Shown here piece after piece: positions 1 to 64,000 of a stretch of DNA of 64,000 bases. Numbering within the stretch: the first letter of the stretch is position 1; each line of letters starts with the position of its first letter. The position numbers were made by a program, and so were the translations under genes. The notes below the pieces were generated by a model. It saw nothing but the letters and a program-made list of their open reading frames with translations. It was not told where the DNA came from and did no database searches. This DNA is from an uncultured Lachnospiraceae bacterium (GTDB taxonomy: Bacteria; Bacillota; Clostridia; Lachnospirales; Lachnospiraceae), in the NCBI GenBank assembly GCA_949949005.1, contig CATLHM010000006.1, positions 1 to 64,000 of the forward strand, in the 5' to 3' direction.

Positions 1-4
1 CAAA

Positions 5-991
5 TCAGTTCTTGGCAGGGATAACCGCTCCGTTGTAATGCTCAGTGATGAAGCTCTTTACATCGTCAGACTGCAGAATCTTTACCAGAGTCTTGATGGA
101 CTCGTTGTCCTTGTTTGCCTCTGTCACCGTAATGATGTTGGCATACTCGGAATCCTCGCCCTCCCTCATCAGGTAAGAGGTGGTATCAATGTCGGCCTCA
201 AGCGCCCTGTTTACGTTTACGAAGTAAGCGTCAAAATCAGCGGCGGAAGGGATGATGTTTGCCTGATCCATCTCAACGATCTCGATAGGGATCAGATATT
301 CCTCGATCTCGTTTACGGAGGCGTCTATGGCTGTCATCTCAGGATTTAATTTGATAAAGCCTTCCTTTTCAAGAACCTTAAGGGCTCTGTACTCATTGGA
401 AGAATCGTTGGGAATTGCGATTACCGCATTTTCAGGAAGCTCGTCCTTGGATGCATATTTGTCCGAAAAACATGCATAAGGCTCTACATGAACGCCGCCC
501 ATGCTGTAAAGGGTTGCGCCCATCTCCTCCTCGATGCTTTCCATGGCAGGTACGTGCATGAAGTATGCAAAGTCGATTTCTCCGTCGATCAGCATGTCAT
601 TCCAGGTAGCGTCCCATGTGGTGGATACAATATCCAGCTCAATGCCTTCTGCTGCCAGGGCATCCTTTGCGGATTCCAGGATCTCGCTGTGAGGGGTAAG
701 GTCGCATACGCATTTAAGAACCACTTTCTCAGCGGAAGCCTGCTGAGCATCTGCCTCTGCACCGGCTGCTTCTTCCGTATCGGAACCGGAATCTGCCGCA
801 GCATCCTCATTTGCTACAGCATCCCCATTTGCTGTATCCTCCGCAGAAGAATCCTCAGCAGCGCCTGTATCAGCATCAGCCGTATCCTCCGTATTGGCTG
901 CTTCCTGCGTGGCCCCGCCGTTGCCGCAGCCTGCCAGAAGGGCAGAGGCTGCCAGTGCGGCTGCCATGATAAGGGCAAGTTTCTTTTTCAT
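5..991 (-). CDS. metQ: Methionine ABC transporter substrate-binding lipoprotein MetQ
   Basis: This is the extracytoplasmic lipoprotein that captures methionine (or a related amino acid) and delivers it to MetNI. The 328-residue product starts with a lipoprotein signal ending in the lipobox LLAGC (Cys about residue 22). An acidic Ala/Asp/Glu/Thr-rich linker of about 65 residues follows, then the NlpA/MetQ fold from about residue 90. The linker makes it longer than the usual 270-residue MetQ. An AAGGAGG-like site lies 7 nt before ATG. It follows metI after a 209-bp gap and is the last gene of the metN-metI-metQ order. The family is clear; the exact ligand is inferred from it. Confidence 0.93.
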   Translation of the reverse strand: MKKKLALIMAAALAASALLAGCGNGGATQEAANTEDTADADTGAAEDSSAEDTANGDAVANEDAAADSGSDTEEAAGAEADAQQASAEKVVLKCVCDLTPHSEILESAKDALAAEGIELDIVSTTWDATWNDMLIDGEIDFAYFMHVPAMESIEEEMGATLYSMGGVHVEPYACFSDKYASKDELPENAVIAIPNDSSNEYRALKVLEKEGFIKLNPEMTAIDASVNEIEEYLIPIEIVEMDQANIIPSAADFDAYFVNVNRALEADIDTTSYLMREGEDSEYANIITVTEANKDNESIKTLVKILQSDDVKSFITEHYNGAVIPAKN

Positions 992-1200
992 AATTTTCTC
1001 CTCCTTACGAAATTATGTATTTGGTAGAACAGTGTCATTTTAACACACTCAGCCTCAAAGGGGTATCTGCATGAAAGGAAAATTAAAGTCCTTGTCCGGT
1101 TAAAAATTGTTCATTTTGCCATTTCATTCCCCTTTCTTTCGGGGACTTTTTTCGTCATAATAGACAACAGGCAGCGGCTCTCGTCCACTGCCTCTCTGCT

Positions 1201-1911
1201 CTAAATCAGATGCCTTCTTTTCAAAATAATCTTTGAAATCGTATCACCCAGGATCTGCACCGCCTGGACAATCACAATCAACACAATAATCGTGGCAAAC
1301 AAAAGATCATGCTCAAACCTTGTATAGCCATAGGTGACGGCAATATATCCGATTCCCCCGGCTCCGAAGCTTCCAGCCAGGGCCGTCATGGAAATAATAA
1401 TCACCACTGCATTGGTGAAAGCGCGCACCAGGGAAGGCATGGTTTCCGGCACCATGATCTGAAATAAGATCCGCATATTCCCGCTCCCCATAGCCTTGGC
1501 GGCCTCGATCTTTCCCTTATCCAGCTCTAACAGGCTGCTCTCCACCAGCCTTGCAAAAAGGGGCACACAGCTTGCCACCAGGGAAATAATACAGGCGTTG
1601 GAACCGTAGGATTTGCCCACCAGAGCTCTCGCCACCGGCAGCATTACAATGATGATGATCACCTGGGGGAGGGAACGGAAGCAATTGATCACAGCGCTCA
1701 AAACCGTATGTACGCTCTTGCAGGGCACCAGCCCTTCCTTGCTGGTCATCACCAGCACCAGTCCCAACAGTACGCCAAAGACCAGGACAAACACTGCGGA
1801 CACCGCGACCATATACATGGTTTCGCTGATGGCGGGCACCACCCTTTCCCACACTTCGGCGCTGAAGGCATGCTTAAGTACTTCCCAAAAAGAATATTTA
1901 TATAAACTCAT
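1201..1911 (-). CDS. metI: Methionine ABC transporter permease MetI
   Basis: This is the membrane permease of a MetNIQ importer, 236 residues with about five hydrophobic segments. The inner-membrane permease signature with its EAA-loop-like EAAKAMG segment is near residue 137. Its ATG overlaps the metN stop by 4 nt (ATGA), so the two are translationally coupled. A second, NIL-type metN-metI pair exists at 43.7-45.4 kb, and this copy is the one with an adjacent metQ. The family assignment is secure. Confidence 0.94.
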   Translation of the reverse strand: MSLYKYSFWEVLKHAFSAEVWERVVPAISETMYMVAVSAVFVLVFGVLLGLVLVMTSKEGLVPCKSVHTVLSAVINCFRSLPQVIIIIVMLPVARALVGKSYGSNACIISLVASCVPLFARLVESSLLELDKGKIEAAKAMGSGNMRILFQIMVPETMPSLVRAFTNAVVIIISMTALAGSFGAGGIGYIAVTYGYTRFEHDLLFATIIVLIVIVQAVQILGDTISKIILKRRHLI

Positions 1912-2693
1912 TTTGCTTCCTCCTGCCAGTAATCGCTCCTGAATTTGTTGTAAACGCCGATAAAGTTCCTGGCGGTATCACACTGGGGATGCTGGAAAAT
2001 ATCCTTTACCAGTCCCTGCTCCAGCAGCTTTCCGTCCTCCATAACCGCCATCCTGTGGCAGGTATATTTGATGACCTCCAGCTCATGGGTGATCAGGATG
2101 ATGGTCAGCCCCAGCTTTTGGTTGATTTCCTTGAGCAGATCCAGCACGGAAAGGGTTGTCTGGGGATCCAACGCACTGGTAGCCTCGTCCGACAAAAGCA
2201 CGTCCGGCTGATTCGCCAATGCCCTGGCAATCCCCACTCTCTGCTTCTGCCCGCCGGAGAGCTCCCCGGGATAGGCGTCCCTTTTTTCGGTCAATCCCAC
2301 CAGCGCCAGCATCTCCTCTACCCTGGCGCCTATTTCCTTTGCGGACGCCCCTGCCATTTTAAGAGGATAGGCGATGTTCTGAGCCACGGTCATGGAGTCA
2401 AAGAGGTTGAACTGCTGGAAGATCATACCGATCTTTCTTCTCTGCTTGTTTAACTGCGCCTTTCCAAGGGAGGTGATCTCCTGATCCCCGATCCTGACGC
2501 TTCCGCTGTCAGGTTCCTCCAGACGGTTGATACATCTGACCAGAGTGGATTTTCCGGCGCCGCTGAAGCCCACGATGCCGTAGATGTCTCCCTTTCCCAC
2601 AGAAAGATCAATCCCCTTTAAAACCTCTATGTCCTGTTTTTTGGTGTGAAAGGTTTTGTAGAGCTGTTTCACTTCAATAAATTTCTCGTCCAT
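1908..2693 (-). CDS. metN: Methionine ABC transporter ATP-binding protein MetN (no NIL domain)
   Basis: This is the ATPase that powers methionine uptake. It has Walker A GFSGAGKST (about residue 43), the signature LSGGQKQR, Walker B VLLSDEATSALD and the H-loop ITHE. The frame is open upstream to 2777, but that start would sit almost on the transcription start of the promoter at 2784-2812. ATG 2693 has a good GAAAGGAAA site and gives a normal MetN N-terminus (261 aa). The protein ends soon after the nucleotide-binding domain and lacks the C-terminal NIL ligand-sensing domain that the second MetN (44.4-45.4 kb) carries, so it may lack substrate feedback inhibition. Confidence 0.94.
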   Translation of the reverse strand: MDEKFIEVKQLYKTFHTKKQDIEVLKGIDLSVGKGDIYGIVGFSGAGKSTLVRCINRLEEPDSGSVRIGDQEITSLGKAQLNKQRRKIGMIFQQFNLFDSMTVAQNIAYPLKMAGASAKEIGARVEEMLALVGLTEKRDAYPGELSGGQKQRVGIARALANQPDVLLSDEATSALDPQTTLSVLDLLKEINQKLGLTIILITHELEVIKYTCHRMAVMEDGKLLEQGLVKDIFQHPQCDTARNFIGVYNKFRSDYWQEEAK

Positions 2694-2783
2694 GCTGTTT
2701 CCTTTCAGACAGCCTGTTTTCGGCTGCCCCTGTTTGGCTGGCGCATTTTCCGCTTCCAGCGTTTCGTCTTTTGACATGGTCTC

Positions 2784-2812
2784 ATTATACTAAAAAGGGG
2801 ACAGGTTTTCAA
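2784..2812 (-). promoter_or_regulatory. Promoter of metN-metI-metQ
   Basis: On the minus strand TTGAAA (2807-2812), a 17-bp spacer and TATAAT (2784-2789) make a near-consensus vegetative promoter about 90 bp before the metN ATG. The short leader shows no SAM riboswitch or T-box. Confidence 0.75.
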
Positions 2813-2912
2813 GCATGAGCAAAAATGCACGTATTTTCGAAATCACAGGAGCGGCAAAAGTCTTTGCAAGAGGGGGGACTTATGGTATAAATAGATGGGA
2901 GGATTGAAATCC

Positions 2913-3761
2913 ATGCGGAAAATACTGAAATTACTGACTTTCATTCTGGCCGCCATCGGCGTATGTACGGCGGCGCTTGTTTGTTTTATACTCATATATC
3001 CCGTTTTCTATGGGGATTTTTCCTCCAAAGAGGCCAGGGTGCCGAAAACCTTATCCGACACGCGAGAGGAAAATCCTCTGCCCGCTGAGACGACGCTTTC
3101 TCCCTCTGAGACAACGTCTTCTCCCGCCGAGACGACGTATTCTCCCTCTGCGGCTTCCCCTACGGTTTCCCCTGCAAGCGTTTCCACTGCCGCTCCCTTA
3201 AACCTTTCTGCTATCCCGGCAGAGGAAAATGAAACCCAGCCTCCTGCCCCAACGCCTACGCAGGCGCCGACACCGACACCTACGCCCACAGCCCAGGTGG
3301 AAGAGATCCCCATCGAATACCAGTCTGCCCTTAACAGGGCCGACAATTACTGCGACCTGATGCACATGTCCAAGGAAGCCATCTATGACCAGCTCACCTC
3401 GGAATATGGAGAAAATGTCTCCCCCGAGGCGGCAAGGTATGCGGTCAACCACGTAAGGGCCAACTGGAACGAGAATGCCCTGCAAAAAGCCAAGGTTTAC
3501 AGCGAAACCATGTTCATGTCCCGAACCGCTATTTACAACCAGCTTATCTCCGATTCCGGGGAAAAATTTACCGAGGCCCAGGCCCAGTACGCGATGGAAC
3601 ATCTTGAGGCCGACTGGAATGCCAACGCCCTGCACAAGGCAAAGGAATACCGGGAATCCACGAATATGACCAAATCCGCTATTTATGACCAGCTTATCTC
3701 TGAGCATGGGGATAAGTTTGAACCGGAGGAGGCCAGTTATGCGATTAAAAACCTTAAATAG
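2913..3761 (+). CDS. Membrane-anchored surface protein with three Ltp-family repeats
   Basis: This is a 282-residue exported protein of unknown role. The N-terminus has one hydrophobic segment (about residues 5-28) with no proper lipobox, so it is probably a membrane anchor. A Thr/Ser/Pro-rich spacer follows, with repeated S-P-x-E-T-T units and a (TP)n stretch to about residue 130. Three copies of a roughly 47-residue module follow, each with an A-x-x-Y...M-S/T-x-x-A-I-Y-x-Q-L core and ending in A-x-Y-A. These match the Ltp (host cell surface-exposed lipoprotein) repeat family, one phage member of which blocks superinfection; many chromosomal members have no known role. ATG 2913 is chosen because GGGAGG at 2897 sits 10 nt upstream, whereas ATG 2895 lies inside that site. 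Confidence 0.8.
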   Translation: MRKILKLLTFILAAIGVCTAALVCFILIYPVFYGDFSSKEARVPKTLSDTREENPLPAETTLSPSETTSSPAETTYSPSAASPTVSPASVSTAAPLNLSAIPAEENETQPPAPTPTQAPTPTPTPTAQVEEIPIEYQSALNRADNYCDLMHMSKEAIYDQLTSEYGENVSPEAARYAVNHVRANWNENALQKAKVYSETMFMSRTAIYNQLISDSGEKFTEAQAQYAMEHLEADWNANALHKAKEYRESTNMTKSAIYDQLISEHGDKFEPEEASYAIKNLK

Positions 3762-3776
3762 ATTTTCAAACACGCT

Positions 3777-5402
3777 CTAACTGTCTCTCCCCTGCGTCAA
3801 ATACGCCAGCGTCCCCATCATGGAAACATCCAGTTGCACCACACAAGGATAGGAATCTCCTTCCTCCACGCCCCAAATGTAAATATACATCAGTAAATTT
3901 TCTCCATTGATCGGCCTGTCCTCCTTGTCGGCCCGAAAGACTGCTGTAAGCCTCTCATATTCCTCATCCGGCAAATTTCCAACCCTCCATGCCTCGCAAA
4001 AATGGGTCTCGTTAAAATACCCCGGATTTGCCTGCCGAAGCTGCATTTCCATAGAGGTACCGCCGCCGGAAGGGGACAGCTCCCCGTAAAAATCTGAGAG
4101 GCGGTCTAAAATTCTCTCTTTTGTGGTAGAACTTAAGGTCATCATAATACCGCAAAGGCCGGAGGAGAGCTTTTCGCCTCCCATGTCTTCCGGGTCTGTC
4201 AGGTTATGATCTCCCACATAAAAAATCACCTGGGAGCCGCCGCCCAGCTCTGTGTCCATTAAAGCACCATCCTTGGAAATATCATAGGTCATAGTCGTTC
4301 CTGCCTCGCTGACCTCTTCTGCGGAGGGCTCACCCATAACGGCTGTGAGTTCTTCCCGGCTCATTCCCCAGAAAAGCCTTCCCTCCCCCAGAGGAATGTC
4401 ATAACAGCTAAGCCCGTCTCTGTATCCCGGCTGTCCGCCCTTTCCCGGATTGGCCACCAGCAGAGCAGCTGCCAGAAGACAGACTGCTCCCAAAAGCAGC
4501 GCCGCGCTCTTTTTTACTTTTTTATAATGAAGAAGATTTTTGATCCTGCTGCCCGTCTGCCCTTCCCCGAAAGCCAAAGGGAGCCCCGGCATAACCCTCC
4601 TGCCACAGGCCAGGGAGAGAAGGGATGCGGAATAATCCTTCCTCACACCGCTTCCCATTTTCCTGATCACAGCCTCGTCGCAGGACATCTCCATATCTTT
4701 CCCACTTAAGTAAAAAGCAATCCACACCAGCGGGTTGAACCAGTGGATACAAAGGGCAAGATAACTCAGGGCCCGCCAGATCTGATCGCCTCTTCTGATA
4801 TGAATCTGTTCATGCAACAGGATATAAGCCTTCTCTTCCTCCCCCAAGGCCAGGGGCAGGTAAATCCGCGGACAAAAAAGGCCGCAGACAAAGGCTGTTT
4901 CCACCCACTCTGTCCGGTAAATCCGGCCTGCCTCTTCCTCCGCTTCTACTCCCCTTAAACGCATTCTCAGCTTTCCATAGGATACCATACTATAGACTAT
5001 CATAGTCAATACTCCTGCCAGCCAGATAACAGCGCCTGCAAACAAAATTCCCTGCATGGGATTCATGGAAGCCTCCGGCATACCTGCAGGCAGAGATGAA
5101 TTGACTATATCAGTCACAGCATCCCCCGGTAGGCTAATCTCCGGCTGTCTCATAAGACCGATATTTTCCGGAATATATTGCATCTGCCCCTGCTGTGGCA
5201 ACGGCGCTTTCAACATCCCCAGCAGCGAAAAATCCAGGGAAAAGGAAAGCGGACATAACAGCCTGAAAAGCACTGCCAGCCACAGAACATAGGAAAAAAT
5301 CTTCGGCGTTCTCCGAAGCATAAGCCGCGCCGGTATCACGGCCAGGATCACCACCCCTGCCGTAAGGCTCATATTCAAAACTCTGATCAGCATTTGTTCC
5401 AT
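3777..5402 (-). CDS. BlaR1/MecR1-type M56 membrane metallopeptidase with C-terminal sensor-like domain
   Basis: This is a probable signal-transducing membrane protease of 541 residues. Hydrophobic segments occupy the first third, and a zinc-peptidase motif HEQIH (HExxH) is followed by an NP..W.A..L segment typical of the M56 family. Another transmembrane segment comes near residue 310. The extracellular C-terminus is not a penicillin-binding domain; it contains a short SmpA/BLIP-like stretch (FWGMSREELTAVMG). It therefore resembles BlaR1 in its protease half but should sense something other than a beta-lactam. ATG 5402 has GGAGG 9 nt upstream, and the longer frame to 5432 runs through that site. 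It follows the BlaI-like gene by 26 bp. Confidence 0.85.
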   Translation of the reverse strand: MEQMLIRVLNMSLTAGVVILAVIPARLMLRRTPKIFSYVLWLAVLFRLLCPLSFSLDFSLLGMLKAPLPQQGQMQYIPENIGLMRQPEISLPGDAVTDIVNSSLPAGMPEASMNPMQGILFAGAVIWLAGVLTMIVYSMVSYGKLRMRLRGVEAEEEAGRIYRTEWVETAFVCGLFCPRIYLPLALGEEEKAYILLHEQIHIRRGDQIWRALSYLALCIHWFNPLVWIAFYLSGKDMEMSCDEAVIRKMGSGVRKDYSASLLSLACGRRVMPGLPLAFGEGQTGSRIKNLLHYKKVKKSAALLLGAVCLLAAALLVANPGKGGQPGYRDGLSCYDIPLGEGRLFWGMSREELTAVMGEPSAEEVSEAGTTMTYDISKDGALMDTELGGGSQVIFYVGDHNLTDPEDMGGEKLSSGLCGIMMTLSSTTKERILDRLSDFYGELSPSGGGTSMEMQLRQANPGYFNETHFCEAWRVGNLPDEEYERLTAVFRADKEDRPINGENLLMYIYIWGVEEGDSYPCVVQLDVSMMGTLAYLTQGRDS

Positions 5403-5428
5403 TCCTCTATACCTCCTTCCCCAGATGT

Positions 5429-5785
5429 TCACTCCATCTCGTCAATCATCTTTTTCAGAGCCTCCACTTCTTTGGGGCTCATTTTTTTCCTCCGGGAAAA
5501 AGCCGCAAGAAAACGGGGCAGGGAACCGTCAAAAACATCATTGATAAACTGCTCCCCCTGAGCCGCCTGAAACTCTTCCCTGGTCATGAGCACCGTAACC
5601 ATACCGTTTTCATTGGCAAAAAGCCTCCTGTCGCAAAGCCTTTTCAGCATGGTATAGGCCGTCGTTCTTTTCCATCCAAATTCATCCCCGCACCGCTTCG
5701 CCAACTGCCCGGAGGCAATCGGCGCCTCCCTCCATATCATATCCGCAAAACGCTGTTCCATTTCACCTAATCTGAATTGTTCCAT
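5429..5785 (-). CDS. BlaI/MecI-family transcriptional repressor
   Basis: This is a 118-residue winged-helix repressor (penicillinase repressor family). The helix-turn-helix region (WKRTTAYTMLKRLCDR) is near residues 38-53 and a helical dimer tail follows. In this family the partner M56 protease triggers cleavage of the repressor, and that partner is the next gene. The frame is open to 5953, but ATG 5785 has ATGGAGGG just upstream and gives the standard N-terminus. The upstream extension would also cross the promoter and operators at 5842-5899. It is predicted to repress itself and the M56 gene. Confidence 0.9.
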   Translation of the reverse strand: MEQFRLGEMEQRFADMIWREAPIASGQLAKRCGDEFGWKRTTAYTMLKRLCDRRLFANENGMVTVLMTREEFQAAQGEQFINDVFDGSLPRFLAAFSRRKKMSPKEVEALKKMIDEME

Positions 5786-5841
5786 AAACCCTCCATTCTT
5801 CCGCCAAGCCAGCGGCACAAAACATGGGTTAAAGCCTTTGT

Positions 5842-5899
5842 GTCTAATGATATTAGACATGTTTGTGTTTAGTCTAACATCATTAGACATCATTGTCAA
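5842..5899 (-). promoter_or_regulatory. Promoter with two BlaI-type operators
   Basis: The minus strand reads TTGACA (5894-5899), a 17-bp spacer and TAGACT (5871-5876). One operator, GTCTAACATCATTAGAC (5872-5888), covers the spacer and -10. A second, the perfect palindrome GTCTAATGATATTAGAC (5842-5858), covers the start of the transcript. Their centres are 30 bp apart, about three helical turns. The placement fits repression by the BlaI-like protein encoded next. Confidence 0.85.
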
Positions 5900-6144
5900 C
5901 AATATTAAACAATAAAACCGTTTTACAATAATCATTGTATAATGCAGAAACACAATTTATAATATAAGGAAGAAGTACCCAGGGCTTTTGATCTGACTGA
6001 CAGCCCAAAAGAAACAAATAGGGGTTTCCATGCCCCAATTGTTTCTCCAGGCATTGCGGCGGATGATTACATCCGAGATTTACCAAATATTTCGTTCTGA
6101 TACTGACTATAAACGGAAAACTTGTGAAAAGGAGCAAAGCGCAT

Positions 6145-7824
6145 ATGAAGCCAACGGTTTCAATCGGGACTCAGGATTTTGAAAAAATAAGAACCAGCCA
6201 TTCCTTTTATATCGATAAGTCGATGCTGATCAGGGAATGGTGGGAATGCAAGGATGACGTGACTCTCATCACCCGCCCCCGTCGTTTTGGCAAAACGCTG
6301 AACCTGAGCATGCTCAACTGCTTTTTCTCCATGGCATACAAAAACCGGGACGACTTGTTTGAAGGCCTGCGGATCTGGGAGTTGGAAAGCTTCCGCCGAC
6401 TTCAGGGAAGCCTGCCTGTGATTTATTTAAGCTTCGCGGACATCAAGGGAAAGGATTATGAAACTGCCAGAGCGGGGATCATCCGAAAGCTGGTCAAGCT
6501 TTACAGTAACCATTTTTATGTGAAAGAGCGATTAAATGACATTGACTGCGCGTCCTTTGACCTTGTCCGTACCGAGATGGACGATGCCGCCGCTGGGGCC
6601 GCCATCCAAAATATGACCGACTATTTATATCAATACTACGGGAAAAAGACGTTGATCCTGTTGGACGAATATGACACACCTCTGCAGGAAGCCTACGCAA
6701 ACGGCTATTGGGAAAAATTAACGCTGTTTATCCGCTGCCTCTTCAATTCCACCTTCAAGACCAATCCTTATATGGAACGGGGTTTGCTTACCGGCATCAC
6801 CCGGGTCAGCAAGGAATCGATTTTCTCTGACTTGAATAATCTTGAAGTAGTGACCACCACCTCCGGGAAATACTGCTCTCAATTTGGCTTTACAGAGGAA
6901 GAGGTTTTTCAGACGCTGGATTTTTATGACCTGTCAGGCGAAAAAGAACATGTCAAGGAATGGTATGACGGCTTTACATTCGGGACCCTGACGGACATTT
7001 ACAATCCCTGGTCCATCACCTGTTTTCTGGAAAACAGGCTGTATAAGCCGTATTGGGCCAATTCCAGCTCCAACCGCCTCGTGAGCCGTCTGATCCGGCA
7101 GGGAGATCCGCAGACCAAAATTTTAGTGGAGGATCTTCTGCAGGGGCGTGCCCTGTCCATGGAGCTTGAAGAAGAGATTATTTTTGACCAACTTCAGAAA
7201 AAGCGCGGCGCCATCTGGAGCCTGCTTCTGGCAAGCGGTTATTTAAAGGTGGAATCCCGGCAGTTTGATGCGCCAAGCGGCAGATTTACCTACTGTCTCC
7301 AATTGACCAACCGGGAAGTCCATATGATGTTCGAGGATATGGTCAAGGACTGGTTTTCTGATGAAAACATCCCGTATAATGGGTTTTTACAGGCATTTTT
7401 ACAGGGCGATGAGGACTATATGAATGAATACATGAATCTGGTGGCCGGGCAGACTTTCAGCTCCTTCGACACCGGAAATAAGCCCTCTGAGAATGCGAAC
7501 CCGGAGCGGTTCTACCATGGTTTTGTGCTGGGACTTATTGTGGAGCTGGCCGGGCAATACCGGATCACCTCCAACCGGGAAAGCGGATTCGGCAGATATG
7601 ACGTGATGTTAAAGCCCCAGGATCGGTTGCGGACGGCATATGTTCTGGAATTTAAAGTGCGAAATCCCCGAAAGGAAAAGTCTCTGGAGGATACCTTGCA
7701 GGCGGCCCATGCGCAGATTCTGGAAAAAAATTATGATGAGGAACTGATTGCAGAAGGCATCCCCAAAGAAAATATCCGGCATTACGGATTTGCTTTTGAG
7801 GGAAAAAAGGTGCTGATCGGATAA
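6145..7824 (+). CDS. AAA-ATPase-like / PD-(D/E)XK nuclease-domain protein
   Basis: This 559-residue protein belongs to a family common in gut bacteria (AAA-ATPase_like plus C-terminal PD-(D/E)XK, formerly DUF1703). Its biological role is not established. The P-loop is RPRRFGKTLN (about residue 43) and Walker B is LILLDEYDTP (about 177). A GIT-R-V-S-K-E-S motif follows. The C-terminal nuclease core is RYDVML...YVLEFKV near residues 490-515. ATG 6145 has AAAGGAG 11 nt upstream. A paralogue lies at 23.2-24.9 kb, with a decayed relative at 22.6-23.1 kb. Confidence 0.85.
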   Translation: MKPTVSIGTQDFEKIRTSHSFYIDKSMLIREWWECKDDVTLITRPRRFGKTLNLSMLNCFFSMAYKNRDDLFEGLRIWELESFRRLQGSLPVIYLSFADIKGKDYETARAGIIRKLVKLYSNHFYVKERLNDIDCASFDLVRTEMDDAAAGAAIQNMTDYLYQYYGKKTLILLDEYDTPLQEAYANGYWEKLTLFIRCLFNSTFKTNPYMERGLLTGITRVSKESIFSDLNNLEVVTTTSGKYCSQFGFTEEEVFQTLDFYDLSGEKEHVKEWYDGFTFGTLTDIYNPWSITCFLENRLYKPYWANSSSNRLVSRLIRQGDPQTKILVEDLLQGRALSMELEEEIIFDQLQKKRGAIWSLLLASGYLKVESRQFDAPSGRFTYCLQLTNREVHMMFEDMVKDWFSDENIPYNGFLQAFLQGDEDYMNEYMNLVAGQTFSSFDTGNKPSENANPERFYHGFVLGLIVELAGQYRITSNRESGFGRYDVMLKPQDRLRTAYVLEFKVRNPRKEKSLEDTLQAAHAQILEKNYDEELIAEGIPKENIRHYGFAFEGKKVLIG

Positions 7825-7875
7825 TGCCGATTTCGTTGATATGCCTGAAAAATCATTTTCCTTTCAATTCCGGCC

Positions 7876-8793
7876 TCACATCATAATCCCCGACACCAGC
7901 GGCATGGTAGCCACCGACAGGATTGTGGTAAGCGCCACGGCCTTGGAGGCCATCTCATAATCCCCCTCGTACTGCTGTGCCAGCATGGCGGTCATGCTTC
8001 CCACGGGAGTTGCCAGCATCACAAGACATACCCCAAGGAGCAGCTCACTGTCCACAAACTGGCGGATCACCCAAAGCCCTATGATCGGTATTACCACCAG
8101 CTTAATGGCAGAAAACAGAAGGAGTTTTGCGTCCGTAAAAAGCTCCCGCAGGTCGATCGCCGCAAGGGAAGCTCCGATCACCATCATGCTCAGCGGCGAG
8201 GTCAGGTTGCTTAAATGAGTCAGTGTGCTCTCCGCAAAGGCAGGCAGGCGCAAATTTGCAAAATAAATTATGATGGTCACGATACACGCCACAAAGCCCA
8301 CATTGAAAATCCCTTTCAGGGAAAAACCTCTCCCCTCTTTTTCCCCGCTCTTGCCCGCAATCGCCGATACTCCGTATGTGTAAATCAAAATATTATAAGG
8401 GATCACAAAAAAAGTGGCATAGAGCAGGGCGCTGCTGCCATAAAGGGCATTGATCACCGGAAACCCCATAAACCCGATATTGGAAAACACGGTCATCGCC
8501 CTGTAGGTTCCCCTGCTTTTTTCCTCCACACGCAGCAACCTTGGCAAAACCACCGCCAGCGCCAGAAGGGCCGCATACATAAAAAGCGAAATCACAATGG
8601 TCAGCTTAAGCTCCTGTCCGGAAATTTTCTCCTCCCCCATACCGCCAATGAGCACCAGCGCAGGGTTCGCAATATTCACCACAATAGCCGAAAGCTTCCG
8701 GCTCACCTCGTCCGTAATGATCCCCTTCTTATAACAGAAAAATCCGATCCCCATTAAAATAAAAAGCACGATCATCTGTTCCAGTAACAGCAT
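7876..8793 (-). CDS. AEC-family transporter
   Basis: This is a 305-residue membrane protein with about ten hydrophobic segments of the auxin efflux carrier (AEC) superfamily, which exports or imports organic acids in bacteria. Typical features are the N-terminal GFFCYKKGII and N-P-A-L segments and a second repeated half from about residue 165. The substrate cannot be told from sequence. ATG 8793 has AAGGAG 9 nt upstream and is better than GTG 8799. It is convergent with the preceding AAA gene. Confidence 0.88.
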   Translation of the reverse strand: MLLLEQMIVLFILMGIGFFCYKKGIITDEVSRKLSAIVVNIANPALVLIGGMGEEKISGQELKLTIVISLFMYAALLALAVVLPRLLRVEEKSRGTYRAMTVFSNIGFMGFPVINALYGSSALLYATFFVIPYNILIYTYGVSAIAGKSGEKEGRGFSLKGIFNVGFVACIVTIIIYFANLRLPAFAESTLTHLSNLTSPLSMMVIGASLAAIDLRELFTDAKLLLFSAIKLVVIPIIGLWVIRQFVDSELLLGVCLVMLATPVGSMTAMLAQQYEGDYEMASKAVALTTILSVATMPLVSGIMM

Positions 8794-8907
8794 TTTCACT
8801 TTCTCCTTATCCTGCCATATTTTCGCCGCTCCTGTATCCTATCGTAAACGACAAAATAATTTGTCTTTCACTATACCTTCCGCCTCATCCGGCTGTTTTG
8901 CACCGCA

Positions 8908-9669
8908 TCAGCGCTTTCCGTAAAAAAGAACGGCGGCATTTGTTTTTCCCTTTTTGCTGACGCTCTGCTGACCCAGATAGTCAAATCTTCCATAGCCCCT
9001 TGCGCTTACCCGGTCTCCCTGGGCCAGAGACACACTGTTATTTTCACAGATCCTGCCGTTTAAAAGCACCTTCCTCTGCCGGAAAAGCTCCAGGGCCTGA
9101 CTCCGGGAAAGCTTATACACCCTGGCCAGCACGGCGTCAATCCGCCCGGAAGCCACCTGGATTTGGATCTCCTGCCTGTCTGTACCTGCAAAATCAGGAA
9201 TCTCCCGGGTTCGGCTGCACAGGATAGAAGTGTGCTTTACTTTTCCAAGGTTTTCGGCAATAAAATCCGCCATACTCTCCAGGCAGAAAATATATCCCAT
9301 ATTTTCTATTATCCAAATATCCCCCAGAGTGCTTCTGTCAATCCCGAGATTCATAAGCGCTCCCAGAAAATCCCTGTGGCTGAGAGCATCTGCAAACTTG
9401 GCCGCCAGAGGCTTTGCGGCAATACAGGCAATCGGGAAGTCCTCCTCATACCCCAGCTCCTGCTCCCCTCCGAACCGAAGCATCACCCGCTCACAGAACT
9501 CGCTTCCGCCCCATATCTTATAAGGAACATAGGAAAGCTCCCTTTCCATCTCGTAAAAGCACTCCATATCCGCCGGGCCAAGAAAACCGGTAAAGGTGTA
9601 CTGGTTATTCTGATAGCATTTCCTCGCCAGCTCCCGCAGCCGTTTCTTAAGTAATTCTTCCGCTTCCAT
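8908..9669 (-). CDS. YlmH-like S4-domain RNA-binding protein
   Basis: This 253-residue protein has an N-terminal YlmH region (F.GFL.P.....E) and a C-terminal S4 RNA-binding domain (LSRSQALELFRQRKVLLNG, about residues 178-197, then SVSLAQGDRVSARGYGRF). In Firmicutes ylmH usually sits in the division/sepF cluster and the protein acts on ribosomes or septum-related RNA. Here it stands apart from division genes, which is unusual. ATG 9669 begins the recognised homology, and a purine-rich AAAGGA lies about 13 nt upstream. Confidence 0.82.
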   Translation of the reverse strand: MEAEELLKKRLRELARKCYQNNQYTFTGFLGPADMECFYEMERELSYVPYKIWGGSEFCERVMLRFGGEQELGYEEDFPIACIAAKPLAAKFADALSHRDFLGALMNLGIDRSTLGDIWIIENMGYIFCLESMADFIAENLGKVKHTSILCSRTREIPDFAGTDRQEIQIQVASGRIDAVLARVYKLSRSQALELFRQRKVLLNGRICENNSVSLAQGDRVSARGYGRFDYLGQQSVSKKGKTNAAVLFYGKR

Positions 9670-9788
9670 GATCTTACGCCATCCTTTCCCCAATCCCGGG
9701 CCTTCTCTTACGCACCTGCGCATTCCTTCCGCAATCCTGCACCGTCCCTTTTGCAGGCCCTTCTCTCAAGCTCTCACACGGCCGGGAA

Positions 9789-10748
9789 CTACCCCAAAGC
9801 CTTTTTTGCCATCATATAATAAACCCGGATTTTATAACCCGCATAGCCATAGAGATGATCCAGACCGCTATAGGTATAGCCTAAAAAGGCTTCCCTCATT
9901 CCCATCTTTCGCAAATGCCCTGTCCCGATACAGACAAGATTTACCGCAATATGCCTTCCCTGAAAGCTGCGCCTGACCGTGGTACAGCCCACGCTTCCGA
10001 TTTGCTTCTCCTTATCTTCCACCCCCACGATCAGGGTTCCTGCCACCTGGCCGCCCTGCGCCACTGCGATCAAGGCTCTCTCGTCACTGTCCTTCGCATA
10101 CAGACTCTCATTTTGGTAGTACTCTGTAAATTCCGGGCAGGCATCCTGCGTACACTCGCATATCTCCTTTAAGTCCCCCTGCTGCGCCCATCGGTAAGTG
10201 ATGCCCGAAATCTGATCGCCCATCCGGCATCCCTGTGCCTGAGGGGCTCCTTCCTCTGCATCCCCTGACACGGAAATCCCCTCTTCCTCCTTCCCTTGCC
10301 CGTAAAAGGGAACCATCATATCAAAACAATTACATTCCCAGGAATGGGCATATCCCCGTTTTTCAAAAAAGAGGACGGCCGACTCATCCAGATTTTCGTA
10401 AAGCCTCTCATTCTCCGCCTGAAAATACCGCCTGGAGGTGGGCACTCCCGGCATAAGATAATCGTGGCCGGCTCCGATCACGATTTCGCTAAAACCCCGC
10501 TCCCTGATCAACTGCTCGGATTTTTCCAAAAGCTCTGTACCAATTCCCTGGTTTCTGTACTTTCCGTCAACACATAGCATCAGCACGGCATTCCGGTGAA
10601 TCACCGACACTCCGATCAGCCCCTTCCCTTCCTCCCTTCGCTCCAGGACAACATTATCCCTGTGGCCTAAAATCTGCAAAACCGTGTCCTTCTTCCTTAT
10701 ATTAAAAGGAAAATTCCTTTCATATATCTCAAACAATGCCTGATCCAT
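9789..10748 (-). CDS. Tandem GNAT N-acetyltransferase
   Basis: This is a 319-residue protein with two GNAT-like halves. The first (about residues 20-150) has the acetyl-CoA loop YRNQGIGTELL. The second (about 185-319) has a weaker loop, RSFQGRHIAVNLV. A charged linker separates them. The acceptor is unknown. AAAGGAG is 6 nt before ATG 10748 (3 nt before ATG 10751). The upstream region carries a GC-rich hairpin (GCACCGC/GCGGTGC, about 10790-10810). In the orientation shown, the sigma-D promoter in the invertible segment points toward this gene. Confidence 0.82.
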   Translation of the reverse strand: MDQALFEIYERNFPFNIRKKDTVLQILGHRDNVVLERREEGKGLIGVSVIHRNAVLMLCVDGKYRNQGIGTELLEKSEQLIRERGFSEIVIGAGHDYLMPGVPTSRRYFQAENERLYENLDESAVLFFEKRGYAHSWECNCFDMMVPFYGQGKEEEGISVSGDAEEGAPQAQGCRMGDQISGITYRWAQQGDLKEICECTQDACPEFTEYYQNESLYAKDSDERALIAVAQGGQVAGTLIVGVEDKEKQIGSVGCTTVRRSFQGRHIAVNLVCIGTGHLRKMGMREAFLGYTYSGLDHLYGYAGYKIRVYYMMAKKALG

Positions 10749-10888
10749 CATTTACTCCTTTCCGGACAGCCAAATTTTCATAGCGGACAGCGCACCGCAA
10801 AGCGGTGCATGAAATCCTGGTTTCTTTATTTTACCATCTTTTCCGCCTTATGCGAAACAATATATTTCTTTTTTGCGTCCAGACGCAT

Positions 10889-10931
10889 AAAAAAAGGCGA
10901 ATGCAACATTCTGTTAACAAATGTTGCATTC
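10889..10931 (-). terminator. Left inverted repeat plus T-run: predicted terminator for the OFF-orientation sigma-D transcript
   Basis: Read on the minus strand, the left inverted repeat folds into a hairpin (arms GAATGCAACA and TGTTGCATTC, 13-nt loop). It is followed by GCC and seven T (10889-10895), the form of an intrinsic terminator. The matching right repeat is not followed by a T-run in the csrA direction. Seen in sequence; activity is inferred. Confidence 0.55.
10899..10931 (+). repeat. Left inverted repeat of an invertible DNA segment
   Basis: This 33-bp site has perfect 10-bp arms GAATGCAACA / TGTTGCATTC around the 13-bp core TTCTGTTAACAAA. Its reverse complement matches the site at 11778-11810 at 30 of 33 positions, including 12 of 13 core bases. 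The core is asymmetric, so the two sites are inverted relative to each other. This is the layout of tyrosine-recombinase inversion sites. Confidence 0.88.
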
Positions 10932-10947
10932 CCACCTGTTATTATAT

Positions 10948-10974
10948 TTATCGGATTAAGCCGGAAATACTTTA
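10948..10974 (-). promoter_or_regulatory. Sigma-D/sigma-28 flagellar promoter inside the invertible segment (currently facing away from flagellin)
   Basis: On the minus strand TAAAGTAT (10967-10974), an 11-bp spacer and TCCGATAA (10948-10955) match the flagellar sigma consensus TAAAGTTT-N11-GCCGATAA at 14 of 16 positions with exact spacing. It now fires leftward through the left repeat. Inverting 10899-11810 would move it to about 11735-11761 on the plus strand, roughly 90 bp before the csrA-like ATG and reading into flagellin. Confidence 0.85.
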
Positions 10975-11019
10975 GCATTAATTTCAAATTTTTTATATTT
11001 CTTTTTATTTCGACTACTC

Positions 11020-11604
11020 TTACAGGGAGATATTTTTGAATACATCATCCCTGTCATCCTGTTCAATCCCAAGATACCGCTTCGTAATCTGATAGGAAGA
11101 ATGGTTGTAAATATTCATCAACAAGGCGGGAGGCGTCCCCTGCTTCCATGCATGGTAGCCAAAGGTCTTTCGCAGAGAATGACAGCTCACATGATGGTGC
11201 AGGCCTACTGCCTCGGCCGCCTTTTTTATGACACGGAAAGCCTGACTGCGCCCTAATGGCCTGTTTGTGCCCTTACGGCTGGGAAACAGACAGGTTCCTT
11301 TTTCGGGAACAGGCGAAAGCTGATTCCTGTACGCGGTGAGAACCTCAACCACAGTCTGGTTTAAGGCGATGGTGTTGGGTTTGCCCGTCTTTCTCTCGAT
11401 CACAGCCAAATGCTCCAAAAAGCAACTCTTATCAAAATCATAAAGATCACCCCATCTTAACTCCAAAATATCCGTGATGCGCAGGGCCGTGTTAAGCCCC
11501 ATGATGCAAAGGGCGTAATTGCGGATGTTTTTCTCTTTTTCCAGATAAAAATCCTTGAACTCATGAAGTAATGCAGTATCCCTGATCGGTTGTGTTGTGC
11601 TCAT
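11020..11604 (-). CDS. Small tyrosine recombinase (putative DNA invertase of the flagellin switch)
   Basis: This is a 194-residue phage-integrase-family catalytic domain. The visible residues are Arg in ALRITD (about 43), HSLR (about 150-153), the second His in YNHSS, and the nucleophile Tyr in KRYLGI near residue 180. It lacks the usual N-terminal core-binding domain, like the short FimB/FimE-type invertases. It lies wholly inside a pair of inverted repeats, and no other prophage or conjugative gene is nearby, so a site-specific inversion role is more likely than phage integration. AAGAGGAAAAG precedes ATG 11604. Its own promoter is not obvious. Confidence 0.88.
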   Translation of the reverse strand: MSTTQPIRDTALLHEFKDFYLEKEKNIRNYALCIMGLNTALRITDILELRWGDLYDFDKSCFLEHLAVIERKTGKPNTIALNQTVVEVLTAYRNQLSPVPEKGTCLFPSRKGTNRPLGRSQAFRVIKKAAEAVGLHHHVSCHSLRKTFGYHAWKQGTPPALLMNIYNHSSYQITKRYLGIEQDDRDDVFKNISL

Positions 11605-11661
11605 CTTTTCCTCTTTTCTGCGCGGCTTTTATGGCCCGGCTCTACCGAGACTATCGTACGT

Positions 11662-11694
11662 CAAGTTTGCGGATCCCGCGCAGACACAAACTTG
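11662..11694 (+). repeat. Dispersed structured repeat, copy 1 (33 bp)
   Basis: An outer stem CAAGTTT/AAACTTG encloses an inner stem GCGG-ATC-CCGC. The same 33-bp design recurs at 58226-58258 with the inner stem changed to GTGG-ATG-CCAC, a compensated change. This copy lies within the invertible segment. Confidence 0.6.
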
Positions 11695-11777
11695 TATGGT
11701 GAACCGTCAAAATTCCGTTCTTGACCTTCACTCTACAGTTTCCTGGAACGGCCGTGTAACCGCAGCCGCCTTAATTA

Positions 11778-11810
11778 TAATGCAACTTTTGTTAACAGAG
11801 TGTTGCATTC
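11778..11810 (-). repeat. Right inverted repeat of the invertible DNA segment
   Basis: The partner of 10899-10931, with arms AATGCAAC and GTTGCATT around the core TTTGTTAACAGAG. It lies 40 bp before the csrA-like ATG. It overlaps a TATAAT-like hexamer (11776-11781) that lacks a convincing -35. Confidence 0.88.
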
Positions 11811-11850
11811 AAAACAGGCAGGGATTGCTGAAAACGACAAGGAGGTTATC

Positions 11851-12303
11851 ATGCTGAGACTTACAGTGAGCACAGAAGAATATCTGATGATCGGGGAGGA
11901 TATCAAGCTGGTATTTCTGGGCGGAACGGGAAATCACCTGAGAATTATGGTAGAGGCACCCAAGGAGAAGAACATCGTCAGGAGTACCGTGCTGGAGCGG
12001 AATATCACAGCCCCACAGCAAAGGGCAAAGCTTCCCAAGTACTATGCACAGCCGGAGCATCCGGAGAAATATGTAAAAAAAGTTTCACCAGGTAATAACC
12101 GGAGGGCCCAGCGCCGCATCAAAAGCCAGGCAGAAGGGCAGTTCGGTCATTATAGAAAAACAAAAAACATTCACACCGATGTAAACGGACTTACATCAGG
12201 CAAAGCCAAGGAGGTAAATTATGGTAGTACAACACAATTTAACAGCAATGAATTCCAACAGAATGCTCGGTCTGACCACAAAATCACAGGCCAAATCCAC
12301 TGA
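11851..12303 (+). CDS. CsrA-like RNA-binding regulator with C-terminal extension, overlapping flagellin
   Basis: Residues 1-50 align without gaps to CsrA: MLRLTV start, IGEDIKL (14-20), a central G-x-G-N-x-x-R-I strand, EAPK (35-38) and the RNA-contacting Arg at position 44. CsrA in Firmicutes blocks flagellin translation by binding GGA motifs. Unlike the usual 60-75-residue CsrA, this one runs to 150 residues with a basic, low-homology tail. Its last 83 nt overlap the flagellin start in another frame. Arg6/Arg7 of classical CsrA are absent. AAGGAGG is 6 nt before the ATG. No fliW (CsrA antagonist) is in the window. Whether the tail is functional or mere open frame is unclear. Confidence 0.78.
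   Translation: MLRLTVSTEEYLMIGEDIKLVFLGGTGNHLRIMVEAPKEKNIVRSTVLERNITAPQQRAKLPKYYAQPEHPEKYVKKVSPGNNRRAQRRIKSQAEGQFGHYRKTKNIHTDVNGLTSGKAKEVNYGSTTQFNSNEFQQNARSDHKITGQIH
12178..12214 (+). promoter_or_regulatory. Candidate CsrA-binding hairpin and SD of flagellin mRNA
   Basis: A perfect 7-bp stem GATGTAA/TTACATC presents the loop ACGGAC (12185-12190), a classic GGA-in-loop CsrA target. A second GGA lies in the Shine-Dalgarno AAGGAGG (12208-12214), 7 nt before the flagellin ATG. This two-site layout resembles the known CsrA control region of Bacillus hag mRNA. Confidence 0.65.
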
Positions 12304-13879
12304 GAAGCTCTCTTCCGGTTACAAGATCAACCGCGCGGCGGATGACGCGGCAGGACTGGCAATCAGTGAAAAAATGAGAAGACAGGTCAGAGGGCTGACC
12401 CAGGCTTCCTTAAACGCGCAGGACGGTATCAGCGCAGTGCAGACGGCAGAGGGCGCTCTCACCGAAGTACACGACATGCTCCAGAGAATGAATGAGCTGG
12501 CAACCAAGGCCGCCAACGGAACAAACTCTGACGAAGAGCGCGAGTATATCCAGAGCGAAGTGGATGCCCTGATCTCCGAAATCGACCGTGTGTCCGAGAC
12601 CACCAAGTTTAATGAGCTTTATTTGCTCAAGGGCGGAGAAGGTGATTCTGCCGCAGATACGGCGGCTGTTAAAAAGACCGTTTCTATGAATGCTGAGGCA
12701 AAGAAACTGGCGGAGATGACCATCAGCATCAAGGCAACAGCGCCCGGCAATGCATATGGTGCAGGTGAAACAGATGCCGTTACAGCATCCAGTGGGGCAA
12801 CTACAGCATCTATGGCATTGAATGCAACTGCAATAGCCGCTCTTGGCGGTGGGGGCAAAGTGCTTTGCGCAAGTAGTGATGGTACAGATGCCAATATGGT
12901 AGAATTAACGGCAGCTAACCTTGATCAATATTGCGAGGTAGATGATGATGGTAACGTGACCGCAAAGGCCGGCGTAAGCTTTGCCTATGGCAATAATGAA
13001 GCTGCGGTAAAAGCAGGTGGTGGAACAGCAGTCACCGACGTAACAACTGTAGTAGCCGGTACAGCCGCTTCAGATGCAACTACGGGCACTCTCGACAAAT
13101 ATGTAGAATTAGATGAGAACGGCCAATTAAAGTACAAGGATGGCGCAATGCTATACAAAGTAGCCGCTGATGCAACCGGCCAGCATGGAGCTCAAACACC
13201 TCAAACAGGTGCTCAACAGATTGAGGAAGGTAATTTGGGTGACTATTTTGAGGCGAAAGGAAACCCCATCTCTTTTACTGAAGATAACGGTGCCACCTAT
13301 AAAGCTTTGGCCGAAAATACCGATATGTTGACCTACTTTGATGAGTTTGGCGTATACAAGGGAGGTCTCTATCTGGAAGATAATGCCGGCAATATGAAAG
13401 AAATCGGCGCTGAGCAGATCGAAAAATATTTCGATTTTAAGAACGCGGACGGTTCCGAAGGCGGCTCTGCAGTACCGGTGCTGGAATTCACACTCCATGT
13501 TGGAGCAGAGGGCAATATGGACAATACAATCGGCGTAAAGATTGAGTCCATGAGCTCCGCTGGAATCGGGGTTGACGGCTTAGATGTCCGCACAGAGGAC
13601 AGCGCAAGAGAGACGATCGAGACTCTCAAAGGCGCGATCAAGAAGGTTTCCCAGCAGCGTTCCGACCTTGGTGCAGTTCAGAATCGTTTAGAGCACACCA
13701 TCAACAATCTGGACAACATTGTGGAGAACACCACCGCTGCAGAATCCCAGATCCGCGATACGGATATGGCTACCGAGATGGTAAGATACTCCAACAACCA
13801 GATCCTTGCACAGGCTGGCCAGGCCATGCTTGCACAGGCAAATCAGTCCAACCAGGGCGTTCTGTCTCTGCTTGGTTAA
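12221..13879 (+). CDS. Flagellin
   Basis: This is the 552-residue flagellar filament subunit. The conserved N-terminal D0/D1 (residues 1-140: HNLTAMNSNRMLG, KLSSGYKINRAADDAAGLAI) and C-terminal D1/D0 (about 450-552, ending in GVLSLLG) frame a long variable domain of about 300 residues rich in Ala, Thr and Asp. This is longer than minimal flagellins of about 270. There is no signal peptide, as expected for type III flagellar export. It is preceded by AAGGAGG and the csrA-like gene, and followed by a strong terminator. No other flagellar genes are present. Expression likely needs the promoter in the upstream invertible segment. Confidence 0.97.
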   Translation: MVVQHNLTAMNSNRMLGLTTKSQAKSTEKLSSGYKINRAADDAAGLAISEKMRRQVRGLTQASLNAQDGISAVQTAEGALTEVHDMLQRMNELATKAANGTNSDEEREYIQSEVDALISEIDRVSETTKFNELYLLKGGEGDSAADTAAVKKTVSMNAEAKKLAEMTISIKATAPGNAYGAGETDAVTASSGATTASMALNATAIAALGGGGKVLCASSDGTDANMVELTAANLDQYCEVDDDGNVTAKAGVSFAYGNNEAAVKAGGGTAVTDVTTVVAGTAASDATTGTLDKYVELDENGQLKYKDGAMLYKVAADATGQHGAQTPQTGAQQIEEGNLGDYFEAKGNPISFTEDNGATYKALAENTDMLTYFDEFGVYKGGLYLEDNAGNMKEIGAEQIEKYFDFKNADGSEGGSAVPVLEFTLHVGAEGNMDNTIGVKIESMSSAGIGVDGLDVRTEDSARETIETLKGAIKKVSQQRSDLGAVQNRLEHTINNLDNIVENTTAAESQIRDTDMATEMVRYSNNQILAQAGQAMLAQANQSNQGVLSLLG

Positions 13880-13923
13880 ACGGGATAGCTTTTGGAATAA
13901 GAATCGTGTTTTACACCAGATAC

Positions 13924-13960
13924 ATAGCCGCAGGAAAGAAAAATTCTTTCCTGCGGCTAT
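13924..13960 (+). terminator. Intrinsic terminator of flagellin
   Basis: A long hairpin with arms ATAGCCGCAGGAAAGA and its complement, closed by a few A residues and followed by TATTATTATT, lies 45 bp after the flagellin stop. The stem is about 16 bp. The rest of 13961-14126 holds nothing recognised. Confidence 0.85.
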
Positions 13961-14126
13961 TATTATTGCCGTTTCCACTATTCTTGCCGATATGAATTTA
14001 GCGCTCTGACCTTAGAAGCGCATAATAGCAAGCATCTGATAGCCAGTTTTATACATCGCGGCCGCATCCTCATTCCCATATCTTCACAAAATCAGCTTTT
14101 ACGTTTTTTAGCATCATAAATACGGA

Positions 14127-14155
14127 TTGATAATTTTTCTCTTGTAATATATACT
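14127..14155 (+). promoter_or_regulatory. Promoter of the mazE-mazF pair
   Basis: TTGATA (14127-14132), a 17-bp spacer and TATACT (14150-14155), about 32 bp before the antitoxin ATG. Confidence 0.7.
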
Positions 14156-14186
14156 AATTATATACTTCATTGTAAGGAGGCTTTAC

Positions 14187-14429
14187 ATGCAAGCGCAAGT
14201 AAAAGAATGGGGAAGCAGCCAGGGAATCAGACTATCAAAAGAAATACTGAAAAGTGCTGGAATTGCATTGAATGAGATTTTGGATGTTACGGTATCAAAC
14301 GGCGTAATTACTTTAACAAAGTCATTTCGCCATAAAACTCTGGAAGAAAGAGCTGCGGAGTTTGACGGGGAATTAATGCTTGACGGCGAATATGACTGGG
14401 GCGAACCTGTTGGAAGAGAGGTGTGGTAG
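14187..14429 (+). CDS. MazE-like (AbrB-fold) antitoxin
   Basis: This is an 80-residue protein of the AbrB/MazE family: VKEWGSSQGIRLSKEIL (residues 5-21) is the swapped-hairpin DNA-binding domain and the acidic tail is the toxin-binding part. AAGGAGG precedes ATG. Its stop overlaps the GTG start of a MazF-like frame that carries a nonsense codon, so the antitoxin may be an orphan. It probably still represses its own promoter. Confidence 0.87.
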   Translation: MQAQVKEWGSSQGIRLSKEILKSAGIALNEILDVTVSNGVITLTKSFRHKTLEERAAEFDGELMLDGEYDWGEPVGREVW

Positions 14430-14731
14430 TGGGGCATTTGCATCAGGGCGATATTTTGAAAATAGAAAAAATACGGCATCCAATATTGGTTGCCAGTAAA
14501 GATTTTTTCAATGCCAGTGGTTAAATAATAGGCTGCCCTATCATTAAATATTCCAATCCAGGGCCTCTTCATATATGGATGTCTACAAAAAATACAGAAG
14601 GATATATCCATTGTGAAAAACTTGCGTTATTGGATTTATCTGTTCGCGGTTATAAAAAAGCAGACAGATTGCCAATTTCTGAAATGATGAATGTGTCTGA
14701 TGCCATTCAGGGTATTTTCGAATATATTTGA
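14429..14731 (+). pseudogene. MazF-like toxin interrupted by an in-frame TAA
   Basis: From GTG 14429, overlapping the mazE stop, the frame reads VGHLHQGDILKIEKIRHPIL... as in MazF/PemK RNases, with S-K-D-F-F-N-A-S-G after it. It then meets TAA at 14522-14524 (codon 32). The same frame continues with G-C-P-I-I, H-I-W and the C-terminal LDLSVRG..K.D..P motif to TGA 14729-14731, 100 codons in all. The only visible lesion is one nonsense codon, so inactivation looks recent. A 31-residue peptide could not be a working toxin. Confidence 0.8.
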
Positions 14732-14973
14732 TATATTTGGAATAAGTCATCTTGTTGTCTGTACTATGATGGTCAGTATCCCATTTCCCGACTCGATTGT
14801 CAGCATAAATGTCTCCTTTTTCCAAACAATCTTCTTACCGAATTCATTATAACATTCGCGCTATCTCTATACAACACACAAGTCCTTGCGGACGTAGAAT
14901 TCCCCATCCCCTAAAAAGCTATGGTTCCAACGGAAATCACAAAGTAACGGTTCCAAGCCGCCCTCCGATATGT

Positions 14974-15012
14974 TAAAATAAAACGAGCAAAGCTCGCATC
15001 TGGTTTATTTTA
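14974..15012 (+). promoter_or_regulatory. Leader hairpin before the GH2 gene
   Basis: TAAAATAAAAC (14974-14984) pairs with GTTTATTTTA (15003-15012) with one bulge, enclosing a small GAGC-AAA-GCTC hairpin. It ends 17 nt before the ATG, next to the ribosome binding site. Possible roles are a repressor site or a translation-control hairpin. The rest of 14732-14973 holds nothing recognised. Confidence 0.4.
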
Positions 15013-15029
15013 CATCAAAGGAGACCTTC

Positions 15030-16931
15030 ATGAATTTAAAAAACGCAATCCAAAGCATCATCCGGCCCCACGAAAATGACCGGCTCACCCCACTGACCAC
15101 CGCCTGGGGCGAAGCCCTTGACCATAACAACGTGCTGCCTGAATATCCCCGTCCCCAGCTTAAACGGGACTCTTTTTTCTCCCTGAACGGTTATTGGGAC
15201 TATGCCATCACGGAAAACTCGGAACCGCCCACCCAATTTGACGGAAAAATTCTCGTGCCCTTTTCCCCGGAAAGCTCCCTCTCCGGCGTAAACCGGCAAC
15301 TCCTCCCCCACCAATTCCTCTGGTACCAAAGAACCCTTCCGGCCCTTCCCTGTCTCCCCTCTTCCGATATGCGCACCATCCTGCATTTCGGAGCCGTGGA
15401 CTATCGGGTGCAGGTTTATGTAAATGGTCGTCCGGCTCTCTTTCATCAGGGCGGCTATCTCCCCTTCCATGTGGATATCACAGAATTTCTTCAGGCAGGC
15501 CATAATCAGCTTTTTCTCAAAGTCCAGGATCCCACCGAGCGGGGCGGTCAGCCGAGAGGAAAACAATCCCTGCACCGGGGCGGCATTTTTTACACCGCCC
15601 AGAGCGGCATCTGGCAGAGCGTGTGGCTGGAACAGGTTCCCGCTTCCCACATAGAAGAGCTTTGGTTTGAAACCGACTATGACGAGCGCCGGGTCACTGC
15701 CCACATAACGGCCAAGGCAGGAAAGGAAATCCCGCCCCTTGCCATGTCCATTTTCTGCCAGGGGAGGGAGCTTGCCAGGCAAAGTATCTCCCTTGCCATT
15801 GGCAGCCCTGAGGATACCGCCCAGCCTGATACGGATTCCTCCTCTTACTCGGCTTGTCTGTGCTTTACCATACCGGAGGAATCCTTCCATAGCTGGAGCC
15901 CGGAGCATCCCTTTTTGTATCAGGTCTCCCTCTCCTTCGGCGAAGATCGCGTGGAAAGCTATTTTGCCATGCGTCTTTATACCCTGGAAGCGCCCCAGGG
16001 CACTCCCGTTTTCTGTTTAAATCACAAGCCCTACTTCCTCATGGGTGTGCTGGATCAGGGCTATTGGCCCGACGGCCTCTATACTGCCCCTTCCGACGAA
16101 GCCCTCCTTTATGACATTACTGTCATGAAAGACCTTGGCTTTAATATGCTGCGCAAGCACATCAAAGTGGAAAGCGCCCGATGGTACTATCACTGCGACC
16201 GCCTGGGCATGATCGTCTGCCAGGACATGGTAAACGGCGGCGGCCCCTACCACTCTTCCATCGTCAGCTATCTGCCCACCCTGTCCTCCAAATTTACCTC
16301 TACCTTCAAGGATACCCGGTACGACCTGCTTTCCATGGAAAATCCTAAATTCCGAAAAGCCTGGGAAAAAGAATGCATGGAAACCATCGACTATCTGAAA
16401 TTTTTTCCCTGCATCGCCATCTGGACGCCCTTTAACGAAGGATGGGGACAGTTTGACGCCGTGCGGATTACGGATTTGATCCGGAAAAAGGATCCCTCCC
16501 GCCTTATCGACTCTGCCAGCGGATGGTTCGACCAGGGCTGCGGAGACTTTATCAGTGTCCACAATTATTTCCGTCCCCTTACAGTGCCCGGAAAAGCTAC
16601 TGCCTCCCAGGAAACAGAAAGCAGCCAAAGCAAGGAACCGCATTCGGAAACCGCACCTGCCCCGAATCAGAGAGCCGCTTTCTTGTCCGAGTACGGCGGC
16701 TACGCCTGCCATATAAAAGACCATTCCAGCCTGGACAGGATTTTTGGCTACAAACGCTATGACAGCCTGGAAGAATTTGCTTCTGCCTACCGGGAGCTGA
16801 TAGAAAAATCCCTGCTTCCGCTTGAGAAACAGGGATTGAGCGGAGCCGTGTACACACAGCTCTCTGATGTGGAAGAAGAGGTCAACGGTCTCTTGACCTA
16901 TGACCGGAAGGTTCTTAAGCTCCACAGGTAA
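15030..16931 (+). CDS. Glycoside hydrolase family 2 enzyme
   Basis: This 633-residue cytoplasmic enzyme (no signal peptide) probably removes a terminal beta-linked sugar. The N-terminal sugar-binding jelly roll (about 40-215) and Ig-like domain are followed by a TIM barrel. The acid/base Glu is in FNEGWGQFD (about 471) and the nucleophile Glu in FLSEYGGY (about 553). It is shorter than LacZ and closer to the short GH2 group; beta-galactosidase, glucuronidase or mannosidase activity cannot be separated by eye. AAAGGAG lies 8 nt before ATG. It is convergent with an MFS permease. Confidence 0.88.
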   Translation: MNLKNAIQSIIRPHENDRLTPLTTAWGEALDHNNVLPEYPRPQLKRDSFFSLNGYWDYAITENSEPPTQFDGKILVPFSPESSLSGVNRQLLPHQFLWYQRTLPALPCLPSSDMRTILHFGAVDYRVQVYVNGRPALFHQGGYLPFHVDITEFLQAGHNQLFLKVQDPTERGGQPRGKQSLHRGGIFYTAQSGIWQSVWLEQVPASHIEELWFETDYDERRVTAHITAKAGKEIPPLAMSIFCQGRELARQSISLAIGSPEDTAQPDTDSSSYSACLCFTIPEESFHSWSPEHPFLYQVSLSFGEDRVESYFAMRLYTLEAPQGTPVFCLNHKPYFLMGVLDQGYWPDGLYTAPSDEALLYDITVMKDLGFNMLRKHIKVESARWYYHCDRLGMIVCQDMVNGGGPYHSSIVSYLPTLSSKFTSTFKDTRYDLLSMENPKFRKAWEKECMETIDYLKFFPCIAIWTPFNEGWGQFDAVRITDLIRKKDPSRLIDSASGWFDQGCGDFISVHNYFRPLTVPGKATASQETESSQSKEPHSETAPAPNQRAAFLSEYGGYACHIKDHSSLDRIFGYKRYDSLEEFASAYRELIEKSLLPLEKQGLSGAVYTQLSDVEEEVNGLLTYDRKVLKLHR

Positions 16932-16987
16932 CGCCAACTGCCACAAAATTTTGCGTCCGCACACAGCAAATATGGGCCCAGGAAACG

Positions 16988-18412
16988 TCATAAAGAAAAG
17001 GGTTGTGATGTTTCCTGTAGCTGGCGCTCCCGCCTTTGCACCTTGAATTTTAGGTAGATAATGGTAAGAATTAAGAACCATGCCCCAAGGATATTGGTGA
17101 ACTGCTGGGCGTAAATCCTTTTTCCGGAAAGGGTAATCTCCGCCCTCTGGAGAAAGTCCAAAAGCTGCCCGGCTGCAAAGGAGACCAGAAAGCCATACAC
17201 GCCGGAAAGGGAGGACAAAATAGAGAGCTGGATATCCCTTTTTCCCTCATCCAAAAGCTCAAGCTGCACGCCAAACAGGCCGATTCCCGCAAAGCTCCAT
17301 CCAAGCGCGGAAAAAACAGTTCCCCCGATGACCATCGGGTACGCATTGGAGGGAACCGCCAGGGAAAAGCACACAAAGCACAATAAAATTCCCACCAATG
17401 AATATTTATAGAGAAATGCCATCCCATATTTATCCCCCATCCTTCCCATCCGGGGCGTGATGGCAATACGCAGCATATTTCCCAGAAAACCGATCACCAT
17501 GATAAATGTGAACGGCATTCCCAGCTCTTTGAGCTGATAGCTGGTATTAAAGGGGGAGGCGCAATAAAAAGAAGTCTGCCAGAGCAATGTGAGCCCAAAA
17601 GCCATCCTGAAATCAGGCTTTCCAAAGGCCTCCCGTATCTCCCCAAGAAGCTCCCCTGTGTGTGTCTCCTTCTCCTGCCGATACTTCCTTTTCAGTTTTC
17701 CGTGAACCTCCTTGCCCTCCGCATTGATTCCTGCCTGTCGCGGCTCCTTCATGCAGCTAAAGGCCCAGGCGTTCAGAAGCACCAGCACCAGAATCATGAT
17801 TCCGTTCAGGGTGAAGCCCACATTTTGCTTCTCACCAGCCGTGACGTCCATCAGAACCCCCGAGAGCAGCATCATGGTCACTGTGACGAAAACACAGATG
17901 GCATCCTTCCTGGAAAAATAATTTCCCCGCAGGCGGGCCGGAACCAGCGAGGCAATCCAGTCCTGGGTGGCAGGGGTTCCAATCTGCGCACAGATCTGCG
18001 CAACAAAAAAACCCATAATCATCAAAAGCTGGCGGACACTGCCCGGGGCCGGAAGCAGCGGAATGAAGAAGATAAATGCCAGATAAAGCTTCTGTACCGT
18101 CATCAGGCAGATAAAGAGCTTTCTTTTCCTCAAATGGCTGACCTTTCCCATGGTAAACAATTGAAAAATCGCCGCCAGGCTGGCAACGGAAGTCAAAATT
18201 CCCGCCTCCGCATCCGAAAATCCCGCAGAAAGCATAAGCGAGACCAGAAAGGTTCCGCCCGCCAACTGCGCAATCGTCTGCGCCGCCGAATCTCCCACGA
18301 TGTAACGGCGGCGGCTCTTTTCATAATCCGCCTCACTCTCCGGCAACGCCATAAAATAAATCCTTCGCAGACGCCCCAGACACCAATTCATGTCAAGCAT
18401 CAATTTTTCCAT
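16988..18412 (-). CDS. MFS-type permease
   Basis: This is a 474-residue membrane protein with about 12 hydrophobic segments. Major-facilitator features include a short cytoplasmic SHLRKRKL loop between helices 2 and 3 and a large central loop with KRKYRQEKE. The substrate is unknown. Its position opposite the GH2 gene suggests, weakly, a sugar or glycoside. ATG 18412 has GAGGAG 7 nt upstream. The start lies next to the first copy of a structured repeat (18424 onward). Confidence 0.8.
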   Translation of the reverse strand: MEKLMLDMNWCLGRLRRIYFMALPESEADYEKSRRRYIVGDSAAQTIAQLAGGTFLVSLMLSAGFSDAEAGILTSVASLAAIFQLFTMGKVSHLRKRKLFICLMTVQKLYLAFIFFIPLLPAPGSVRQLLMIMGFFVAQICAQIGTPATQDWIASLVPARLRGNYFSRKDAICVFVTVTMMLLSGVLMDVTAGEKQNVGFTLNGIMILVLVLLNAWAFSCMKEPRQAGINAEGKEVHGKLKRKYRQEKETHTGELLGEIREAFGKPDFRMAFGLTLLWQTSFYCASPFNTSYQLKELGMPFTFIMVIGFLGNMLRIAITPRMGRMGDKYGMAFLYKYSLVGILLCFVCFSLAVPSNAYPMVIGGTVFSALGWSFAGIGLFGVQLELLDEGKRDIQLSILSSLSGVYGFLVSFAAGQLLDFLQRAEITLSGKRIYAQQFTNILGAWFLILTIIYLKFKVQRRERQLQETSQPFSL

Positions 18413-18423
18413 AATGATCTCCT

Positions 18424-18732
18424 CTCCCATCTTCGATGGGTCCCTCCTTGCGACAAATTATAAGGAGGCACGCTGATGCGTGCGTAGGTCGTAAGGAATC
18501 CTCCCATCTTCGATGGGTCCCTCCTTGCGACAAATACTATAATAAAATCTTTGAATTAGAAATGTATTTTCTTTTTCAAATAAATGTGTTTTTTTGTCCT
18601 GAATCTGATGGAGGATTACCCCCGAAAATAATTGATTACAGTGTGGAAAACACGTATAATAGGAAGTGCGCTGATGCGCACGCAGGTCGTAAGGAATCCT
18701 CCCATCTTCAATGGGTCCCTCCTTGCGACACA
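18424..18732. repeat. Cluster of three structured interspersed repeats
   Basis: Each copy has a hairpin CCCAT-CTTCR-ATGGG (18426-18440, 18503-18517, 18701-18715) followed by TCCCTCCTTGCGACA. Copies 2 and 3 are preceded by a second hairpin and GGTCGTAAGGAATCCT. That second hairpin is GCACGC-TGAT-GCGTGC in copy 2 but GTGCGC-TGAT-GCGCAC in copy 3, so both changed base pairs are compensated. About 160 bp of AT-rich DNA separates copies 2 and 3. Reverse-strand open frames here are artefacts of the repeat. Confidence 0.8.
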
Positions 18733-18794
18733 TTATAATTAACGCCAAACAACCACACAGGCGTTGCCGCAAAAAGCGCGGCAGGGAGGTTAGA

Positions 18795-19385
18795 ATGGCA
18801 GAATTAGAAAACAATCAGGCGGCTCTTTTGGCAGGCTGCTCCTGGCAACAGCAAAAAGAACTTGCACCGCAGGTGCTCTCCCTTTGCCAGCAGGGGCAAA
18901 CCGCCGATGCCATCAGTAAAGCGGTAGGGCTTTCCCCTGATGCTGTGGAGGAAATCATTGAAAAGGCTTCCCAAAAATCCCGCATTCTTTTTGTTTTTAT
19001 GGATCGGGAAATTCCGGCCACCGTCATCGACGTCTGTGGAGTTACCCGGAAAGTAAAAATTGTGAATCTCACAGACGATCTGCTGAGCCGGGCCTTTGGG
19101 ATTCGTGAAAATCCTGGCTGGAATGATTACGAGGAATTTCTGGAAAGCAGATGTATGCCCAGAACCCGTTACGGAATTAAGGACGAACTTCGGGATCTGG
19201 GTCTAGACTGCTATGATCCTTTTCAGATCGTGGAAAAGACCGCCGGCCGGGTTCACGGAGACGGGCAATGGCTGCGGAGGATGGATCGGGAATGGATCGG
19301 TCAGTATGACGCCATTTTGGAATCCTCCAAAAGTCAGGAAGAATTGCGCAAAAAGCTCCTGGCTCTTCTTGCCATGGGACAGTAG
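18795..19385 (+). CDS. Putative N-terminal partner of a split HipA-like kinase (HTH-like start)
   Basis: This is a 196-residue protein. Residues 15-55 look like a helix-turn-helix (GQTADAISKAVGLSPDAVEE). Residues 65-175 resemble the region before the kinase domain of HipA-like proteins in Firmicutes, with F-L-E-S-R...P-R-T-R and Y-D-P-F...D-G-Q-W-L-R. GGGAGG lies just before ATG 18795. It is 9 bp upstream of the kinase-like gene. I infer a two-gene HipA-like system in which this protein is regulator and kinase partner; no characterised homologue was recognised. Confidence 0.5.
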   Translation: MAELENNQAALLAGCSWQQQKELAPQVLSLCQQGQTADAISKAVGLSPDAVEEIIEKASQKSRILFVFMDREIPATVIDVCGVTRKVKIVNLTDDLLSRAFGIRENPGWNDYEEFLESRCMPRTRYGIKDELRDLGLDCYDPFQIVEKTAGRVHGDGQWLRRMDREWIGQYDAILESSKSQEELRKKLLALLAMGQ

Positions 19386-19394
19386 GAGGGAAAA

Positions 19395-20240
19395 ATGGGA
19401 CAAACCAATCCTGAAAGGATCATTCATATTGACGAGCTGCGTGCTGTGGATTCAGAATCTGCCCATGCCTCTTCCAAGGGCAATCAAAATAAATGGACTT
19501 CCCAGGGAATCTGGTACAAGGCTGATGGCCTGGGCTATGAAGCGTTGGCGGAGGTTCTGGTTTCCCGTCTGCTCGAAAAAACCAATGTCGCTTCCTTTGT
19601 GCATTACTCCTATGTAACACTGGAACGAAAAGGGATTCTTCTGCACAGCTGCCGATCAGAAAATTTTATGGGGCCGGAGGATGACAAAGTGGTTTCCGTA
19701 GAACGCCTATTCCAGACCTTTAGCGGAGAAAGCGCCGCAAAGGCCGTACTTCGCTATAGGGAAGCAAGGGACAGGATTGCATATATCACAGATTGTCTGG
19801 AAACCTTTACCGGAATCACAGATTTTGGCGAATATCTGCGGACAATACTCACCATTGATGCCTTGTTCCTGAATGAGGACAGGCATTTCCACAATCTGGC
19901 TCTTATCCGAAAGAAAGACGGTTCGTATCGAAAATGTCCGATCTTTGACAATGGGGCTGCTCTGTTTTCCGATATCAGAGTTGATTATCCGCTGGACATG
20001 GAACTGTCCCAATGCTTTGAAAAGGCCTCGGCTAAACCTTTTTCCAGAAGCTTTGACGAGCAGCTTGACGCCTGCGAAGCATTGTATAAAGGCAACCCTT
20101 TTCAGGCTGCCTTTACAATGAAGGATATAGATAAAATATTAAAGGAATTTTCAGAAATTTATGAGCCTGCTGTTCTTGCACGCGTCCGGGAAGCTATGCG
20201 CTGGCAGATGCGGAAGTACAGTTATCTCTTTCCTTTGTAG
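19395..20240 (+). CDS. HipA-like kinase-domain protein
   Basis: This is a 281-residue protein with the HipA/PI3K-like catalytic core: L-N-E-D-R-H-F-H-N (catalytic loop, about residues 156-164) and PIFDNGAAL (metal-binding Asp, about 180). The usual HipA N-terminal subdomain is missing here and may be supplied by the upstream gene. HipA-type kinases phosphorylate targets such as glutamyl-tRNA synthetase and cause growth arrest; the target of this one is unknown. GGAGGG lies 6 nt before ATG. Confidence 0.75.
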   Translation: MGQTNPERIIHIDELRAVDSESAHASSKGNQNKWTSQGIWYKADGLGYEALAEVLVSRLLEKTNVASFVHYSYVTLERKGILLHSCRSENFMGPEDDKVVSVERLFQTFSGESAAKAVLRYREARDRIAYITDCLETFTGITDFGEYLRTILTIDALFLNEDRHFHNLALIRKKDGSYRKCPIFDNGAALFSDIRVDYPLDMELSQCFEKASAKPFSRSFDEQLDACEALYKGNPFQAAFTMKDIDKILKEFSEIYEPAVLARVREAMRWQMRKYSYLFPL

Positions 20241-20391
20241 TGCTGCTTGGCAAAGATATTTCCTATGATTTCCAAAAGGTTTTTACATTATGTGACATAG
20301 CTCTCCCCCTCATTGGAGGCTGCCCATTTCCCTTTCTCCCATAATCTTATTTCATATGCTTCCATAGTTTCCTCCTGGCTATCCCGTTTTC

Positions 20392-20826
20392 CTACGAAGC
20401 CCCCTCAAAATCTATCTCATACCTGGTTCCATGAGAAAATAAAATTCCGTCTTTCAGCCGGATACAGAGAATACAGGTATTTTCATCCTGGAAATCATTG
20501 TGCCCGTTATCAATCCACTCTGCAAAAGCCTTCCTCAGCTTCCCCGCAATTTCCCCGTTTTCCGGCTTCCCAAAATATCCCAGGTTTATGCCTGTTCCGT
20601 GAGCGGTAAACCAGTCCCCGGCGATCCCCACCAGGGGGTTTTGGCTGATCTGCTTCATTTTATTGGAAAGCCCGTAGGTGATCACATAAAAAGCCCTGTT
20701 TTCATAATAGGCATTCACATATCGCACATGGGCAGCGCCATCCTGGGTGGTGGCAAGGGCGATCACGGTATCCTTTCCAAAACGTTCCTCCATTATCCTT
20801 TCGGCTTCTTTACTCAGTTTCTCCAT
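20392..20826 (-). CDS. Pyridoxamine-5'-phosphate-oxidase-like flavoprotein
   Basis: This is a 144-residue split-barrel protein: VIALATTQDGAAHVRYVNAYYENRAFYVITYGLSNK is the typical PNPOx-like FMN-binding beta sheet (quoted by position, residues 20-55, as T-T-x-D-G and Y-V-I-T motifs). Substrate is unknown. ATG 20838 is an alternative start, but AAAGG touches it directly, so ATG 20826 is preferred. It lies just downstream of a decayed ATPase fragment. Confidence 0.78.
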   Translation of the reverse strand: MEKLSKEAERIMEERFGKDTVIALATTQDGAAHVRYVNAYYENRAFYVITYGLSNKMKQISQNPLVGIAGDWFTAHGTGINLGYFGKPENGEIAGKLRKAFAEWIDNGHNDFQDENTCILCIRLKDGILFSHGTRYEIDFEGAS

Positions 20827-20841
20827 AAAATTATCCATCCT

Positions 20842-21126
20842 TTATGACTTTTTCTTCAGCTTTCTGCCGGAGGAGGCCAATTCCTGCGCAACAAATTGCT
20901 CTGTCAGGGCGCCCTTAAATTCTGTAAAGACAGCGTTGTCTTCCAACAGAGTAATTGCGTCCAAATTTCCTTTTGCCCCCAGCAAGCCAATATCCAGCAT
21001 ATAAATTTTGAATGAGGCCATGTCCATATAAAAAGGCAGCGGCATCCCAGGCCTGCGAATCCGATAGCTTTTATGGATCAATCCGCAATCCAAAAGCCAT
21101 TGAATCGCATTTTTCAGGCCACTCTG
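20842..21126 (-). pseudogene. Fragment of a DUF4143-type AAA ATPase
   Basis: The frame from just after 21127 reads LKNAIQWLLDCGLIHK, then P-F-Y...FKIYMLDIGLLGA and TEFKGALTEQFVAQEL. This is the middle of the C-terminal DUF4143 domain of a widespread ATPase family. The P-loop domain and the C-terminal end are absent, and the fragment abuts the stop codon of the flavin reductase gene in the same frame. It is a remnant, not a gene. Confidence 0.82.
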
Positions 21127-21699
21127 TCAGCAGTCCTTTTCCTTCGCATAAAAATCCCCAATCGCCCCCAGATATTCCCCGATAGAGTGATAATTTCCCG
21201 AATAGACGACCGGATTAAAATCCGTCAGGTCAATTCCCTTTGTGTCCACATCAATCCCCTCATCCACCTGCACATTTTTCACCCGGCAGAAAAAGGTGTC
21301 CGATTCCCCGGTAGTGACCGTCCTTGCCACCTCACATTCACAGACCCATGGGCTCACATCAAGGGTCGGCGCCTCCACGCAGACGGCCTTGTCCCAAGTG
21401 TAGGGAACCGCTTTCTTTTGTCCGTTCTTTCCAGAGGTTTGACCAAAATAGTCAACCAATTCCAACATGGGAGGCGTAGCAAGATTTACACTAAACTGCC
21501 CGGTTCTCTGGACATTGCGCTTTGTCTGCTTCGTTCCGTACATACTGATAATAATCAGATAATCGTAGTCCTTCTCACAGGTTTTGCTCACCCAGGTGAT
21601 GGGTGCAAAGTCCGGCGTGCCGTCCTCATTATAGGTGCCGATAATAAAAGTCGGCTGCACGATCATTTCATGGCGGGCTCCAATAGATTTTCTTTTCAT
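21127..21699 (-). CDS. Flavin reductase family protein (flavoredoxin-like)
   Basis: This is a 190-residue FMN-binding split-barrel protein of the flavin reductase/flavoredoxin group. Visible features are P-T-F-I-I-G-T near the start, APITWVSKTC and the SVNLATP segment. Such proteins reduce flavins or act as electron carriers in anaerobes. ATG 21699 has AAAGGAG 12 nt upstream. Two other split-barrel proteins sit on either side. Confidence 0.85.
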   Translation of the reverse strand: MKRKSIGARHEMIVQPTFIIGTYNEDGTPDFAPITWVSKTCEKDYDYLIIISMYGTKQTKRNVQRTGQFSVNLATPPMLELVDYFGQTSGKNGQKKAVPYTWDKAVCVEAPTLDVSPWVCECEVARTVTTGESDTFFCRVKNVQVDEGIDVDTKGIDLTDFNPVVYSGNYHSIGEYLGAIGDFYAKEKDC

Positions 21700-21768
21700 G
21701 GTATAATTATGCTCCTTTCTTTGCACTTACATGCTTTTTTATTCTGTTCTCTGGCCTACGCGTCGGTG

Positions 21769-22377
21769 TTAGTTTACGGAAACGCTCTCCATCTTCAGCC
21801 TGAAGATCACGAAAAAAATCTCATCCTGATCCACATATTCCTGCCTGATCATGGGATATAAATCCAGCATTGCCTCCCTGATCTGAGCCGAACCATCCGC
21901 CTGTGCCCGGCCACTGATCCGAATCCATTTGCGGGTATACAGATTGTAACTTGCCAATTCTACCTGGGGATTTTTCATCAGATCATCATAAACGTTTTTT
22001 CGTCTGTCCGTCACAAAAAACAGCTCCTTATCATCCGAATAAATCATTCCCATGGGCCTTAACCTCGGTATGCCGTCGGCACATGTTGCCAGGAAAAAAT
22101 ACCCACATTCCCGGATGAACTGAACGCACTCCGCCCCGGACAGTTCCCTGTACCTTTCCCTGACCAGCTTATCCTCCGTGAGTTCCTCATTTAACAAAAA
22201 ATCAATACTGCATTCCAGCAGCTTACTCAATTTGATCAGCTTTTCCGTCTCCGGAAAGGCCGCATCCATCTCCCATCGGGAAACCGACTGTCTGGAAACC
22301 TTCAGGATTTCCGAAAGCCCCTCCTGGGTGATACCCTTTCTTTTGCGCAAAGCCGCCAGCTTTTCTCCTGTAGTCAT
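21769..22377 (-). CDS. XRE regulator fused to a PNPOx-like domain
   Basis: This is a 202-residue fusion. Residues 5-65 are a Cro/C1-type helix-turn-helix (GITQEGLSEILKVSRQSVSR). Residues 75-200 are a pyridoxamine-phosphate-oxidase-like barrel (GYFFLATCADGIPRLRPMG, then L-F-F-V-T-D). A flavin- or nitro-compound-sensing regulator of the adjacent flavoprotein genes is a reasonable inference. AAAGGA lies 10 nt before ATG. Confidence 0.85.
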   Translation of the reverse strand: MTTGEKLAALRKRKGITQEGLSEILKVSRQSVSRWEMDAAFPETEKLIKLSKLLECSIDFLLNEELTEDKLVRERYRELSGAECVQFIRECGYFFLATCADGIPRLRPMGMIYSDDKELFFVTDRRKNVYDDLMKNPQVELASYNLYTRKWIRISGRAQADGSAQIREAMLDLYPMIRQEYVDQDEIFFVIFRLKMESVSVN

Positions 22378-22581
22378 GTGGTCACATTCCTTTCTGCAAT
22401 CTGCCTCCCGGTCAGAGGTTAGGATCTGATGTTATTGTAGTTCCTTATCCCTCAAATGGGAAGTCCTTTATGATTGCACGATGTAAACTTTGAAGTGCTT
22501 TTAGACTAATCCTATTGTTAATTTGCTACGCATTCCTTATAATAAAGCAGTAGAGGCGCTTTTTAAAACGTGGCAAATATC

Positions 22582-23130
22582 ATGGGAGAATGGCAGATGG
22601 GAAATTATCTGAATCCGGGAAATGAAAGTTTCCGTAAAATAATAACTTTGACGATACAAACCTGACAAGAACCATACAGGACGCCTATGCCAAAAGCAAG
22701 AGACCCTTTGTCATAATCATTGATGAGTGGGATTGTATTTTTCGCGAATATAAAACGGATAAAAAGGCTCAAGAACAATATCTTGATTTTTTGCGCGACC
22801 TGATGAAGGACAAATGGTATATCCATCCGGCCTATATGACAGGAATCCTTCCAGTTAAAAAATACGGCACCCATTCCGCATTGAATATGTTTGATGAGTT
22901 CACAATGACCGAACCGGGGCCGCTTGCCCCTTACGTAGGATTCACAGAGAATGAAGTGGAAAGCCTCTGCAGGAAGTATGCGATAGAGATGGAGGAAGTG
23001 AAAAGCTGGTATGACGGTTATTCCTTTGAGGGGAGCCGTCTGTCTACAGCCCGCGTTCCGTAGTCAGTTGTATGCTCTTTGACAGGATTGGAAACTACTG
23101 GAACCAGACAGAAACTTCAGGACAGAGGAT
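22582..23130 (+). pseudogene. Decayed AAA-ATPase-like gene
   Basis: The start MGNYLNPGNESFRK is the canonical N-terminus of the AAA-ATPase_like family. The frame soon breaks and the P-loop region is deleted. It resumes near 22653 with RPFVIIIDEWDCIF (Walker B), Y-M-T-G-I-L-P and VKSWYDGYSFEG. It then frameshifts near 23043 into YSPRSVVSCML...NYWNQT before ending. Internal deletion, frameshift and C-terminal truncation make it a clear pseudogene next to an intact relative. Confidence 0.85.
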
Positions 23131-23166
23131 GACGCCAGAAACGCGCCATCCTTTCTAATATTTCTC

Positions 23167-24924
23167 CTATTTTCCAATCAAAACCTTTTTCCCGCAAAAG
23201 GCAAACCCGTACTTGCGTATGCGCTCCCTGGGAATTCCCTTTGCGATAAGGGCCGCATCATATTTCTTTGTTTCAATCTGGCGAAGCGCATCCTCAACAG
23301 TATCGGAAAGCTCTTTTTCCTCTGCCTCCTGCACTTTAAATTCCATAATGATAGCATCATTTATGATAGCATCATTTGTGATAGCATCATTTGTGATAGC
23401 ATCATTTGTGATAGTGCCATTCGGGCCCATGCCAGCCTCAATCCTTTTGGGTTCCAGCATGATATCGTACCTTCCAAACCCGCTCTCCCGGTTGGAGGTA
23501 AGCGCATACCGGTCGGAAAGTTCCACCATAAGCCCCAAGACAAATCCATGGTAAAAACGCTCAGGCGCTGCCTGCGAAGGGTTCTTTCCTGTATCAAAAT
23601 AGCTGAACATTTCCAGCGCCACTTTATTCATATACACATTCATGGCCTTCACATCATCCAGCAAAAGCGCCCGGATAAAATCATTATAATCATCATTTCC
23701 GGAAAACCAGTCCCGAACCATGTTTTCAAACATGACATGGACTTCCCTGTTCGTCAGCACCAGGTCATAGTATCTGCGTCCTGTCCTTTCAACAAATGTG
23801 GTATCCGCAACCTTCAAATAACCGCTGGCAAGCAGAAGACTCCAGATCGCGTTCTTTTTCACGGAAAGCTGGTTATAGACAATCTGCTCGTCAATTTCCA
23901 TGTGGTGAATTGTCCCGCCGCCCAGCAGTTCTTCAAACATCTGCTTAATATTTGGCTTTCCCTCCCTAAGCAGCTTTTCCACTAGAGCGTTAGAACTGGT
24001 ATTGGCCCAATAAGTATCTGTTTTTCCTTTATTAAGAAAATTTATAACAGACCATGGATTATAAATGTCTTTCCGGGCACCGAAGGTAAATCCATCATAC
24101 CAGTCTTTTACTTGCCCCTTCTGTCTGGAAAGGCCAAATTCATCCAAAGCTGCAAAAACCTCTTCCTCCGTAAATCCAAAACTGTCTGCATATTTATCTG
24201 ATGTGGTTGTTATCACTTCCAGATTGTTCAAATCGGAAAAAACCGACTCCTTGCTCACCCTTGTGATTCCTGTCATAATTGCTCTTTCCAGATAGGGATT
24301 CGTCTTAAATGTGGAATTAAACAGACTTCTGGTAAAGGAAACCAGCTCGTCCCAATAGCCGTTCACCCAGGCCTCCTGCATAGGCGTGTCGTACTCATCC
24401 AAAAGGATAATGACCTTTTTTCCATAGTAATGGCTCAAATACTCTGATAGCGTCCCAAGAGAAGAGGTGGCTACATAATCCTCCATATCAGCACTGACTT
24501 TCCTGAAAAACTGCTTTTCCTTCTCATTTAAGAATGATCCCTCCATCAAAAACCCGTATCTGTTATAGAGCCTCTCTATAATATAGCAGATCTTCTTCCT
24601 AACCTCACGAAAGGATGGCTCCTTAACACCCGCAAAACTCAGAAGAATTACCGGATAGCTTCCCTGGAGGCTACGGTAATGCTTACTCTGCCAAATAGAA
24701 AGCCCTTCAAAGAGATCGCTTCGCCCGGCATAATCCAGGGAAAAGAATTTTTCCAGCATACTCATGTTCAGTGTTTTCCCAAATCGGCGCGGCCTGGTAA
24801 TCAATGTTACCTCATCGCCATATCCCCACCACTGGCTGATAAATTCCGTTTTGTCTATATAAAAATTGTTATTTGTCCTTATTTTCTCAAAATCCTGATA
24901 TCCAATCCCCAGCATTCTTCCCAT
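23167..24924 (-). CDS. AAA-ATPase-like / PD-(D/E)XK nuclease-domain protein with in-frame minisatellite
   Basis: This is a 585-residue paralogue of the protein at 6.1-7.8 kb. The P-loop is RPRRFGKTLN, Walker B is VIILLDEYDTP, and the shared T-G-I-T-R-V-S-K-E-S follows. The C-terminal nuclease core is RYDIMLEP and MEFKV. Between these two active-site strands sits an extra stretch of about 30 residues built from a repeated T-N-D-A-I unit (15-bp DNA repeats, 23347-23413). ATG 24924 has GGAGG 7 nt upstream. Whether the insertion is tolerated by the nuclease fold is unknown. Confidence 0.85.
   Translation of the reverse strand: MGRMLGIGYQDFEKIRTNNNFYIDKTEFISQWWGYGDEVTLITRPRRFGKTLNMSMLEKFFSLDYAGRSDLFEGLSIWQSKHYRSLQGSYPVILLSFAGVKEPSFREVRKKICYIIERLYNRYGFLMEGSFLNEKEKQFFRKVSADMEDYVATSSLGTLSEYLSHYYGKKVIILLDEYDTPMQEAWVNGYWDELVSFTRSLFNSTFKTNPYLERAIMTGITRVSKESVFSDLNNLEVITTTSDKYADSFGFTEEEVFAALDEFGLSRQKGQVKDWYDGFTFGARKDIYNPWSVINFLNKGKTDTYWANTSSNALVEKLLREGKPNIKQMFEELLGGGTIHHMEIDEQIVYNQLSVKKNAIWSLLLASGYLKVADTTFVERTGRRYYDLVLTNREVHVMFENMVRDWFSGNDDYNDFIRALLLDDVKAMNVYMNKVALEMFSYFDTGKNPSQAAPERFYHGFVLGLMVELSDRYALTSNRESGFGRYDIMLEPKRIEAGMGPNGTITNDAITNDAITNDAIINDAIIMEFKVQEAEEKELSDTVEDALRQIETKKYDAALIAKGIPRERIRKYGFAFCGKKVLIGK
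23347..23413 (-). repeat. 15-bp tandem repeat inside a coding sequence
   Basis: About four copies of the 15-bp unit ATAGCATCATTTGTG (with T/A variants) encode T/I-N-D-A-I repeats. The period is a multiple of three, so copy-number change keeps the frame. Confidence 0.9.
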
Positions 24925-25014
24925 AAACACACCTCCCCTTCTATTATATGATTAGTTACAAAAATAATCAAAACAAATCCGGTAAATAACAATTCCTTTT
25001 CTCTTCTTCTCCAC

Positions 25015-26391
25015 CTATAAGGAATCCGTCCGGTTCATCATCCGATCCAGCCTGCGCCGCACATGACGGTAGGCCGGAACCAGAAACGCCGTCGCGGAGA
25101 TCCAGGCCAGAGGGTTGGAAAAGCACACCCCGATAAAGCCCACTCTTGGCACCAGCGCCAGCCCCACCAGAGACCTGGCTATCATCTCAAACACCCCTGC
25201 CAGGATGGCAAAGGTACTAAAGCCCATGCCCTGTATCATCAGACGGAAAATGTTCACCATAGCCAGCGGAATATAAGCCGCGCTGTTGATGGTCAGAAAC
25301 AGCTTTGCGTTTGCCAGAATTTCCTCTCCCACGGCAGCATCCTCGGAGCTCACGAACAGAGAGGCCAGATTATCCCCGAAGAAATACATAACCACGAAGG
25401 CTACCAGGGCATAACATGCTCCCAACAGGGCGCAGGATTTCAGCCCCTGACCCAGGCGATCCAGCTTTTTGGCTCCCACATTTTGTCCGCCGTAGGTTGC
25501 CATGGTGGAGCCCATGGACTCAAAGGGGCAGGTAAAAAACATGTTCACCCTGCCTGCCGCAGTGACGGAGGCCACCGCAAGAGCGCCTAAGGTGTTCACC
25601 GAGGTTTGCAGGATCACCGAGCCGATGGCTGTGATGGAATACTGCAATCCCATAGGCAGCCCCATACCGCAGAGCTGCCTCATATGGCTGGGATTCACTC
25701 TCCACTCTTCCTTTGTGATATGCAAAATTTCAAATTTTTTAACCATATAAAAAAGACACAAAAGCCCGGAGATAAGCTGGGAGATCACCGTGGCTGCCGC
25801 GGCTCCCGCAACGCCCATCTTAAAGGCCACGATAAACAGAATATCCAACCCGATATTCAGGCCAGAGGACAGGGTAAGAAAAAACAGAGGCGTTTTGCTG
25901 TCCCCCATGGAGCGGATAATGCCGGACAAAATATTATAGAGATAGGTGGCCGGAATCCCCAAAAAAATAATCAGTATGTAAGAGTAGGCATAGTCAAAAA
26001 TATCCTCCGGGGTTTTCATCCATGTGAGAATATTTCTGCACAGCAGGGCCACTGCCGTGGTCATGACAACGGAAAAAGCCGCCGACAGCCATACGCCGTT
26101 GGCTACCACCTGCCGCATACCGGAATAATCCTTTGCCCCGAATTTGTGTGCCACCGGAATCGCAAAACCGCTGCACACACCCATGCAAAAACCCATGATC
26201 ATAAAATTAAGGGAACCCGTAGCGCCCACCCCTGCCAGCGCATTTACTCCCAGAAAGCGGCCCACGATCATGGTGTCCACCACACTGTAAAGCTGCTGAA
26301 AAAGGGCGCCGAAAAGCAGAGGGATTGTAAATCCCAAAATCAGCTTCATGGGCGAGCCCACCGTCATATCCTTTGTCGAATCCTTAGCCAT
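25015..26391 (-). CDS. MATE-family efflux transporter
   Basis: This is a 458-residue membrane protein with about 12 helices and the MATE duplicated fold: P-L-L-F-G-A-L-F-Q-Q-L-Y near the N-terminus, D-T-M-I-V-G-R and GNG-like loops. It exports cationic drugs or metabolites using Na+ or H+. ATG 26391 has GGAGG 6 nt upstream; the frame to 26421 is only upstream reading. The leader contains two hairpins. Confidence 0.92.
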   Translation of the reverse strand: MAKDSTKDMTVGSPMKLILGFTIPLLFGALFQQLYSVVDTMIVGRFLGVNALAGVGATGSLNFMIMGFCMGVCSGFAIPVAHKFGAKDYSGMRQVVANGVWLSAAFSVVMTTAVALLCRNILTWMKTPEDIFDYAYSYILIIFLGIPATYLYNILSGIIRSMGDSKTPLFFLTLSSGLNIGLDILFIVAFKMGVAGAAAATVISQLISGLLCLFYMVKKFEILHITKEEWRVNPSHMRQLCGMGLPMGLQYSITAIGSVILQTSVNTLGALAVASVTAAGRVNMFFTCPFESMGSTMATYGGQNVGAKKLDRLGQGLKSCALLGACYALVAFVVMYFFGDNLASLFVSSEDAAVGEEILANAKLFLTINSAAYIPLAMVNIFRLMIQGMGFSTFAILAGVFEMIARSLVGLALVPRVGFIGVCFSNPLAWISATAFLVPAYRHVRRRLDRMMNRTDSL

Positions 26392-26418
26392 AATAATCCT
26401 CCATCCTGCCAACACCCG

Positions 26419-26468
26419 CAAATTTGAGCGTCAGCACAAATTTGTCTGTGAAAATTTATTTTTCACAG
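26419..26468 (-). promoter_or_regulatory. Two hairpins in the MATE gene leader
   Basis: CAAATTTG occurs twice (26419-26426, 26437-26444) and can form an 8-bp stem. CTGTGAAAA (26446-26454) pairs with TTTTCACAG (26460-26468). They lie 28-77 bp before the MATE ATG. The remainder of 26469-26743 holds nothing I recognise. Confidence 0.35.
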
Positions 26469-26743
26469 TATCATGCTCCTTTCAAAACAAATACAACAGA
26501 CGCTGCCATAGACCTATTATGGCGGAAAATGCGGCCAAACAACTTTTTACCGCCAACTCTGCCGCCGATCCACGCCAAAAAGCAGCCCCTGTAATAAACC
26601 ACAAAAGAGTATAATCACAGGGACTGCTTTATGCAATGTATTTTTTTCTATATGATTTGTATTATTCTGGCATCTTTACTTCCAAGAAGTATCCAGATAT
26701 CTGAAAGTTGCTATCTAAGCGCTACTATCTGATCCGAGTTTTT

Positions 26744-28228
26744 TCAGGCAAAAGGATTCTCCGACTTATACAACATTCCCCCCGGCTGGTTAAATCCAAT
26801 CTCATCCAGCTCTACCCCGATGTATTTGAATACCTCGTAAAGAGCTTTTCCATGATGGCCAAAGGCAACCGCACCGTGGTGAGGATAGTTTCCTTCGATC
26901 AGCACATGACGGTAGAATCTTCCCATCTCAGGAATGGCAAATACGCCAATTCCGCCAAAGGATTTGGTGGCAACTGGCAGCACCTCACCCTGGGCGATAT
27001 AGCCGCGGAGCTTATTGTCAGCGGTGGACTGTAAGCGGTAGAAGGTGATGTCTCCGGGAATGATATCTCCTTCCAGAGTGCCGTTGGTCACTTCCACAGG
27101 AAGGGATCTTGCCATAATCATCTGGTTCTTCATGCTACAGAAAGCCAGCTTCCTGGAACAGGTATTTCCACAGTGGAAGCCCATAAAGGTATCCTTGTGG
27201 GTATAATTAAATTTATCCTTGATGGACTCCTCATACATGTCCTCAGGAACAGAGTTGTTGATATCCAGCAGGGTTACCACGTCATCGCTCACCGCCGTGC
27301 CGATAAACTCACTTAAGCATCCGTAGATATCCACCTCACAGGAAACAGGGATTCCCATACCTGCCAGACGGCTGTTTACGTAGCAGGGCACGAAACCAAA
27401 CTGGGTCTGGAACGCAGGCCAGCACTTTCCGGCAATGGCAACATACTCACGGTATCCTTTATGCGCCTCGATCCAGTCCAGAAGGGTCAGCTCGTACTGC
27501 GCCAGCTTGCTTAAAATCTCCGGCTTCTGGTTGCCCTCTCCCAGCTCTTCTTCCATCTCTTTTACCTTGGCAGGAATCCTCTCATCCCCGTCATGCTTGT
27601 TGAAAGCCTCGAACAGATCCAGCTCGGAGTTCTCCTCAATCTCTACGCCCAGGTTATAGAGCTGCTTGATGGGCGCATTGCAGGCCAGGAAATTCAGGGG
27701 TCTCGGACCAAAGCTGATGATCTTAAGGCTCTTAAGCCCCACGATGGCTCTTGCGATGGGAACAAATTCACGGATCATATCGGCGCATTCCCCGGCTGTC
27801 CCGACAGGATATTCCGGAATGTAAGCCTTGATGTTGCGAAGCTTTAAGTTGTAGCTTGCGTTCAGCATTCCGCAGTAAGCGTCCCCGCGGCCGCCCACCA
27901 GATCATTCTGGGTCTCTTCTGCTGCCGCCACAAACATGGAAGGCCCGTCAAAATGCTTTGCAAGCAAGGTCTCGGAAATTTCAGGCCCGAAGTTTCCAAG
28001 GTAAACGCAAAGGGCGTTACAGCCTGCCTTTTTGATATCTTCCAGAGCCTGTACCATGTGGATCTCGCTCTCAACGATACACACCGGGCACTCATAAATG
28101 TCCTCCTCGCCGTATTTGGCCTTGTAGGCCTCCACCAGAGCCTTTCTTCTGTTGACGGAAAGGGATTCCGGGAAGCAGTCACGGCTTACTGCCACGATAC
28201 CGATCTTAACTTTGGGTAAATTGTTCAT
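26744..28228 (-). CDS. L-fucose/L-arabinose isomerase family protein
   Basis: This is a 494-residue sugar isomerase-like protein. It should interconvert an aldose and ketose in the cytoplasm to feed the FGGY kinase upstream. Visible features are an N-terminal Rossmann-like region (VKIGIVAVSRD; CVYLGNFGPE), an acidic C-terminal catalytic region with E-V-D-I-Y-G and GFHCGNT, and HHGAVAFGHHG. It is the last gene of the lacI-xylB-DUF4867-isomerase operon. Start at ATG 28228 after AAGGAGG. The exact sugar is uncertain. Confidence 0.85.
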   Translation of the reverse strand: MNNLPKVKIGIVAVSRDCFPESLSVNRRKALVEAYKAKYGEEDIYECPVCIVESEIHMVQALEDIKKAGCNALCVYLGNFGPEISETLLAKHFDGPSMFVAAAEETQNDLVGGRGDAYCGMLNASYNLKLRNIKAYIPEYPVGTAGECADMIREFVPIARAIVGLKSLKIISFGPRPLNFLACNAPIKQLYNLGVEIEENSELDLFEAFNKHDGDERIPAKVKEMEEELGEGNQKPEILSKLAQYELTLLDWIEAHKGYREYVAIAGKCWPAFQTQFGFVPCYVNSRLAGMGIPVSCEVDIYGCLSEFIGTAVSDDVVTLLDINNSVPEDMYEESIKDKFNYTHKDTFMGFHCGNTCSRKLAFCSMKNQMIMARSLPVEVTNGTLEGDIIPGDITFYRLQSTADNKLRGYIAQGEVLPVATKSFGGIGVFAIPEMGRFYRHVLIEGNYPHHGAVAFGHHGKALYEVFKYIGVELDEIGFNQPGGMLYKSENPFA

Positions 28229-28272
28229 TGCTTTGTCCTCCTTATTGAATATGAAATGAATTGGTTTCCAGT

Positions 28273-28896
28273 CTACTCTCTGACATCAAGATTTTTTCCA
28301 ATCAGCCCCATAGGACTTCCCTGTGGTAGGCCTCCTTCCGGATGGCCCAAAAGCCACTTATTCTTTGCGGTCAGATGCCCGTCTTCTCCCCCCTGATGGC
28401 TCTCCTCCAGATCTAAGTTCGTTCCCTTGGGAAGCACGATGGCCACCTGGAAGCCCCCGCCGTCCACGCCGCAGGGCGCATAATGCAGGGTCGTGGCATA
28501 CATCTCCACAGCCATCCCTTCCGGAAGCAAAAATGCCTCCACCAGCGAAGTATCATAGGTAAAATCATCCGTGATATCCTGCTCTTTTCCTACCAGCAGG
28601 ATGGCGTCGGTAGCAGCCACATTGATTTCCGAGCTTCTGTGATATTCCAGCGCATTCAGCAGGAAATTATGCCCATTGCAATAGCCGATCTGAATCGGCA
28701 TCTCACCGTACACCTTCCGGGTCAGCTCCTCCATCACCGGGAGAGACTCAAGAGCCTCAAGCCCGGGAACATAAGCCACATCCTCCGGAATAGGCGTTTC
28801 TTCCTTCAAAACCCTGACCAGCTCGGAAAAGTCGATGTCCTCAACTACCTTTCCATAGGCCTTGAAACGTTCGTCCGTTACCTTGTAAATATCCAT
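28273..28896 (-). CDS. DUF4867-family protein (sugar operon)
   Basis: This is a 207-residue protein of the DUF4867 family, found beside pentose/deoxysugar genes in Lachnospiraceae. It has a cupin-like middle (A-F-L-L-P-E-G, Y-A-T-T-L-H-Y-A-P-C) reminiscent of sugar-lyxose-isomerase or ureidoglycolate-hydrolase folds. Its role is unproved; an aldose/ketose isomerase or epimerase is possible. AAAGGA lies 10 nt before ATG 28896. It sits 44 bp before the isomerase gene. Confidence 0.75.
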   Translation of the reverse strand: MDIYKVTDERFKAYGKVVEDIDFSELVRVLKEETPIPEDVAYVPGLEALESLPVMEELTRKVYGEMPIQIGYCNGHNFLLNALEYHRSSEINVAATDAILLVGKEQDITDDFTYDTSLVEAFLLPEGMAVEMYATTLHYAPCGVDGGGFQVAIVLPKGTNLDLEESHQGGEDGHLTAKNKWLLGHPEGGLPQGSPMGLIGKNLDVRE

Positions 28897-29025
28897 TCTC
28901 CACACTTCCTTTCTCTGCCAGGCGCTCTCACGCCAGGTGGGTCAGCTCATTCTTTCAACTTTTGTATCATGTTCTTGCGGAATGCGCAGCCAGTGCGCAT
29001 TCCTGAGCCGTGAATAGTAACAACT

Positions 29026-30495
29026 TTACTTAAGTATCTCAAATAGGGGCTTGCAGGCCGGATAAATCTCCTTAAACTGTTGGTATCTTTCCTCATACTT
29101 TGCCACCAGTTCAGCCTCCGGCTCCACGGTATCTATGATCTTCACGATTTTATCGGCAGCCGCCTCCACATTTTCGTATTCGCCGCAGGTTACCGCCGCC
29201 AGCATAGCGCCTCCTAAGGCAGGCCCTTCCTCGCTCTCGATTACATCCACCTTCAGATTCAGGATATTGGCGATCATCTTTTTCCAGAGAGGGCTCTTGG
29301 CTCCCCCGCCGCAGATCTTGGTTCTTTCCAGGTGGATACCCAGAGATTTAGCCACCTCCAGGGAATCTCTCAGGGCAAAGGCCACGCCCTCCAGCACGGC
29401 CTGGGTCATATCCGCCCGGGTGGTGTCCATGGTCATACCGATAAAGGTTCCCCTTGCATTGGGGTTGTTGTGGGGAGAACGCTCTCCCATCAAATAAGGA
29501 AGGAAATACACATGATTCTCTCCCAGCTTTTCGATTCCCTCCTGCTCCCCGGCATAATCGCTGGTTCCCACGATATCCTCCATCCACCATTTGTTACAGG
29601 AGGCCGCGCTGAGCATACATCCCATCAAATGATAGTACCCGTCCGCGTGTGCAAAAGCATGAAGGGCATTGAATTTGTCCACTCCGAACTTCCGGGAGGA
29701 AATAAAGATGGTTCCGCTGGTGCCAAGGGAAATGTTGCACATCCCCTCTCCCACCGTGCCGGTTCCCACTGCGGCCGCCGCATTGTCCCCGGCCCCTGCC
29801 GCCACCTTCACGGATGGTGCAAGTCCCAGCTCCCCTGCAATCTCCTCTTTCAAAGTCCCCACACACTCATAGCTCTCAAAGAGCTTTGGCAGCATTTCCA
29901 CCTGGATTCCGCAGATATCGCACATTTCCTTTGACCAGCAGCGGTTTTTTACATCCAGCAAAAGCATTCCCGAGGCGTCCGAAAAATCCGTGCAATGTAC
30001 CCCCGTCAGCTTATAGGCAATATAGTCCTTGGGCAGCATGATCTTTGCGATCCTTGCAAAGTTTTCCGGCTCCTTGTTTTTGACCCACAAAATCTTGGGG
30101 GCGGTAAAACCGGTGAAGGAAATATTGGCCGTGTACTCGGAGAGTTTCTCCTTTCCAATCACGTTATTCAGATAATCGCACTCCTCGAATGTCCTGCCAT
30201 CATTCCACAAGAGGGCCGGACGTATCACCTCATCCTGATCATCCAGAATCACAAGCCCGTGCATCTGTCCGCCAAAGCTGATGCCTGCCACCTGCTCTCT
30301 ATCAGCCTCCGACACAAGTTCACGAATTCCCTCCATGGTCTGGGTAAACCAGTCCTGTGGATTTTGTTCCGACCACCCTGGATTGGGGAAATAAATCGGA
30401 TACTCCCTGGAGACAATCTTTTGAATCTTCCCCTCCCCGTCCATCAGCAGCAGTTTCACTGCGCTGGTACCTAAGTCAACACCTATGTAGAGCAT
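29026..30495 (-). CDS. xylB: Xylulokinase (FGGY family)
   Basis: This is a 489-residue sugar kinase that phosphorylates D-xylulose or a close ketose. FGGY features are GVDLGTSAVKLL (residues 4-15), ISFGGQMHGL, LWNDGRT, the phosphate loop around SLGTSGTIF and the C-terminal GGGAKSPLW...GPALGGAML. GAAAGGAGGG precedes ATG 30495; a longer frame to 30645 is not needed. It lies 40 bp after lacI and is followed by DUF4867 and the isomerase. Confidence 0.9.
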   Translation of the reverse strand: MLYIGVDLGTSAVKLLLMDGEGKIQKIVSREYPIYFPNPGWSEQNPQDWFTQTMEGIRELVSEADREQVAGISFGGQMHGLVILDDQDEVIRPALLWNDGRTFEECDYLNNVIGKEKLSEYTANISFTGFTAPKILWVKNKEPENFARIAKIMLPKDYIAYKLTGVHCTDFSDASGMLLLDVKNRCWSKEMCDICGIQVEMLPKLFESYECVGTLKEEIAGELGLAPSVKVAAGAGDNAAAAVGTGTVGEGMCNISLGTSGTIFISSRKFGVDKFNALHAFAHADGYYHLMGCMLSAASCNKWWMEDIVGTSDYAGEQEGIEKLGENHVYFLPYLMGERSPHNNPNARGTFIGMTMDTTRADMTQAVLEGVAFALRDSLEVAKSLGIHLERTKICGGGAKSPLWKKMIANILNLKVDVIESEEGPALGGAMLAAVTCGEYENVEAAADKIVKIIDTVEPEAELVAKYEERYQQFKEIYPACKPLFEILK

Positions 30496-30535
30496 AATAG
30501 CCCTCCTTTCTTTTTTGTTCCTCTCTTTTTCCTTC

Positions 30536-31681
30536 CTACTCCCATTCGCTTCCGTTAAAATAACAAAGATTTTCACCTGTGATGATTTCCAGCTTAGAAT
30601 AAAATTTCTTCTTTTCAGGGACAATCCCATAGCACATCTCTTCAAACAATAACTTGATCCCGAAATAAGCCTGCCTGCTTAAATCCTGATACACCACCGC
30701 GTCAATCACGCAGTCCGCAATATCCTTCTCGATCTCACGGAAAAGGTCAAATCCCACCAGCCTGATATCCGTCCTGCCACAGTCCCGAAGAGCCCTGGCC
30801 GTCACGTCAAGCCGATAAGTCAGGTCAAAAATTCCGGCCAGCTCCGGCTCCCTCTCCACACAGGAGATGATCTCCTGATAAATCTGCCCTTCCTCCACCA
30901 AACCATATCTTATAGGAAGTACCTGGCAGGCCGGGAATTCTTCCAGTTTATCCAAAAATCCCTTCAATCTTGCGTGAATATCCCGGTTCGAGTCGTACTC
31001 TCTGGTCACCGGAATGAAGATTTTCCTGGTGCCCTCTGACAGCGTTTTTTGCAAAAAAATCTTTTCCGGTTGTATCTTACCCGGCAGCTTCTCTCCTGAC
31101 AGCATCTTTCCCGGCAGCATTTTTCCCAGCAGTTCCGCCGCTAAAAGGCCGCTTCTGTAATAATCCACCCCCACGTAATAATCGCCGCCGTCCTTCTCCC
31201 AATCACGGCTCAAAAGTACCACCTGGCAGTCCTCTTCTTTCAGTCTGTGCAAAATCTCCCCGATCACCTGCTCGTCGGAAAACGCAAGCACAAAGCTTCT
31301 CACTCCCTGCCGCAAAAGCCGCTCCACCTCGTCCACCTGCTGGCGGGGATTTTCCACATCAAACTCCGCAAAGAAAACCTCCAGGCCGTCATCCCCAAAT
31401 TCCCGGATTGCCCTCCTGCTCCCCTCCCTGACCTTGGGAGAAAAGTAATTGGCGCTTCGGGAACGGAAGCCCACATAGCCGATAGGATAGTGCCTGTTCA
31501 GCGCAAGGTTCCTGGCGTTTTTGTTCTGGACATAGTGATATTTCTCCAGCGCCTCCGTCACTCTCTCCCGCGTCCTTTCGCTGACATTTCCTTTATTTTT
31601 CAGGACTTTATAGATGGTGGTTCTGGAAATACCGATTTCCGCAGCAATCCCCTCCAGCGTCATCCGTGCAATCTTTTCCAT
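30536..31681 (-). CDS. LacI-family regulator of the xylB operon
   Basis: This is a 381-residue LacI/GalR repressor. The N-terminal HTH is LEGIAAEIGISRTTIYKVL, followed by a hinge and a periplasmic-binding-like sugar domain (IGYVGF..., VEEGQIYQEII). Around residues 185-205 there is an unusual insertion of repeated G-K-M-L-P/G-K-L-P units not found in the family. It is the first gene of its operon. A LacI-type operator (31821-31836) lies directly after its own promoter, so it is probably autoregulated. Confidence 0.88.
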   Translation of the reverse strand: MEKIARMTLEGIAAEIGISRTTIYKVLKNKGNVSERTRERVTEALEKYHYVQNKNARNLALNRHYPIGYVGFRSRSANYFSPKVREGSRRAIREFGDDGLEVFFAEFDVENPRQQVDEVERLLRQGVRSFVLAFSDEQVIGEILHRLKEEDCQVVLLSRDWEKDGGDYYVGVDYYRSGLLAAELLGKMLPGKMLSGEKLPGKIQPEKIFLQKTLSEGTRKIFIPVTREYDSNRDIHARLKGFLDKLEEFPACQVLPIRYGLVEEGQIYQEIISCVEREPELAGIFDLTYRLDVTARALRDCGRTDIRLVGFDLFREIEKDIADCVIDAVVYQDLSRQAYFGIKLLFEEMCYGIVPEKKKFYSKLEIITGENLCYFNGSEWE

Positions 31682-31700
31682 CCATCACTCTCTTTCTCAT

Positions 31701-31791
31701 TAAGCCTGGCATCCGTTGTAAAAATAAAAGGATGGCCGGCATACTCTGGCATCCGCTGTTAAACAAAAAGATGGCTGGCGAAGCCTGGCAT
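31701..31791 (-). repeat. Tandem copies of a dispersed palindromic repeat (GGATGCCAGG type)
   Basis: Two and a half copies with a period near 40 bp, read on the minus strand: a partial copy (31701-31714), a full copy (31730-31754) and one with shorter arms (31771-31791). Each is GGATGCCAGR...GCCRGCCATCC followed by TTTTGTTTAACA-like sequence. Related single copies lie at 33762-33786 and 37619-37643. Confidence 0.7.
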
Positions 31792-31820
31792 TCTTATGCG
31801 TTATTATGCACAATCGCATA

Positions 31821-31868
31821 GTTTACACGTGTTAACTCTATACTAACACTGTTCACTCTGACTGTCAA
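31821..31868 (-). promoter_or_regulatory. Promoter and LacI-type operator of the lacI-xylB operon
   Basis: The minus strand has TTGACA (31863-31868), 17 bp, TAGTAT (31840-31845). The near-palindrome GTTTACACGTGTTAAC (31821-31836, 14 of 16 symmetric) overlaps the transcription start, with a central CG as in LacI-family operators. Confidence 0.75.
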
Positions 31869-31914
31869 TTTGAATTTACAAATATTCTCTCCCTAAATAA
31901 TTTATAAAAATTGC

Positions 31915-31945
31915 ACAATAAAACAGGGCCCTTTCAGGGGCCCTG
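31915..31945 (-). terminator. Terminator of the lysine-transporter gene
   Basis: On the minus strand the stem CAGGGCCC/GGGCCCTG is followed by TTTTATTG, about 90 bp past the NhaC-family stop at 32035. Confidence 0.8.
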
Positions 31946-32034
31946 CTCTGTATCTGTCCGTTTTTTAGCCTGTTTTTTACAGAAGGAACGTCATCTACTT
32001 CTTGTTGCATCGTTCCCCATCCTTTTTCACATCT

Positions 32035-33642
32035 CTATCTCTGCTTCTGCGCCATCCTGATTCCAAACAAAGTGGCCGCCATCAACAAAATAGCAACCGG
32101 AAGCGCGATCAGCGCATTCGGCACAAAGCCTGCAAACAGATAGGAAACGAAGCTCACTGCCGCCGCAGCCACCGCATAGGGTAACTGGGTAGACACATGA
32201 TCCACATGGTCACACTGTGCCCCCGCTGACGCCATAATCGTGGTGTCGGAAATCGGCGAGCAATGATCGCCGCAGACGGCGCCGGCCATACAGGCGGAAA
32301 CACACACCACACCGAGGGGATCCGTAAGCGGGAAAACATTGAGGGTAATAGGAATGAGGATACCAAAGGTTCCCCAGCTTGTACCCGTGGCAAAAGCCAG
32401 AAAGCACCCGATCAGGAACACCACTGCGGGCAGAAATGCCTGAAAAGTCCCTGCGGAGTCCTTGACCACACCTGCCACAAATTCCCCTGCCCCAAGAGAA
32501 TCCGTCATAGCCTTCAGCGACCAGGCAAAGGTCAGGATCAGGATCGCCGGCACCATGGCGCGGAACCCCTCGGGAATACAGTCCATTGTCTCCCGGAAGG
32601 TCATAGTCTTTCGCAGACAGTAATAAATCACGGTAAAGAAAAGCGCAAACACAGAGCCCAGCATCAGCCCCACGGATGCGTCGGAATTGGAGAATGCCTC
32701 CACGAAGGATGCTCCCTCAAAAAATCCGCCGGAATAAATCATCCCCACTACACAGCAGAGGATCAGCACCACAATAGGCAGTACCAGATCCGGCACACTT
32801 CCCTTTTTCTCTGTCCCGGTATCTGCCATTCCCGCATAGGGATTCTTGCCATTAAACAGATCGCCGCTCTTCTCGGCTTTCTCCTCAAACTTCGCCATGG
32901 GGCCGAATTCCAGCTTCATCACAGCCATGCCGATCATCATGACGATGGTAAGGATAGCATAAAAGTTAAAGGGAATCGCACGGATAAACAGAGTCAGCCC
33001 ATTGCCGTCCTCCACGTAGCTGGCCACCGCCGCAGCCCATGAGGAAATAGGCGCAATGATACACACCGGCGCAGCCGTGGCGTCGATCAAATAGGCAAGC
33101 TTTGCCCTGGAAACCCTGTGCTTGTCCGTCACCGGACGCATCACCGAGCCCACAGTCAGACAGTTAAAATAATCGTCGATAAAGATCAGCACTCCAAGTG
33201 CCACCGTGGCAAGCTGGGCCCCCACCCGGTTTTTAATGTGCTGAGCCGCCCAGCGTCCGAATGCGGCGGAGCCTCCGGCTCTGTTCATCAGCGAAACCAT
33301 TGCCCCCAGAATCACCAGAAACACCAGAATACCGATGTTGTATCCGTCCGAAAGCACGCTCACAATCCCCTCCTGAAATACATGGAGCACCGTGCCTTCA
33401 AAGGAATAGGCCGAGTAAAGCAGCCCGCCCATCACAATCCCCACAAACAGGGAAGAATACACCTCCTTGGTGATCAGTGCCAGTCCAATGGCGATCACCG
33501 GCGGCAGCAGCGCCCACGCCGTGCCATAAAATCCGCCGCCCTCCGCGGCGCTCCCATTGCTGCCTGCCAGCAGCGGCGCTGCAAACGCCCCGACAAGAAT
33601 CACTGCCAGCAACACCGCTTTGACTACGTTTGATTTTTTCAT
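32035..33642 (-). CDS. NhaC-family transporter, probable lysine importer (LysW type)
   Basis: This is a 535-residue membrane protein with about 12 helices of the NhaC Na+/H+ antiporter family (F-I-D-D-Y-F-N-C-L-T-V-G-S, GDHCSPISDTTIMASAG). The gene follows a lysine riboswitch and terminator (33801-34013), and NhaC-family members under L-box control have been predicted as lysine transporters. That makes lysine uptake the best call rather than pH homeostasis. AGGAGA lies upstream of ATG 33642. The operon is monocistronic, with its own terminator at 31915-31945. Confidence 0.85.
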   Translation of the reverse strand: MKKSNVVKAVLLAVILVGAFAAPLLAGSNGSAAEGGGFYGTAWALLPPVIAIGLALITKEVYSSLFVGIVMGGLLYSAYSFEGTVLHVFQEGIVSVLSDGYNIGILVFLVILGAMVSLMNRAGGSAAFGRWAAQHIKNRVGAQLATVALGVLIFIDDYFNCLTVGSVMRPVTDKHRVSRAKLAYLIDATAAPVCIIAPISSWAAAVASYVEDGNGLTLFIRAIPFNFYAILTIVMMIGMAVMKLEFGPMAKFEEKAEKSGDLFNGKNPYAGMADTGTEKKGSVPDLVLPIVVLILCCVVGMIYSGGFFEGASFVEAFSNSDASVGLMLGSVFALFFTVIYYCLRKTMTFRETMDCIPEGFRAMVPAILILTFAWSLKAMTDSLGAGEFVAGVVKDSAGTFQAFLPAVVFLIGCFLAFATGTSWGTFGILIPITLNVFPLTDPLGVVCVSACMAGAVCGDHCSPISDTTIMASAGAQCDHVDHVSTQLPYAVAAAAVSFVSYLFAGFVPNALIALPVAILLMAATLFGIRMAQKQR

Positions 33643-33761
33643 CTTTCCGTCTCCTCTCATGTTTCCTGCTTACAAAGGTTTCCTTATGAACCCCTATTCG
33701 TCGCGTGCCCGTGCGCCGCTTTAGCAGCATATTTCCTCTGCACGGGCCTGCGCAAAACAAC

Positions 33762-33786
33762 GGATGCCAGGCTTCACCAGCCATCC
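33762..33786 (+). repeat. Dispersed palindromic repeat (GGATGCCAGG type), single copy
   Basis: GGATGCCAGG...CCAGCCATCC followed by TTATGTTTA, preceded by AACAAC. It lies in the lysine-transporter leader between the riboswitch terminator and the gene. Confidence 0.7.
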
Positions 33787-33794
33787 TTATGTTT

Positions 33795-33825
33795 AAAAAA
33801 AGCCATGACATACTCTGTCATGACT
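33795..33825 (-). terminator. Terminator of the lysine riboswitch
   Basis: On the minus strand the 7-bp stem CATGACA/TGTCATG with loop GAGTA is followed by seven T. It lies about 20 bp after the aptamer and is the expected expression platform: lysine binding should favour termination. Confidence 0.85.
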
Positions 33826-33844
33826 TCGTATACATTTCCGACGG

Positions 33845-34013
33845 ATCATAACAGCGCTCCGCCCCGCAAGGGGCGACAGTCCGTGAAATATTTTCCCACG
33901 GCCCGGCAGAAAAAGCCCGGCAGCACTCTTCCCACCTCGGCGAAATCCCCTTTCCGCTGCCTCCCCTGCCAGGGATAACAGACAAACGTACTCTTGTCTT
34001 CCGCGCCTCTATC
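33845..34013 (-). promoter_or_regulatory. Lysine riboswitch (L-box)
   Basis: The minus strand shows the conserved L-box blocks in order: AGAGGCGC, AAGAGTA, GGAAAGGGGA, TTCGCCGAGG, GCCGGGC, ACTGTC and GGAGCGCT. P1 is closed by the GCGC-containing ends. It sits directly after its promoter and before a terminator, upstream of the NhaC-family gene. High lysine should turn the gene off. Confidence 0.95.
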
Positions 34014-34027
34014 ATGTCAATGGAGTA

Positions 34028-34056
34028 ATCATAGTCGAAAAATGGCATATTGTCAA
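34028..34056 (-). promoter_or_regulatory. Promoter of the lysine riboswitch unit
   Basis: TTGACA (34051-34056), 17 bp, TATGAT (34028-34033) on the minus strand, ending just before the aptamer. The stretch 34057-34246 holds nothing recognised. Confidence 0.8.
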
Positions 34057-34246
34057 TTTATTTTATTTATGTTTCTTGTAAAATCTTCCTTTCATTCCTT
34101 CGACCGTCTGAGCAATCCTTTCAGAAACCTGCTGCTCAAAAACGGGGTCAGGGCGATAAGCGTCTCACTGTCTGTTTTTTTTCCGGGACTTTTCCTCCTG
34201 ATTCACGTTCACCAACCTTTTTAGTCCGTCGGGAGACTAAGCAGGA

Positions 34247-35272
34247 TTACTCTTTTTCAAATATTTTCAGTCTCTCTGCAATCTCTTCCGGTTCCGGCAG
34301 CATCTCTTTCATATCCTCCGGCAGCGAACTTCTCAACTGGTATGTCGCTACCCCGATCGGCACATTTGAACGTTTCAGGGCATACTCTACATAGGTCTTG
34401 TCCTTGCTCTTGCAGATGATGATCCCAATGGATGGGTTCTCGTCCGGCAGTTTTATCTCCTCATCCAGCGCTGTCAGATACAGTTGCATCTTCCCCGCAT
34501 ATTCAGCCTCAAACTCCCCTATTTTCAGTTCTATCGCAACCAGGCTCCTCAGCCTGCGGTGGAATAGCAGCAGATCGATATAAATATCCCTGCTTCCTGC
34601 CATCAAATGGTACTGGTTCCCGATAAATGTAAAATCCCCGCCCATCTCTATCAGGAATGCTCTGATATTGTTCACTAACTGCATTTCCAGTTCATGCTCT
34701 GAATATTCCGGCGACAGTTCCGCAAAGTCAAAGGTATACTCATCCTTTACAGCCAGCATAGCCTGCACCTTACGGCTTTCCGGCACTGTCAGTTCAAAAT
34801 TTGTCTGGTTCAGCAGGTATTTTTCATAAGTCTGTGCCTCAATAAAATTAGCTAATACCCGTTTCGTCCAACCATACCGCTTTGCCATCTGGATATAAAA
34901 TTCCCTTTGCTGGTCATCTTTACATTTTTCCATAATGGTCACGTTATTGCTCCAACTGATTTCCCGCACCAGTGGTGCGAGTTTTTCAGAATCACGATAG
35001 CTTAAGTAAAAATTTCTCATCCTCCACAGGTTGGCGGCAGAATAACCTTTTGCCCCGGGAAATTCCTTCTGTAGCTCCTTTGACAGTACCTGAACGATTG
35101 ATTTTCCCCATCCGTTCTCCTCCTGCTGCTTAAATATCTCTTCCCCAATCTCCCAGTAGAGGGTGATCGTCTCAGCATTTATGGCCCTCAGGATATTGTA
35201 CTGCTTTTTATGTATCATCTCCTTTATATCTTTGATTAAAGGCTCATAACCCGCTATTTCTACTTTATCCAT
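34247..35272 (-). CDS. YhcG/DUF1016-family PD-(D/E)XK nuclease-like protein
   Basis: This is a 341-residue protein of the YhcG (DUF1016) family. The N-terminal domain (about 10-170, with G-Y-S-A-A-N-L-W-R-M-R-N-F-Y) is followed by a PD-(D/E)XK nuclease domain (about 185-335, with IDLLLFHRRL...VAIELKIGEF). Members occur near restriction-modification and mobile DNA; function is unproved. ATG 35272 has GGAGG 5 nt upstream. A 21-bp palindrome sits between its -10 and ribosome site and recurs inside the coding region near 34964-34982, suggesting autoregulation. Confidence 0.85.
   Translation of the reverse strand: MDKVEIAGYEPLIKDIKEMIHKKQYNILRAINAETITLYWEIGEEIFKQQEENGWGKSIVQVLSKELQKEFPGAKGYSAANLWRMRNFYLSYRDSEKLAPLVREISWSNNVTIMEKCKDDQQREFYIQMAKRYGWTKRVLANFIEAQTYEKYLLNQTNFELTVPESRKVQAMLAVKDEYTFDFAELSPEYSEHELEMQLVNNIRAFLIEMGGDFTFIGNQYHLMAGSRDIYIDLLLFHRRLRSLVAIELKIGEFEAEYAGKMQLYLTALDEEIKLPDENPSIGIIICKSKDKTYVEYALKRSNVPIGVATYQLRSSLPEDMKEMLPEPEEIAERLKIFEKE
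34964..34982. promoter_or_regulatory. Second copy of the YhcG palindrome, inside the coding sequence
   Basis: CGCACCAGTGGTGCG plus the flanking AGT repeats most of the leader palindrome at 35285-35305. It encodes part of L-A-P-L-V-R-E. Confidence 0.55.
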
Positions 35273-35284
35273 GTTTCCTCCAAA

Positions 35285-35312
35285 ACTCGCACCAGTGGTG
35301 CGAGTTATTATA
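35285..35312 (-). promoter_or_regulatory. YhcG gene -10 element and operator palindrome
   Basis: A perfect inverted repeat of 10-bp arms ACTCGCACCA around one central G (35285-35305) lies between TATAAT (35307-35312, minus strand) and the ribosome site GGAGG. The -35 is poor. A short dyad GTGTACCTACAC is at 35322-35333. Confidence 0.6.
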
Positions 35313-35434
35313 TTGACATAAGTGTACCTACACAGCTTGCTATCCACTGTTTTTTGTTTCCGGCCTGCCTCCGGGAATCCTGCTCCAAACTCCAGCATTT
35401 CTTTATCCCATTATCCGAGCATACCTCCACTTTG

Positions 35435-36712
35435 TCAATCAGCTTCTCCTTGATTTCCTCTCCGATCCGATTTTGGAGTCCTGGCAAGCCATAGCCTGAT
35501 TTTGCAAACCCCTCCGCCTCCCGGGCAATTGCCAAAAACAGCCTTTCCTCCGTGAGCCTGAATGATCTTACACACGATTCCGAGTCCATGGATGTTCTGC
35601 GTGGGCCTTTGTCTTTTTTTGACGTTCAGCCTCCGAAGCATTTCCCGGGAATATCCGATTCCGTTATCCGAGAACAAAATCCGGCAGAAACGCCGCTCCC
35701 TGCAAAGACTGAGCCTGATCCGTGTGGCTTTCTGTCCACTGTGCCGCAGGCTGTTCTGGAACAGATTGCGCAAAGCCCTGACCAGAAGCCTTCGGTCCGC
35801 CGACACCCAAATTCCCTCCGCCTGCCTGTCAATGTCCATCTCTACTTCCAGTTCCCCTTCCCTGGCATCATTGAGAAAGGCCGCCGCCACTTCCCGTAGT
35901 ACCACGGCCGGGCAGACCGGCTCCCTTCTCAGTGCCTGCATGGAATACTCCAGCTCGGAGGTCAGATTCAAATCCTCCACCAGCTCCTTCATCACCAGGC
36001 TCTGGTGCCGGATCACCGCTGCCTGCTGCCGTTGCTCTTCTTTCAGGTCGCTGCTAAAAAGGGCATCTGCATAGCCCAGCACAACGGATAGAGGAGTACG
36101 TATATCGTGAGAGATCCCGGCGATCCACTCGATTCTTGCCTTCTCCCTGCTTCTGGACCAACGCCTTGTAAAAATCACTGCCAGAACCAGAATCCACACA
36201 AAATCAAACAACAGTACCCAGAACCAGACTCTTTTCATATAATTCATCCAGGACATTGGGAATTGTATGTTATATTTCCACATTGATTTCCGGGGCAGAC
36301 CGGTCACCATAATCTGATCCTCAAAGACCTGCAGATAAACCGGATAATCCTCCAGATACCACCGGCTCATGCGGGCCATGTCCGAAAGTGTATAGGACTC
36401 CTTTATCTCCTTCGGCTTCTCATAGGACCAGACCATTTTTCCCGCCCCGTCAAGGAGCATGGCCCATTGCTTTCTTTCATCCAGCTTTCTGCCCATGTCC
36501 TCGCTCAGCTCATAACCGCGATCCGTAAGCGCAAGCTCCTCCATAATCGCATCGCCTTTTATATATTCTATCTGATACTCCTGATACTTCAACAAAATTA
36601 CCAGAAGCAAAAAGAAGTTCACCAGCAGCGTCAGCCAGAAAGCCAGCACAAAGACAAGGATACTGTAGGAAAGAAAGCGAACCTGTTTTCTGTAAAAAAA
36701 TGGTCTCTTCAT
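35435..36712 (-). CDS. Sensor histidine kinase
   Basis: This is a 425-residue membrane histidine kinase. Two transmembrane helices (about 12-40 and 160-182) flank an extracytoplasmic loop of about 120 residues. The H-box is GISHDIRTPLS (His about 204), then an N-box (LFQNSLRHS), G1 (DNGIGYS) and a G2 near HGLGIV. It follows the response regulator by 13 bp. The system is divergent from a BcrA/lantibiotic-immunity ABC transporter, so it probably senses a peptide antibiotic. Confidence 0.9.
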   Translation of the reverse strand: MKRPFFYRKQVRFLSYSILVFVLAFWLTLLVNFFLLLVILLKYQEYQIEYIKGDAIMEELALTDRGYELSEDMGRKLDERKQWAMLLDGAGKMVWSYEKPKEIKESYTLSDMARMSRWYLEDYPVYLQVFEDQIMVTGLPRKSMWKYNIQFPMSWMNYMKRVWFWVLLFDFVWILVLAVIFTRRWSRSREKARIEWIAGISHDIRTPLSVVLGYADALFSSDLKEEQRQQAAVIRHQSLVMKELVEDLNLTSELEYSMQALRREPVCPAVVLREVAAAFLNDAREGELEVEMDIDRQAEGIWVSADRRLLVRALRNLFQNSLRHSGQKATRIRLSLCRERRFCRILFSDNGIGYSREMLRRLNVKKRQRPTQNIHGLGIVCKIIQAHGGKAVFGNCPGGGGVCKIRLWLARTPKSDRRGNQGEAD

Positions 36713-36725
36713 TGATCTTCCTTTC

Positions 36726-37457
36726 TTATACCAGCTTATATCCAAGCCCCCGGGCCGTTATAAGGTGCCTGGGCCTGGAAGGATCCTGCTCGAGCTTTTC
36801 CCGAAGCCTTCTGATGTGGACGATCAACGTATTCTCATATCCGTAATTTCCTTCCGGCCAGACGGCCTCACACAGGGCATCAATGGTCACAATCTGCCCC
36901 CTGTTGCCTGCCAGCTTCTTGAGTATGGCGTATTCCCTGGCCGTCAGCGCTGTCTGTGTCGCGGTTTTGTCAAAAACACCTTCCTCTCCCCCCGGATCCT
37001 GCCTGTACACCACGCCGCTGCCCAAATCGATCCGGCAGTCTCCCAGCCATATCACGTCATCACACTGCCTGTCCCTGGCCCGGTAAACCCGCTTCAACAC
37101 CGCAGAAATACGCAGGATCAGCTCCCGTGGCAGAAAGGGCTTGGTGATGTAGTCGTCCGCCCCAAGCCCAAGCCCCCGCAGCCGGTTTTCATCCTCGTCC
37201 CTGGCCGACAAAAAGATGACCGGCACCTCCGATTCCTGGCGCAGCTCTTTCAGCAGCCCAAAACCGTCTCCGTCCGGAAGCATCACATCCATCAGGATCA
37301 AATGGGGGTGTTCCCTTTCAAACGCACCTCTTGCCTCCCGGCAGCTCCCCGCCACCGCCACCTGTCGATAGCCTTCCTTATATAAAAAGTCACTCACCAT
37401 CTTCTGCAAAGCAGGCTCGTCATCCACGATCAGGATTCTGTGCTCATATAAGTCCAT
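36726..37457 (-). CDS. OmpR-family response regulator
   Basis: This is a 243-residue regulator with receiver domain (residues 1-120; acidic pocket DDEP, phospho-acceptor Asp in LILMDVMLPDGDG, Lys in ITKPF) and a C-terminal winged helix (ALTAREYAILKKLAGNRG...ENTLIVHIRRLREKLE). AAGGAG lies upstream of ATG 37457. The direct repeats at 37567-37596 in the divergent promoter region are its likely target. Confidence 0.93.
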   Translation of the reverse strand: MDLYEHRILIVDDEPALQKMVSDFLYKEGYRQVAVAGSCREARGAFEREHPHLILMDVMLPDGDGFGLLKELRQESEVPVIFLSARDEDENRLRGLGLGADDYITKPFLPRELILRISAVLKRVYRARDRQCDDVIWLGDCRIDLGSGVVYRQDPGGEEGVFDKTATQTALTAREYAILKKLAGNRGQIVTIDALCEAVWPEGNYGYENTLIVHIRRLREKLEQDPSRPRHLITARGLGYKLV

Positions 37458-37566
37458 TTCTCTCCTTATCCTTTCCGATTCTTTAACAATTCCCTCTTTT
37501 TTCAGCAATAATTATACTATCTTTTCCTTTCTCCTAAAACACCTGGGGCTCAATCTTAATGTAAAT

Positions 37567-37609
37567 GTAAGGTAAGCTTCACCGGGGCGTAAGGTATCTC
37601 CGTTATGCT
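37567..37609 (+). promoter_or_regulatory. Candidate response-regulator binding repeats before the ABC operon
   Basis: GTAAGGTA occurs at 37567-37574 and 37589-37596, 22 bp (two helical turns) apart, upstream of a TATGCT-type -10 (37604-37609). Tandem direct repeats of this spacing are typical of OmpR-family sites. Confidence 0.5.
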
Positions 37610-37618
37610 AAAAACAAC

Positions 37619-37643
37619 GGGTGCCAGGCTATGCCAGCCGCCC
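37619..37643 (+). repeat. Dispersed palindromic repeat (GGATGCCAGG type), variant copy
   Basis: GGGTGCCAGG...CCAGCCGCCC followed by TTATGTTTA. Compared with 33762-33786, the arm pair A:T became G:C on both sides, a compensated change. It lies in the leader of the ABC transporter. Confidence 0.7.
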
Positions 37644-37675
37644 TTATGTTTACGACTATACGGAAAGGAGCATTT

Positions 37676-38599
37676 ATGAAAACACAATTTCTCATTCAGA
37701 CAAAGAATCTGACCAAGCAGTACGGCAAGATCCGCTGCGTAAATTCTATTGATCTGCAGGTTCCCCAGGGCAGTATTTACGGCTTTCTGGGGCCAAACGG
37801 GGCCGGGAAATCCACCACCCTTAAAATGATCCTGGGGCTTGCAAAGCCTACCGCAGGCAGCATTACCCTTTTCGGCACACCTGTGAATGCGCAGAACCGT
37901 ATCCGGCTTTTGGCCGAAACCGGTTCTCTCATCGAATCCCCCAGCTACTATGGGCATCTCACCGGTGAGGAAAATCTGCATATTCTGCAGACCCTGAAAG
38001 GCTGCCCGGAAAAGGATATTGACCAGGTACTCCAAATCGTCCGGCTTGATACGGCACGCAAAAAGAAGGTAAACCACTATTCCCTGGGCATGAAGCAGCG
38101 GCTGGGGCTGGCCTCGGCCCTGCTTGGTTTCCCCAGGCTGCTGATTTTGGATGAGCCCACCAACGGCCTGGATCCTTCCGGTATTTCGGAGATGCGGGAG
38201 CTGATCTGCACACTGCCTTCCAGGTACGGCATCACCGTAGTGGTTTCCTCCCATCTGCTCAGTGAGATCGACCAGATGGCAGACCACGTGGGGATTATAC
38301 GCAAAGGAGCGCTTGTCTTTCAAGATACGTTAAAATCCCTGCACACCCACGCAAAACAGCAGATCGCCCTGCGCACCGACCGTCCCCAGGAGACCCTCTC
38401 CCTGCTTCACCGAGGCGGACTGGAGGCAGCGCCGCAGGAGGACGGCTATGTGATGCTTCCCGTAATTGAGGATGATCGTATCGCCGATTTGTGCCGCCAG
38501 ATCTGTGAACAGGGTATTGCCCTCTACCGCATCGAAAAGAGAGAAAAAAGCCTGGAAGATATTTTCCTGTCGCTGACCGGAAAGGAGACGAGTCTATGA
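37676..38599 (+). CDS. BcrA/lantibiotic-immunity ABC transporter ATPase
   Basis: This is a 307-residue ATPase: GPNGAGKSTT (Walker A, about residue 42), the MKQR signature region YSLGMKQRLGLA, LLILDEPTNGLDPSG (Walker B) and SSHLLSE. It belongs to the BcrA/NisF group that protects cells against bacitracin or lantibiotics by removing them from the membrane. AAAGGAG precedes ATG 37676. Its stop overlaps the next ATG by 4 nt. The two following permeases complete a FEG-type complex. Confidence 0.9.
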   Translation: MKTQFLIQTKNLTKQYGKIRCVNSIDLQVPQGSIYGFLGPNGAGKSTTLKMILGLAKPTAGSITLFGTPVNAQNRIRLLAETGSLIESPSYYGHLTGEENLHILQTLKGCPEKDIDQVLQIVRLDTARKKKVNHYSLGMKQRLGLASALLGFPRLLILDEPTNGLDPSGISEMRELICTLPSRYGITVVVSSHLLSEIDQMADHVGIIRKGALVFQDTLKSLHTHAKQQIALRTDRPQETLSLLHRGGLEAAPQEDGYVMLPVIEDDRIADLCRQICEQGIALYRIEKREKSLEDIFLSLTGKETSL

Positions 38600-39348
38600 A
38601 AACTCTTGGACTGGAATTTTATAAGATCAAAAGAAGAAAAGTAGGACTTACCATGGCCGCCTTTCTTGCCGCTCAGTTTTTATGGGGATTGTGGGCACTG
38701 CGCAGCCCCACCGCCGGGGAACAGGCTCAGGGGTTTCTCTCCCTTCTCTACGCCCTGCCCGTCCTGGACGCGGTCATGGTTCCGCCCGTTATGGCCATCC
38801 TGGCTTCCCGCCTGTCCGATATTGAACACAAGGGCTGCACCTTCAAACAACTGGAAACCCTGCGCAGTCCCGGCAGCCTTTATCATTCCAAGGCAGTCTG
38901 CGGCCTGATCATCACTGCCGTTATGTTTGCCCTGCAGTTTGCCCTTTTTATCCTCCTGGGATATGCACTGGGCTATCAGGGCCATCCTGATCCTGCTCAT
39001 TATCTTCTGTCCTATGTACTGAAGCTGGCAAGCAACAGCTCCCTTTTCCTGATGCAGCTTGCCCTGTCCATGTTCTTTGCAAACCAGATGATCCCTTTGG
39101 TTGCCGGGCTTTGCGGATCCCTGATCGGCCTGCTGCTCATGTTCGTGAAATTTTATTCTTTTCTCCCCTGGGGCGGCAACCTGAATTCCACCCTGGTCAT
39201 GATGGACTGGGATTCCACAACCAGAATCAGTACCTATTATTACCGCGAATACTCCCCTGTGGAGCTGGCTGCCGTGGCCATGATCTTTGTGTGGATCGTC
39301 ATTTTTTATACGGCAGGGAGAATCTTATTTTCCCGCAAGGAAAACTGA
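38596..39348 (+). CDS. Lantibiotic-immunity ABC permease (EpiE/MutE-like)
   Basis: This is a 250-residue membrane protein with six predicted helices (start K-T-L-G-L-E-F-Y-K-I-K-R-R-K), an ABC-2-type permease of the lantibiotic immunity group. It starts on the overlapping ATGA of the ATPase gene. It is followed after 90 bp by a second permease. Confidence 0.85.
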   Translation: MKTLGLEFYKIKRRKVGLTMAAFLAAQFLWGLWALRSPTAGEQAQGFLSLLYALPVLDAVMVPPVMAILASRLSDIEHKGCTFKQLETLRSPGSLYHSKAVCGLIITAVMFALQFALFILLGYALGYQGHPDPAHYLLSYVLKLASNSSLFLMQLALSMFFANQMIPLVAGLCGSLIGLLLMFVKFYSFLPWGGNLNSTLVMMDWDSTTRISTYYYREYSPVELAAVAMIFVWIVIFYTAGRILFSRKEN

Positions 39349-39438
39349 AACCTGGCCGGATGGAAATGAATCCCCCAGCGCGTAGCACTCCTGCCGGCGG
39401 CCAGACCGTGACAGACAGACAAGAAAGGAGACAAAACA

Positions 39439-40164
39439 ATGGATTATTTATTAAGAACCGTAAAAGCGGAACAACTGAAATTAAGGAAGAGCCCCGTCTG
39501 GCTGGCTTTCCTTGTGCTGCCCGTCATATCCGCCTTCTTCGGCACAGGAAATTACCTCCAAAACAGGCAGCTCCTGAAAAGTGGATGGTTCAGCCTCTGG
39601 TCACAGCACTCCCTGTTTTTGTGCTTTATCTTCATGCCCGCCCTGATCGGCACCTTCTGTTCCTATCTCTGGCGGCTGGAGCATTTGCGCAATAACTGGA
39701 ACAGCTTCCTTACCTGCCCTGTACCTCTTTCATGCCTCTACCTTGGAAAACTCCTCCAGGCAGTCAAGGTAATGGTGCTGGGAAATATCTGGATTTTCTT
39801 TTTGTATTTTTTATGCGGAAAGCTGTGCGCCCTGACCGACCCTTTTCCCGCAAAGACCCTGGAATGGTTCCTCTGCGGCCTTTTGGGCGGCAGCGTCATC
39901 TGTTGTGTGCAGCTTGCCGTCTCCATGGTGATCCGTTCCTTTGCCATCCCCATCGGCATCGGGCTGGTTGGCGGCATCGGCGGCCTGCTGGCAGCAAACA
40001 AGGGCCTCGGGCTCTGGTATCCTTACTCCCTCTACAGTTTAGGGATGCGGGCCAACAACCCTCAAATGGAAATCGACTTAAAGGCATTTACTGTTTCCTG
40101 TGTCCTGTATCTTGTGCTGCTCTCCGGCCTGTCCATAGCCGCACTGCGACGGCATGAACAGTGA
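39439..40164 (+). CDS. Lantibiotic-immunity ABC permease (EpiG/MutG-like)
   Basis: This is a 241-residue membrane protein with six predicted helices and the same opening style (L-L-R-T-V-K-A-E-Q-L-K-L-R-K-S-P) as the previous permease, from which it probably arose by duplication. AAAGGAG precedes ATG. No lantibiotic structural or modification genes lie nearby, so this is immunity without production. Confidence 0.85.
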   Translation: MDYLLRTVKAEQLKLRKSPVWLAFLVLPVISAFFGTGNYLQNRQLLKSGWFSLWSQHSLFLCFIFMPALIGTFCSYLWRLEHLRNNWNSFLTCPVPLSCLYLGKLLQAVKVMVLGNIWIFFLYFLCGKLCALTDPFPAKTLEWFLCGLLGGSVICCVQLAVSMVIRSFAIPIGIGLVGGIGGLLAANKGLGLWYPYSLYSLGMRANNPQMEIDLKAFTVSCVLYLVLLSGLSIAALRRHEQ

Positions 40165-40335
40165 AAGTAAAGTTTTATCTTTACTTAAGATTTTATTTCG
40201 ATTTCCGCAACACTTTGTACACAAATCTATTGTATAGTTTTATATATCACAAGCGAGGCAGGATAAGCATCGTTTTACACTTAAAAAGAAGCCGCCGGTG
40301 CTTTTTCACGGTGCCGACCGGCTTCGACTAACTAT

Positions 40336-40395
40336 AACAGGCAAAAAGCCTGTTTCTATAGAGTAAGGGGGATCCGCATAGTACGGATCCCCCTT
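40336..40395. terminator. Two hairpins between convergent operons
   Basis: AACAGGC-AAAAA-GCCTGTT (40336-40354) and a 12-bp stem with arms AAGGGGGATCCG/CGGATCCCCCTT (40365-40395) lie between the immunity permease and the convergent Rpn gene. T-runs are short, so termination is likely but not certain. A further imperfect hairpin (GAAGCCG/CGGCTTC) is at about 40290-40326. Confidence 0.45.
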
Positions 40396-40445
40396 CTGAT
40401 TTCACTCTGAATATCAACGCCTGACACATAGAAACCTCAAAAAGA

Positions 40446-41480
40446 CTATACCGGCTGCTTTCCGTATTTTTTCATACAGTCGTCCGCTTCCTCCATGGAC
40501 ATACCAATCTTATCCTGTAATCTTCTTAAGATCGTCACCTCATCAAGCCCGTCTTCTTGTCCTATCTCAATAATCATCTTCGCCTGTCCCTGACGCATTC
40601 CCTGACGCATCCCCTGGCTTATTCCCTGACTTATTCCCTGACTTATTCCCTGGCTTATTCCCTGGCTTATCCCCTGGCTTATTCCCTGGCTTATTCCCTG
40701 ACGTATAAGCCTTTCAGATTCCGTCTCAATTATAGTTCCACCCATAATGTCCACCAGCCTTTCTTCACTCTTATTTCCATTTGCAATATGAGTAATAATA
40801 GTATTCACAAATCCCATAAGATCTATCATCTCCACATCGGAGATTTCGTTCTGCCTTCTCAGGCGCAACATTTCATCTCTGAAATATGTCAGGTCTTTTA
40901 CCGCATTATCTATGGCCTTTTCTGAAACAATGGCTTTTTCATACCTGGCAATATAAAAAGGAATGTAGGGAAACAGCCGTTTTTCTATAATATATTCTTT
41001 TGTAAGCTGTTCCAGAATTACATTTTCTGACTCGTAATTTACAACCTGCCCATCCGGAAATACAAAAGTAATTTTTGTGGTTTCGGGAGTCTGATCTGTC
41101 CTTTTGACATAAATAACCGAAAACCTCGGCATTTGAATGGTTGCATGTCCGATATCCCATGTTGCAAACTGTCTCGCAACGATGAAAGCATATTCTGCAA
41201 TTCTGATTGCCATAGAGCCATCATCATAGCTCTGGCATTCTAACAGATAGACTTCTCCCTCAATTCTGATCAAAAAGTCCGAAATCTGTTCCTCTATATT
41301 TTTGCTTCCATCCGCTGTTTCACTCTCGGTCAGATAACCCTCTGACGGCAGCATTTCCACTTTGACATCCATTGGGTACTTTTTTCCAAAAATATCGTTA
41401 ATCACAGAAATGAACAGCCTTTTATGTTTGCTTTTCATGGTCTTAAACACATTGTCATAATCATGTGTCTTCTTTTGCAT
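40446..41480 (-). CDS. Rpn/PD-(D/E)XK transposase-like protein with G-I-S-Q repeats
   Basis: This is a 344-residue protein of the Rpn-type PD-(D/E)XK 'putative transposase' family (PF12784-like). The N-terminal nuclease core includes L-L-E-C-Q-S-Y (about 75-81). The C-terminus has about seven tandem G-I-S-Q units and two G-M-R-Q units (12-bp DNA repeats, about 40590-40700), a region known to vary in copy number in this family. It is not part of a visible transposon. The frame is intact. Role is unproved; recombination-promoting nuclease activity is known for the related RpnA. Confidence 0.82.
   Translation of the reverse strand: MQKKTHDYDNVFKTMKSKHKRLFISVINDIFGKKYPMDVKVEMLPSEGYLTESETADGSKNIEEQISDFLIRIEGEVYLLECQSYDDGSMAIRIAEYAFIVARQFATWDIGHATIQMPRFSVIYVKRTDQTPETTKITFVFPDGQVVNYESENVILEQLTKEYIIEKRLFPYIPFYIARYEKAIVSEKAIDNAVKDLTYFRDEMLRLRRQNEISDVEMIDLMGFVNTIITHIANGNKSEERLVDIMGGTIIETESERLIRQGISQGISQGISQGISQGISQGISQGISQGMRQGMRQGQAKMIIEIGQEDGLDEVTILRRLQDKIGMSMEEADDCMKKYGKQPV
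40590..40700 (-). repeat. 12-bp tandem repeat inside the Rpn-like gene
   Basis: About nine in-frame copies of ATTCCCTGGCTT and variants, encoding G-I-S-Q / G-M-R-Q. Copy-number change would leave the frame intact. Confidence 0.9.
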
Positions 41481-41620
41481 ATTGTTCCCCTCTCACAAAG
41501 GCCTTTTTTGGAAAGCTCTTACTCTTACTACTATTATTATATCTCTGCCATTCGGCTCTTGCAACTCAAAAAAGTCCCCGTGAAATAAACTCTGACCACA
41601 GTATAAGGCTTGCCGCCCCT

Positions 41621-42091
41621 CTATCGGTTATCCACCCTCTCCGGATAAAGATCATGATCTGCAAGGCGGTGAAAGGCAACCTCCTCCCACTTCGTCCCTT
41701 TTTTGCCGTAATTGCAGTAAGGGTCAATGGAAATCCCGCCCCTTGGCAGAAATTTTCCCCATACCTCGATGTATTTGGGATCCAGAAGACGGATCAGATC
41801 CTTCATGATCTTATTGCAGCAATCCTCGTGAAAATCCCCATGATTTCTGTAAGAAAAAAGGTAGAGCTTTAAAGACTTGCTCTCCACCATCTTTTCTCCC
41901 GGAACATAGGAAATATAAATTGTGGCAAAATCCGGCTGCCCTGTGATGGGACACAGGGATGTAAATTCCGGGCAGTTAAATTTGACGAAATAGTCGTTCT
42001 CCTTATGCTTATTTTCAAACCACTCCAACACCTCCGGAGCGTAATCCATCTTATACTCTGTTTTCTTTCCAAGTGCCTGTAACTGATCCAT
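41621..42091 (-). CDS. queF: NADPH-dependent 7-cyano-7-deazaguanine reductase QueF
   Basis: This is a 156-residue unimodular QueF that reduces preQ0 to preQ1 in queuosine synthesis. The catalytic Cys is in [16 protein letters not shown] (about residue 44), with E-S-K-S-L-K-L-Y and the H-G-D-F-H-E motif after it. ATG 42091 has GGAGG 5 nt upstream. It is the third gene of queC-yhhQ-queF; queD and queE are not in the window. Confidence 0.95.
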
Positions 42092-42125
42092 TCTAACCTC
42101 CATTCCGCGTTTTTTGCACCAACGC

Positions 42126-42156
42126 GATGTGAAACCCGCGCAGGCGGTTTCACATC
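42126..42156 (-). repeat. 11-bp hairpin between yhhQ and queF
   Basis: Perfect arms GATGTGAAACC / GGTTTCACATC around a 9-nt loop, with no T-run. It lies 35 bp before the queF ATG. It could be an RNA-processing or stability hairpin, or a REP-like repeat. Confidence 0.6.
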
Positions 42157-42217
42157 TGCGGTCCAATTTGAGCCTCCATCCTGCCGCTCCCAGGCGGCTC
42201 TTAAAAGCTCCCCCACC

Positions 42218-42910
42218 TTAATCCTGATTATCTTCCCTCACCGCAATCTTCCTTGCCAGATACACAAAAGGCGTATCGCAGAATGCCACAATGGCCTTAA
42301 ACAGATAAGTCGTGAGAAGAATGCTCACAAATATTCCGTTCTCGTATATGCCCCAAAAGGCGATGAAGGTAAAGACCAGGGTGTCCACTGCCTGGGAAGT
42401 CAAAGTGGAGCCGCAGTTCCTTGCCCAGAGCCATTTTTCATTATCGCCGGTTTTCTTCCATATAAAATGATAGAGCGTCACATCAATGGTCTGGGAGCAC
42501 ATATATCCCACAATACTGGCTATGGCAACCCGGGGCACCAGCCCAAAGAGCTGCTGCATAGAAGGATCCATAATATCGCTGCCATTCGGCGTAAAGGAAA
42601 GCAGCCCCTGCATTCCCACCAGGAAGATCACGGTTGTAAAAATCCCCACATAAACCGCCTTTTTTGCCGCCTTCTTCCCATATTTTTCGGACAGGATGTC
42701 CGTCACCAGAAAGCTGGCCGCATACAGCACATTTCCGGCAGTGGTGGAAAGCCCGAATATATCAATATTTTTGCAGACCTGTATATTGGCGAGAATGGCC
42801 GAGATGGCGGTAAACACATAAAGCCCTGTCCTTCCAAACCACTTATAAGCAGCAATCACCGCAAACAGGTAAAATACAATAGAAACCAAAAATAAAACCG
42901 AATTCATCAT
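42218..42910 (-). CDS. Queuosine precursor transporter (YhhQ/QPTR family)
   Basis: This is a 230-residue membrane protein with six to seven helices of the DUF165/YhhQ family: NIQVCKNIDIFG, FLVTDILSEKYGKK and the WARNCGSTLTSQAVDT segment. It imports preQ0/preQ1 or related bases. Its place between queC and queF means the cell can both make and salvage the precursor. GGGAGGAAG lies upstream of ATG 42910. Confidence 0.9.
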   Translation of the reverse strand: MMNSVLFLVSIVFYLFAVIAAYKWFGRTGLYVFTAISAILANIQVCKNIDIFGLSTTAGNVLYAASFLVTDILSEKYGKKAAKKAVYVGIFTTVIFLVGMQGLLSFTPNGSDIMDPSMQQLFGLVPRVAIASIVGYMCSQTIDVTLYHFIWKKTGDNEKWLWARNCGSTLTSQAVDTLVFTFIAFWGIYENGIFVSILLTTYLFKAIVAFCDTPFVYLARKIAVREDNQD

Positions 42911-42951
42911 ACTCTCATACTTCCTCCCTGATCTGCCTTTCTATCGGCTCT

Positions 42952-43638
42952 TTACTCCTTCGCCTCTTCTGCCGGATCCCTAAGGCCATTCAAGGCAAAG
43001 GCCTTTTTTCTGTCAATGCAGGTAGCGCACCTTCCGCAGGGTCTCTCGCCGCCCTCATAGCAGGACCAGGTCAGTTCATAGGGAACCTTCAGCTTCACTC
43101 CCGCCGCAACTACCTGGGATTTATGGCTTCTGATAAACGGTGCGATGATCTGAAGCTCCTTACCGCTTCCCTCATAGACTGCCTGTCCCATGGCCTCATG
43201 GAAGGCACTGGAGGTATCCGGATAGGCATTGCCTGCACTGTCGTCAGCGTGGGCGCCGTAATAGATTTCCCCGCAGCCCTTGGACAAGGCAATGGAAGCT
43301 GCCGCCGCCAAAAACAAACCGTTCCGAAAAGGGACATAAGTGGACACAGGCTTTCCCTCCCGGCCCTGAAGCTGGCTGGCATAGTCCCCCTGCGGCACGT
43401 TTCCTCTTCCGTCAAGCAGCGTGCAGTCGGAATCGGCAAAAATCACTCCCATATCCAGTTCTCTGTGCTCCACCTGATAATAAGCGGCAATCTCCCTTGC
43501 CGCCGTAAGCTCCTTTGCGTGTTTTTGTCCATAAAATACGGAAAGGCTCATCACGTTTTCCTTTCCGTACTTATCCACAGCAAGGGCAAGGCAAGTGGTG
43601 GAATCAATTCCTCCGCTTGATAAAACCAATGCTTTCAT
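42952..43638 (-). CDS. queC: 7-cyano-7-deazaguanine synthase QueC
   Basis: This is a 228-residue ATP-dependent enzyme converting CDG to preQ0. It has the PP-loop LSSGGIDSTT (residues 6-15), YVPFRNGLFL, and the zinc-binding C-terminal C-Y-E-G-G-E-R-P-C-G-R-C-A-T-C motif. GGGAGG precedes ATG 43638. The leader has competing hairpins (AACGGC with GCCGTT, or GAGCCG with CGGCTC) just before the ribosome site. Confidence 0.95.
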   Translation of the reverse strand: MKALVLSSGGIDSTTCLALAVDKYGKENVMSLSVFYGQKHAKELTAAREIAAYYQVEHRELDMGVIFADSDCTLLDGRGNVPQGDYASQLQGREGKPVSTYVPFRNGLFLAAAASIALSKGCGEIYYGAHADDSAGNAYPDTSSAFHEAMGQAVYEGSGKELQIIAPFIRSHKSQVVAAGVKLKVPYELTWSCYEGGERPCGRCATCIDRKKAFALNGLRDPAEEAKE

Positions 43639-43729
43639 GATACTTCCTCCCGAGAGCCGCAAACGGCTCCCTGTTAATTTGCCGTTCACTATAAATGATT
43701 TTCTCTATCAGCCGTCCCCATGCCGGCCT

Positions 43730-44395
43730 TTAACCTGTAATCCTCCGATCCAGCTTTTTGGAAAGCCTGGTACCGATCATCTGCAAAATCTGCACCAGCA
43801 CCACCAGCAAAACCACTGTCACAATCATAATATCTGCCTGCCAGCGATGGTATCCATACCGGATGGCAATATCTCCCAGTCCGCCGCCGCCTACCACGCC
43901 GGCCATGGCGGAATATCCCAGAATCGTTCCCAGAGCAATGGTTCCGCCCACAATCAGAGAAACTCTGGCTTCCGCAAGAAGCACCTTCCAGATAATGGTT
44001 CCAAGGCTTGCCCCCATACTCTGGGCCGCCTCAATCACCCCGTGGTCTACTTCCAAAAGCGATGATTCCACTAACCTGGCCACAAAGGGCGCCGCCGCAA
44101 AGGCAAGAGGGACAATGGTAGCCGTCGCCCCATAGCTTTTCCCTACAATAAAACGGGTGAAGGGGATAATCAGCATGAGCAAAATCAAAAAAGGAATACT
44201 CCTCACAATATTTACCACTACATCCAATACCTTATAGAGCGCCTTCATGGGCTTTAAGCCTCCCGGCGCGGTCACCACCAGCAAAATGCCTATGGGAAGC
44301 CCCAGCAAATAGGCGATCAGGGTAGAAACAAGGGTCATATAGAGGGTTGCTCCCGTTCCCTCCACTATCATCATTATCGTTTGACTATCCCACAT
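43730..44395 (-). CDS. metI: Methionine ABC transporter permease MetI, second copy
   Basis: This is a 221-residue MetI-type permease with five to six helices, an EAAQSMGAS coupling loop and GGGGLGD near the C-terminus. Its start overlaps the NIL-type metN by 11 nt. No metQ follows; the substrate-binding protein must be elsewhere or shared with the copy at 0-1 kb. Confidence 0.92.
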   Translation of the reverse strand: MWDSQTIMMIVEGTGATLYMTLVSTLIAYLLGLPIGILLVVTAPGGLKPMKALYKVLDVVVNIVRSIPFLILLMLIIPFTRFIVGKSYGATATIVPLAFAAAPFVARLVESSLLEVDHGVIEAAQSMGASLGTIIWKVLLAEARVSLIVGGTIALGTILGYSAMAGVVGGGGLGDIAIRYGYHRWQADIMIVTVVLLVVLVQILQMIGTRLSKKLDRRITG

Positions 44396-45398
44396 AATTA
44401 TCCAGCTCCTCCACTTCCAGTTTTCTTGTCTTTAAGTATTCTATCATGCTCTCCGCCGTTTTTTGATCCTCCGGCAGTTGGAGGATCATCTGCCCGTGGG
44501 CCACGCCTCCAATGTCCCTGGTATCCGCCAGAAGGATATTCACCGGCATTTTGCAGGCCAATACCATATTTGCAATCACAGGCTCAAAGGAGGAATTGCT
44601 GGTAAAAACGATACGGATACAGCGCTTTCCCTTCATTTCCAGATGCTGCTCCCCCTCTCCCTGGAAAACCAGCTTCTTAGCGGCTTTGGATTTGGGCCTT
44701 TGGAACACCTCCGTAACCGTCCCGGTCTCCGCAAGCACCCCTTCGTCTATGATTGCCACATGAGAACAGATTTCCTGCACCACCGCCATCTCATGGGTGA
44801 TAATTACAATAGTGATTCCATATTTTTCATTGATCTCTTTTAAAAGGGCCAGAATCGCCCTTGTGGTTTTCGGGTCAAGGGCGCTTGTGGCCTCGTCGCA
44901 GAGCAGGATCTTAGGATTGGTTGCAAGGGCTCTGGCAATGGCCACCCGCTGCTTTTGTCCGCCGGAGAGCTGCGCCGGATAGGCAAGCTCTTTCTCTGAA
45001 AGCCCTACGATCTCAAGCAGCTCCCTCGCCCTTGCCAGAGCATCCTTCCTGGGCACTTTCGTGATCTCCAGCGGAAAACATATATTGTCAATCACCGTCC
45101 GCTGCATCAGCAGATTAAAATGCTGAAAAATCATGGCAATCTGGGTGCGGGTTCTGCGCAGCTGCCCGTCGCTCATGGCCGATAAATCCTTCCCCTCTAT
45201 CAAAACCGTTCCCGAAGTGGGCCTTTCCAAAAAATTAAGGCACCTTACCAGGGTGGATTTGCCTGCGCCGCTCATGCCGATAATGCCGTAAATCTCCCCT
45301 TTATGTATTTCCAGATTGATTCCCTTAAGGGCCTCCACCCGGTTATCCTTCCCCACGAAGGTTTTTGTTACATCCTGAATCTGAATGACCGTCTCCAT
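44385..45398 (-). CDS. metN: Methionine ABC transporter ATPase MetN with NIL domain, second copy
   Basis: This is a 337-residue ATPase: Walker A GMSGAGKST, signature LSGGQKQR, Walker B LLCDEATSALD, ITHEM. The C-terminal NIL/ACT-like domain (about 255-337) binds methionine and inhibits transport in this family. Two starts are possible: 45398 (METVIQIQ) matches family homology and is chosen; 45428 would add ten residues. The region 45399-45604 shows no riboswitch I recognise. Confidence 0.93.
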   Translation of the reverse strand: METVIQIQDVTKTFVGKDNRVEALKGINLEIHKGEIYGIIGMSGAGKSTLVRCLNFLERPTSGTVLIEGKDLSAMSDGQLRRTRTQIAMIFQHFNLLMQRTVIDNICFPLEITKVPRKDALARARELLEIVGLSEKELAYPAQLSGGQKQRVAIARALATNPKILLCDEATSALDPKTTRAILALLKEINEKYGITIVIITHEMAVVQEICSHVAIIDEGVLAETGTVTEVFQRPKSKAAKKLVFQGEGEQHLEMKGKRCIRIVFTSNSSFEPVIANMVLACKMPVNILLADTRDIGGVAHGQMILQLPEDQKTAESMIEYLKTRKLEVEELDNYVG

Positions 45399-45604
45399 CC
45401 GCTTCTCTGACCTCGTTTCTTCCTGCATCCTTTTACGCCTGTATCCGGCCTGCCTGTTATCCTTTATGAAAAAGGGTGTCCTGCAGACCTTCCTTATCTT
45501 AACATAAAGCCACCTTCCTTGCAATGCAGGAGCGGCAATCGGGCACTGAGTAACCGCCACCCGAACCTTAATCTGCCGCCTGCAATACGCCCAGGAGAAT
45601 GATT

Positions 45605-47023
45605 TCACGGACACATTATACTGAGCCTCACTCTTTGCCGCTTATTGGAAGCGATCCTAAAAATTGCATGTCCTGTATTGCCCCACACAGTTACCTCTGC
45701 GTCAACGGCTCCCTGCCAGGTTTTCAACTCGTATTCCCTTTTTGGCACATTTGGAACAAATACCTCTGTTATCCCCGGCTCTGCATCGTATAGCATCTCA
45801 AATAACTGCCCGTCCCAATGATAGGAGACCAGCTTACCCGCAACAGCCGCAGGATAAGCGCGCACCAGAAAGCCCCACTCGGGACGGGACTCTATGTCCT
45901 TGGCCCAGGACCAGTAAGTGTGGCTCCACAGATTCTGCTCAATCATGTTCAGCATTTGCCCTGCTGCCTTTTCATTGCCGGGCCGCCCCTCAAAGGCTCC
46001 CCATTCGCCAATTAATATCGGGACATCCAGGCGCTCTCCCGTCTGCCTGTGCCGCTGGAAAATCAGTTCAACCCTCTGTGGATCATATAGATTATCATAG
46101 CCGGTATCTACGATTAAGTCATACCCGTGAGGTGCAAACACCTGGCCGGGAACATCTATCTGCATGATGCCAGAGTCCGCACCCAGATTGGTAAAATAGC
46201 ATGGCTCAGTAAATATCAAGGCCTGCGGGGCCAATCCATGGACAACCTCAGATGCCCGCCGGTAAAAACTCATCAGTTTCGTTTGCTCAAAGGAAATCGT
46301 ATGTTGAGAAATTATATCCGTCAGCCTGCGATAAAAATCTATGTCTGTCAGTCCGGCAATCAGCCGGGCCTTCTCCTGGCTCTGCCCCAAATTTCCAGAT
46401 TCCGAAAGCAGCGCCATTACCTCGCTTAGCGCACGCTGCCCGGACAAACCAGGGTATGGCTCGTTCCAAAGATCGTATCCCAGCAGACCAGGAGTTCCGC
46501 TGAAAAACTCTACGGTATGCTTAAGCATATGAAGGAAATACTCCTGCAAGCCTATTCCGCAAAGGGGATCATTGTTCCAAAAATGCTCAATAGCCCTGTT
46601 TAGCGCCGGGCTGATCAGATAAGCATCGCTCCACAGATCGCCGGTGATATGCGGCAAACCGTCCGTAACCTCCGCCCAGGCAGGCGCTCCGCCGCCAAAA
46701 GATACTCCATAAAGATCCTGATGGAAGTCTAAAAAGGTAAAAATTCCTGCCTCACAGGCATAAATAAGCTGCTCCTTCACTCTTTGCAGATAAGTTTCAT
46801 TATATTCTCCGGGATTAGGCTCAATGGCGGCCCAGTAAATTCCAAAACGCAGAATATTAATCCCATTGTGTGAAAGCCGTTGATAATCCGAACTCCCTAA
46901 CGGATATACGAAACCTAAGTCCGGCTCCTTACACACCATATTCAGGCCGTTAAACAGGCGTTCCCGGCCTTGTCCGTCAACAAAGCGTCTGAATTTTGTT
47001 GTAATTTTGGAGTTTTCGCTCAT
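45605..47023 (-). CDS. Glycoside hydrolase family 5 (endoglycosylceramidase-like)
   Basis: This is a 472-residue GH5-type enzyme. The TIM barrel has the acid/base Glu in GYDLWNEPYPG (about residue 207) and the nucleophile Glu in LIGEWGAFEG (about 348), with FLDFHQDLYG nearer the N-terminus. Overall it resembles endoglycosylceramidase-related GH5 members with a C-terminal beta domain. No signal peptide is seen. AAAGGAG lies 9 nt before ATG 47023; the frame above it is not needed. The substrate is uncertain. Confidence 0.85.
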   Translation of the reverse strand: MSENSKITTKFRRFVDGQGRERLFNGLNMVCKEPDLGFVYPLGSSDYQRLSHNGINILRFGIYWAAIEPNPGEYNETYLQRVKEQLIYACEAGIFTFLDFHQDLYGVSFGGGAPAWAEVTDGLPHITGDLWSDAYLISPALNRAIEHFWNNDPLCGIGLQEYFLHMLKHTVEFFSGTPGLLGYDLWNEPYPGLSGQRALSEVMALLSESGNLGQSQEKARLIAGLTDIDFYRRLTDIISQHTISFEQTKLMSFYRRASEVVHGLAPQALIFTEPCYFTNLGADSGIMQIDVPGQVFAPHGYDLIVDTGYDNLYDPQRVELIFQRHRQTGERLDVPILIGEWGAFEGRPGNEKAAGQMLNMIEQNLWSHTYWSWAKDIESRPEWGFLVRAYPAAVAGKLVSYHWDGQLFEMLYDAEPGITEVFVPNVPKREYELKTWQGAVDAEVTVWGNTGHAIFRIASNKRQRVRLSIMCP

Positions 47024-47138
47024 GTGGCAATCTCCTTTCCCTGAGCAATCGTGTAGCATGATTTCCATAACTTCTTGAAAGGAAAAATTCATGCAAAATT
47101 CCGCCCAGCTTTTCACCGGTTTTTCAAAAGCCTTGGGA

Positions 47139-47951
47139 TTACGCAGATAAAGCTTTCAGTCTCCCTTTTGCCTCCAGCATCTTCCCCCCTGAAAGCAGAT
47201 AATCCTTCATCCTTCTCTGGAGGGAGGTGTTCTCCGGCAGCTCTGCAAGAGGAATGTCCGAACGCTTAAATACCCAAACCTTATATTCCTGTGCCTGATC
47301 CTCCCCCAGAACCTCAATGTCAAACAGCTCCTGAAAGGCCAGGATATTCGAGTCCGGCGAGAGCACTTCCCTGAGCGTAGGGGAAAGCAGCCAGGAATGG
47401 CACTCTGTCCCGGCCCCGGCATACTCCGGGAATTTTTCATCCAGAAATACCCTTGCCTGCCGGATGGAATGGAGCGTCTTCTCCCTTGTCAGCAGGGCGT
47501 CGGAAGGAATGTGCAGACTGATTATCTTCTCCCCGCCATCCGTTCTCATCTCATACTCCAGCTCTCCAATCCGAAAAAGCAGGCCGCAGAGCTGTCTTGC
47601 CGTCCACCACTGTCTGTCAAAGCCATAGTACCCAAAGCTCTCCTTATGCTCTTTTACAAATCTGCTGAAACACTTCATGGTATCCACAAAAATCACGCCG
47701 GAAATACCATGCGCCTTGTAAAAGTCCCATGTCCTCCGGCAGCAATGGAGCATACAGGCCAGCATCTTAAATCCCTTTGGATCCTCTCCCAGACACTTTT
47801 TCAGCTCCGCGAGCCCCTCCTCCCATGTCTGCACCGCAAAAAGCTTCTCCATCCCCTCCCTGGCCGTTGCATAATCAAATTCTCTGTCAAACTTTACCGC
47901 ATATTCTGTCACTTCCATGGGCATCTCAATAGCCCTGCATAGTTCTCTCAT
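47139..47951 (-). CDS. Acyltransferase-domain protein (GNAT-C like)
   Basis: This 270-residue protein resembles a two-part 'acyltransferase domain-containing' family of Clostridia: an all-helical N-terminal part (about 1-120, W-D-F-Y-K-A-H-G) and a GNAT-C-like half (E-Y-E-M...S-L-H-I-P-S-D-A, F-L-D-E-K-F-P, W-L-L-S-P-x-L). It has no clear acetyl-CoA loop. The role is unknown. AAAGGAA precedes ATG 47951. It is transcribed toward the GH5 gene but separated by 115 bp. Confidence 0.65.
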   Translation of the reverse strand: MRELCRAIEMPMEVTEYAVKFDREFDYATAREGMEKLFAVQTWEEGLAELKKCLGEDPKGFKMLACMLHCCRRTWDFYKAHGISGVIFVDTMKCFSRFVKEHKESFGYYGFDRQWWTARQLCGLLFRIGELEYEMRTDGGEKIISLHIPSDALLTREKTLHSIRQARVFLDEKFPEYAGAGTECHSWLLSPTLREVLSPDSNILAFQELFDIEVLGEDQAQEYKVWVFKRSDIPLAELPENTSLQRRMKDYLLSGGKMLEAKGRLKALSA

Positions 47952-48089
47952 ATTTTCCCGTTCCTTTCCCTCAACATGGCGTCTGTTCGTACCCATTATA
48001 CTTTTTCATCCTCCGTTTGTATAGGACTCCGCATAACTTTTCATCCACGATTCATTCCTACTCGACAAATGCTGCCCAAAATATTACAA

Positions 48090-48104
48090 TTAGAATAATT
48101 CTAA
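48090..48104 (+). promoter_or_regulatory. PerR box upstream of rubrerythrin
   Basis: TTAGAATAATTCTAA is a perfect 7-1-7 palindrome and matches the Per box TTATAATNATTATAA at 13 of 15 positions. It lies 53 bp before the rubrerythrin ATG, within the expected promoter. A leader hairpin CTCTGC/GCAGAG follows at about 48114-48133. Confidence 0.75.
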
Positions 48105-48156
48105 ATTGAAAAGGCTCTGCCCAAAATGCAGAGAAAACAATATAAGGAGGAAAAAC

Positions 48157-48699
48157 ATGGGAACAACAAAGTACACAGGAACACAGACGGAGAAAAATCT
48201 GGAGGCAGCTTTTGCCGGGGAATCACAGGCAAGAAACAAGTATACCTACTTTGCCTCTGTGGCCAAAAAGGAAGGCTACGAACAGATCGCAGGGCTCTTT
48301 TTAAAGACGGCCGATAACGAAAAAGAGCATGCGAAGATGTGGTTCAAGGAGTTAAGCGGAATCGGAAATACAAAGGAAAACCTTGCTGCCGCAGCAGACG
48401 GCGAAAACTACGAATGGACAGATATGTATGAGAATTTTGCAAAAACAGCGGATGAGGAAGGTTTCCCCGAGCTTGCGGCAAAATTCAGGCTTGTGGGCGA
48501 AATCGAAAAACACCACGAAGAACGTTACCGTGCCTTACTGCGCAACGTAGAGAGCGCCGCCGTATTTGAAAAAAGCGAAGTGAAGGTATGGGAATGCCGT
48601 AACTGCGGACACATCATTGTGGGCACCAGGGCACCTGAGGTTTGCCCGACCTGCAATCATCCCCAAAGTTACTTCGAGGTTCATGCAGAGAATTACTGA
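48157..48699 (+). CDS. Rubrerythrin
   Basis: This 180-residue protein removes hydrogen peroxide in anaerobes. The ferritin-like diiron domain (about 1-140) has [14 protein letters not shown] and E-I-E-K-H-H-E motifs. The rubredoxin-like end has C-R-N-C-G-H...CPTC. AAGGAGG lies 8 nt before ATG 48157. The upstream palindrome suggests peroxide-dependent PerR control. Confidence 0.96.
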
Positions 48700-48800
48700 T
48701 CTGAACAGAAAGGAAGTCTGATTACTTTCCTCTGCTGCTGTACAAATCCCCTTCCTTTTGCTATACTGTCCTTACCAAGAAGAAGGAAGGTTTCGGAAGA

Positions 48801-49736
48801 ATGACTAAGAAAAAAGCAGTTGTCTCATTGGGACATAAAGCATTAGGCTACACCACCACAGAGCAGCAAAGCGCTGTCAAAATAACTGCCAGAGCCCTGG
48901 CAGATCTGGTGGAAGCTGGCTGCCAGCTCACCATCACCCACAGCAACGGCCCCCAGATCAGTATGATACATAAGGCCATGACGGAGCTGCGCCGCATTTA
49001 TCCCGACTATACCCCCGCCCCCATGTGCGTGTGCAGCGCCATGAGCCAGGGCTATGTGGGTTATGATATTCAGAATTCCCTGAAAGCGGAGCTCCTTTCC
49101 CGGGGGATTAGCAAGACTGTGTCCACCATCCTGACCCAGGTGACTGTGGATCCTTACGATGAGGCCTTTTATGAGCCCACCAAGCTCATCGGCCGCTATA
49201 TGTCTGCTGACGATGCGGAGATCGAAACAAAAAAGGGCAACTATGTCCAGGAAACTCCCGGCAAAGGATTCCGCCGGATCATTGCCGCCCCTAAGCCCAT
49301 TGAAATCGTGGAGCTGGAAGCCATCCGCACTCTGGCACAGGCCGGCCAGATTGTGATTGCCTGCGGCGGAGGCGGTATTCCCGTCATTGAACAGCAGCAT
49401 GCCCTAAAGGGCGCTTCGGCAGTCATCGAAAAGGATGCCATCGCCGGAAAGCTGGCGGCTGACCTTCACGTGGACAAATTGATTATCCTGACTGCCGTTC
49501 CCAACGTTTATCAGCATTTTGGCAAAGAGGACCAAAAACCCATCTTTTCCCTTACCTTAAGTGAAGCAGAAGAAATGATGGCCGAGGGCGAATTTGAGGA
49601 AGGCACCATGCTTCCCAAAATAGAGGCGGCCATCACCTACCTTTCCGCCAATCCAAACGGAAGCGTACTGATCACCTCCATCGAATCCGTCACCGATGCC
49701 CTGAGAGGGAAAGCCGGGACTGTCATCACCCGTTAA
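48801..49736 (+). CDS. arcC: Carbamate kinase
   Basis: This 311-residue cytoplasmic kinase makes ATP and carbamate from carbamoyl phosphate. Features are VSLGHKALG at the N-terminus (usual G-G-N-A replaced by G-H-K-A), THSNGPQ, CGGGGIPV, KDAIAGKLA and the C-terminal P-K-I-E-A-A. No arginine deiminase or ornithine transcarbamylase gene is adjacent; it may serve purine or agmatine catabolism encoded elsewhere. A terminator follows. Confidence 0.93.
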   Translation: MTKKKAVVSLGHKALGYTTTEQQSAVKITARALADLVEAGCQLTITHSNGPQISMIHKAMTELRRIYPDYTPAPMCVCSAMSQGYVGYDIQNSLKAELLSRGISKTVSTILTQVTVDPYDEAFYEPTKLIGRYMSADDAEIETKKGNYVQETPGKGFRRIIAAPKPIEIVELEAIRTLAQAGQIVIACGGGGIPVIEQQHALKGASAVIEKDAIAGKLAADLHVDKLIILTAVPNVYQHFGKEDQKPIFSLTLSEAEEMMAEGEFEEGTMLPKIEAAITYLSANPNGSVLITSIESVTDALRGKAGTVITR

Positions 49737-49748
49737 AATCCTCTAAAA

Positions 49749-49782
49749 GGGGCTGCCGCACGATTTTAATGCGACAGCCCCC
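49749..49782. terminator. Terminator after carbamate kinase
   Basis: The stem GGGGCTG/CAGCCCC with an inner CGCA/TGCG pairing is followed by TATTATCTCTTTT, between the arcC stop and the convergent ABC permease. Confidence 0.8.
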
Positions 49783-49810
49783 TATTATCTCTTTTATCCG
49801 GCCTCAAATT

Positions 49811-50644
49811 CTATTCCAGTTCCAATTGCCTCTTGATCAGATATTCGCAAAGGAAGTACAGTCCGATAGACACAGCCACAAACACCAGTGACATTACCGT
49901 ATAAAATCCGGTAAAAATCGGAAAAGGCGAATCCATTTCCCACCACATATTGTTCATAGAATTAAACATGATGGGCATCATCACCACCGTATTGACCATC
50001 TGCACCACCCCGTTGATTGCAAAGTAGGCGCCTATAGCGCCAAGTATCCTGTGCTTTCTCACCATCTGGCCCAGAGTAATTGCGCCGATCAGGATCATGG
50101 TCCCGCTGAAAGCGGATGTGAGCAGCATCAGGATCAGGCTTGCGCAAAAGGCCTGAAAGCCTGCCATCTCAGAGGCAGAAAAAAGCTCCGGCAGCTCTGC
50201 CAGCGCCCTTGTGACCTCTCTTGCAAATGCTCCGTCCAGAGGGGCTAAGGAGAGAAACGCCACTCCCCCGAAGATCATCAGGCTGACTATGACTCCGGCC
50301 GCGGTGATCAGGTTCCAGGCGCTCATAGTGATCACCTTGTTGAGCAAGAGCTCCCTTGCGCTGACGGGCAGCGTATGGGTCAGATACCCTTCATCCGTAA
50401 ACATGCTTTTATAATACCGCACCCCAAAATAAATAATAATGCCAATGTTGACTCCGCTCAGGCCAAAGAAAAACGTCAAAATCAGCATGACCCCTGACAT
50501 GGGAAGCCCCACCCAGTCGCTGTTCCAGATAGGCATTGCAAAGGTAAGCCCGGCGACCAGCCCCGCCAGCATCACGATGCCGATCAAAAGCGTTGGCACC
50601 TTCCAAACGGCTTTCCATTCGTGCTTCAGTAATTTTCCTAACAT
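49811..50644 (-). CDS. ABC-2-type transporter permease (YtrC/YtrD-like)
   Basis: This is a 277-residue membrane protein with six predicted helices; an opening L-K-H-E-W-K-A-V-W-K resembles ABC permeases. It overlaps the ATPase gene by 7 nt and is third in the GntR-ATPase-permease operon. Such YtrA-controlled transporters respond to cell-wall-active antibiotics. Confidence 0.82.
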   Translation of the reverse strand: MLGKLLKHEWKAVWKVPTLLIGIVMLAGLVAGLTFAMPIWNSDWVGLPMSGVMLILTFFFGLSGVNIGIIIYFGVRYYKSMFTDEGYLTHTLPVSARELLLNKVITMSAWNLITAAGVIVSLMIFGGVAFLSLAPLDGAFAREVTRALAELPELFSASEMAGFQAFCASLILMLLTSAFSGTMILIGAITLGQMVRKHRILGAIGAYFAINGVVQMVNTVVMMPIMFNSMNNMWWEMDSPFPIFTGFYTVMSLVFVAVSIGLYFLCEYLIKRQLELE

Positions 50645-51339
50645 GCGAACACCTCCCTGAAAAATCCATCCACTGATTTCCCCCTGCTTTCCCGGATATG
50701 CTCCACCGTATCCTGCAGCACTACCCTTCCGTCCCGGATAAAGATCACCTCATCCAAAACCTGTTCAATATCCGTGATCAGGTGGGTAGAGATAAGAACC
50801 GTAGCTTCCTCACTGTAATTGGAGATAATCGTTCTCAGGATATAATCCCTGGCCGCCGGATCCACGCCGGCAATGGGCTCATCCAAAATATAGAGCTGGG
50901 CCTGCCTGCTCATGACCATGATGAGCTGCACCTTTTCCTTGGTTCCCTTGGAAAGGGTTTTCAGGCGGTCCTCCTCGCTGATTCTTAAGTTTGCCAACAT
51001 TTCTCTGGCTCTCTCCGGACGGAAATCCTGATAAAAATCCGCAAAAAGGTCAATCAGCTCTTTGACCTTCATGCTGCCCTGGAAATAGGTGCGCTCCGGC
51101 AGGTAGGAAACCCACGCCTTACTCTCCGGCCCCGGCCTAAAGCCATTTACCAGAATAACGCCTTCCGTTGGCACCAGCAGGCCGTTGATCAGCTTGATCA
51201 GGGTGGTCTTGCCGCTTCCGTTAGGCCCCAGGAGCCCTATGATCTTCCCTCTTGGTATGGTCAGGTTCATATGATCCAGGGCCAGCTTCTTCTTTTCATA
51301 AAACTTGGTAAGATTGTTGATTTCTACAAGCTCGCTCAT
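50638..51339 (-). CDS. ABC transporter ATPase (YtrB-like)
   Basis: This is a 233-residue ATPase: GPNGSGKTT (Walker A), TLSKGTKEKVQL (unusual signature with K-G-T-K), LYILDEPIAGVDP (Walker B), STHL. The signature variant is typical of the YtrB/BcrA-like subgroup. Its start overlaps the GntR gene by 4 nt. Confidence 0.9.
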   Translation of the reverse strand: MSELVEINNLTKFYEKKKLALDHMNLTIPRGKIIGLLGPNGSGKTTLIKLINGLLVPTEGVILVNGFRPGPESKAWVSYLPERTYFQGSMKVKELIDLFADFYQDFRPERAREMLANLRISEEDRLKTLSKGTKEKVQLIMVMSRQAQLYILDEPIAGVDPAARDYILRTIISNYSEEATVLISTHLITDIEQVLDEVIFIRDGRVVLQDTVEHIRESRGKSVDGFFREVFAC

Positions 51340-51701
51340 TCCTTATCCTCCATCTGCTCCAGCAGCGTAACGATTTCTTTTTTATTAAATCCCAGCTTTT
51401 CCATTTTGTCAATAAACTCCTGTATCTGCTCCTTAGCAAGCTGGTTGCGGGTTGCCCTGATCATTTCCATATCCTCCGTCACTATCCTTCCGCTGGTTCT
51501 CTGTGCCATCACAAGACCTTCCTTCTCTAACTCCGCCAAAGCCTTCTGCATGGTGTTTGGGTTTACTCCTGCTTCAGAGGCCAGCTCCCGCACACTGGGG
51601 ATCCTCTCTCCCGGCCGGTACTGCCCTGCAATAATCCGAAGCTGCATCACTTCCAAAATCTGTGCATAAATGGGGCGGTCAGAATCTAAATTCCATGCCA
51701 T
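51336..51701 (-). CDS. GntR-family (YtrA subfamily) regulator
   Basis: This is a 121-residue short GntR regulator: HTH region (Y-R-P-G-E-R-I-P-S-V-R-E-L-A, V-N-P-N-T-M-Q-K-A-L, residues 35-60) and a small C-terminal dimer helix, as in YtrA. First gene of its operon. It should repress itself and the transporter through the dyad at 51717-51746. Confidence 0.92.
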   Translation of the reverse strand: MAWNLDSDRPIYAQILEVMQLRIIAGQYRPGERIPSVRELASEAGVNPNTMQKALAELEKEGLVMAQRTSGRIVTEDMEMIRATRNQLAKEQIQEFIDKMEKLGFNKKEIVTLLEQMEDKE

Positions 51702-51716
51702 TTCTTTTTCCTTTCT

Positions 51717-51746
51717 TTGTATTACTGTACTATGATATTAATACAA
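51717..51746 (-). promoter_or_regulatory. GntR operator dyad
   Basis: TTGTATTA (51717-51724) and TAATACAA (51739-51746) form an 8-bp inverted repeat with a 14-bp spacer holding GTACTAT-like sequence. It lies 15-45 bp before the GntR ATG. Confidence 0.6.
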
Positions 51747-51843
51747 TAGGGCATTAAGCTGCATTTGTCAAGGCCTTTCGGAAAATTTTCTGCACCAAAT
51801 TTTCTGCACTTTCAAGCCAATCCAGACCTCTTTACATTAGTAA

Positions 51844-51874
51844 AACAGGAGCCGTCATTGTGACAGCTCCTGTT
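51844..51874 (-). terminator. Terminator of the sulfatase gene
   Basis: The stem AACAGGAGC/GCTCCTGTT with an inner GTCA/TGAC is followed on the minus strand by TTTTACTAAT, about 40 bp past the sulfatase stop. Confidence 0.7.
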
Positions 51875-51914
51875 CCCGTTTTGATATTTCAAAAATTTAC
51901 ACCCTCATATATAC

Positions 51915-53258
51915 TCAGCTTTCCGTGCAGAACCGGTCATTATTCTTCCTGCACCAATACCTCAACTCTTCCATCATCTGCCCCATCACCTCCGGATCGT
52001 CTATGGAAATATTCTCGCCCGGATCCTCCTGCATATCATAGAGATAAGTGTGCTGCTCCATACCGTATTGCCGCCCCTTATTCACCGCCAGCTTGTAGCG
52101 CTCCGTTACGATACAACGCCAGCCATAATCCATGAAATCCAGTCCCTTTGCCGCAAATTCGTCAATCCGCTCCTGCGTACTGGGAAAAGCCATGGTCATA
52201 ATGGATTTATGCCCTTGAAATTCCTCGCCGCGCAGCAGCGGGGAAAAATCCATACCGTCCATACACTCCGGTACGGCAATCCCAAGCATCCCCAGGATTG
52301 TGGCCGCCTGATCCTCGCCGGATACCAGCTCCCGGGTCCGCCGAGGTTTCAGGCCGCCCCCGCTGATCATCAGCGGAATGCCTATGGAACCTTCATACCA
52401 GATATGTTTTGCCACTAACTGATGATCCCCCATCATATCGCCATGATCTGCCGAAACCATGATGTAGGTGTTCTCATACAGGCCATTCTCCTTCAGCCAG
52501 GCGGTTATCCTTCCTATATTTTCGTCAATCCCGGTCACCGCAGCGTAATACTGTCTGGCTGCCACCCGTAAATCAAGCCCCTCCGGAATCAGATCCCCCA
52601 CATTCTCAGGGTGCTGCGCCCATGCCAGGCTTTTGCGCTCCATTCCCATTCCCGCATACATGTCCTCGTACTTCTTCGGAACCGCATCATAGGGAGAGTG
52701 AGGCGGATTAAAGGATACAAACAGGGCGAATGGCTTCTCCTTGTTCCTCTCCAGAAAGGAAAGGGCCACATCCGTCTCGTGCTCCGGCGACCACTGGTCA
52801 ATCTCTATATAATTGCCTTCCGTATCCCAGTAATGGGGATGGAGATGGTCATTAAAGGTTCCATAAGAATACCAGAAATCAAAGCCATGCCGTTTCTTTC
52901 CGGGCGGGGTATAGGCATCCCATCCGCCTCTGCCGTCAGGTTTGTCCAGATGCCATTTTCCGATATAGCCCGTGGAATATCCCTCCTTCTTTAACACATC
53001 GGAAACGCAAAGCGTATCCTCCCTGAGGTGACAGTCCACATCCGGCTTGCAGTTGGTAAATACGTTAGTTTTCCCGGGAGCCCTGCCGGTAAGCAGACAG
53101 GCGCGGTTGGGGGAACAGAGCGGGCAGGAGCTATAGGCCCGGTCAAAAAGCACCCCTTCACCGGCCAGACAATCCAGGTTCGGCGTAATCACGTCAGGAT
53201 TATAAATTCCCATTGCATCACGCCTCCACTGATCCGCAAACAAATAAATCAGATTCAT
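51915..53258 (-). CDS. Sulfatase (Cys type)
   Basis: This is a 447-residue type I sulfatase that removes sulfate esters from glycans or glycosides. The active-site motif CSPNRACLLTGR (about residues 46-57) is Cys-type, so it needs conversion to formylglycine, usually by an anaerobic SPASM maturase (none in the window). Metal ligands include ADQWRRD at the N-terminus and SADHGDMMGDH. No signal peptide. GGAAGGAAG precedes ATG 53258. It closes the glycan locus to its right. Confidence 0.9.
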   Translation of the reverse strand: MNLIYLFADQWRRDAMGIYNPDVITPNLDCLAGEGVLFDRAYSSCPLCSPNRACLLTGRAPGKTNVFTNCKPDVDCHLREDTLCVSDVLKKEGYSTGYIGKWHLDKPDGRGGWDAYTPPGKKRHGFDFWYSYGTFNDHLHPHYWDTEGNYIEIDQWSPEHETDVALSFLERNKEKPFALFVSFNPPHSPYDAVPKKYEDMYAGMGMERKSLAWAQHPENVGDLIPEGLDLRVAARQYYAAVTGIDENIGRITAWLKENGLYENTYIMVSADHGDMMGDHQLVAKHIWYEGSIGIPLMISGGGLKPRRTRELVSGEDQAATILGMLGIAVPECMDGMDFSPLLRGEEFQGHKSIMTMAFPSTQERIDEFAAKGLDFMDYGWRCIVTERYKLAVNKGRQYGMEQHTYLYDMQEDPGENISIDDPEVMGQMMEELRYWCRKNNDRFCTES

Positions 53259-53381
53259 AAGCGTTCTTCCTTCCTGTAATCGTGCGCCGCTGGGCACACT
53301 ATAGTCACGGCCGGCTCCGGCATCGCCAAAGCCAGCCGTCCTGATTCCATTATACACAGAAAATTCCAAGGCTGTAAATCA

Positions 53382-54533
53382 TCAATAATTTTTGTAAACT
53401 GCTTCTGCTTCCTTTTTACAGTCTCCATAAGCCGCCAGCGCGCCTGTAAACTCCAGGGTGTTCTCCCCCACCTTAAGGGCGGCTCCCAGAGGGTAACGAT
53501 CGGGTAAAAGCTCTGCCCCCACCTCCGGTTCCCAGTAAAATATCCCCCTTCCCATGCCGTTTGGCACCTGCCTTAGAGCCTCTATGGTGTTGACAAGGAG
53601 CCTGTATGTCCCCTCCGCATCCGTCTCCGGCCCGCCTACCTCCACGATCATCACCGGCTTTTGGTACTTTTCGGCATAAGCAATCAGGGGATTATAAAAA
53701 AGCTCCATCACCTTCTTTCCCCTGATCTCCTGGATCATATTGTACCAGTAGGGATAATAGGAAAAGCCCAAAATATCCGTCTTTCCCCCCAATGCAAAAA
53801 AGGTGTCAAGGAAGGGATCACAGACTTCCCGGATATTCGCACAGGAGAGATGGGTGATCACCTGGCAGGCCGGAACACACTCTTTCACTGCCTCATACCC
53901 TGCATTTAAAAAGGCGACTAACTGCTTCGGGTTCTCCTGCAGGCTTCCGGCCGGAAGCAGTATCCCGGGATTAATCTCATTTCCCACCTGTACCCAATCC
54001 GGCGCCGCGCCGTTTTCGGCAAGAAGGGTCATCACTTCCTTTGTGTGCCCGTAAACCCTCCGCCGAAGTCCTTCCCCGTCCTCCTTTTCCCACTCTGCGG
54101 GAATATCCTGATACTCCGGATCCGCAAAGTGATCACTGTAGTGGAAGTCAATCATCAGCCGCATGCCTGCCCTTTTTACTCTCTTTGACATTTCCAGCAC
54201 AGAGTCCTTGTCGCAAAAGCCCAGCATACATTGAGTGCCGTCCTTTTTCGTCCAGAAAGCTTCCTTTGGCGGATTCACGAATACCCGGAGCCGGACGGAA
54301 TCTGCCCCCAGCTCCTTCATCCTGCAAAGAGGCTCCACTTCCTTCCAGCCTTCTTTCGAAGCCCCATCCGCTGCACCGGATGCGTCCGGCCTGCCGGATT
54401 TGTCCAGCTTGCCGGGTAAGTCCGGTTTCCCGGATAAGTCCGGCTTGCCGGATCTATCTACCCAGCGCACGCCTCTTTCCTCCAACTGGCTGAGCCACCC
54501 TAAATCCACTCCATAAGCAAAATTATTTTCCAT
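53382..54533 (-). CDS. GH53 endo-beta-1,4-galactanase-like enzyme without signal peptide
   Basis: This is a 383-residue GH53 enzyme: YGVDLGW start, VRLRVFVNP, the acid/base Glu in WVQVGNEINPG (about residue 183) and the nucleophile Glu in MIVEVGGPE (about 291). GH53 enzymes cut galactan side chains of pectin and are normally secreted; this one has no signal peptide. An insertion of repeated S-G-K-P-D-L/P-G-K-L-D units (about residues 27-53) sits in a loop after the first strand. AAAGGA precedes ATG 54533. Confidence 0.88.
   Translation of the reverse strand: MENNFAYGVDLGWLSQLEERGVRWVDRSGKPDLSGKPDLPGKLDKSGRPDASGAADGASKEGWKEVEPLCRMKELGADSVRLRVFVNPPKEAFWTKKDGTQCMLGFCDKDSVLEMSKRVKRAGMRLMIDFHYSDHFADPEYQDIPAEWEKEDGEGLRRRVYGHTKEVMTLLAENGAAPDWVQVGNEINPGILLPAGSLQENPKQLVAFLNAGYEAVKECVPACQVITHLSCANIREVCDPFLDTFFALGGKTDILGFSYYPYWYNMIQEIRGKKVMELFYNPLIAYAEKYQKPVMIVEVGGPETDAEGTYRLLVNTIEALRQVPNGMGRGIFYWEPEVGAELLPDRYPLGAALKVGENTLEFTGALAAYGDCKKEAEAVYKNY
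54375..54455 (-). repeat. 15-bp tandem repeat inside the GH53 gene
   Basis: About five degenerate 15-18-bp units encode SGKPDL-type repeats, inserted between conserved GH53 segments. Confidence 0.8.
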
Positions 54534-54568
54534 TTTCAATCCTTTCTCACTTCTCTACCTGAGAAAAT

Positions 54569-55546
54569 CTAGTTTATCCTGCCGGTAGACTTCCTGATCA
54601 GAATCTTATAATCCATCAGAGTCCTTTTCTGGCAGCTTTTTCCCTGCAGGTAGTTGCACATCTGCTTCCCCAGCTCCAGTCCCACAAGCCTTGTGGAAAC
54701 ATCAATTGCCGTCACAGAAGGGCGCATCAGATTCAGAACCGGGCTGTTGTACAGGGCAAAAACAGCCACATCCCCGGGCACACGGTAGCCCTCCCCCTGG
54801 AGCCAGGACAAAACCTTCGTCCCCAGTTCGTCATCCCCGCATACAATACAGTCCGTCTTATTGGAAATAATATCCTGCAAAATCATCCCAAGCACTTCTT
54901 CCGACACCTTCGTCCGGTAAATATACTGCTTGTTTTCGGTAATCCCGTTTTTAAAAAGAGCCGCCAGAAATCCCTCCTGACGTTTGCGGTTCACCAGGTT
55001 GGTCATTTCCTCCACGATCAGCGCAAATCGCCGGAAGCCCTTATTGACCATCATAGTCATTATATCCTCCACCGCCCCCTCGTTGTCAATATCCGCCTGG
55101 ATTACCCAGTCCTCCTCGCAGCGTCCGGCAAGTCCTGTGGGAAAGTTCTTACTTTTCAGATATTCTATTGCCCTGTCATTTTCCATATGCCTGACAAGGA
55201 TCATAGCGTCCACCTTTTTTCCCTCCACCACATTCACGATCTCGGATATGTTGTCCTCCATGGCCTTGACGATCAGCACATTATAGTTAAAATGGGCTGC
55301 CGCCTCGCAGATTCCGTACAGACACTCCGAGAAATAGGTTTTGGTGTTGATATAGTCGTCCGCCGGAAGGGCTACCCCAAGGTTATAAGTTGGCGGTGTC
55401 TTTGTATTTTCCTTTACCTCCAGCCCTTTTATGTAATCTAAAATCTCTTTGCGTGTTTCTTCCCTGACTCTGCCTTTTCCGGAAATTGCCCGGGAAACCG
55501 TGGTTTTTGATATGCCCAGGGCTCTGGCGATTTCTGCCTGATTCAT
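54569..55546 (-). CDS. LacI-family regulator of the glycan locus
   Basis: This is a 325-residue LacI/GalR regulator: HTH (Q-A-E-I-A-R-A-L-G-I-S-K-T-T-V-S-R-A-I-S) and a sugar-binding core. GGGAGG lies just before ATG 55546. It is between GH53 and GH2 genes, so it probably responds to a galactoside or related sugar. Confidence 0.9.
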   Translation of the reverse strand: MNQAEIARALGISKTTVSRAISGKGRVREETRKEILDYIKGLEVKENTKTPPTYNLGVALPADDYINTKTYFSECLYGICEAAAHFNYNVLIVKAMEDNISEIVNVVEGKKVDAMILVRHMENDRAIEYLKSKNFPTGLAGRCEEDWVIQADIDNEGAVEDIMTMMVNKGFRRFALIVEEMTNLVNRKRQEGFLAALFKNGITENKQYIYRTKVSEEVLGMILQDIISNKTDCIVCGDDELGTKVLSWLQGEGYRVPGDVAVFALYNSPVLNLMRPSVTAIDVSTRLVGLELGKQMCNYLQGKSCQKRTLMDYKILIRKSTGRIN

Positions 55547-55687
55547 TTCCACCTCCCCGCCGCCCTCTGTGCGGCAGCGCCCTTTCTGTGCCAACTTCGT
55601 ACCCTTACAGGAAGCGCCGGATGAAATCAGCTCTTTCCTGTCTGTTTTGTCTGTTTTATCTGCTTTGTACGTTTTGTCCGTTTTGCC

Positions 55688-58189
55688 TTACACAAATGTA
55701 AGTCTTACTATGCTCTCGCTAAGCCCCCTGGCGGTAACCCTCACCTGGCATTCTCCGCTTCGGGCGTCCGACTGCACGACAACAAAGGCCCGCCCGTGGA
55801 AAGCGCGGATTTTACTGTCCCTCATACTCTGGATATTGGCAGGATTTCCATTGTCCACTCCCAAAAGCCGTGCCGTGCCTTCCACCTTTACTGTGAGCTC
55901 CGTATCAGCCTGGTAACAGAAATTACCATCCCGGTCAAAAATGGAGACTTCGATCTGTCCTACCTGCCTGCCATCCGCCTTCAGCTCGCTACAATAGCTC
56001 TCACTCTTAATCAGAGCCGGCTCTCCTGCCGTCCGAACGGCATAGCGGGCGCTCGCCTGTCCCTCCCGGTAACCGATCACCTCGATACATCCGGGCTCAT
56101 AGGGCACATCCCAGCTCAAAAACAGATCGCCGGTATTTAAGGGAATGGGCGTCTTGTCAAAATGCCCGTACCTCTGCGTCATCCCGTAAGCGGGATAGGC
56201 ATAGGCCTTTTTTCCGTAGGATTTCCCGTTTAGAAACAGCTCCGCACTCTCACAGTTGGTATAACACAACACCGGAAGGACGGTTCCCTCCTCCTCCTCA
56301 AGGTTCCAGTGGGGGAACAGATAAACCATGGGCTCTGTCCTCTTCCAGATACTTTTGTAAAAATAAAAGCTGTCCTTTTCAAAGCCACAGGTATCCAACA
56401 CGCCTGCGCTGGCAGAGCGCTCCGGCCAGTGGGCCTCCCCCAGATAATCAATGCCCGTCCACATAAAATCCCCTGCCACATAATCATGGGACATGGTATA
56501 GCGCAGGAGCTTGCCCACCTCCACAGGGGCGCTGTAATAGGGATGTTTCCACCAGCCCGCATTTTCCTTCATTCCCAGGGGATATTCTCCCCGGATCCCG
56601 CCTACGCCTCCGTTCTCCGTACCGATGATGCGCCACCCCGGATGGGCTCTTTTGTCCTCGTCATAAAAAGTCTCCGCCCGCTCCCGCCAGCGCCCTGCAT
56701 AATTATACCCCACCACGTCAAGCTCGTTTAAAAAGCTTTCCTTTGCCGGCGCAGGCTCCGCCCGGATCTGATCGTTGGCCTGGGTGATCAGCCTGTCAGG
56801 GTCTAGCTCCCTGCAGATGTCCATCAAATGCCTTGCCGTAAGACACCCATCCTCCTTCGTCTGATCCGGCACTTCATTGCCGATGCTCCAGATCACAATG
56901 CAGGGGTGGTTCCGGTCCCGCAAAAGCATAGCGCGCAGATCCTCCTCATGGCAGGTTTCAAACCACTCGGAATAGCCCCGGCTCTCATGGGTGTTGCTGC
57001 CTGCCTCTTTGTTTTTGAGAATCCTCCACTCGTCAAAGGACTCATCCATCACCAAAAGCCCCATCTCATCGCACAGATCCAAAAGGGCAATGTCCGGAGG
57101 ATTGTGGGACATACGGATTGCGTTTACTCCCATTTCCTGAAGCTTTTTAAGACGCCTCTCCCAAATCTGGGGAGGCACCGCAGCACCCACACAGCCGCCG
57201 TCATGATGGATGCAGACACCGTTTATCTTACACTGCCTGCCGTTTATCCAAAAGCCGGTATCCGCCCGGAAGTCAATGCTACGAAGCCCGGTTCTGACCC
57301 GCAGCTCATCCACCGGCTGTCCCCCTCTGTAAAGCCAGGCCACGACCTCATATAAATGAGGATTGTCAATGTCCCAAAGCAGAGGGCTGTCCAGGACAAA
57401 GTCCTGGGCCAGGGTAAACTTATGAGCCGGGGAGGCATCCTGCCCTGCCTGGGCCTCTCTCTGCTCTGCCCTGTCTTTTTGGCTCATGAGCAGTTTTCCC
57501 TCCGGCGTGTAGATGGTGGTCTCTATCTCAAAGCTTTCCCCGTCCAGCTGACTTTTTTCCGATACCAGAAAGCCGGTTTCCACCCTGACCAGAGCCTGCT
57601 TCCCGGACACCTCTGGCGTCCTCACCCACAGGCCATAGGGCAGGATATGATCCCTCTTTACCCGGTAAAGCCACACATCCCTGGTGATTCCGGAGCCGGA
57701 ATACCACCTGGAATTGGGCTGGGCGGAATTGTCCACCCTTACATCCAGCACATTGACTTCCTGAGCCTTTAAGTAATCTGTAATCTCCCATTCAAACGGG
57801 GTATAGCCGTATACATGGCTTCCAAGCTCCCTGCCGTTTAACCACACCCGGGCCTGCATATAAACCCCTTCAAACCGGAGAAAGATTTTTTCATCCCCAT
57901 CTTCTCTTTTATCCACCCTAAAAAGCTTCCGGTACCAGCCGATTCCCGTCTCCACATATCCCCCTGACCCGCAGGAGGCTGCCCCCTGGTCAAAGGGATA
58001 GGAAAGGCTCCAGTCATGGGGAACCTGCACCCTGTCATAGCCTTCCGTTCCCGTCTCCCCCGGCGTCTGTTCCTTTTTTCCATGATAAAAGTACCAGTCA
58101 AAGCACATTCTTTCGCTTTCCCGCGGCTGCCTGCCGCCACAGCCACACGGTATGTCCTTTGCGGCATGATTATCCAAATAAATATCCAT
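55688..58189 (-). CDS. Glycoside hydrolase family 2, beta-galactosidase-like
   Basis: This is an 833-residue cytoplasmic GH2 enzyme. It has an N-terminal sugar-binding domain (V-P-H-D-W-S), Ig-like domain, TIM barrel with acid/base Glu in IWSIGNEVPDQ (about 433) and nucleophile Glu in GTENGGVGG (about 519), and a C-terminal DUF4982/Ig-like region. This form is typical of beta-galactosidases acting on oligosaccharides. GAGGTG precedes ATG. It probably finishes degradation of sugars brought in by the adjacent importer. Confidence 0.9.
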   Translation of the reverse strand: MDIYLDNHAAKDIPCGCGGRQPRESERMCFDWYFYHGKKEQTPGETGTEGYDRVQVPHDWSLSYPFDQGAASCGSGGYVETGIGWYRKLFRVDKREDGDEKIFLRFEGVYMQARVWLNGRELGSHVYGYTPFEWEITDYLKAQEVNVLDVRVDNSAQPNSRWYSGSGITRDVWLYRVKRDHILPYGLWVRTPEVSGKQALVRVETGFLVSEKSQLDGESFEIETTIYTPEGKLLMSQKDRAEQREAQAGQDASPAHKFTLAQDFVLDSPLLWDIDNPHLYEVVAWLYRGGQPVDELRVRTGLRSIDFRADTGFWINGRQCKINGVCIHHDGGCVGAAVPPQIWERRLKKLQEMGVNAIRMSHNPPDIALLDLCDEMGLLVMDESFDEWRILKNKEAGSNTHESRGYSEWFETCHEEDLRAMLLRDRNHPCIVIWSIGNEVPDQTKEDGCLTARHLMDICRELDPDRLITQANDQIRAEPAPAKESFLNELDVVGYNYAGRWRERAETFYDEDKRAHPGWRIIGTENGGVGGIRGEYPLGMKENAGWWKHPYYSAPVEVGKLLRYTMSHDYVAGDFMWTGIDYLGEAHWPERSASAGVLDTCGFEKDSFYFYKSIWKRTEPMVYLFPHWNLEEEEGTVLPVLCYTNCESAELFLNGKSYGKKAYAYPAYGMTQRYGHFDKTPIPLNTGDLFLSWDVPYEPGCIEVIGYREGQASARYAVRTAGEPALIKSESYCSELKADGRQVGQIEVSIFDRDGNFCYQADTELTVKVEGTARLLGVDNGNPANIQSMRDSKIRAFHGRAFVVVQSDARSGECQVRVTARGLSESIVRLTFV

Positions 58190-58225
58190 ATTTCACCTCA
58201 TTTCCGCACGATATTTTGCGTGCAA

Positions 58226-58258
58226 CAAGTTTGTGGATGCCACCCAGACACAAACTTG
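58226..58258 (+). repeat. Dispersed structured repeat, copy 2 (33 bp)
   Basis: Same 33-bp design as 11662-11694: outer stem CAAGTTT/AAACTTG, inner stem GTGG-ATG-CCAC. Confidence 0.6.
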
Positions 58259-58280
58259 CAGATTTTTACCCCTGTTTTTG

Positions 58281-58325
58281 AAAAAAAGGCAGAGGTATCT
58301 GCTTTCGGACAGCTCTGCCTTTTTT
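58281..58325. terminator. Terminator between importer lipoprotein gene and GH2
   Basis: The stem AGGCAGAG/CTCTGCCT with flanking A-runs and T-runs on both strands is 45 bp past the lipoprotein stop. It would end the importer operon before the GH2 gene. Confidence 0.8.
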
Positions 58326-58369
58326 CTTTCTGTTTAAAATCCCTGGAAGCCTGTCATCCCTTGTTTTTC

Positions 58370-60067
58370 TCAGCGGGTTGCTTTCCAGGCCTCATACTGA
58401 GCGTCAAACTCATCCTTCACATTCTGATAACCGGCATCATAACATTTCTGAATCATCTCGTCCAGAGTAGCGTCCACATCCTCCACAAGACCCAGCTCCA
58501 ACATGGGAACATAGTCCATCAGCACAGTCTTAACCGCCGCTACATAAGAGTCCACAGGAACCGTATCGAATACAAAGGTGATGGTGGGATTGCTCTCCAC
58601 TCTCTCCTCCCATGCGTCAGACACAACCTGCATACGGGGGTCTGCGCCCGCTTCCTTCAAATCGCCGTTTTTGATTGCCCAGGACGCGGAAATGGAAAAT
58701 GCGGCATAATCGGTAGACTTATCCAGCTCCGTATAATAGCCTTCCTCATCAAGGCTGTAGTGCTCGCCTTCCACACCAAGGAGAAGAAGCCTGTTCAAAT
58801 AAGTATCAAATTTCATCAGATCAAGAACCATACCGGCCCTCTCAGGGTTCTTTGAGCCCGCCGCGATTGCCATATCATTGTTGGAAAAAGCCTCGCAGCC
58901 TACAAAGTGATCGGTGGTCAGATCATAAATCGCGCATTCAACCCCCTCGCTTCCCTCGGCCTGCTTCATATAGGTAACCACAGAGCCGTTCCATGCAATA
59001 GAAGCTCCCTGAAGGGCTCCGAAAGCGTCGTCGTCTGTCACCGTGTTGGTCAGGGCGCTGCGGCTCCAGCATCCGGCGTCCGCCATCTCCTTCATATCCT
59101 TTGCATAGGCACGGAATTCATCGGTTTCATAGACAAGGCTGATTTCATCCTTTTCCGGAAGATCCCCGTCCCAGGAGTAGATCATATCAAAATAATCGCT
59201 GTCCAGGGCAAGGAAGGTGTCAAACTGCTGACGGTACACATCCCAGAGCTCGTTGTTATCCCCTGAGGAGGCCAGACCGTAAATACCGCTCTCCGGCGTT
59301 TCCTTCTCAGCCATGGTAAGCATAAAGCTCTTGTAATCCTCCCATGTTTTCAGTTCTCCAACCCCGTGCTTGTCAGCCAGATCCTTTCGGATGGCTACGA
59401 TCTTACCCATGGGCTGGGCCACGTTGGAGGGAACCGCAATGGTCTTTCCTGCGATGGTGGTCTCATCCCAACTGTCTTTATCCTGATACTTGTTTGACAA
59501 AGGCATACTGGTTGCAATGAAATCGTCAGTCAGCTCATAGAGCGTCCCCTTTGCCGCCTCCGTGTACATATAGCACCAGGGAGCCGTAAAGATCAGATCC
59601 ACCTGCTCGCCCCCTGCCAGCACCAGGGAATACATGGTCTGATAATCGCTCCAGCTCATGAAGGTCACCGCCAGCTCTGTGTTAAAGGGCTTTAAGTAAT
59701 CGTTTGCCAGTCCCAGAACCTTTTCCCAGTCATTGGGAGTATCGCCGATCAGATACATATTTACCGTGTAGGGATCGCTTAAGTCCACGCCGCTATACAT
59801 TTCCGGAGTTGCCGTGATGGTTCCCTCCCCCACTGCCTCCGGGAGCCCTTCCAAAGAGGCCCCACCTGCCGCATCGCCTGAATCCTCTGTTCCTGCTGCA
59901 TCCGCCGTATCTCCTGCCGCCTCCTCACCGGAGCCTGCCTCCTGGGAGCCGCTCTCCGAGCTGCCCGTGCCGCCTGTGCTGCCGCCGGAAGAATTTCCGC
60001 ACCCGGAAAGCATGGTCAGCGTCATACCAAGAGTCAGAAACATTGCTAATAACTTTTTCTTTTTCAT
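58370..60067 (-). CDS. Carbohydrate ABC transporter substrate-binding lipoprotein (LplA-like)
   Basis: This is a 565-residue extracellular sugar-binding lipoprotein. The signal peptide ends at MLSGC (Cys about 23), then a Gly/Ser/Glu/Ala-rich linker to about residue 70, then the binding domain with a C-terminal DUF3502-like part. It belongs to the LplA type, which binds oligosaccharides of about two to several units. It is the third gene after two permeases. No dedicated ATPase is here, so a shared MsmK-type ATPase is expected. Confidence 0.9.
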   Translation of the reverse strand: MKKKKLLAMFLTLGMTLTMLSGCGNSSGGSTGGTGSSESGSQEAGSGEEAAGDTADAAGTEDSGDAAGGASLEGLPEAVGEGTITATPEMYSGVDLSDPYTVNMYLIGDTPNDWEKVLGLANDYLKPFNTELAVTFMSWSDYQTMYSLVLAGGEQVDLIFTAPWCYMYTEAAKGTLYELTDDFIATSMPLSNKYQDKDSWDETTIAGKTIAVPSNVAQPMGKIVAIRKDLADKHGVGELKTWEDYKSFMLTMAEKETPESGIYGLASSGDNNELWDVYRQQFDTFLALDSDYFDMIYSWDGDLPEKDEISLVYETDEFRAYAKDMKEMADAGCWSRSALTNTVTDDDAFGALQGASIAWNGSVVTYMKQAEGSEGVECAIYDLTTDHFVGCEAFSNNDMAIAAGSKNPERAGMVLDLMKFDTYLNRLLLLGVEGEHYSLDEEGYYTELDKSTDYAAFSISASWAIKNGDLKEAGADPRMQVVSDAWEERVESNPTITFVFDTVPVDSYVAAVKTVLMDYVPMLELGLVEDVDATLDEMIQKCYDAGYQNVKDEFDAQYEAWKATR

Positions 60068-60193
60068 AGTCTCTCTCCTTTTCTTTTTTTATCAGGATGG
60101 TCTGCAAAGCGCAGCATCCCTTTTAACTGTACCGCCCTTCCATGAAAAAAGGAGGACAGGCAGTTATTTACACTTTTTCGTTTCCTTTTCAGG

Positions 60194-61105
60194 CTATCCC
60201 TTCACCGCGCCGATGGTAAGACCCTTTACAAAGTAGCGCTGTACGAAAGGATAAAGAAGGACGATGGGCCCCGTTGCAATCACGGTCATGGCCATCTTCA
60301 TACTCTCCAGAGGCACCGTAGGCAGGGCAATACCGGATTTCTCCGCCACAATCCTCATGGCCTCCGCACTTCCCAAAACTCTTTGCAGGTAATACTGCAG
60401 CATAAACATATCTTCATTTGTGATAAAGAGCATGGAATTATACCAGTCGTTCCAGTAAGCCAGGGCCGCAAAAAGGCTTAAGGTTGCGATCAGGGGCTTA
60501 CTTAAGGGAAGAATCAGCTTTACATAAATGGTCATATCGTTGGCGCCGTCGATCTTGGCTGATTCCGTGATGGCACTGGGAATGCCGGCCATAAAAGATT
60601 TTGCAATAATCATATTCCACACCGAAAACATCAGGGGCAATATAATGCCAAGATAAGAGTTCTTAAAGTTCAGGTAGCGGATACACATCATGTACCAGGG
60701 CACCAGGCCGCCGCTGAACAGGGTGGTGAAAAAGAAGAAAAAGGAAAATTTATTTCTCCAGGGAAAATCTTTTCGAGACAGCACGTAGCCCGTCATGGTT
60801 GCAATTAAAACCGCCAACGCCGTTCCAACCAGCGTAACCCCAATGGTAGTCCCGTATGCCTTTAAGATGGCAACAGGGTTTTTCAGACAAAGCATATAGC
60901 TCTGAAGACTGAAATCCGTGGGAATCAGCGGATAACCGTTCCGAATCAGAGAGGCCTCATCCGTAAAGGACGCCACAATGATCAGGTAAAAGGGGATCAC
61001 ACAAACCAGCGCGAACAGCCCCACCAGAATATATCCCACAATATTTACGGAAAGCTCATCCCTGCTTAAATGGTGGCCGTCCTTCATAATCTTAACCTTT
61101 GACAT
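60194..61105 (-). CDS. Carbohydrate ABC permease (LplC/YtcP type)
   Basis: This is a 303-residue permease with six helices and an EAA-like motif (A-I-T-E-S-A-K-I-D-G-A-N). AAGGAGGG precedes ATG. Second gene of the importer operon. Confidence 0.92.
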   Translation of the reverse strand: MSKVKIMKDGHHLSRDELSVNIVGYILVGLFALVCVIPFYLIIVASFTDEASLIRNGYPLIPTDFSLQSYMLCLKNPVAILKAYGTTIGVTLVGTALAVLIATMTGYVLSRKDFPWRNKFSFFFFFTTLFSGGLVPWYMMCIRYLNFKNSYLGIILPLMFSVWNMIIAKSFMAGIPSAITESAKIDGANDMTIYVKLILPLSKPLIATLSLFAALAYWNDWYNSMLFITNEDMFMLQYYLQRVLGSAEAMRIVAEKSGIALPTVPLESMKMAMTVIATGPIVLLYPFVQRYFVKGLTIGAVKG

Positions 61106-61118
61106 TGTACTTCCCTCC

Positions 61119-62063
61119 TTAATATAATGCGTAATCCGGGTCTGCCTTTTTCACCAGCTTGTTACAGATGGTGATGGTCACAAAGCAGAGGATGGACTGA
61201 TAAAGGCCTGCGGCGGCAGATACTCCAATATCGCCGGTATCAATCAGCAGACGGAATACATAGGTGTCGATTACATCTGTCACAGGCTGCAAGATAGCGC
61301 TGCTCTTTACCGTCTGATAAAACAGACCGAAATCTCCCCGGAAAATATTTCCAATTGCCAGAAGCAGCATAATCATCATGGTAGGCAGCAGCGAAGGAAT
61401 GGTCAGGTAACGGATCTTCTGCCAGGCATTGGCCCCGTCAATGGAGGCCGCCTCAAACATCTCCTGATCCATGCCGGTGATGGCCGCCAGATAAACCACG
61501 GAGCCGTACCCGGTCTGTTTCCATACCTTCAAAAAGATCAGCACCGGCGGCCAGGCGGAAGGGGTATTGTAAAGATCAAAAGGCTGGCCGCCCAGGGCTG
61601 TTACGATATGGTTGAAAACGCCTCTTTCATAGTTGAAAATGTTGTACATGATTGCGCCTGCCACTACCCAGCTTATAAAGTAAGGCAGAAACATGAAGGA
61701 TTGCGCAACCTTTTTGAATCGTTTGCTGAACAGCTCGTTGAGAAGAATGGCGCTCCCCACCTCGCATGCCATTCCCAGAAAAATAAAGGCAACATTGTAA
61801 AGCAGTGTATTTCTTGTAACCTGTCCCAACTTCCCTGAAATCATCAAGGCCTTGAAATTATCCAGCCCGTTCCAGGGGGAACCGTAAATCCCTCCTGCAT
61901 ACTGATATTTTTTGAATGCCAGAACGATACCGGTCATAGGTATGTAATTGAAAACAACCACATAAATCAAGGCCGGAGCCAGCATGGCAAGAAGCATCCA
62001 GTGCCTCCTTACGGTTTTGAAAAACGGCTCTTTGTACCGTTTCGCATCCGTTTCCTTTTTCAT
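61119..62063 (-). CDS. Carbohydrate ABC permease (LplB/YteP type)
   Basis: This is a 314-residue permease, six helices, with EAA-like FEAASIDGAN. ATG 62063 has GGAGG 9 nt upstream and is better than GTG 62072. First gene of the importer operon, after a candidate operator. Confidence 0.92.
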   Translation of the reverse strand: MKKETDAKRYKEPFFKTVRRHWMLLAMLAPALIYVVVFNYIPMTGIVLAFKKYQYAGGIYGSPWNGLDNFKALMISGKLGQVTRNTLLYNVAFIFLGMACEVGSAILLNELFSKRFKKVAQSFMFLPYFISWVVAGAIMYNIFNYERGVFNHIVTALGGQPFDLYNTPSAWPPVLIFLKVWKQTGYGSVVYLAAITGMDQEMFEAASIDGANAWQKIRYLTIPSLLPTMMIMLLLAIGNIFRGDFGLFYQTVKSSAILQPVTDVIDTYVFRLLIDTGDIGVSAAAGLYQSILCFVTITICNKLVKKADPDYALY

Positions 62064-62134
62064 CCTTTTCACCCTCCTTCTTAAGATTGCAACGCCAATT
62101 TCTCACTACATCCGGCGTTTTGCTTACATAAATA

Positions 62135-62194
62135 ATTATAATTAAAAAATTTGCACAAAACTATTGACAATCGCTAATAACTTTAGATAAAGTT
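62135..62194 (-). promoter_or_regulatory. Promoter region and palindrome before the importer operon
   Basis: TATAAT (62135-62140, minus strand) lies 72 bp before the ATG, with no good -35 at 17 bp. The perfect dyad AACTTTAGATAAAGTT (62179-62194) lies 39 bp upstream of it and could be an activator or repressor site. The rest of 62195-62310 holds only a hairpin GTGCGCC/GGCGCAC (62295-62313). Confidence 0.5.
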
Positions 62195-62322
62195 GTTGGG
62201 TAATATAGCCAAAATTGGGACTGTTTTGCGCAATGTGTGTTGCGCACCCTACGCATTACAACGTTCCGCATGTCTCGCGAACTGCCCTTAGAAAGTGCGC
62301 CCGCCAGGCGCACCACTAAAAA

Positions 62323-62353
62323 AACGCCTCCGGGTTCTATACCCGAAAGCGTT
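62323..62353. terminator. Terminator of the Rpn-like gene
   Basis: The stem AACGC/GCGTT with an inner CGGGT/ACCCG is followed by TTTTTTT on the minus strand and TTCTTTTT on the plus strand, 42 bp past the Rpn-like stop. Confidence 0.8.
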
Positions 62354-62395
62354 CTTTTTATATAGTGCTACTTCCTTTGTATCGTCTTTTGGTGA

Positions 62396-63400
62396 TCAAA
62401 CATCTTCATTCGCAAGCACACTGCAGATCTGCCCCACATCATAGCTCCCCACCTGCTTCTGCGCCGCGATCACCTTCTCTACCTCTGAAAGCTCCTCTTC
62501 CAGTTCGTCGGCAATCACCTCTACCGATTTATTTTTGATCAGCTTTTTGCACACGGTCTGTACCAGATGCTGCCGCCTTCCCTGGATGATTCCTTCCTCT
62601 ACCCCTTCCAGCTTCATGTCCACAAACGCCTTGCACATATCGTATTTCTTATCTCCGTTTTCCATACTTTCGTAATCCTCCTTAATTTTGACCTTTGCCA
62701 CTACCTCAATCAACTCTCTGGTATCACTGTCGATCTGGCGGTAGGACTCCTTGTCCGTGTCCATTACCTGTTTCAGCTTTTCTTTATCCCCACAGTAACG
62801 CACCACCTCAAACAACTGGCGCAGGCCTGTGTGGTATTCCTCAAACGTATCGTGCTCATGGCAGTCGTAGAGGTTCAACCTGTAGTTCGTGACGAACTCC
62901 TTCATTTCCTCATCAATCTCCAATAACTCATGCAGACACCTTGCTCCGTCCCAGGGGTGTTGTGTCCCACAGTAGACCACCAGCGTGATGATTGGTATAA
63001 ATTTTTCGTCCCTGGTCATTCCCGAAAAAAATTCGTCTGTTCCGATACACAGATCATGTTCCTTTTCGTGCGCCAGCTTTTTTTGTTTCCATTGTCTCTG
63101 ATAGCTCAGGCTCTCCGTCAGCATATTGCGAAGAACCATATGATAATCTACAAAGGTCTGGTTTTCCACAGCCAGGATATGAAACAGCCTTCCCTTCCAC
63201 ATACACGCCCTGTCTACGATTGCCCGGAAATTCTTCCGCGCACCGGCCTCCTTTCCCAGATAAACAAACTGCGCATCCGCCGGTTCCAGTTCCTCGGGCT
63301 TTACCACCTGCCGTCCCTGAAACAAAGCACCGTTCACCTGATCGGCAAATCTGTGATTGTCATCCAGATAGTCAAACTGATATTCATCTTTTTTCCCCAT
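62396..63400 (-). CDS. Rpn-family PD-(D/E)XK putative transposase/nuclease
   Basis: This is a 334-residue member of the Rpn-like family: R-L-F-H-I-L-A-V-E-N-Q (nuclease Glu), FIPIITLVVYCG and a helical C-terminus ending in a low-complexity E/V region. It is distinct from the copy at 40.4-41.5 kb and has no G-I-S-Q repeats, though E-G-V-E-E-G-I-I-Q-G-R is a possible relic. No inverted repeats mark it as a transposon. The region 63401-63674 is otherwise AT-rich and without features. Confidence 0.82.
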   Translation of the reverse strand: MGKKDEYQFDYLDDNHRFADQVNGALFQGRQVVKPEELEPADAQFVYLGKEAGARKNFRAIVDRACMWKGRLFHILAVENQTFVDYHMVLRNMLTESLSYQRQWKQKKLAHEKEHDLCIGTDEFFSGMTRDEKFIPIITLVVYCGTQHPWDGARCLHELLEIDEEMKEFVTNYRLNLYDCHEHDTFEEYHTGLRQLFEVVRYCGDKEKLKQVMDTDKESYRQIDSDTRELIEVVAKVKIKEDYESMENGDKKYDMCKAFVDMKLEGVEEGIIQGRRQHLVQTVCKKLIKNKSVEVIADELEEELSEVEKVIAAQKQVGSYDVGQICSVLANEDV

Positions 63401-63674
63401 TTTACCTCCCTTATCATGTCAAATTTTTTGTATATGGCTGCAATAAATGCTTAAGCAGCCCTTTCCATATAAGGGATTCCTATGAGAATAGACGATTGTT
63501 CACAGACGTGAGATCAGAGTTTCAGATTCCCAGATATGTTTGAAATCATGATAGCACAGCTTATTATTTATTGTAAAGTATTTTAGAAATATTTTATATT
63601 TGCCCAGGTTCTTTTATTTTCCGAAAAAATATGCTAAATTAATACCAGATCATTATAGAAAGGAATCCGAAGCA

Positions 63675-64000
63675 TTGAGTGAATTGAAATGGGATACCAG
63701 ATTTAATATCGGCGTGGACATTATTGACAACGCACATCAGCGGCTTTTTTCGATTGTCGGTAAGCTTCTTAATCTGAATACAGACGAATCGAAACGGCAG
63801 CACGCCTGTCAGGAGGGAATTAAGTTTTTTAAAAGCTATGCCCTGAAGCATTTTTCAGAGGAGGAGGCCTATATGTGCTCCATAAACTACAGTGGATATG
63901 CCGTACATAAAGGCCTTCATGACAATATGTTAAAAAACACCCTGCCCGCTCTGGAAAAGGAGCTGGAGGAACAGAATTATTCCCCGGAGGCGGTTCAGCA
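63675..64000 (+). CDS. Bacteriohemerythrin-like protein (partial, runs off the window)
   Basis: This incomplete protein (at least 108 residues) has the hemerythrin iron ligands: H-Q-R-L-F near residue 21, HFSEEE near 60 and VHKGLHD near 80. Such proteins bind oxygen or protect anaerobes. The start is a TTG at 63675 with AAAGGAA 9 nt upstream; no ATG fits. The gene continues beyond 64000. Confidence 0.85.
   Translation, partial: MSELKWDTRFNIGVDIIDNAHQRLFSIVGKLLNLNTDESKRQHACQEGIKFFKSYALKHFSEEEAYMCSINYSGYAVHKGLHDNMLKNTLPALEKELEEQNYSPEAVQ

Follow-up and report, generated by a model that had tools for sequence, protein, structure and literature searches.

A putative self-contained inversion switch with a sigma-D promoter at a csrA-flagellin locus of Lachnospiraceae

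RESULTS

Gene content of the locus

The window analyzed here is a stretch of 64,000 nucleotides (contig CATLHM010000006.1, GenBank assembly GCA_949949005.1, positions 1 to 64,000) from an uncultured Lachnospiraceae bacterium, whose genome is a MAG of 3.0 Mb and 59.2% completeness. It contains the sole flagellin gene found in this incomplete MAG. A csrA-like gene precedes the flagellin gene, and upstream of both lies a segment of about 0.9 kb with a recombinase gene and a sigma-D (sigma-28) promoter between two inverted repeats (Table 1). Genes for sigma-28 and FlhA are present in the MAG on another contig.

Table 1. Features of the switch unit in the window
Feature	Position	Strand	Basis and remarks
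Left (outer) recombination site	10899..10931	.	near-palindromic; together with the T-run next to it, resembles a terminator hairpin on the - strand
Sigma-D/sigma-28 promoter, TAAAG-N15-CCGATA	10949..10974	-	directed away from csrA-flagellin (OFF); position and sequence conserved in relatives
Tyrosine recombinase, 194 aa, catalytic domain only	11020..11604	-	Pfam Phage_integrase 3.6e-25; R42, K72, H142, R145, H168 and Y177 intact
Right (operon-side) recombination site	11778..11810	.	inverted-repeat search and letters
CsrA paralogue ORF, 150 aa, domain in residues 1-50	11851..12303	+	PF02599 1.4e-15, 57.5 bits against a cut-off of 27
Leader hairpin GATGTAA-ACGGAC-TTACATC, GGA in loop, CsrA-type site	12178..12198	+	letters and covariation in relatives
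Flagellin Shine-Dalgarno AAGGAGG, the second GGA	12208..12214	+	23 nt downstream of the hairpin GGA
Flagellin, 552 aa	12221..13879	+	PF00669, PF00700

An inverted-repeat search of positions 9500-13000 returned one pair of arms of 32 nt with 94% complementarity (10899-10930 and 11779-11810); the other five pairs listed in this interval were only 14-18 nt long and 83-88% complementary. Counted by letter, the two 33-bp repeats match at 30 of 33 positions, the figure given in an earlier sequence-only reading of this DNA. Each repeat is itself near-palindromic, a feature absent from that reading, with 11-bp arms around a 9-bp centre, and thus looks like a complete recombination site. That reading had also placed a short tyrosine recombinase between the repeats and named a CsrA-like gene, followed by flagellin, as the target, and the Pfam matches in Table 1 agree with all three assignments.

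The promoter motif TAAAG-N15-CCGATA has two perfect matches in the window (shuffle mean 0.02). The match inside the segment fits what we take to be the longer sigma-D consensus, TAAAGTTT-N11-GCCGATAA, at 14 of 16 positions with an 11-bp spacer, and it runs from 10974 to 10949, away from csrA and flagellin, as had been read before. By arithmetic, inversion would bring the end of its -10 element to position 11760 (+), facing in and 91 bp before the csrA ATG, where about 90 bp had been predicted. The second perfect match, at 13300-13325 (+), lies within the flagellin coding sequence; a function there is unlikely, and its presence is unexplained. On the + strand between 11605 and 12220 we found no sigma-70-type match that could serve csrA and flagellin without the switch.

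Three further features were noted. The window csrA ORF overlaps the flagellin gene by 83 nt, while its relatives are mostly 80-100 aa long; this extension is either a lost stop codon or a real overlap. An element of about 35 nt lies inside the segment upstream of the recombinase gene (11661-11695); it is also seen at 58226-58258 of the window, has six other copies at 87-94% elsewhere in the same genome, and looks like a dispersed palindromic repeat. A small ORF at 14187-14429 has a sub-threshold match to a MazE antitoxin (19.1 of 24.7 bits).

Orientation of the segment in related species

In its own MAG the switch unit was found in one copy and one orientation (OFF), with no second copy or orientation. 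A scan with the recombinase, limited to one genome per species, gave 147 relatives, and the best 80 of these 147 loci were read; adding the window and the second unit of L043 gives 82 entries. Most of the 80 loci read hold the same unit as the window. The closest recombinases are from records labelled as Lachnospiraceae MAGs, and several labelled Acetatifactor stand further down the list. In a sample of 397 family genomes that includes the window's own, the recombinase has a match of 1e-25 or better in 40.

A csrA or flagellin target lies within 2 kb in 76 of the 82 entries, and a site pair is present in 69. The refined scan called 67 entries OFF and 6 ON and left 9 without a call. An initial ON call for L083 came from a chance promoter match inside the recombinase gene, and the refined scan reads this locus as OFF. 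The six entries with no target within 2 kb (L012, L025, L066, L073, L078 and L081) may have other genes as targets or may be truncated at contig ends.

A strict set was defined by (i) a target, (ii) a site pair, and (iii) a promoter matching at least 10 of 11 positions, with L019 set aside. It comprises 64 units including the window and leaves out 18 entries, the 6 without a target and 12 with one (L019, L021, L023, L024, L026, L032, L033, L036, L048, L055, L058 and L059), nine of which, L019 among them, had an OFF call. The sequence-only reading had pointed to related genomes as the place to look for both orientations; the strict set holds 58 units in OFF and 6 in ON, counts that are not independent events because the loci are related. 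In architecture A the promoter is on the strand of the recombinase gene and in architecture B it is opposite to it, which divides the set into 53 A-OFF, 5 B-OFF, 4 A-ON (L014, L054, L064 and L086) and 2 B-ON (L075 and L080). The B sites read GTAACA, not TGCAAC, in the loci seen. Segments of strict units are 719-2007 bp long.

The window's three nearest relatives with a readable target (L010, L011 and L013) are all OFF. So are the nine units with a call in records not labelled as MAGs, a group in which L048 is weak and three units (two on L043, one on L051) share one contig. That contig, from isolate B63, carries a row of several switch units with main-type flagellins, and all its called units are OFF. 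Both orientations were seen across different species, not within one species.

Alignments between sister species were informative about how the two orientations relate. Positions 986-1725 of L054 (ON) align forward to 4951-5689 of L051 (OFF), which are the outer edges of both site pairs; for csrA and flagellin the alignment runs the other way. The same break, with the segment in one direction and csrA/flagellin in the other, is found for L086 (ON) against L085, L087 and L056. It is found again for L080 (ON) against L071, where L080 has csrA but no flagellin in the stretch compared. Since the site-to-site segment and the operon align in opposite directions, the segment turns over as a block relative to the operon between related species; such block inversion is shown by at least three sister comparisons.

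Identical site centres and an intact recombinase

Of the 69 entries with a site pair, 40 have two sites that conform to TGCAAC-N15-GTTGCA when few variants are tolerated. The seven central positions of the left site are the same as those of the right site in 40 of 40 pairs (0/280 mismatches), although these positions vary widely between loci, whereas the eight shoulder positions differ at 58 of 320 within the same pairs. Site detection favoured similar pairs, a bias not specific to the centre. Tyrosine recombinases require identity in the crossover region. With this requirement, the identical centres point to recent exchange between the two sites in many loci.

The residues R42, K72, H142, R145, H168 and Y177, which we take to be the catalytic R, K, H, R, H and Y, are invariant in 87 of 87 distinct recombinases. 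The enzyme matches only the C-terminal part of XerC/D models and scores 42.3 and 35.1 bits against the NCBIfam tyrosine-type DNA invertase models (cut-offs 222 and 221). A sequence search for structurally solved relatives found none at 0.001.

The earlier proposal of a self-contained inversion switch gains support from both orientations in relatives, flipped segments in sister species, identical site centres, invariant catalytic residues, and sigma-28 and FlhA in the MAG. On this comparative sequence evidence, we consider it highly probable that the unit is a self-contained phase switch that turns an alternative flagellin ON or OFF. Against such a switch, OFF predominates so strongly that flipping may be rare or some of the loci may have decayed.

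The CsrA paralogue

Canonical CsrA (85.7-92 bits, about 72 aa) is present in 30 of the 37 genomes of a genus survey, and FliW is encoded beside it in the same 30. Switch-type CsrA (57.8-65.1 bits) occurs in 13 of the 37, and the recombinase (at least 54% identity) also in 13; the two coincide in 12 (Fisher p about 9e-8, the genus genomes being treated as independent). The exceptions, G022 and G025, are both found about 310 bases or less from a contig start. Left out of these counts were four CsrA-like hits scoring 33-53 bits (G006, G028 and G033) and the hits below the cut-off. Five genomes (G006, G015, G020, G030 and G034) have two switch-type csrA genes each. In the 59%-complete window MAG neither FliW nor canonical CsrA was found, which incompleteness may explain.

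Among 78 distinct switch CsrA sequences, R44 is kept in all 78, position 4 is L in 66 and M in 12, position 3 is R or K, and all 78 have V, L or M at position 6, never R. Thus the RNA-binding positions L4 and R44 are kept, while R6/R7, which presumably have an RNA-binding role in CsrA, are not. The window protein is below both NCBIfam CsrA equivalog cut-offs (35.4 of 73 and 30.1 of 70.1 bits). The canonical C-terminal tail is absent, the switch-type tails differing from the six canonical tails compared. By these sequence criteria, we assign switch CsrA to a separate paralogue family.

The flagellin leader

Flagellin starts were located by an N-terminal pattern, which gave 69 distinct leaders with GGAGG, three main-type leaders on L051 included. 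A GGA lies 14-38 nt upstream of GGAGG in 66 of the 69 (shuffled upstream parts: mean 29, maximum 40). With this GGA picked by distance alone, a nine-pair stem around it is paired in 457 of 594 cells, against 352 in column shuffles (sd 7.4, maximum 378) and against 139/462 to 228/594 when the stem is slid by 1-3 positions. An earlier count in which the GGA was picked by best stem gave 388 of 495 (55 fragments). A-U, C-G, G-C and U-A interchange at the inner stem positions, and the three outermost pairs are weak. The loop reads ACGGAU in 30 of 66 leaders and AAGGAU in 15, both close to the CsrA SELEX site as given in the sections of PMC7652899 available to us. We regard the leader as a covarying GGA-loop hairpin of CsrA type and a putative CsrA site.

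There are at least two possibilities for the target of the paralogue. It may act on its own message, as set out below. In the second, the DNA switch is the same but the paralogue acts in trans like Salmonella FljA: in ON the main flagellin would be repressed and the filaments swapped, and the hairpin of the switch flagellin would be read by the main CsrA. Two observations fit action in trans. Main-locus flagellin leaders also have a GGA-loop hairpin before the Shine-Dalgarno sequence (four read), and the tail missing from the paralogue is the part of CsrA that FliW reportedly contacts in B. subtilis (PMC7652899, in the sections available), so the paralogue may be FliW-blind. The loops differ, however: the four main leaders, found by pattern among ten stretches, read AGGGAA (3) or AAGGAA (1), and the switch leaders mostly ACGGAU or AAGGAU. 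Moreover, G015 and G020 have switch units, and neither canonical CsrA nor FliW was found in them; the paralogue there cannot depend on either, assembly gaps aside. We consider action in trans possible but rather unlikely.

Fate of the OFF transcript

On the - strand, the left site forms a 13-pair stem followed by GCCTTTTTTT. The region has two terminator-like matches and shuffles average 2.0, so the window's match alone is not evidence. The 56 of the 64 strict units with both site ends placed are more telling: a T-run of at least 5 comes after the outer site in 39 of them, against 4 with one after the operon-side site, and the mean number of T in 16 positions is 9.3 against 3.8 (signed-rank p about 1e-10, units taken as independent). 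The outer site and its U-run may terminate the OFF transcript.

The segment might alternatively be a two-way switch whose present orientation drives a gene on the other side, here a GNAT gene, or another flagellin. The GNAT gene of the window does face outward, 147 nt beyond the site, and its transcription in OFF is thus possible. At L019 (4794-5895), one segment lies between two outward flagellins that are 79% identical, with no csrA hit between them, and its promoter (10/11) is directed to one of the two; this locus is an either/or flagellin selector. As a general rule, a two-way switch was rejected, with L019 the clear exception: among 60 units, only 19 have their nearest outer ORF pointing outward, against 41 with it pointing inward, and outer-gene families have at most two members in these 60. 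The T-run after the outer site also argues against it, and we think a two-way role for the window unit improbable. Together, the outer T-run and the mostly inward, unconserved outer ORFs suggest that transcription in OFF usually ends at the site.

That the unit, real in relatives, is a decayed or locked relic fixed in OFF in the window genome would suit the OFF-only state of the window and its three nearest relatives and the long csrA ORF overlapping flagellin, but it is very doubtful: the catalytic residues, the promoter, the leader hairpin and the reading frame of the flagellin are all intact, the two site centres are identical, and no sigma-70-type match on the + strand between 11605 and 12220 could replace the switch.

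Model of the switch

In the self-contained ON/OFF switch that we favour, the enclosed tyrosine recombinase would exchange strands across the 7-bp centres of the two inverted sites, and the segment of about 0.9 kb would flip with the recombinase gene and the sigma-D promoter on it; both steps are suggested by the species comparison. In ON, sigma-D RNA polymerase would cross the right site and transcribe the csrA-like gene and flagellin. In OFF, the orientation as assembled, the promoter would fire outward, and the transcript probably ends at the left site, where the U-run after the predicted hairpin lies outside the segment. The GGA-loop hairpin stands about 20-31 nt before the Shine-Dalgarno GGA in the flagellin message, and the co-transcribed CsrA paralogue most likely binds both the hairpin GGA and the Shine-Dalgarno GGA, limiting flagellin translation. 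The four main-locus flagellins have a sigma-D-like promoter 171-216 bp upstream, imperfect in one. Where relatives also possess a main fliW-csrA locus, a fixed sigma-D promoter already serves one filament, to which the unit would add a second, phase-variable one.

DISCUSSION

Among gut antigens and TLR5 ligands, the flagellins of Lachnospiraceae are prominent. If many of them are phase-variable and mostly OFF in assemblies, the presence of a gene does not mean that the protein is made, and flagellin and antibody surveys would need to be read by orientation. Coupling an invertible promoter to a dedicated CsrA and an RNA leader would also make the unit a compact natural system in which to study how CsrA paralogues stay apart, and the identical-centre rule would let active switches be recognised from sequence. 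In a survey of Eubacterium and Roseburia flagellins (PMC3720852), the main text, as far as available, has "recombinase" and "phase vari" zero times and "invert" once. We recognised no description of this unit in the open-access literature consulted, which covers subscription journals poorly; one could exist elsewhere. A broader proposition, which we would as readily doubt as accept, is that the unit is a widespread, independently evolved gut counterpart in Lachnospiraceae of Salmonella phase variation. It would combine a flipping sigma-D promoter, a matched CsrA paralogue and flagellin kept apart from the FliW-controlled main flagellin, a site that doubles as the OFF terminator, and multi-unit genomes that combine filaments at random.

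The Salmonella fljB promoter is sigma-28 dependent, and FljA is not a CsrA. In Salmonella, hin and the fljBA promoter share a segment of about 1 kb between hixL and hixR (PMC9368917, in the passages available to us). The sequence-only reading knew of no described example of such an arrangement; this was too wide, because Hin/fljBA already has its recombinase gene inside the segment, along with the promoter that serves an operon of flagellin and repressor. As far as that source goes, the likeness extends to a recombinase gene and promoter between inverted sites, an operon of flagellin and a repressor gene, and a length of about 1 kb. The machinery differs: Hin belongs to the serine recombinases and works at hix sites together with Fis, whereas the window unit has a tyrosine recombinase (Phage_integrase) and other sites. 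Unlike in fljBA, the regulator gene comes first, belongs to the CsrA family and is followed by a flagellin with a CsrA-type leader.

The fim switch controls fimbriae, and its genes lie outside the segment. E. coli FimB/FimE are, like the window enzyme, short tyrosine invertases, though the invertase models match the latter at scores far under their cut-offs.

In C. difficile, the flg switch (Cdi4) is inverted by RecV, a tyrosine recombinase, and controls flagellar genes; it consists of 154 bp between 21-bp repeats, after a riboswitch in the flgB operon leader, with recV elsewhere and the early flagellar operon including sigD under its control (PMC5386303, from the sections available). The window unit shares with it a tyrosine recombinase and a probable inversion at flagellar genes but has its recombinase inside a far longer segment, as do the strict units.

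In the B. subtilis Hag-FliW-CsrA system, CsrA covers the Shine-Dalgarno sequence of the flagellin mRNA (PMC6529632 and PMC7652899, in the parts available). The window leader is similar, with its GGA-loop hairpin and a GGA in the Shine-Dalgarno sequence, but the window CsrA is a second, divergent paralogue with another tail, linked to an invertible promoter, and no FliW is encoded beside it. The window unit thus differs from the known switches in enzyme class, sites, regulator, RNA leader and outer U-run, and from Salmonella also in host group.
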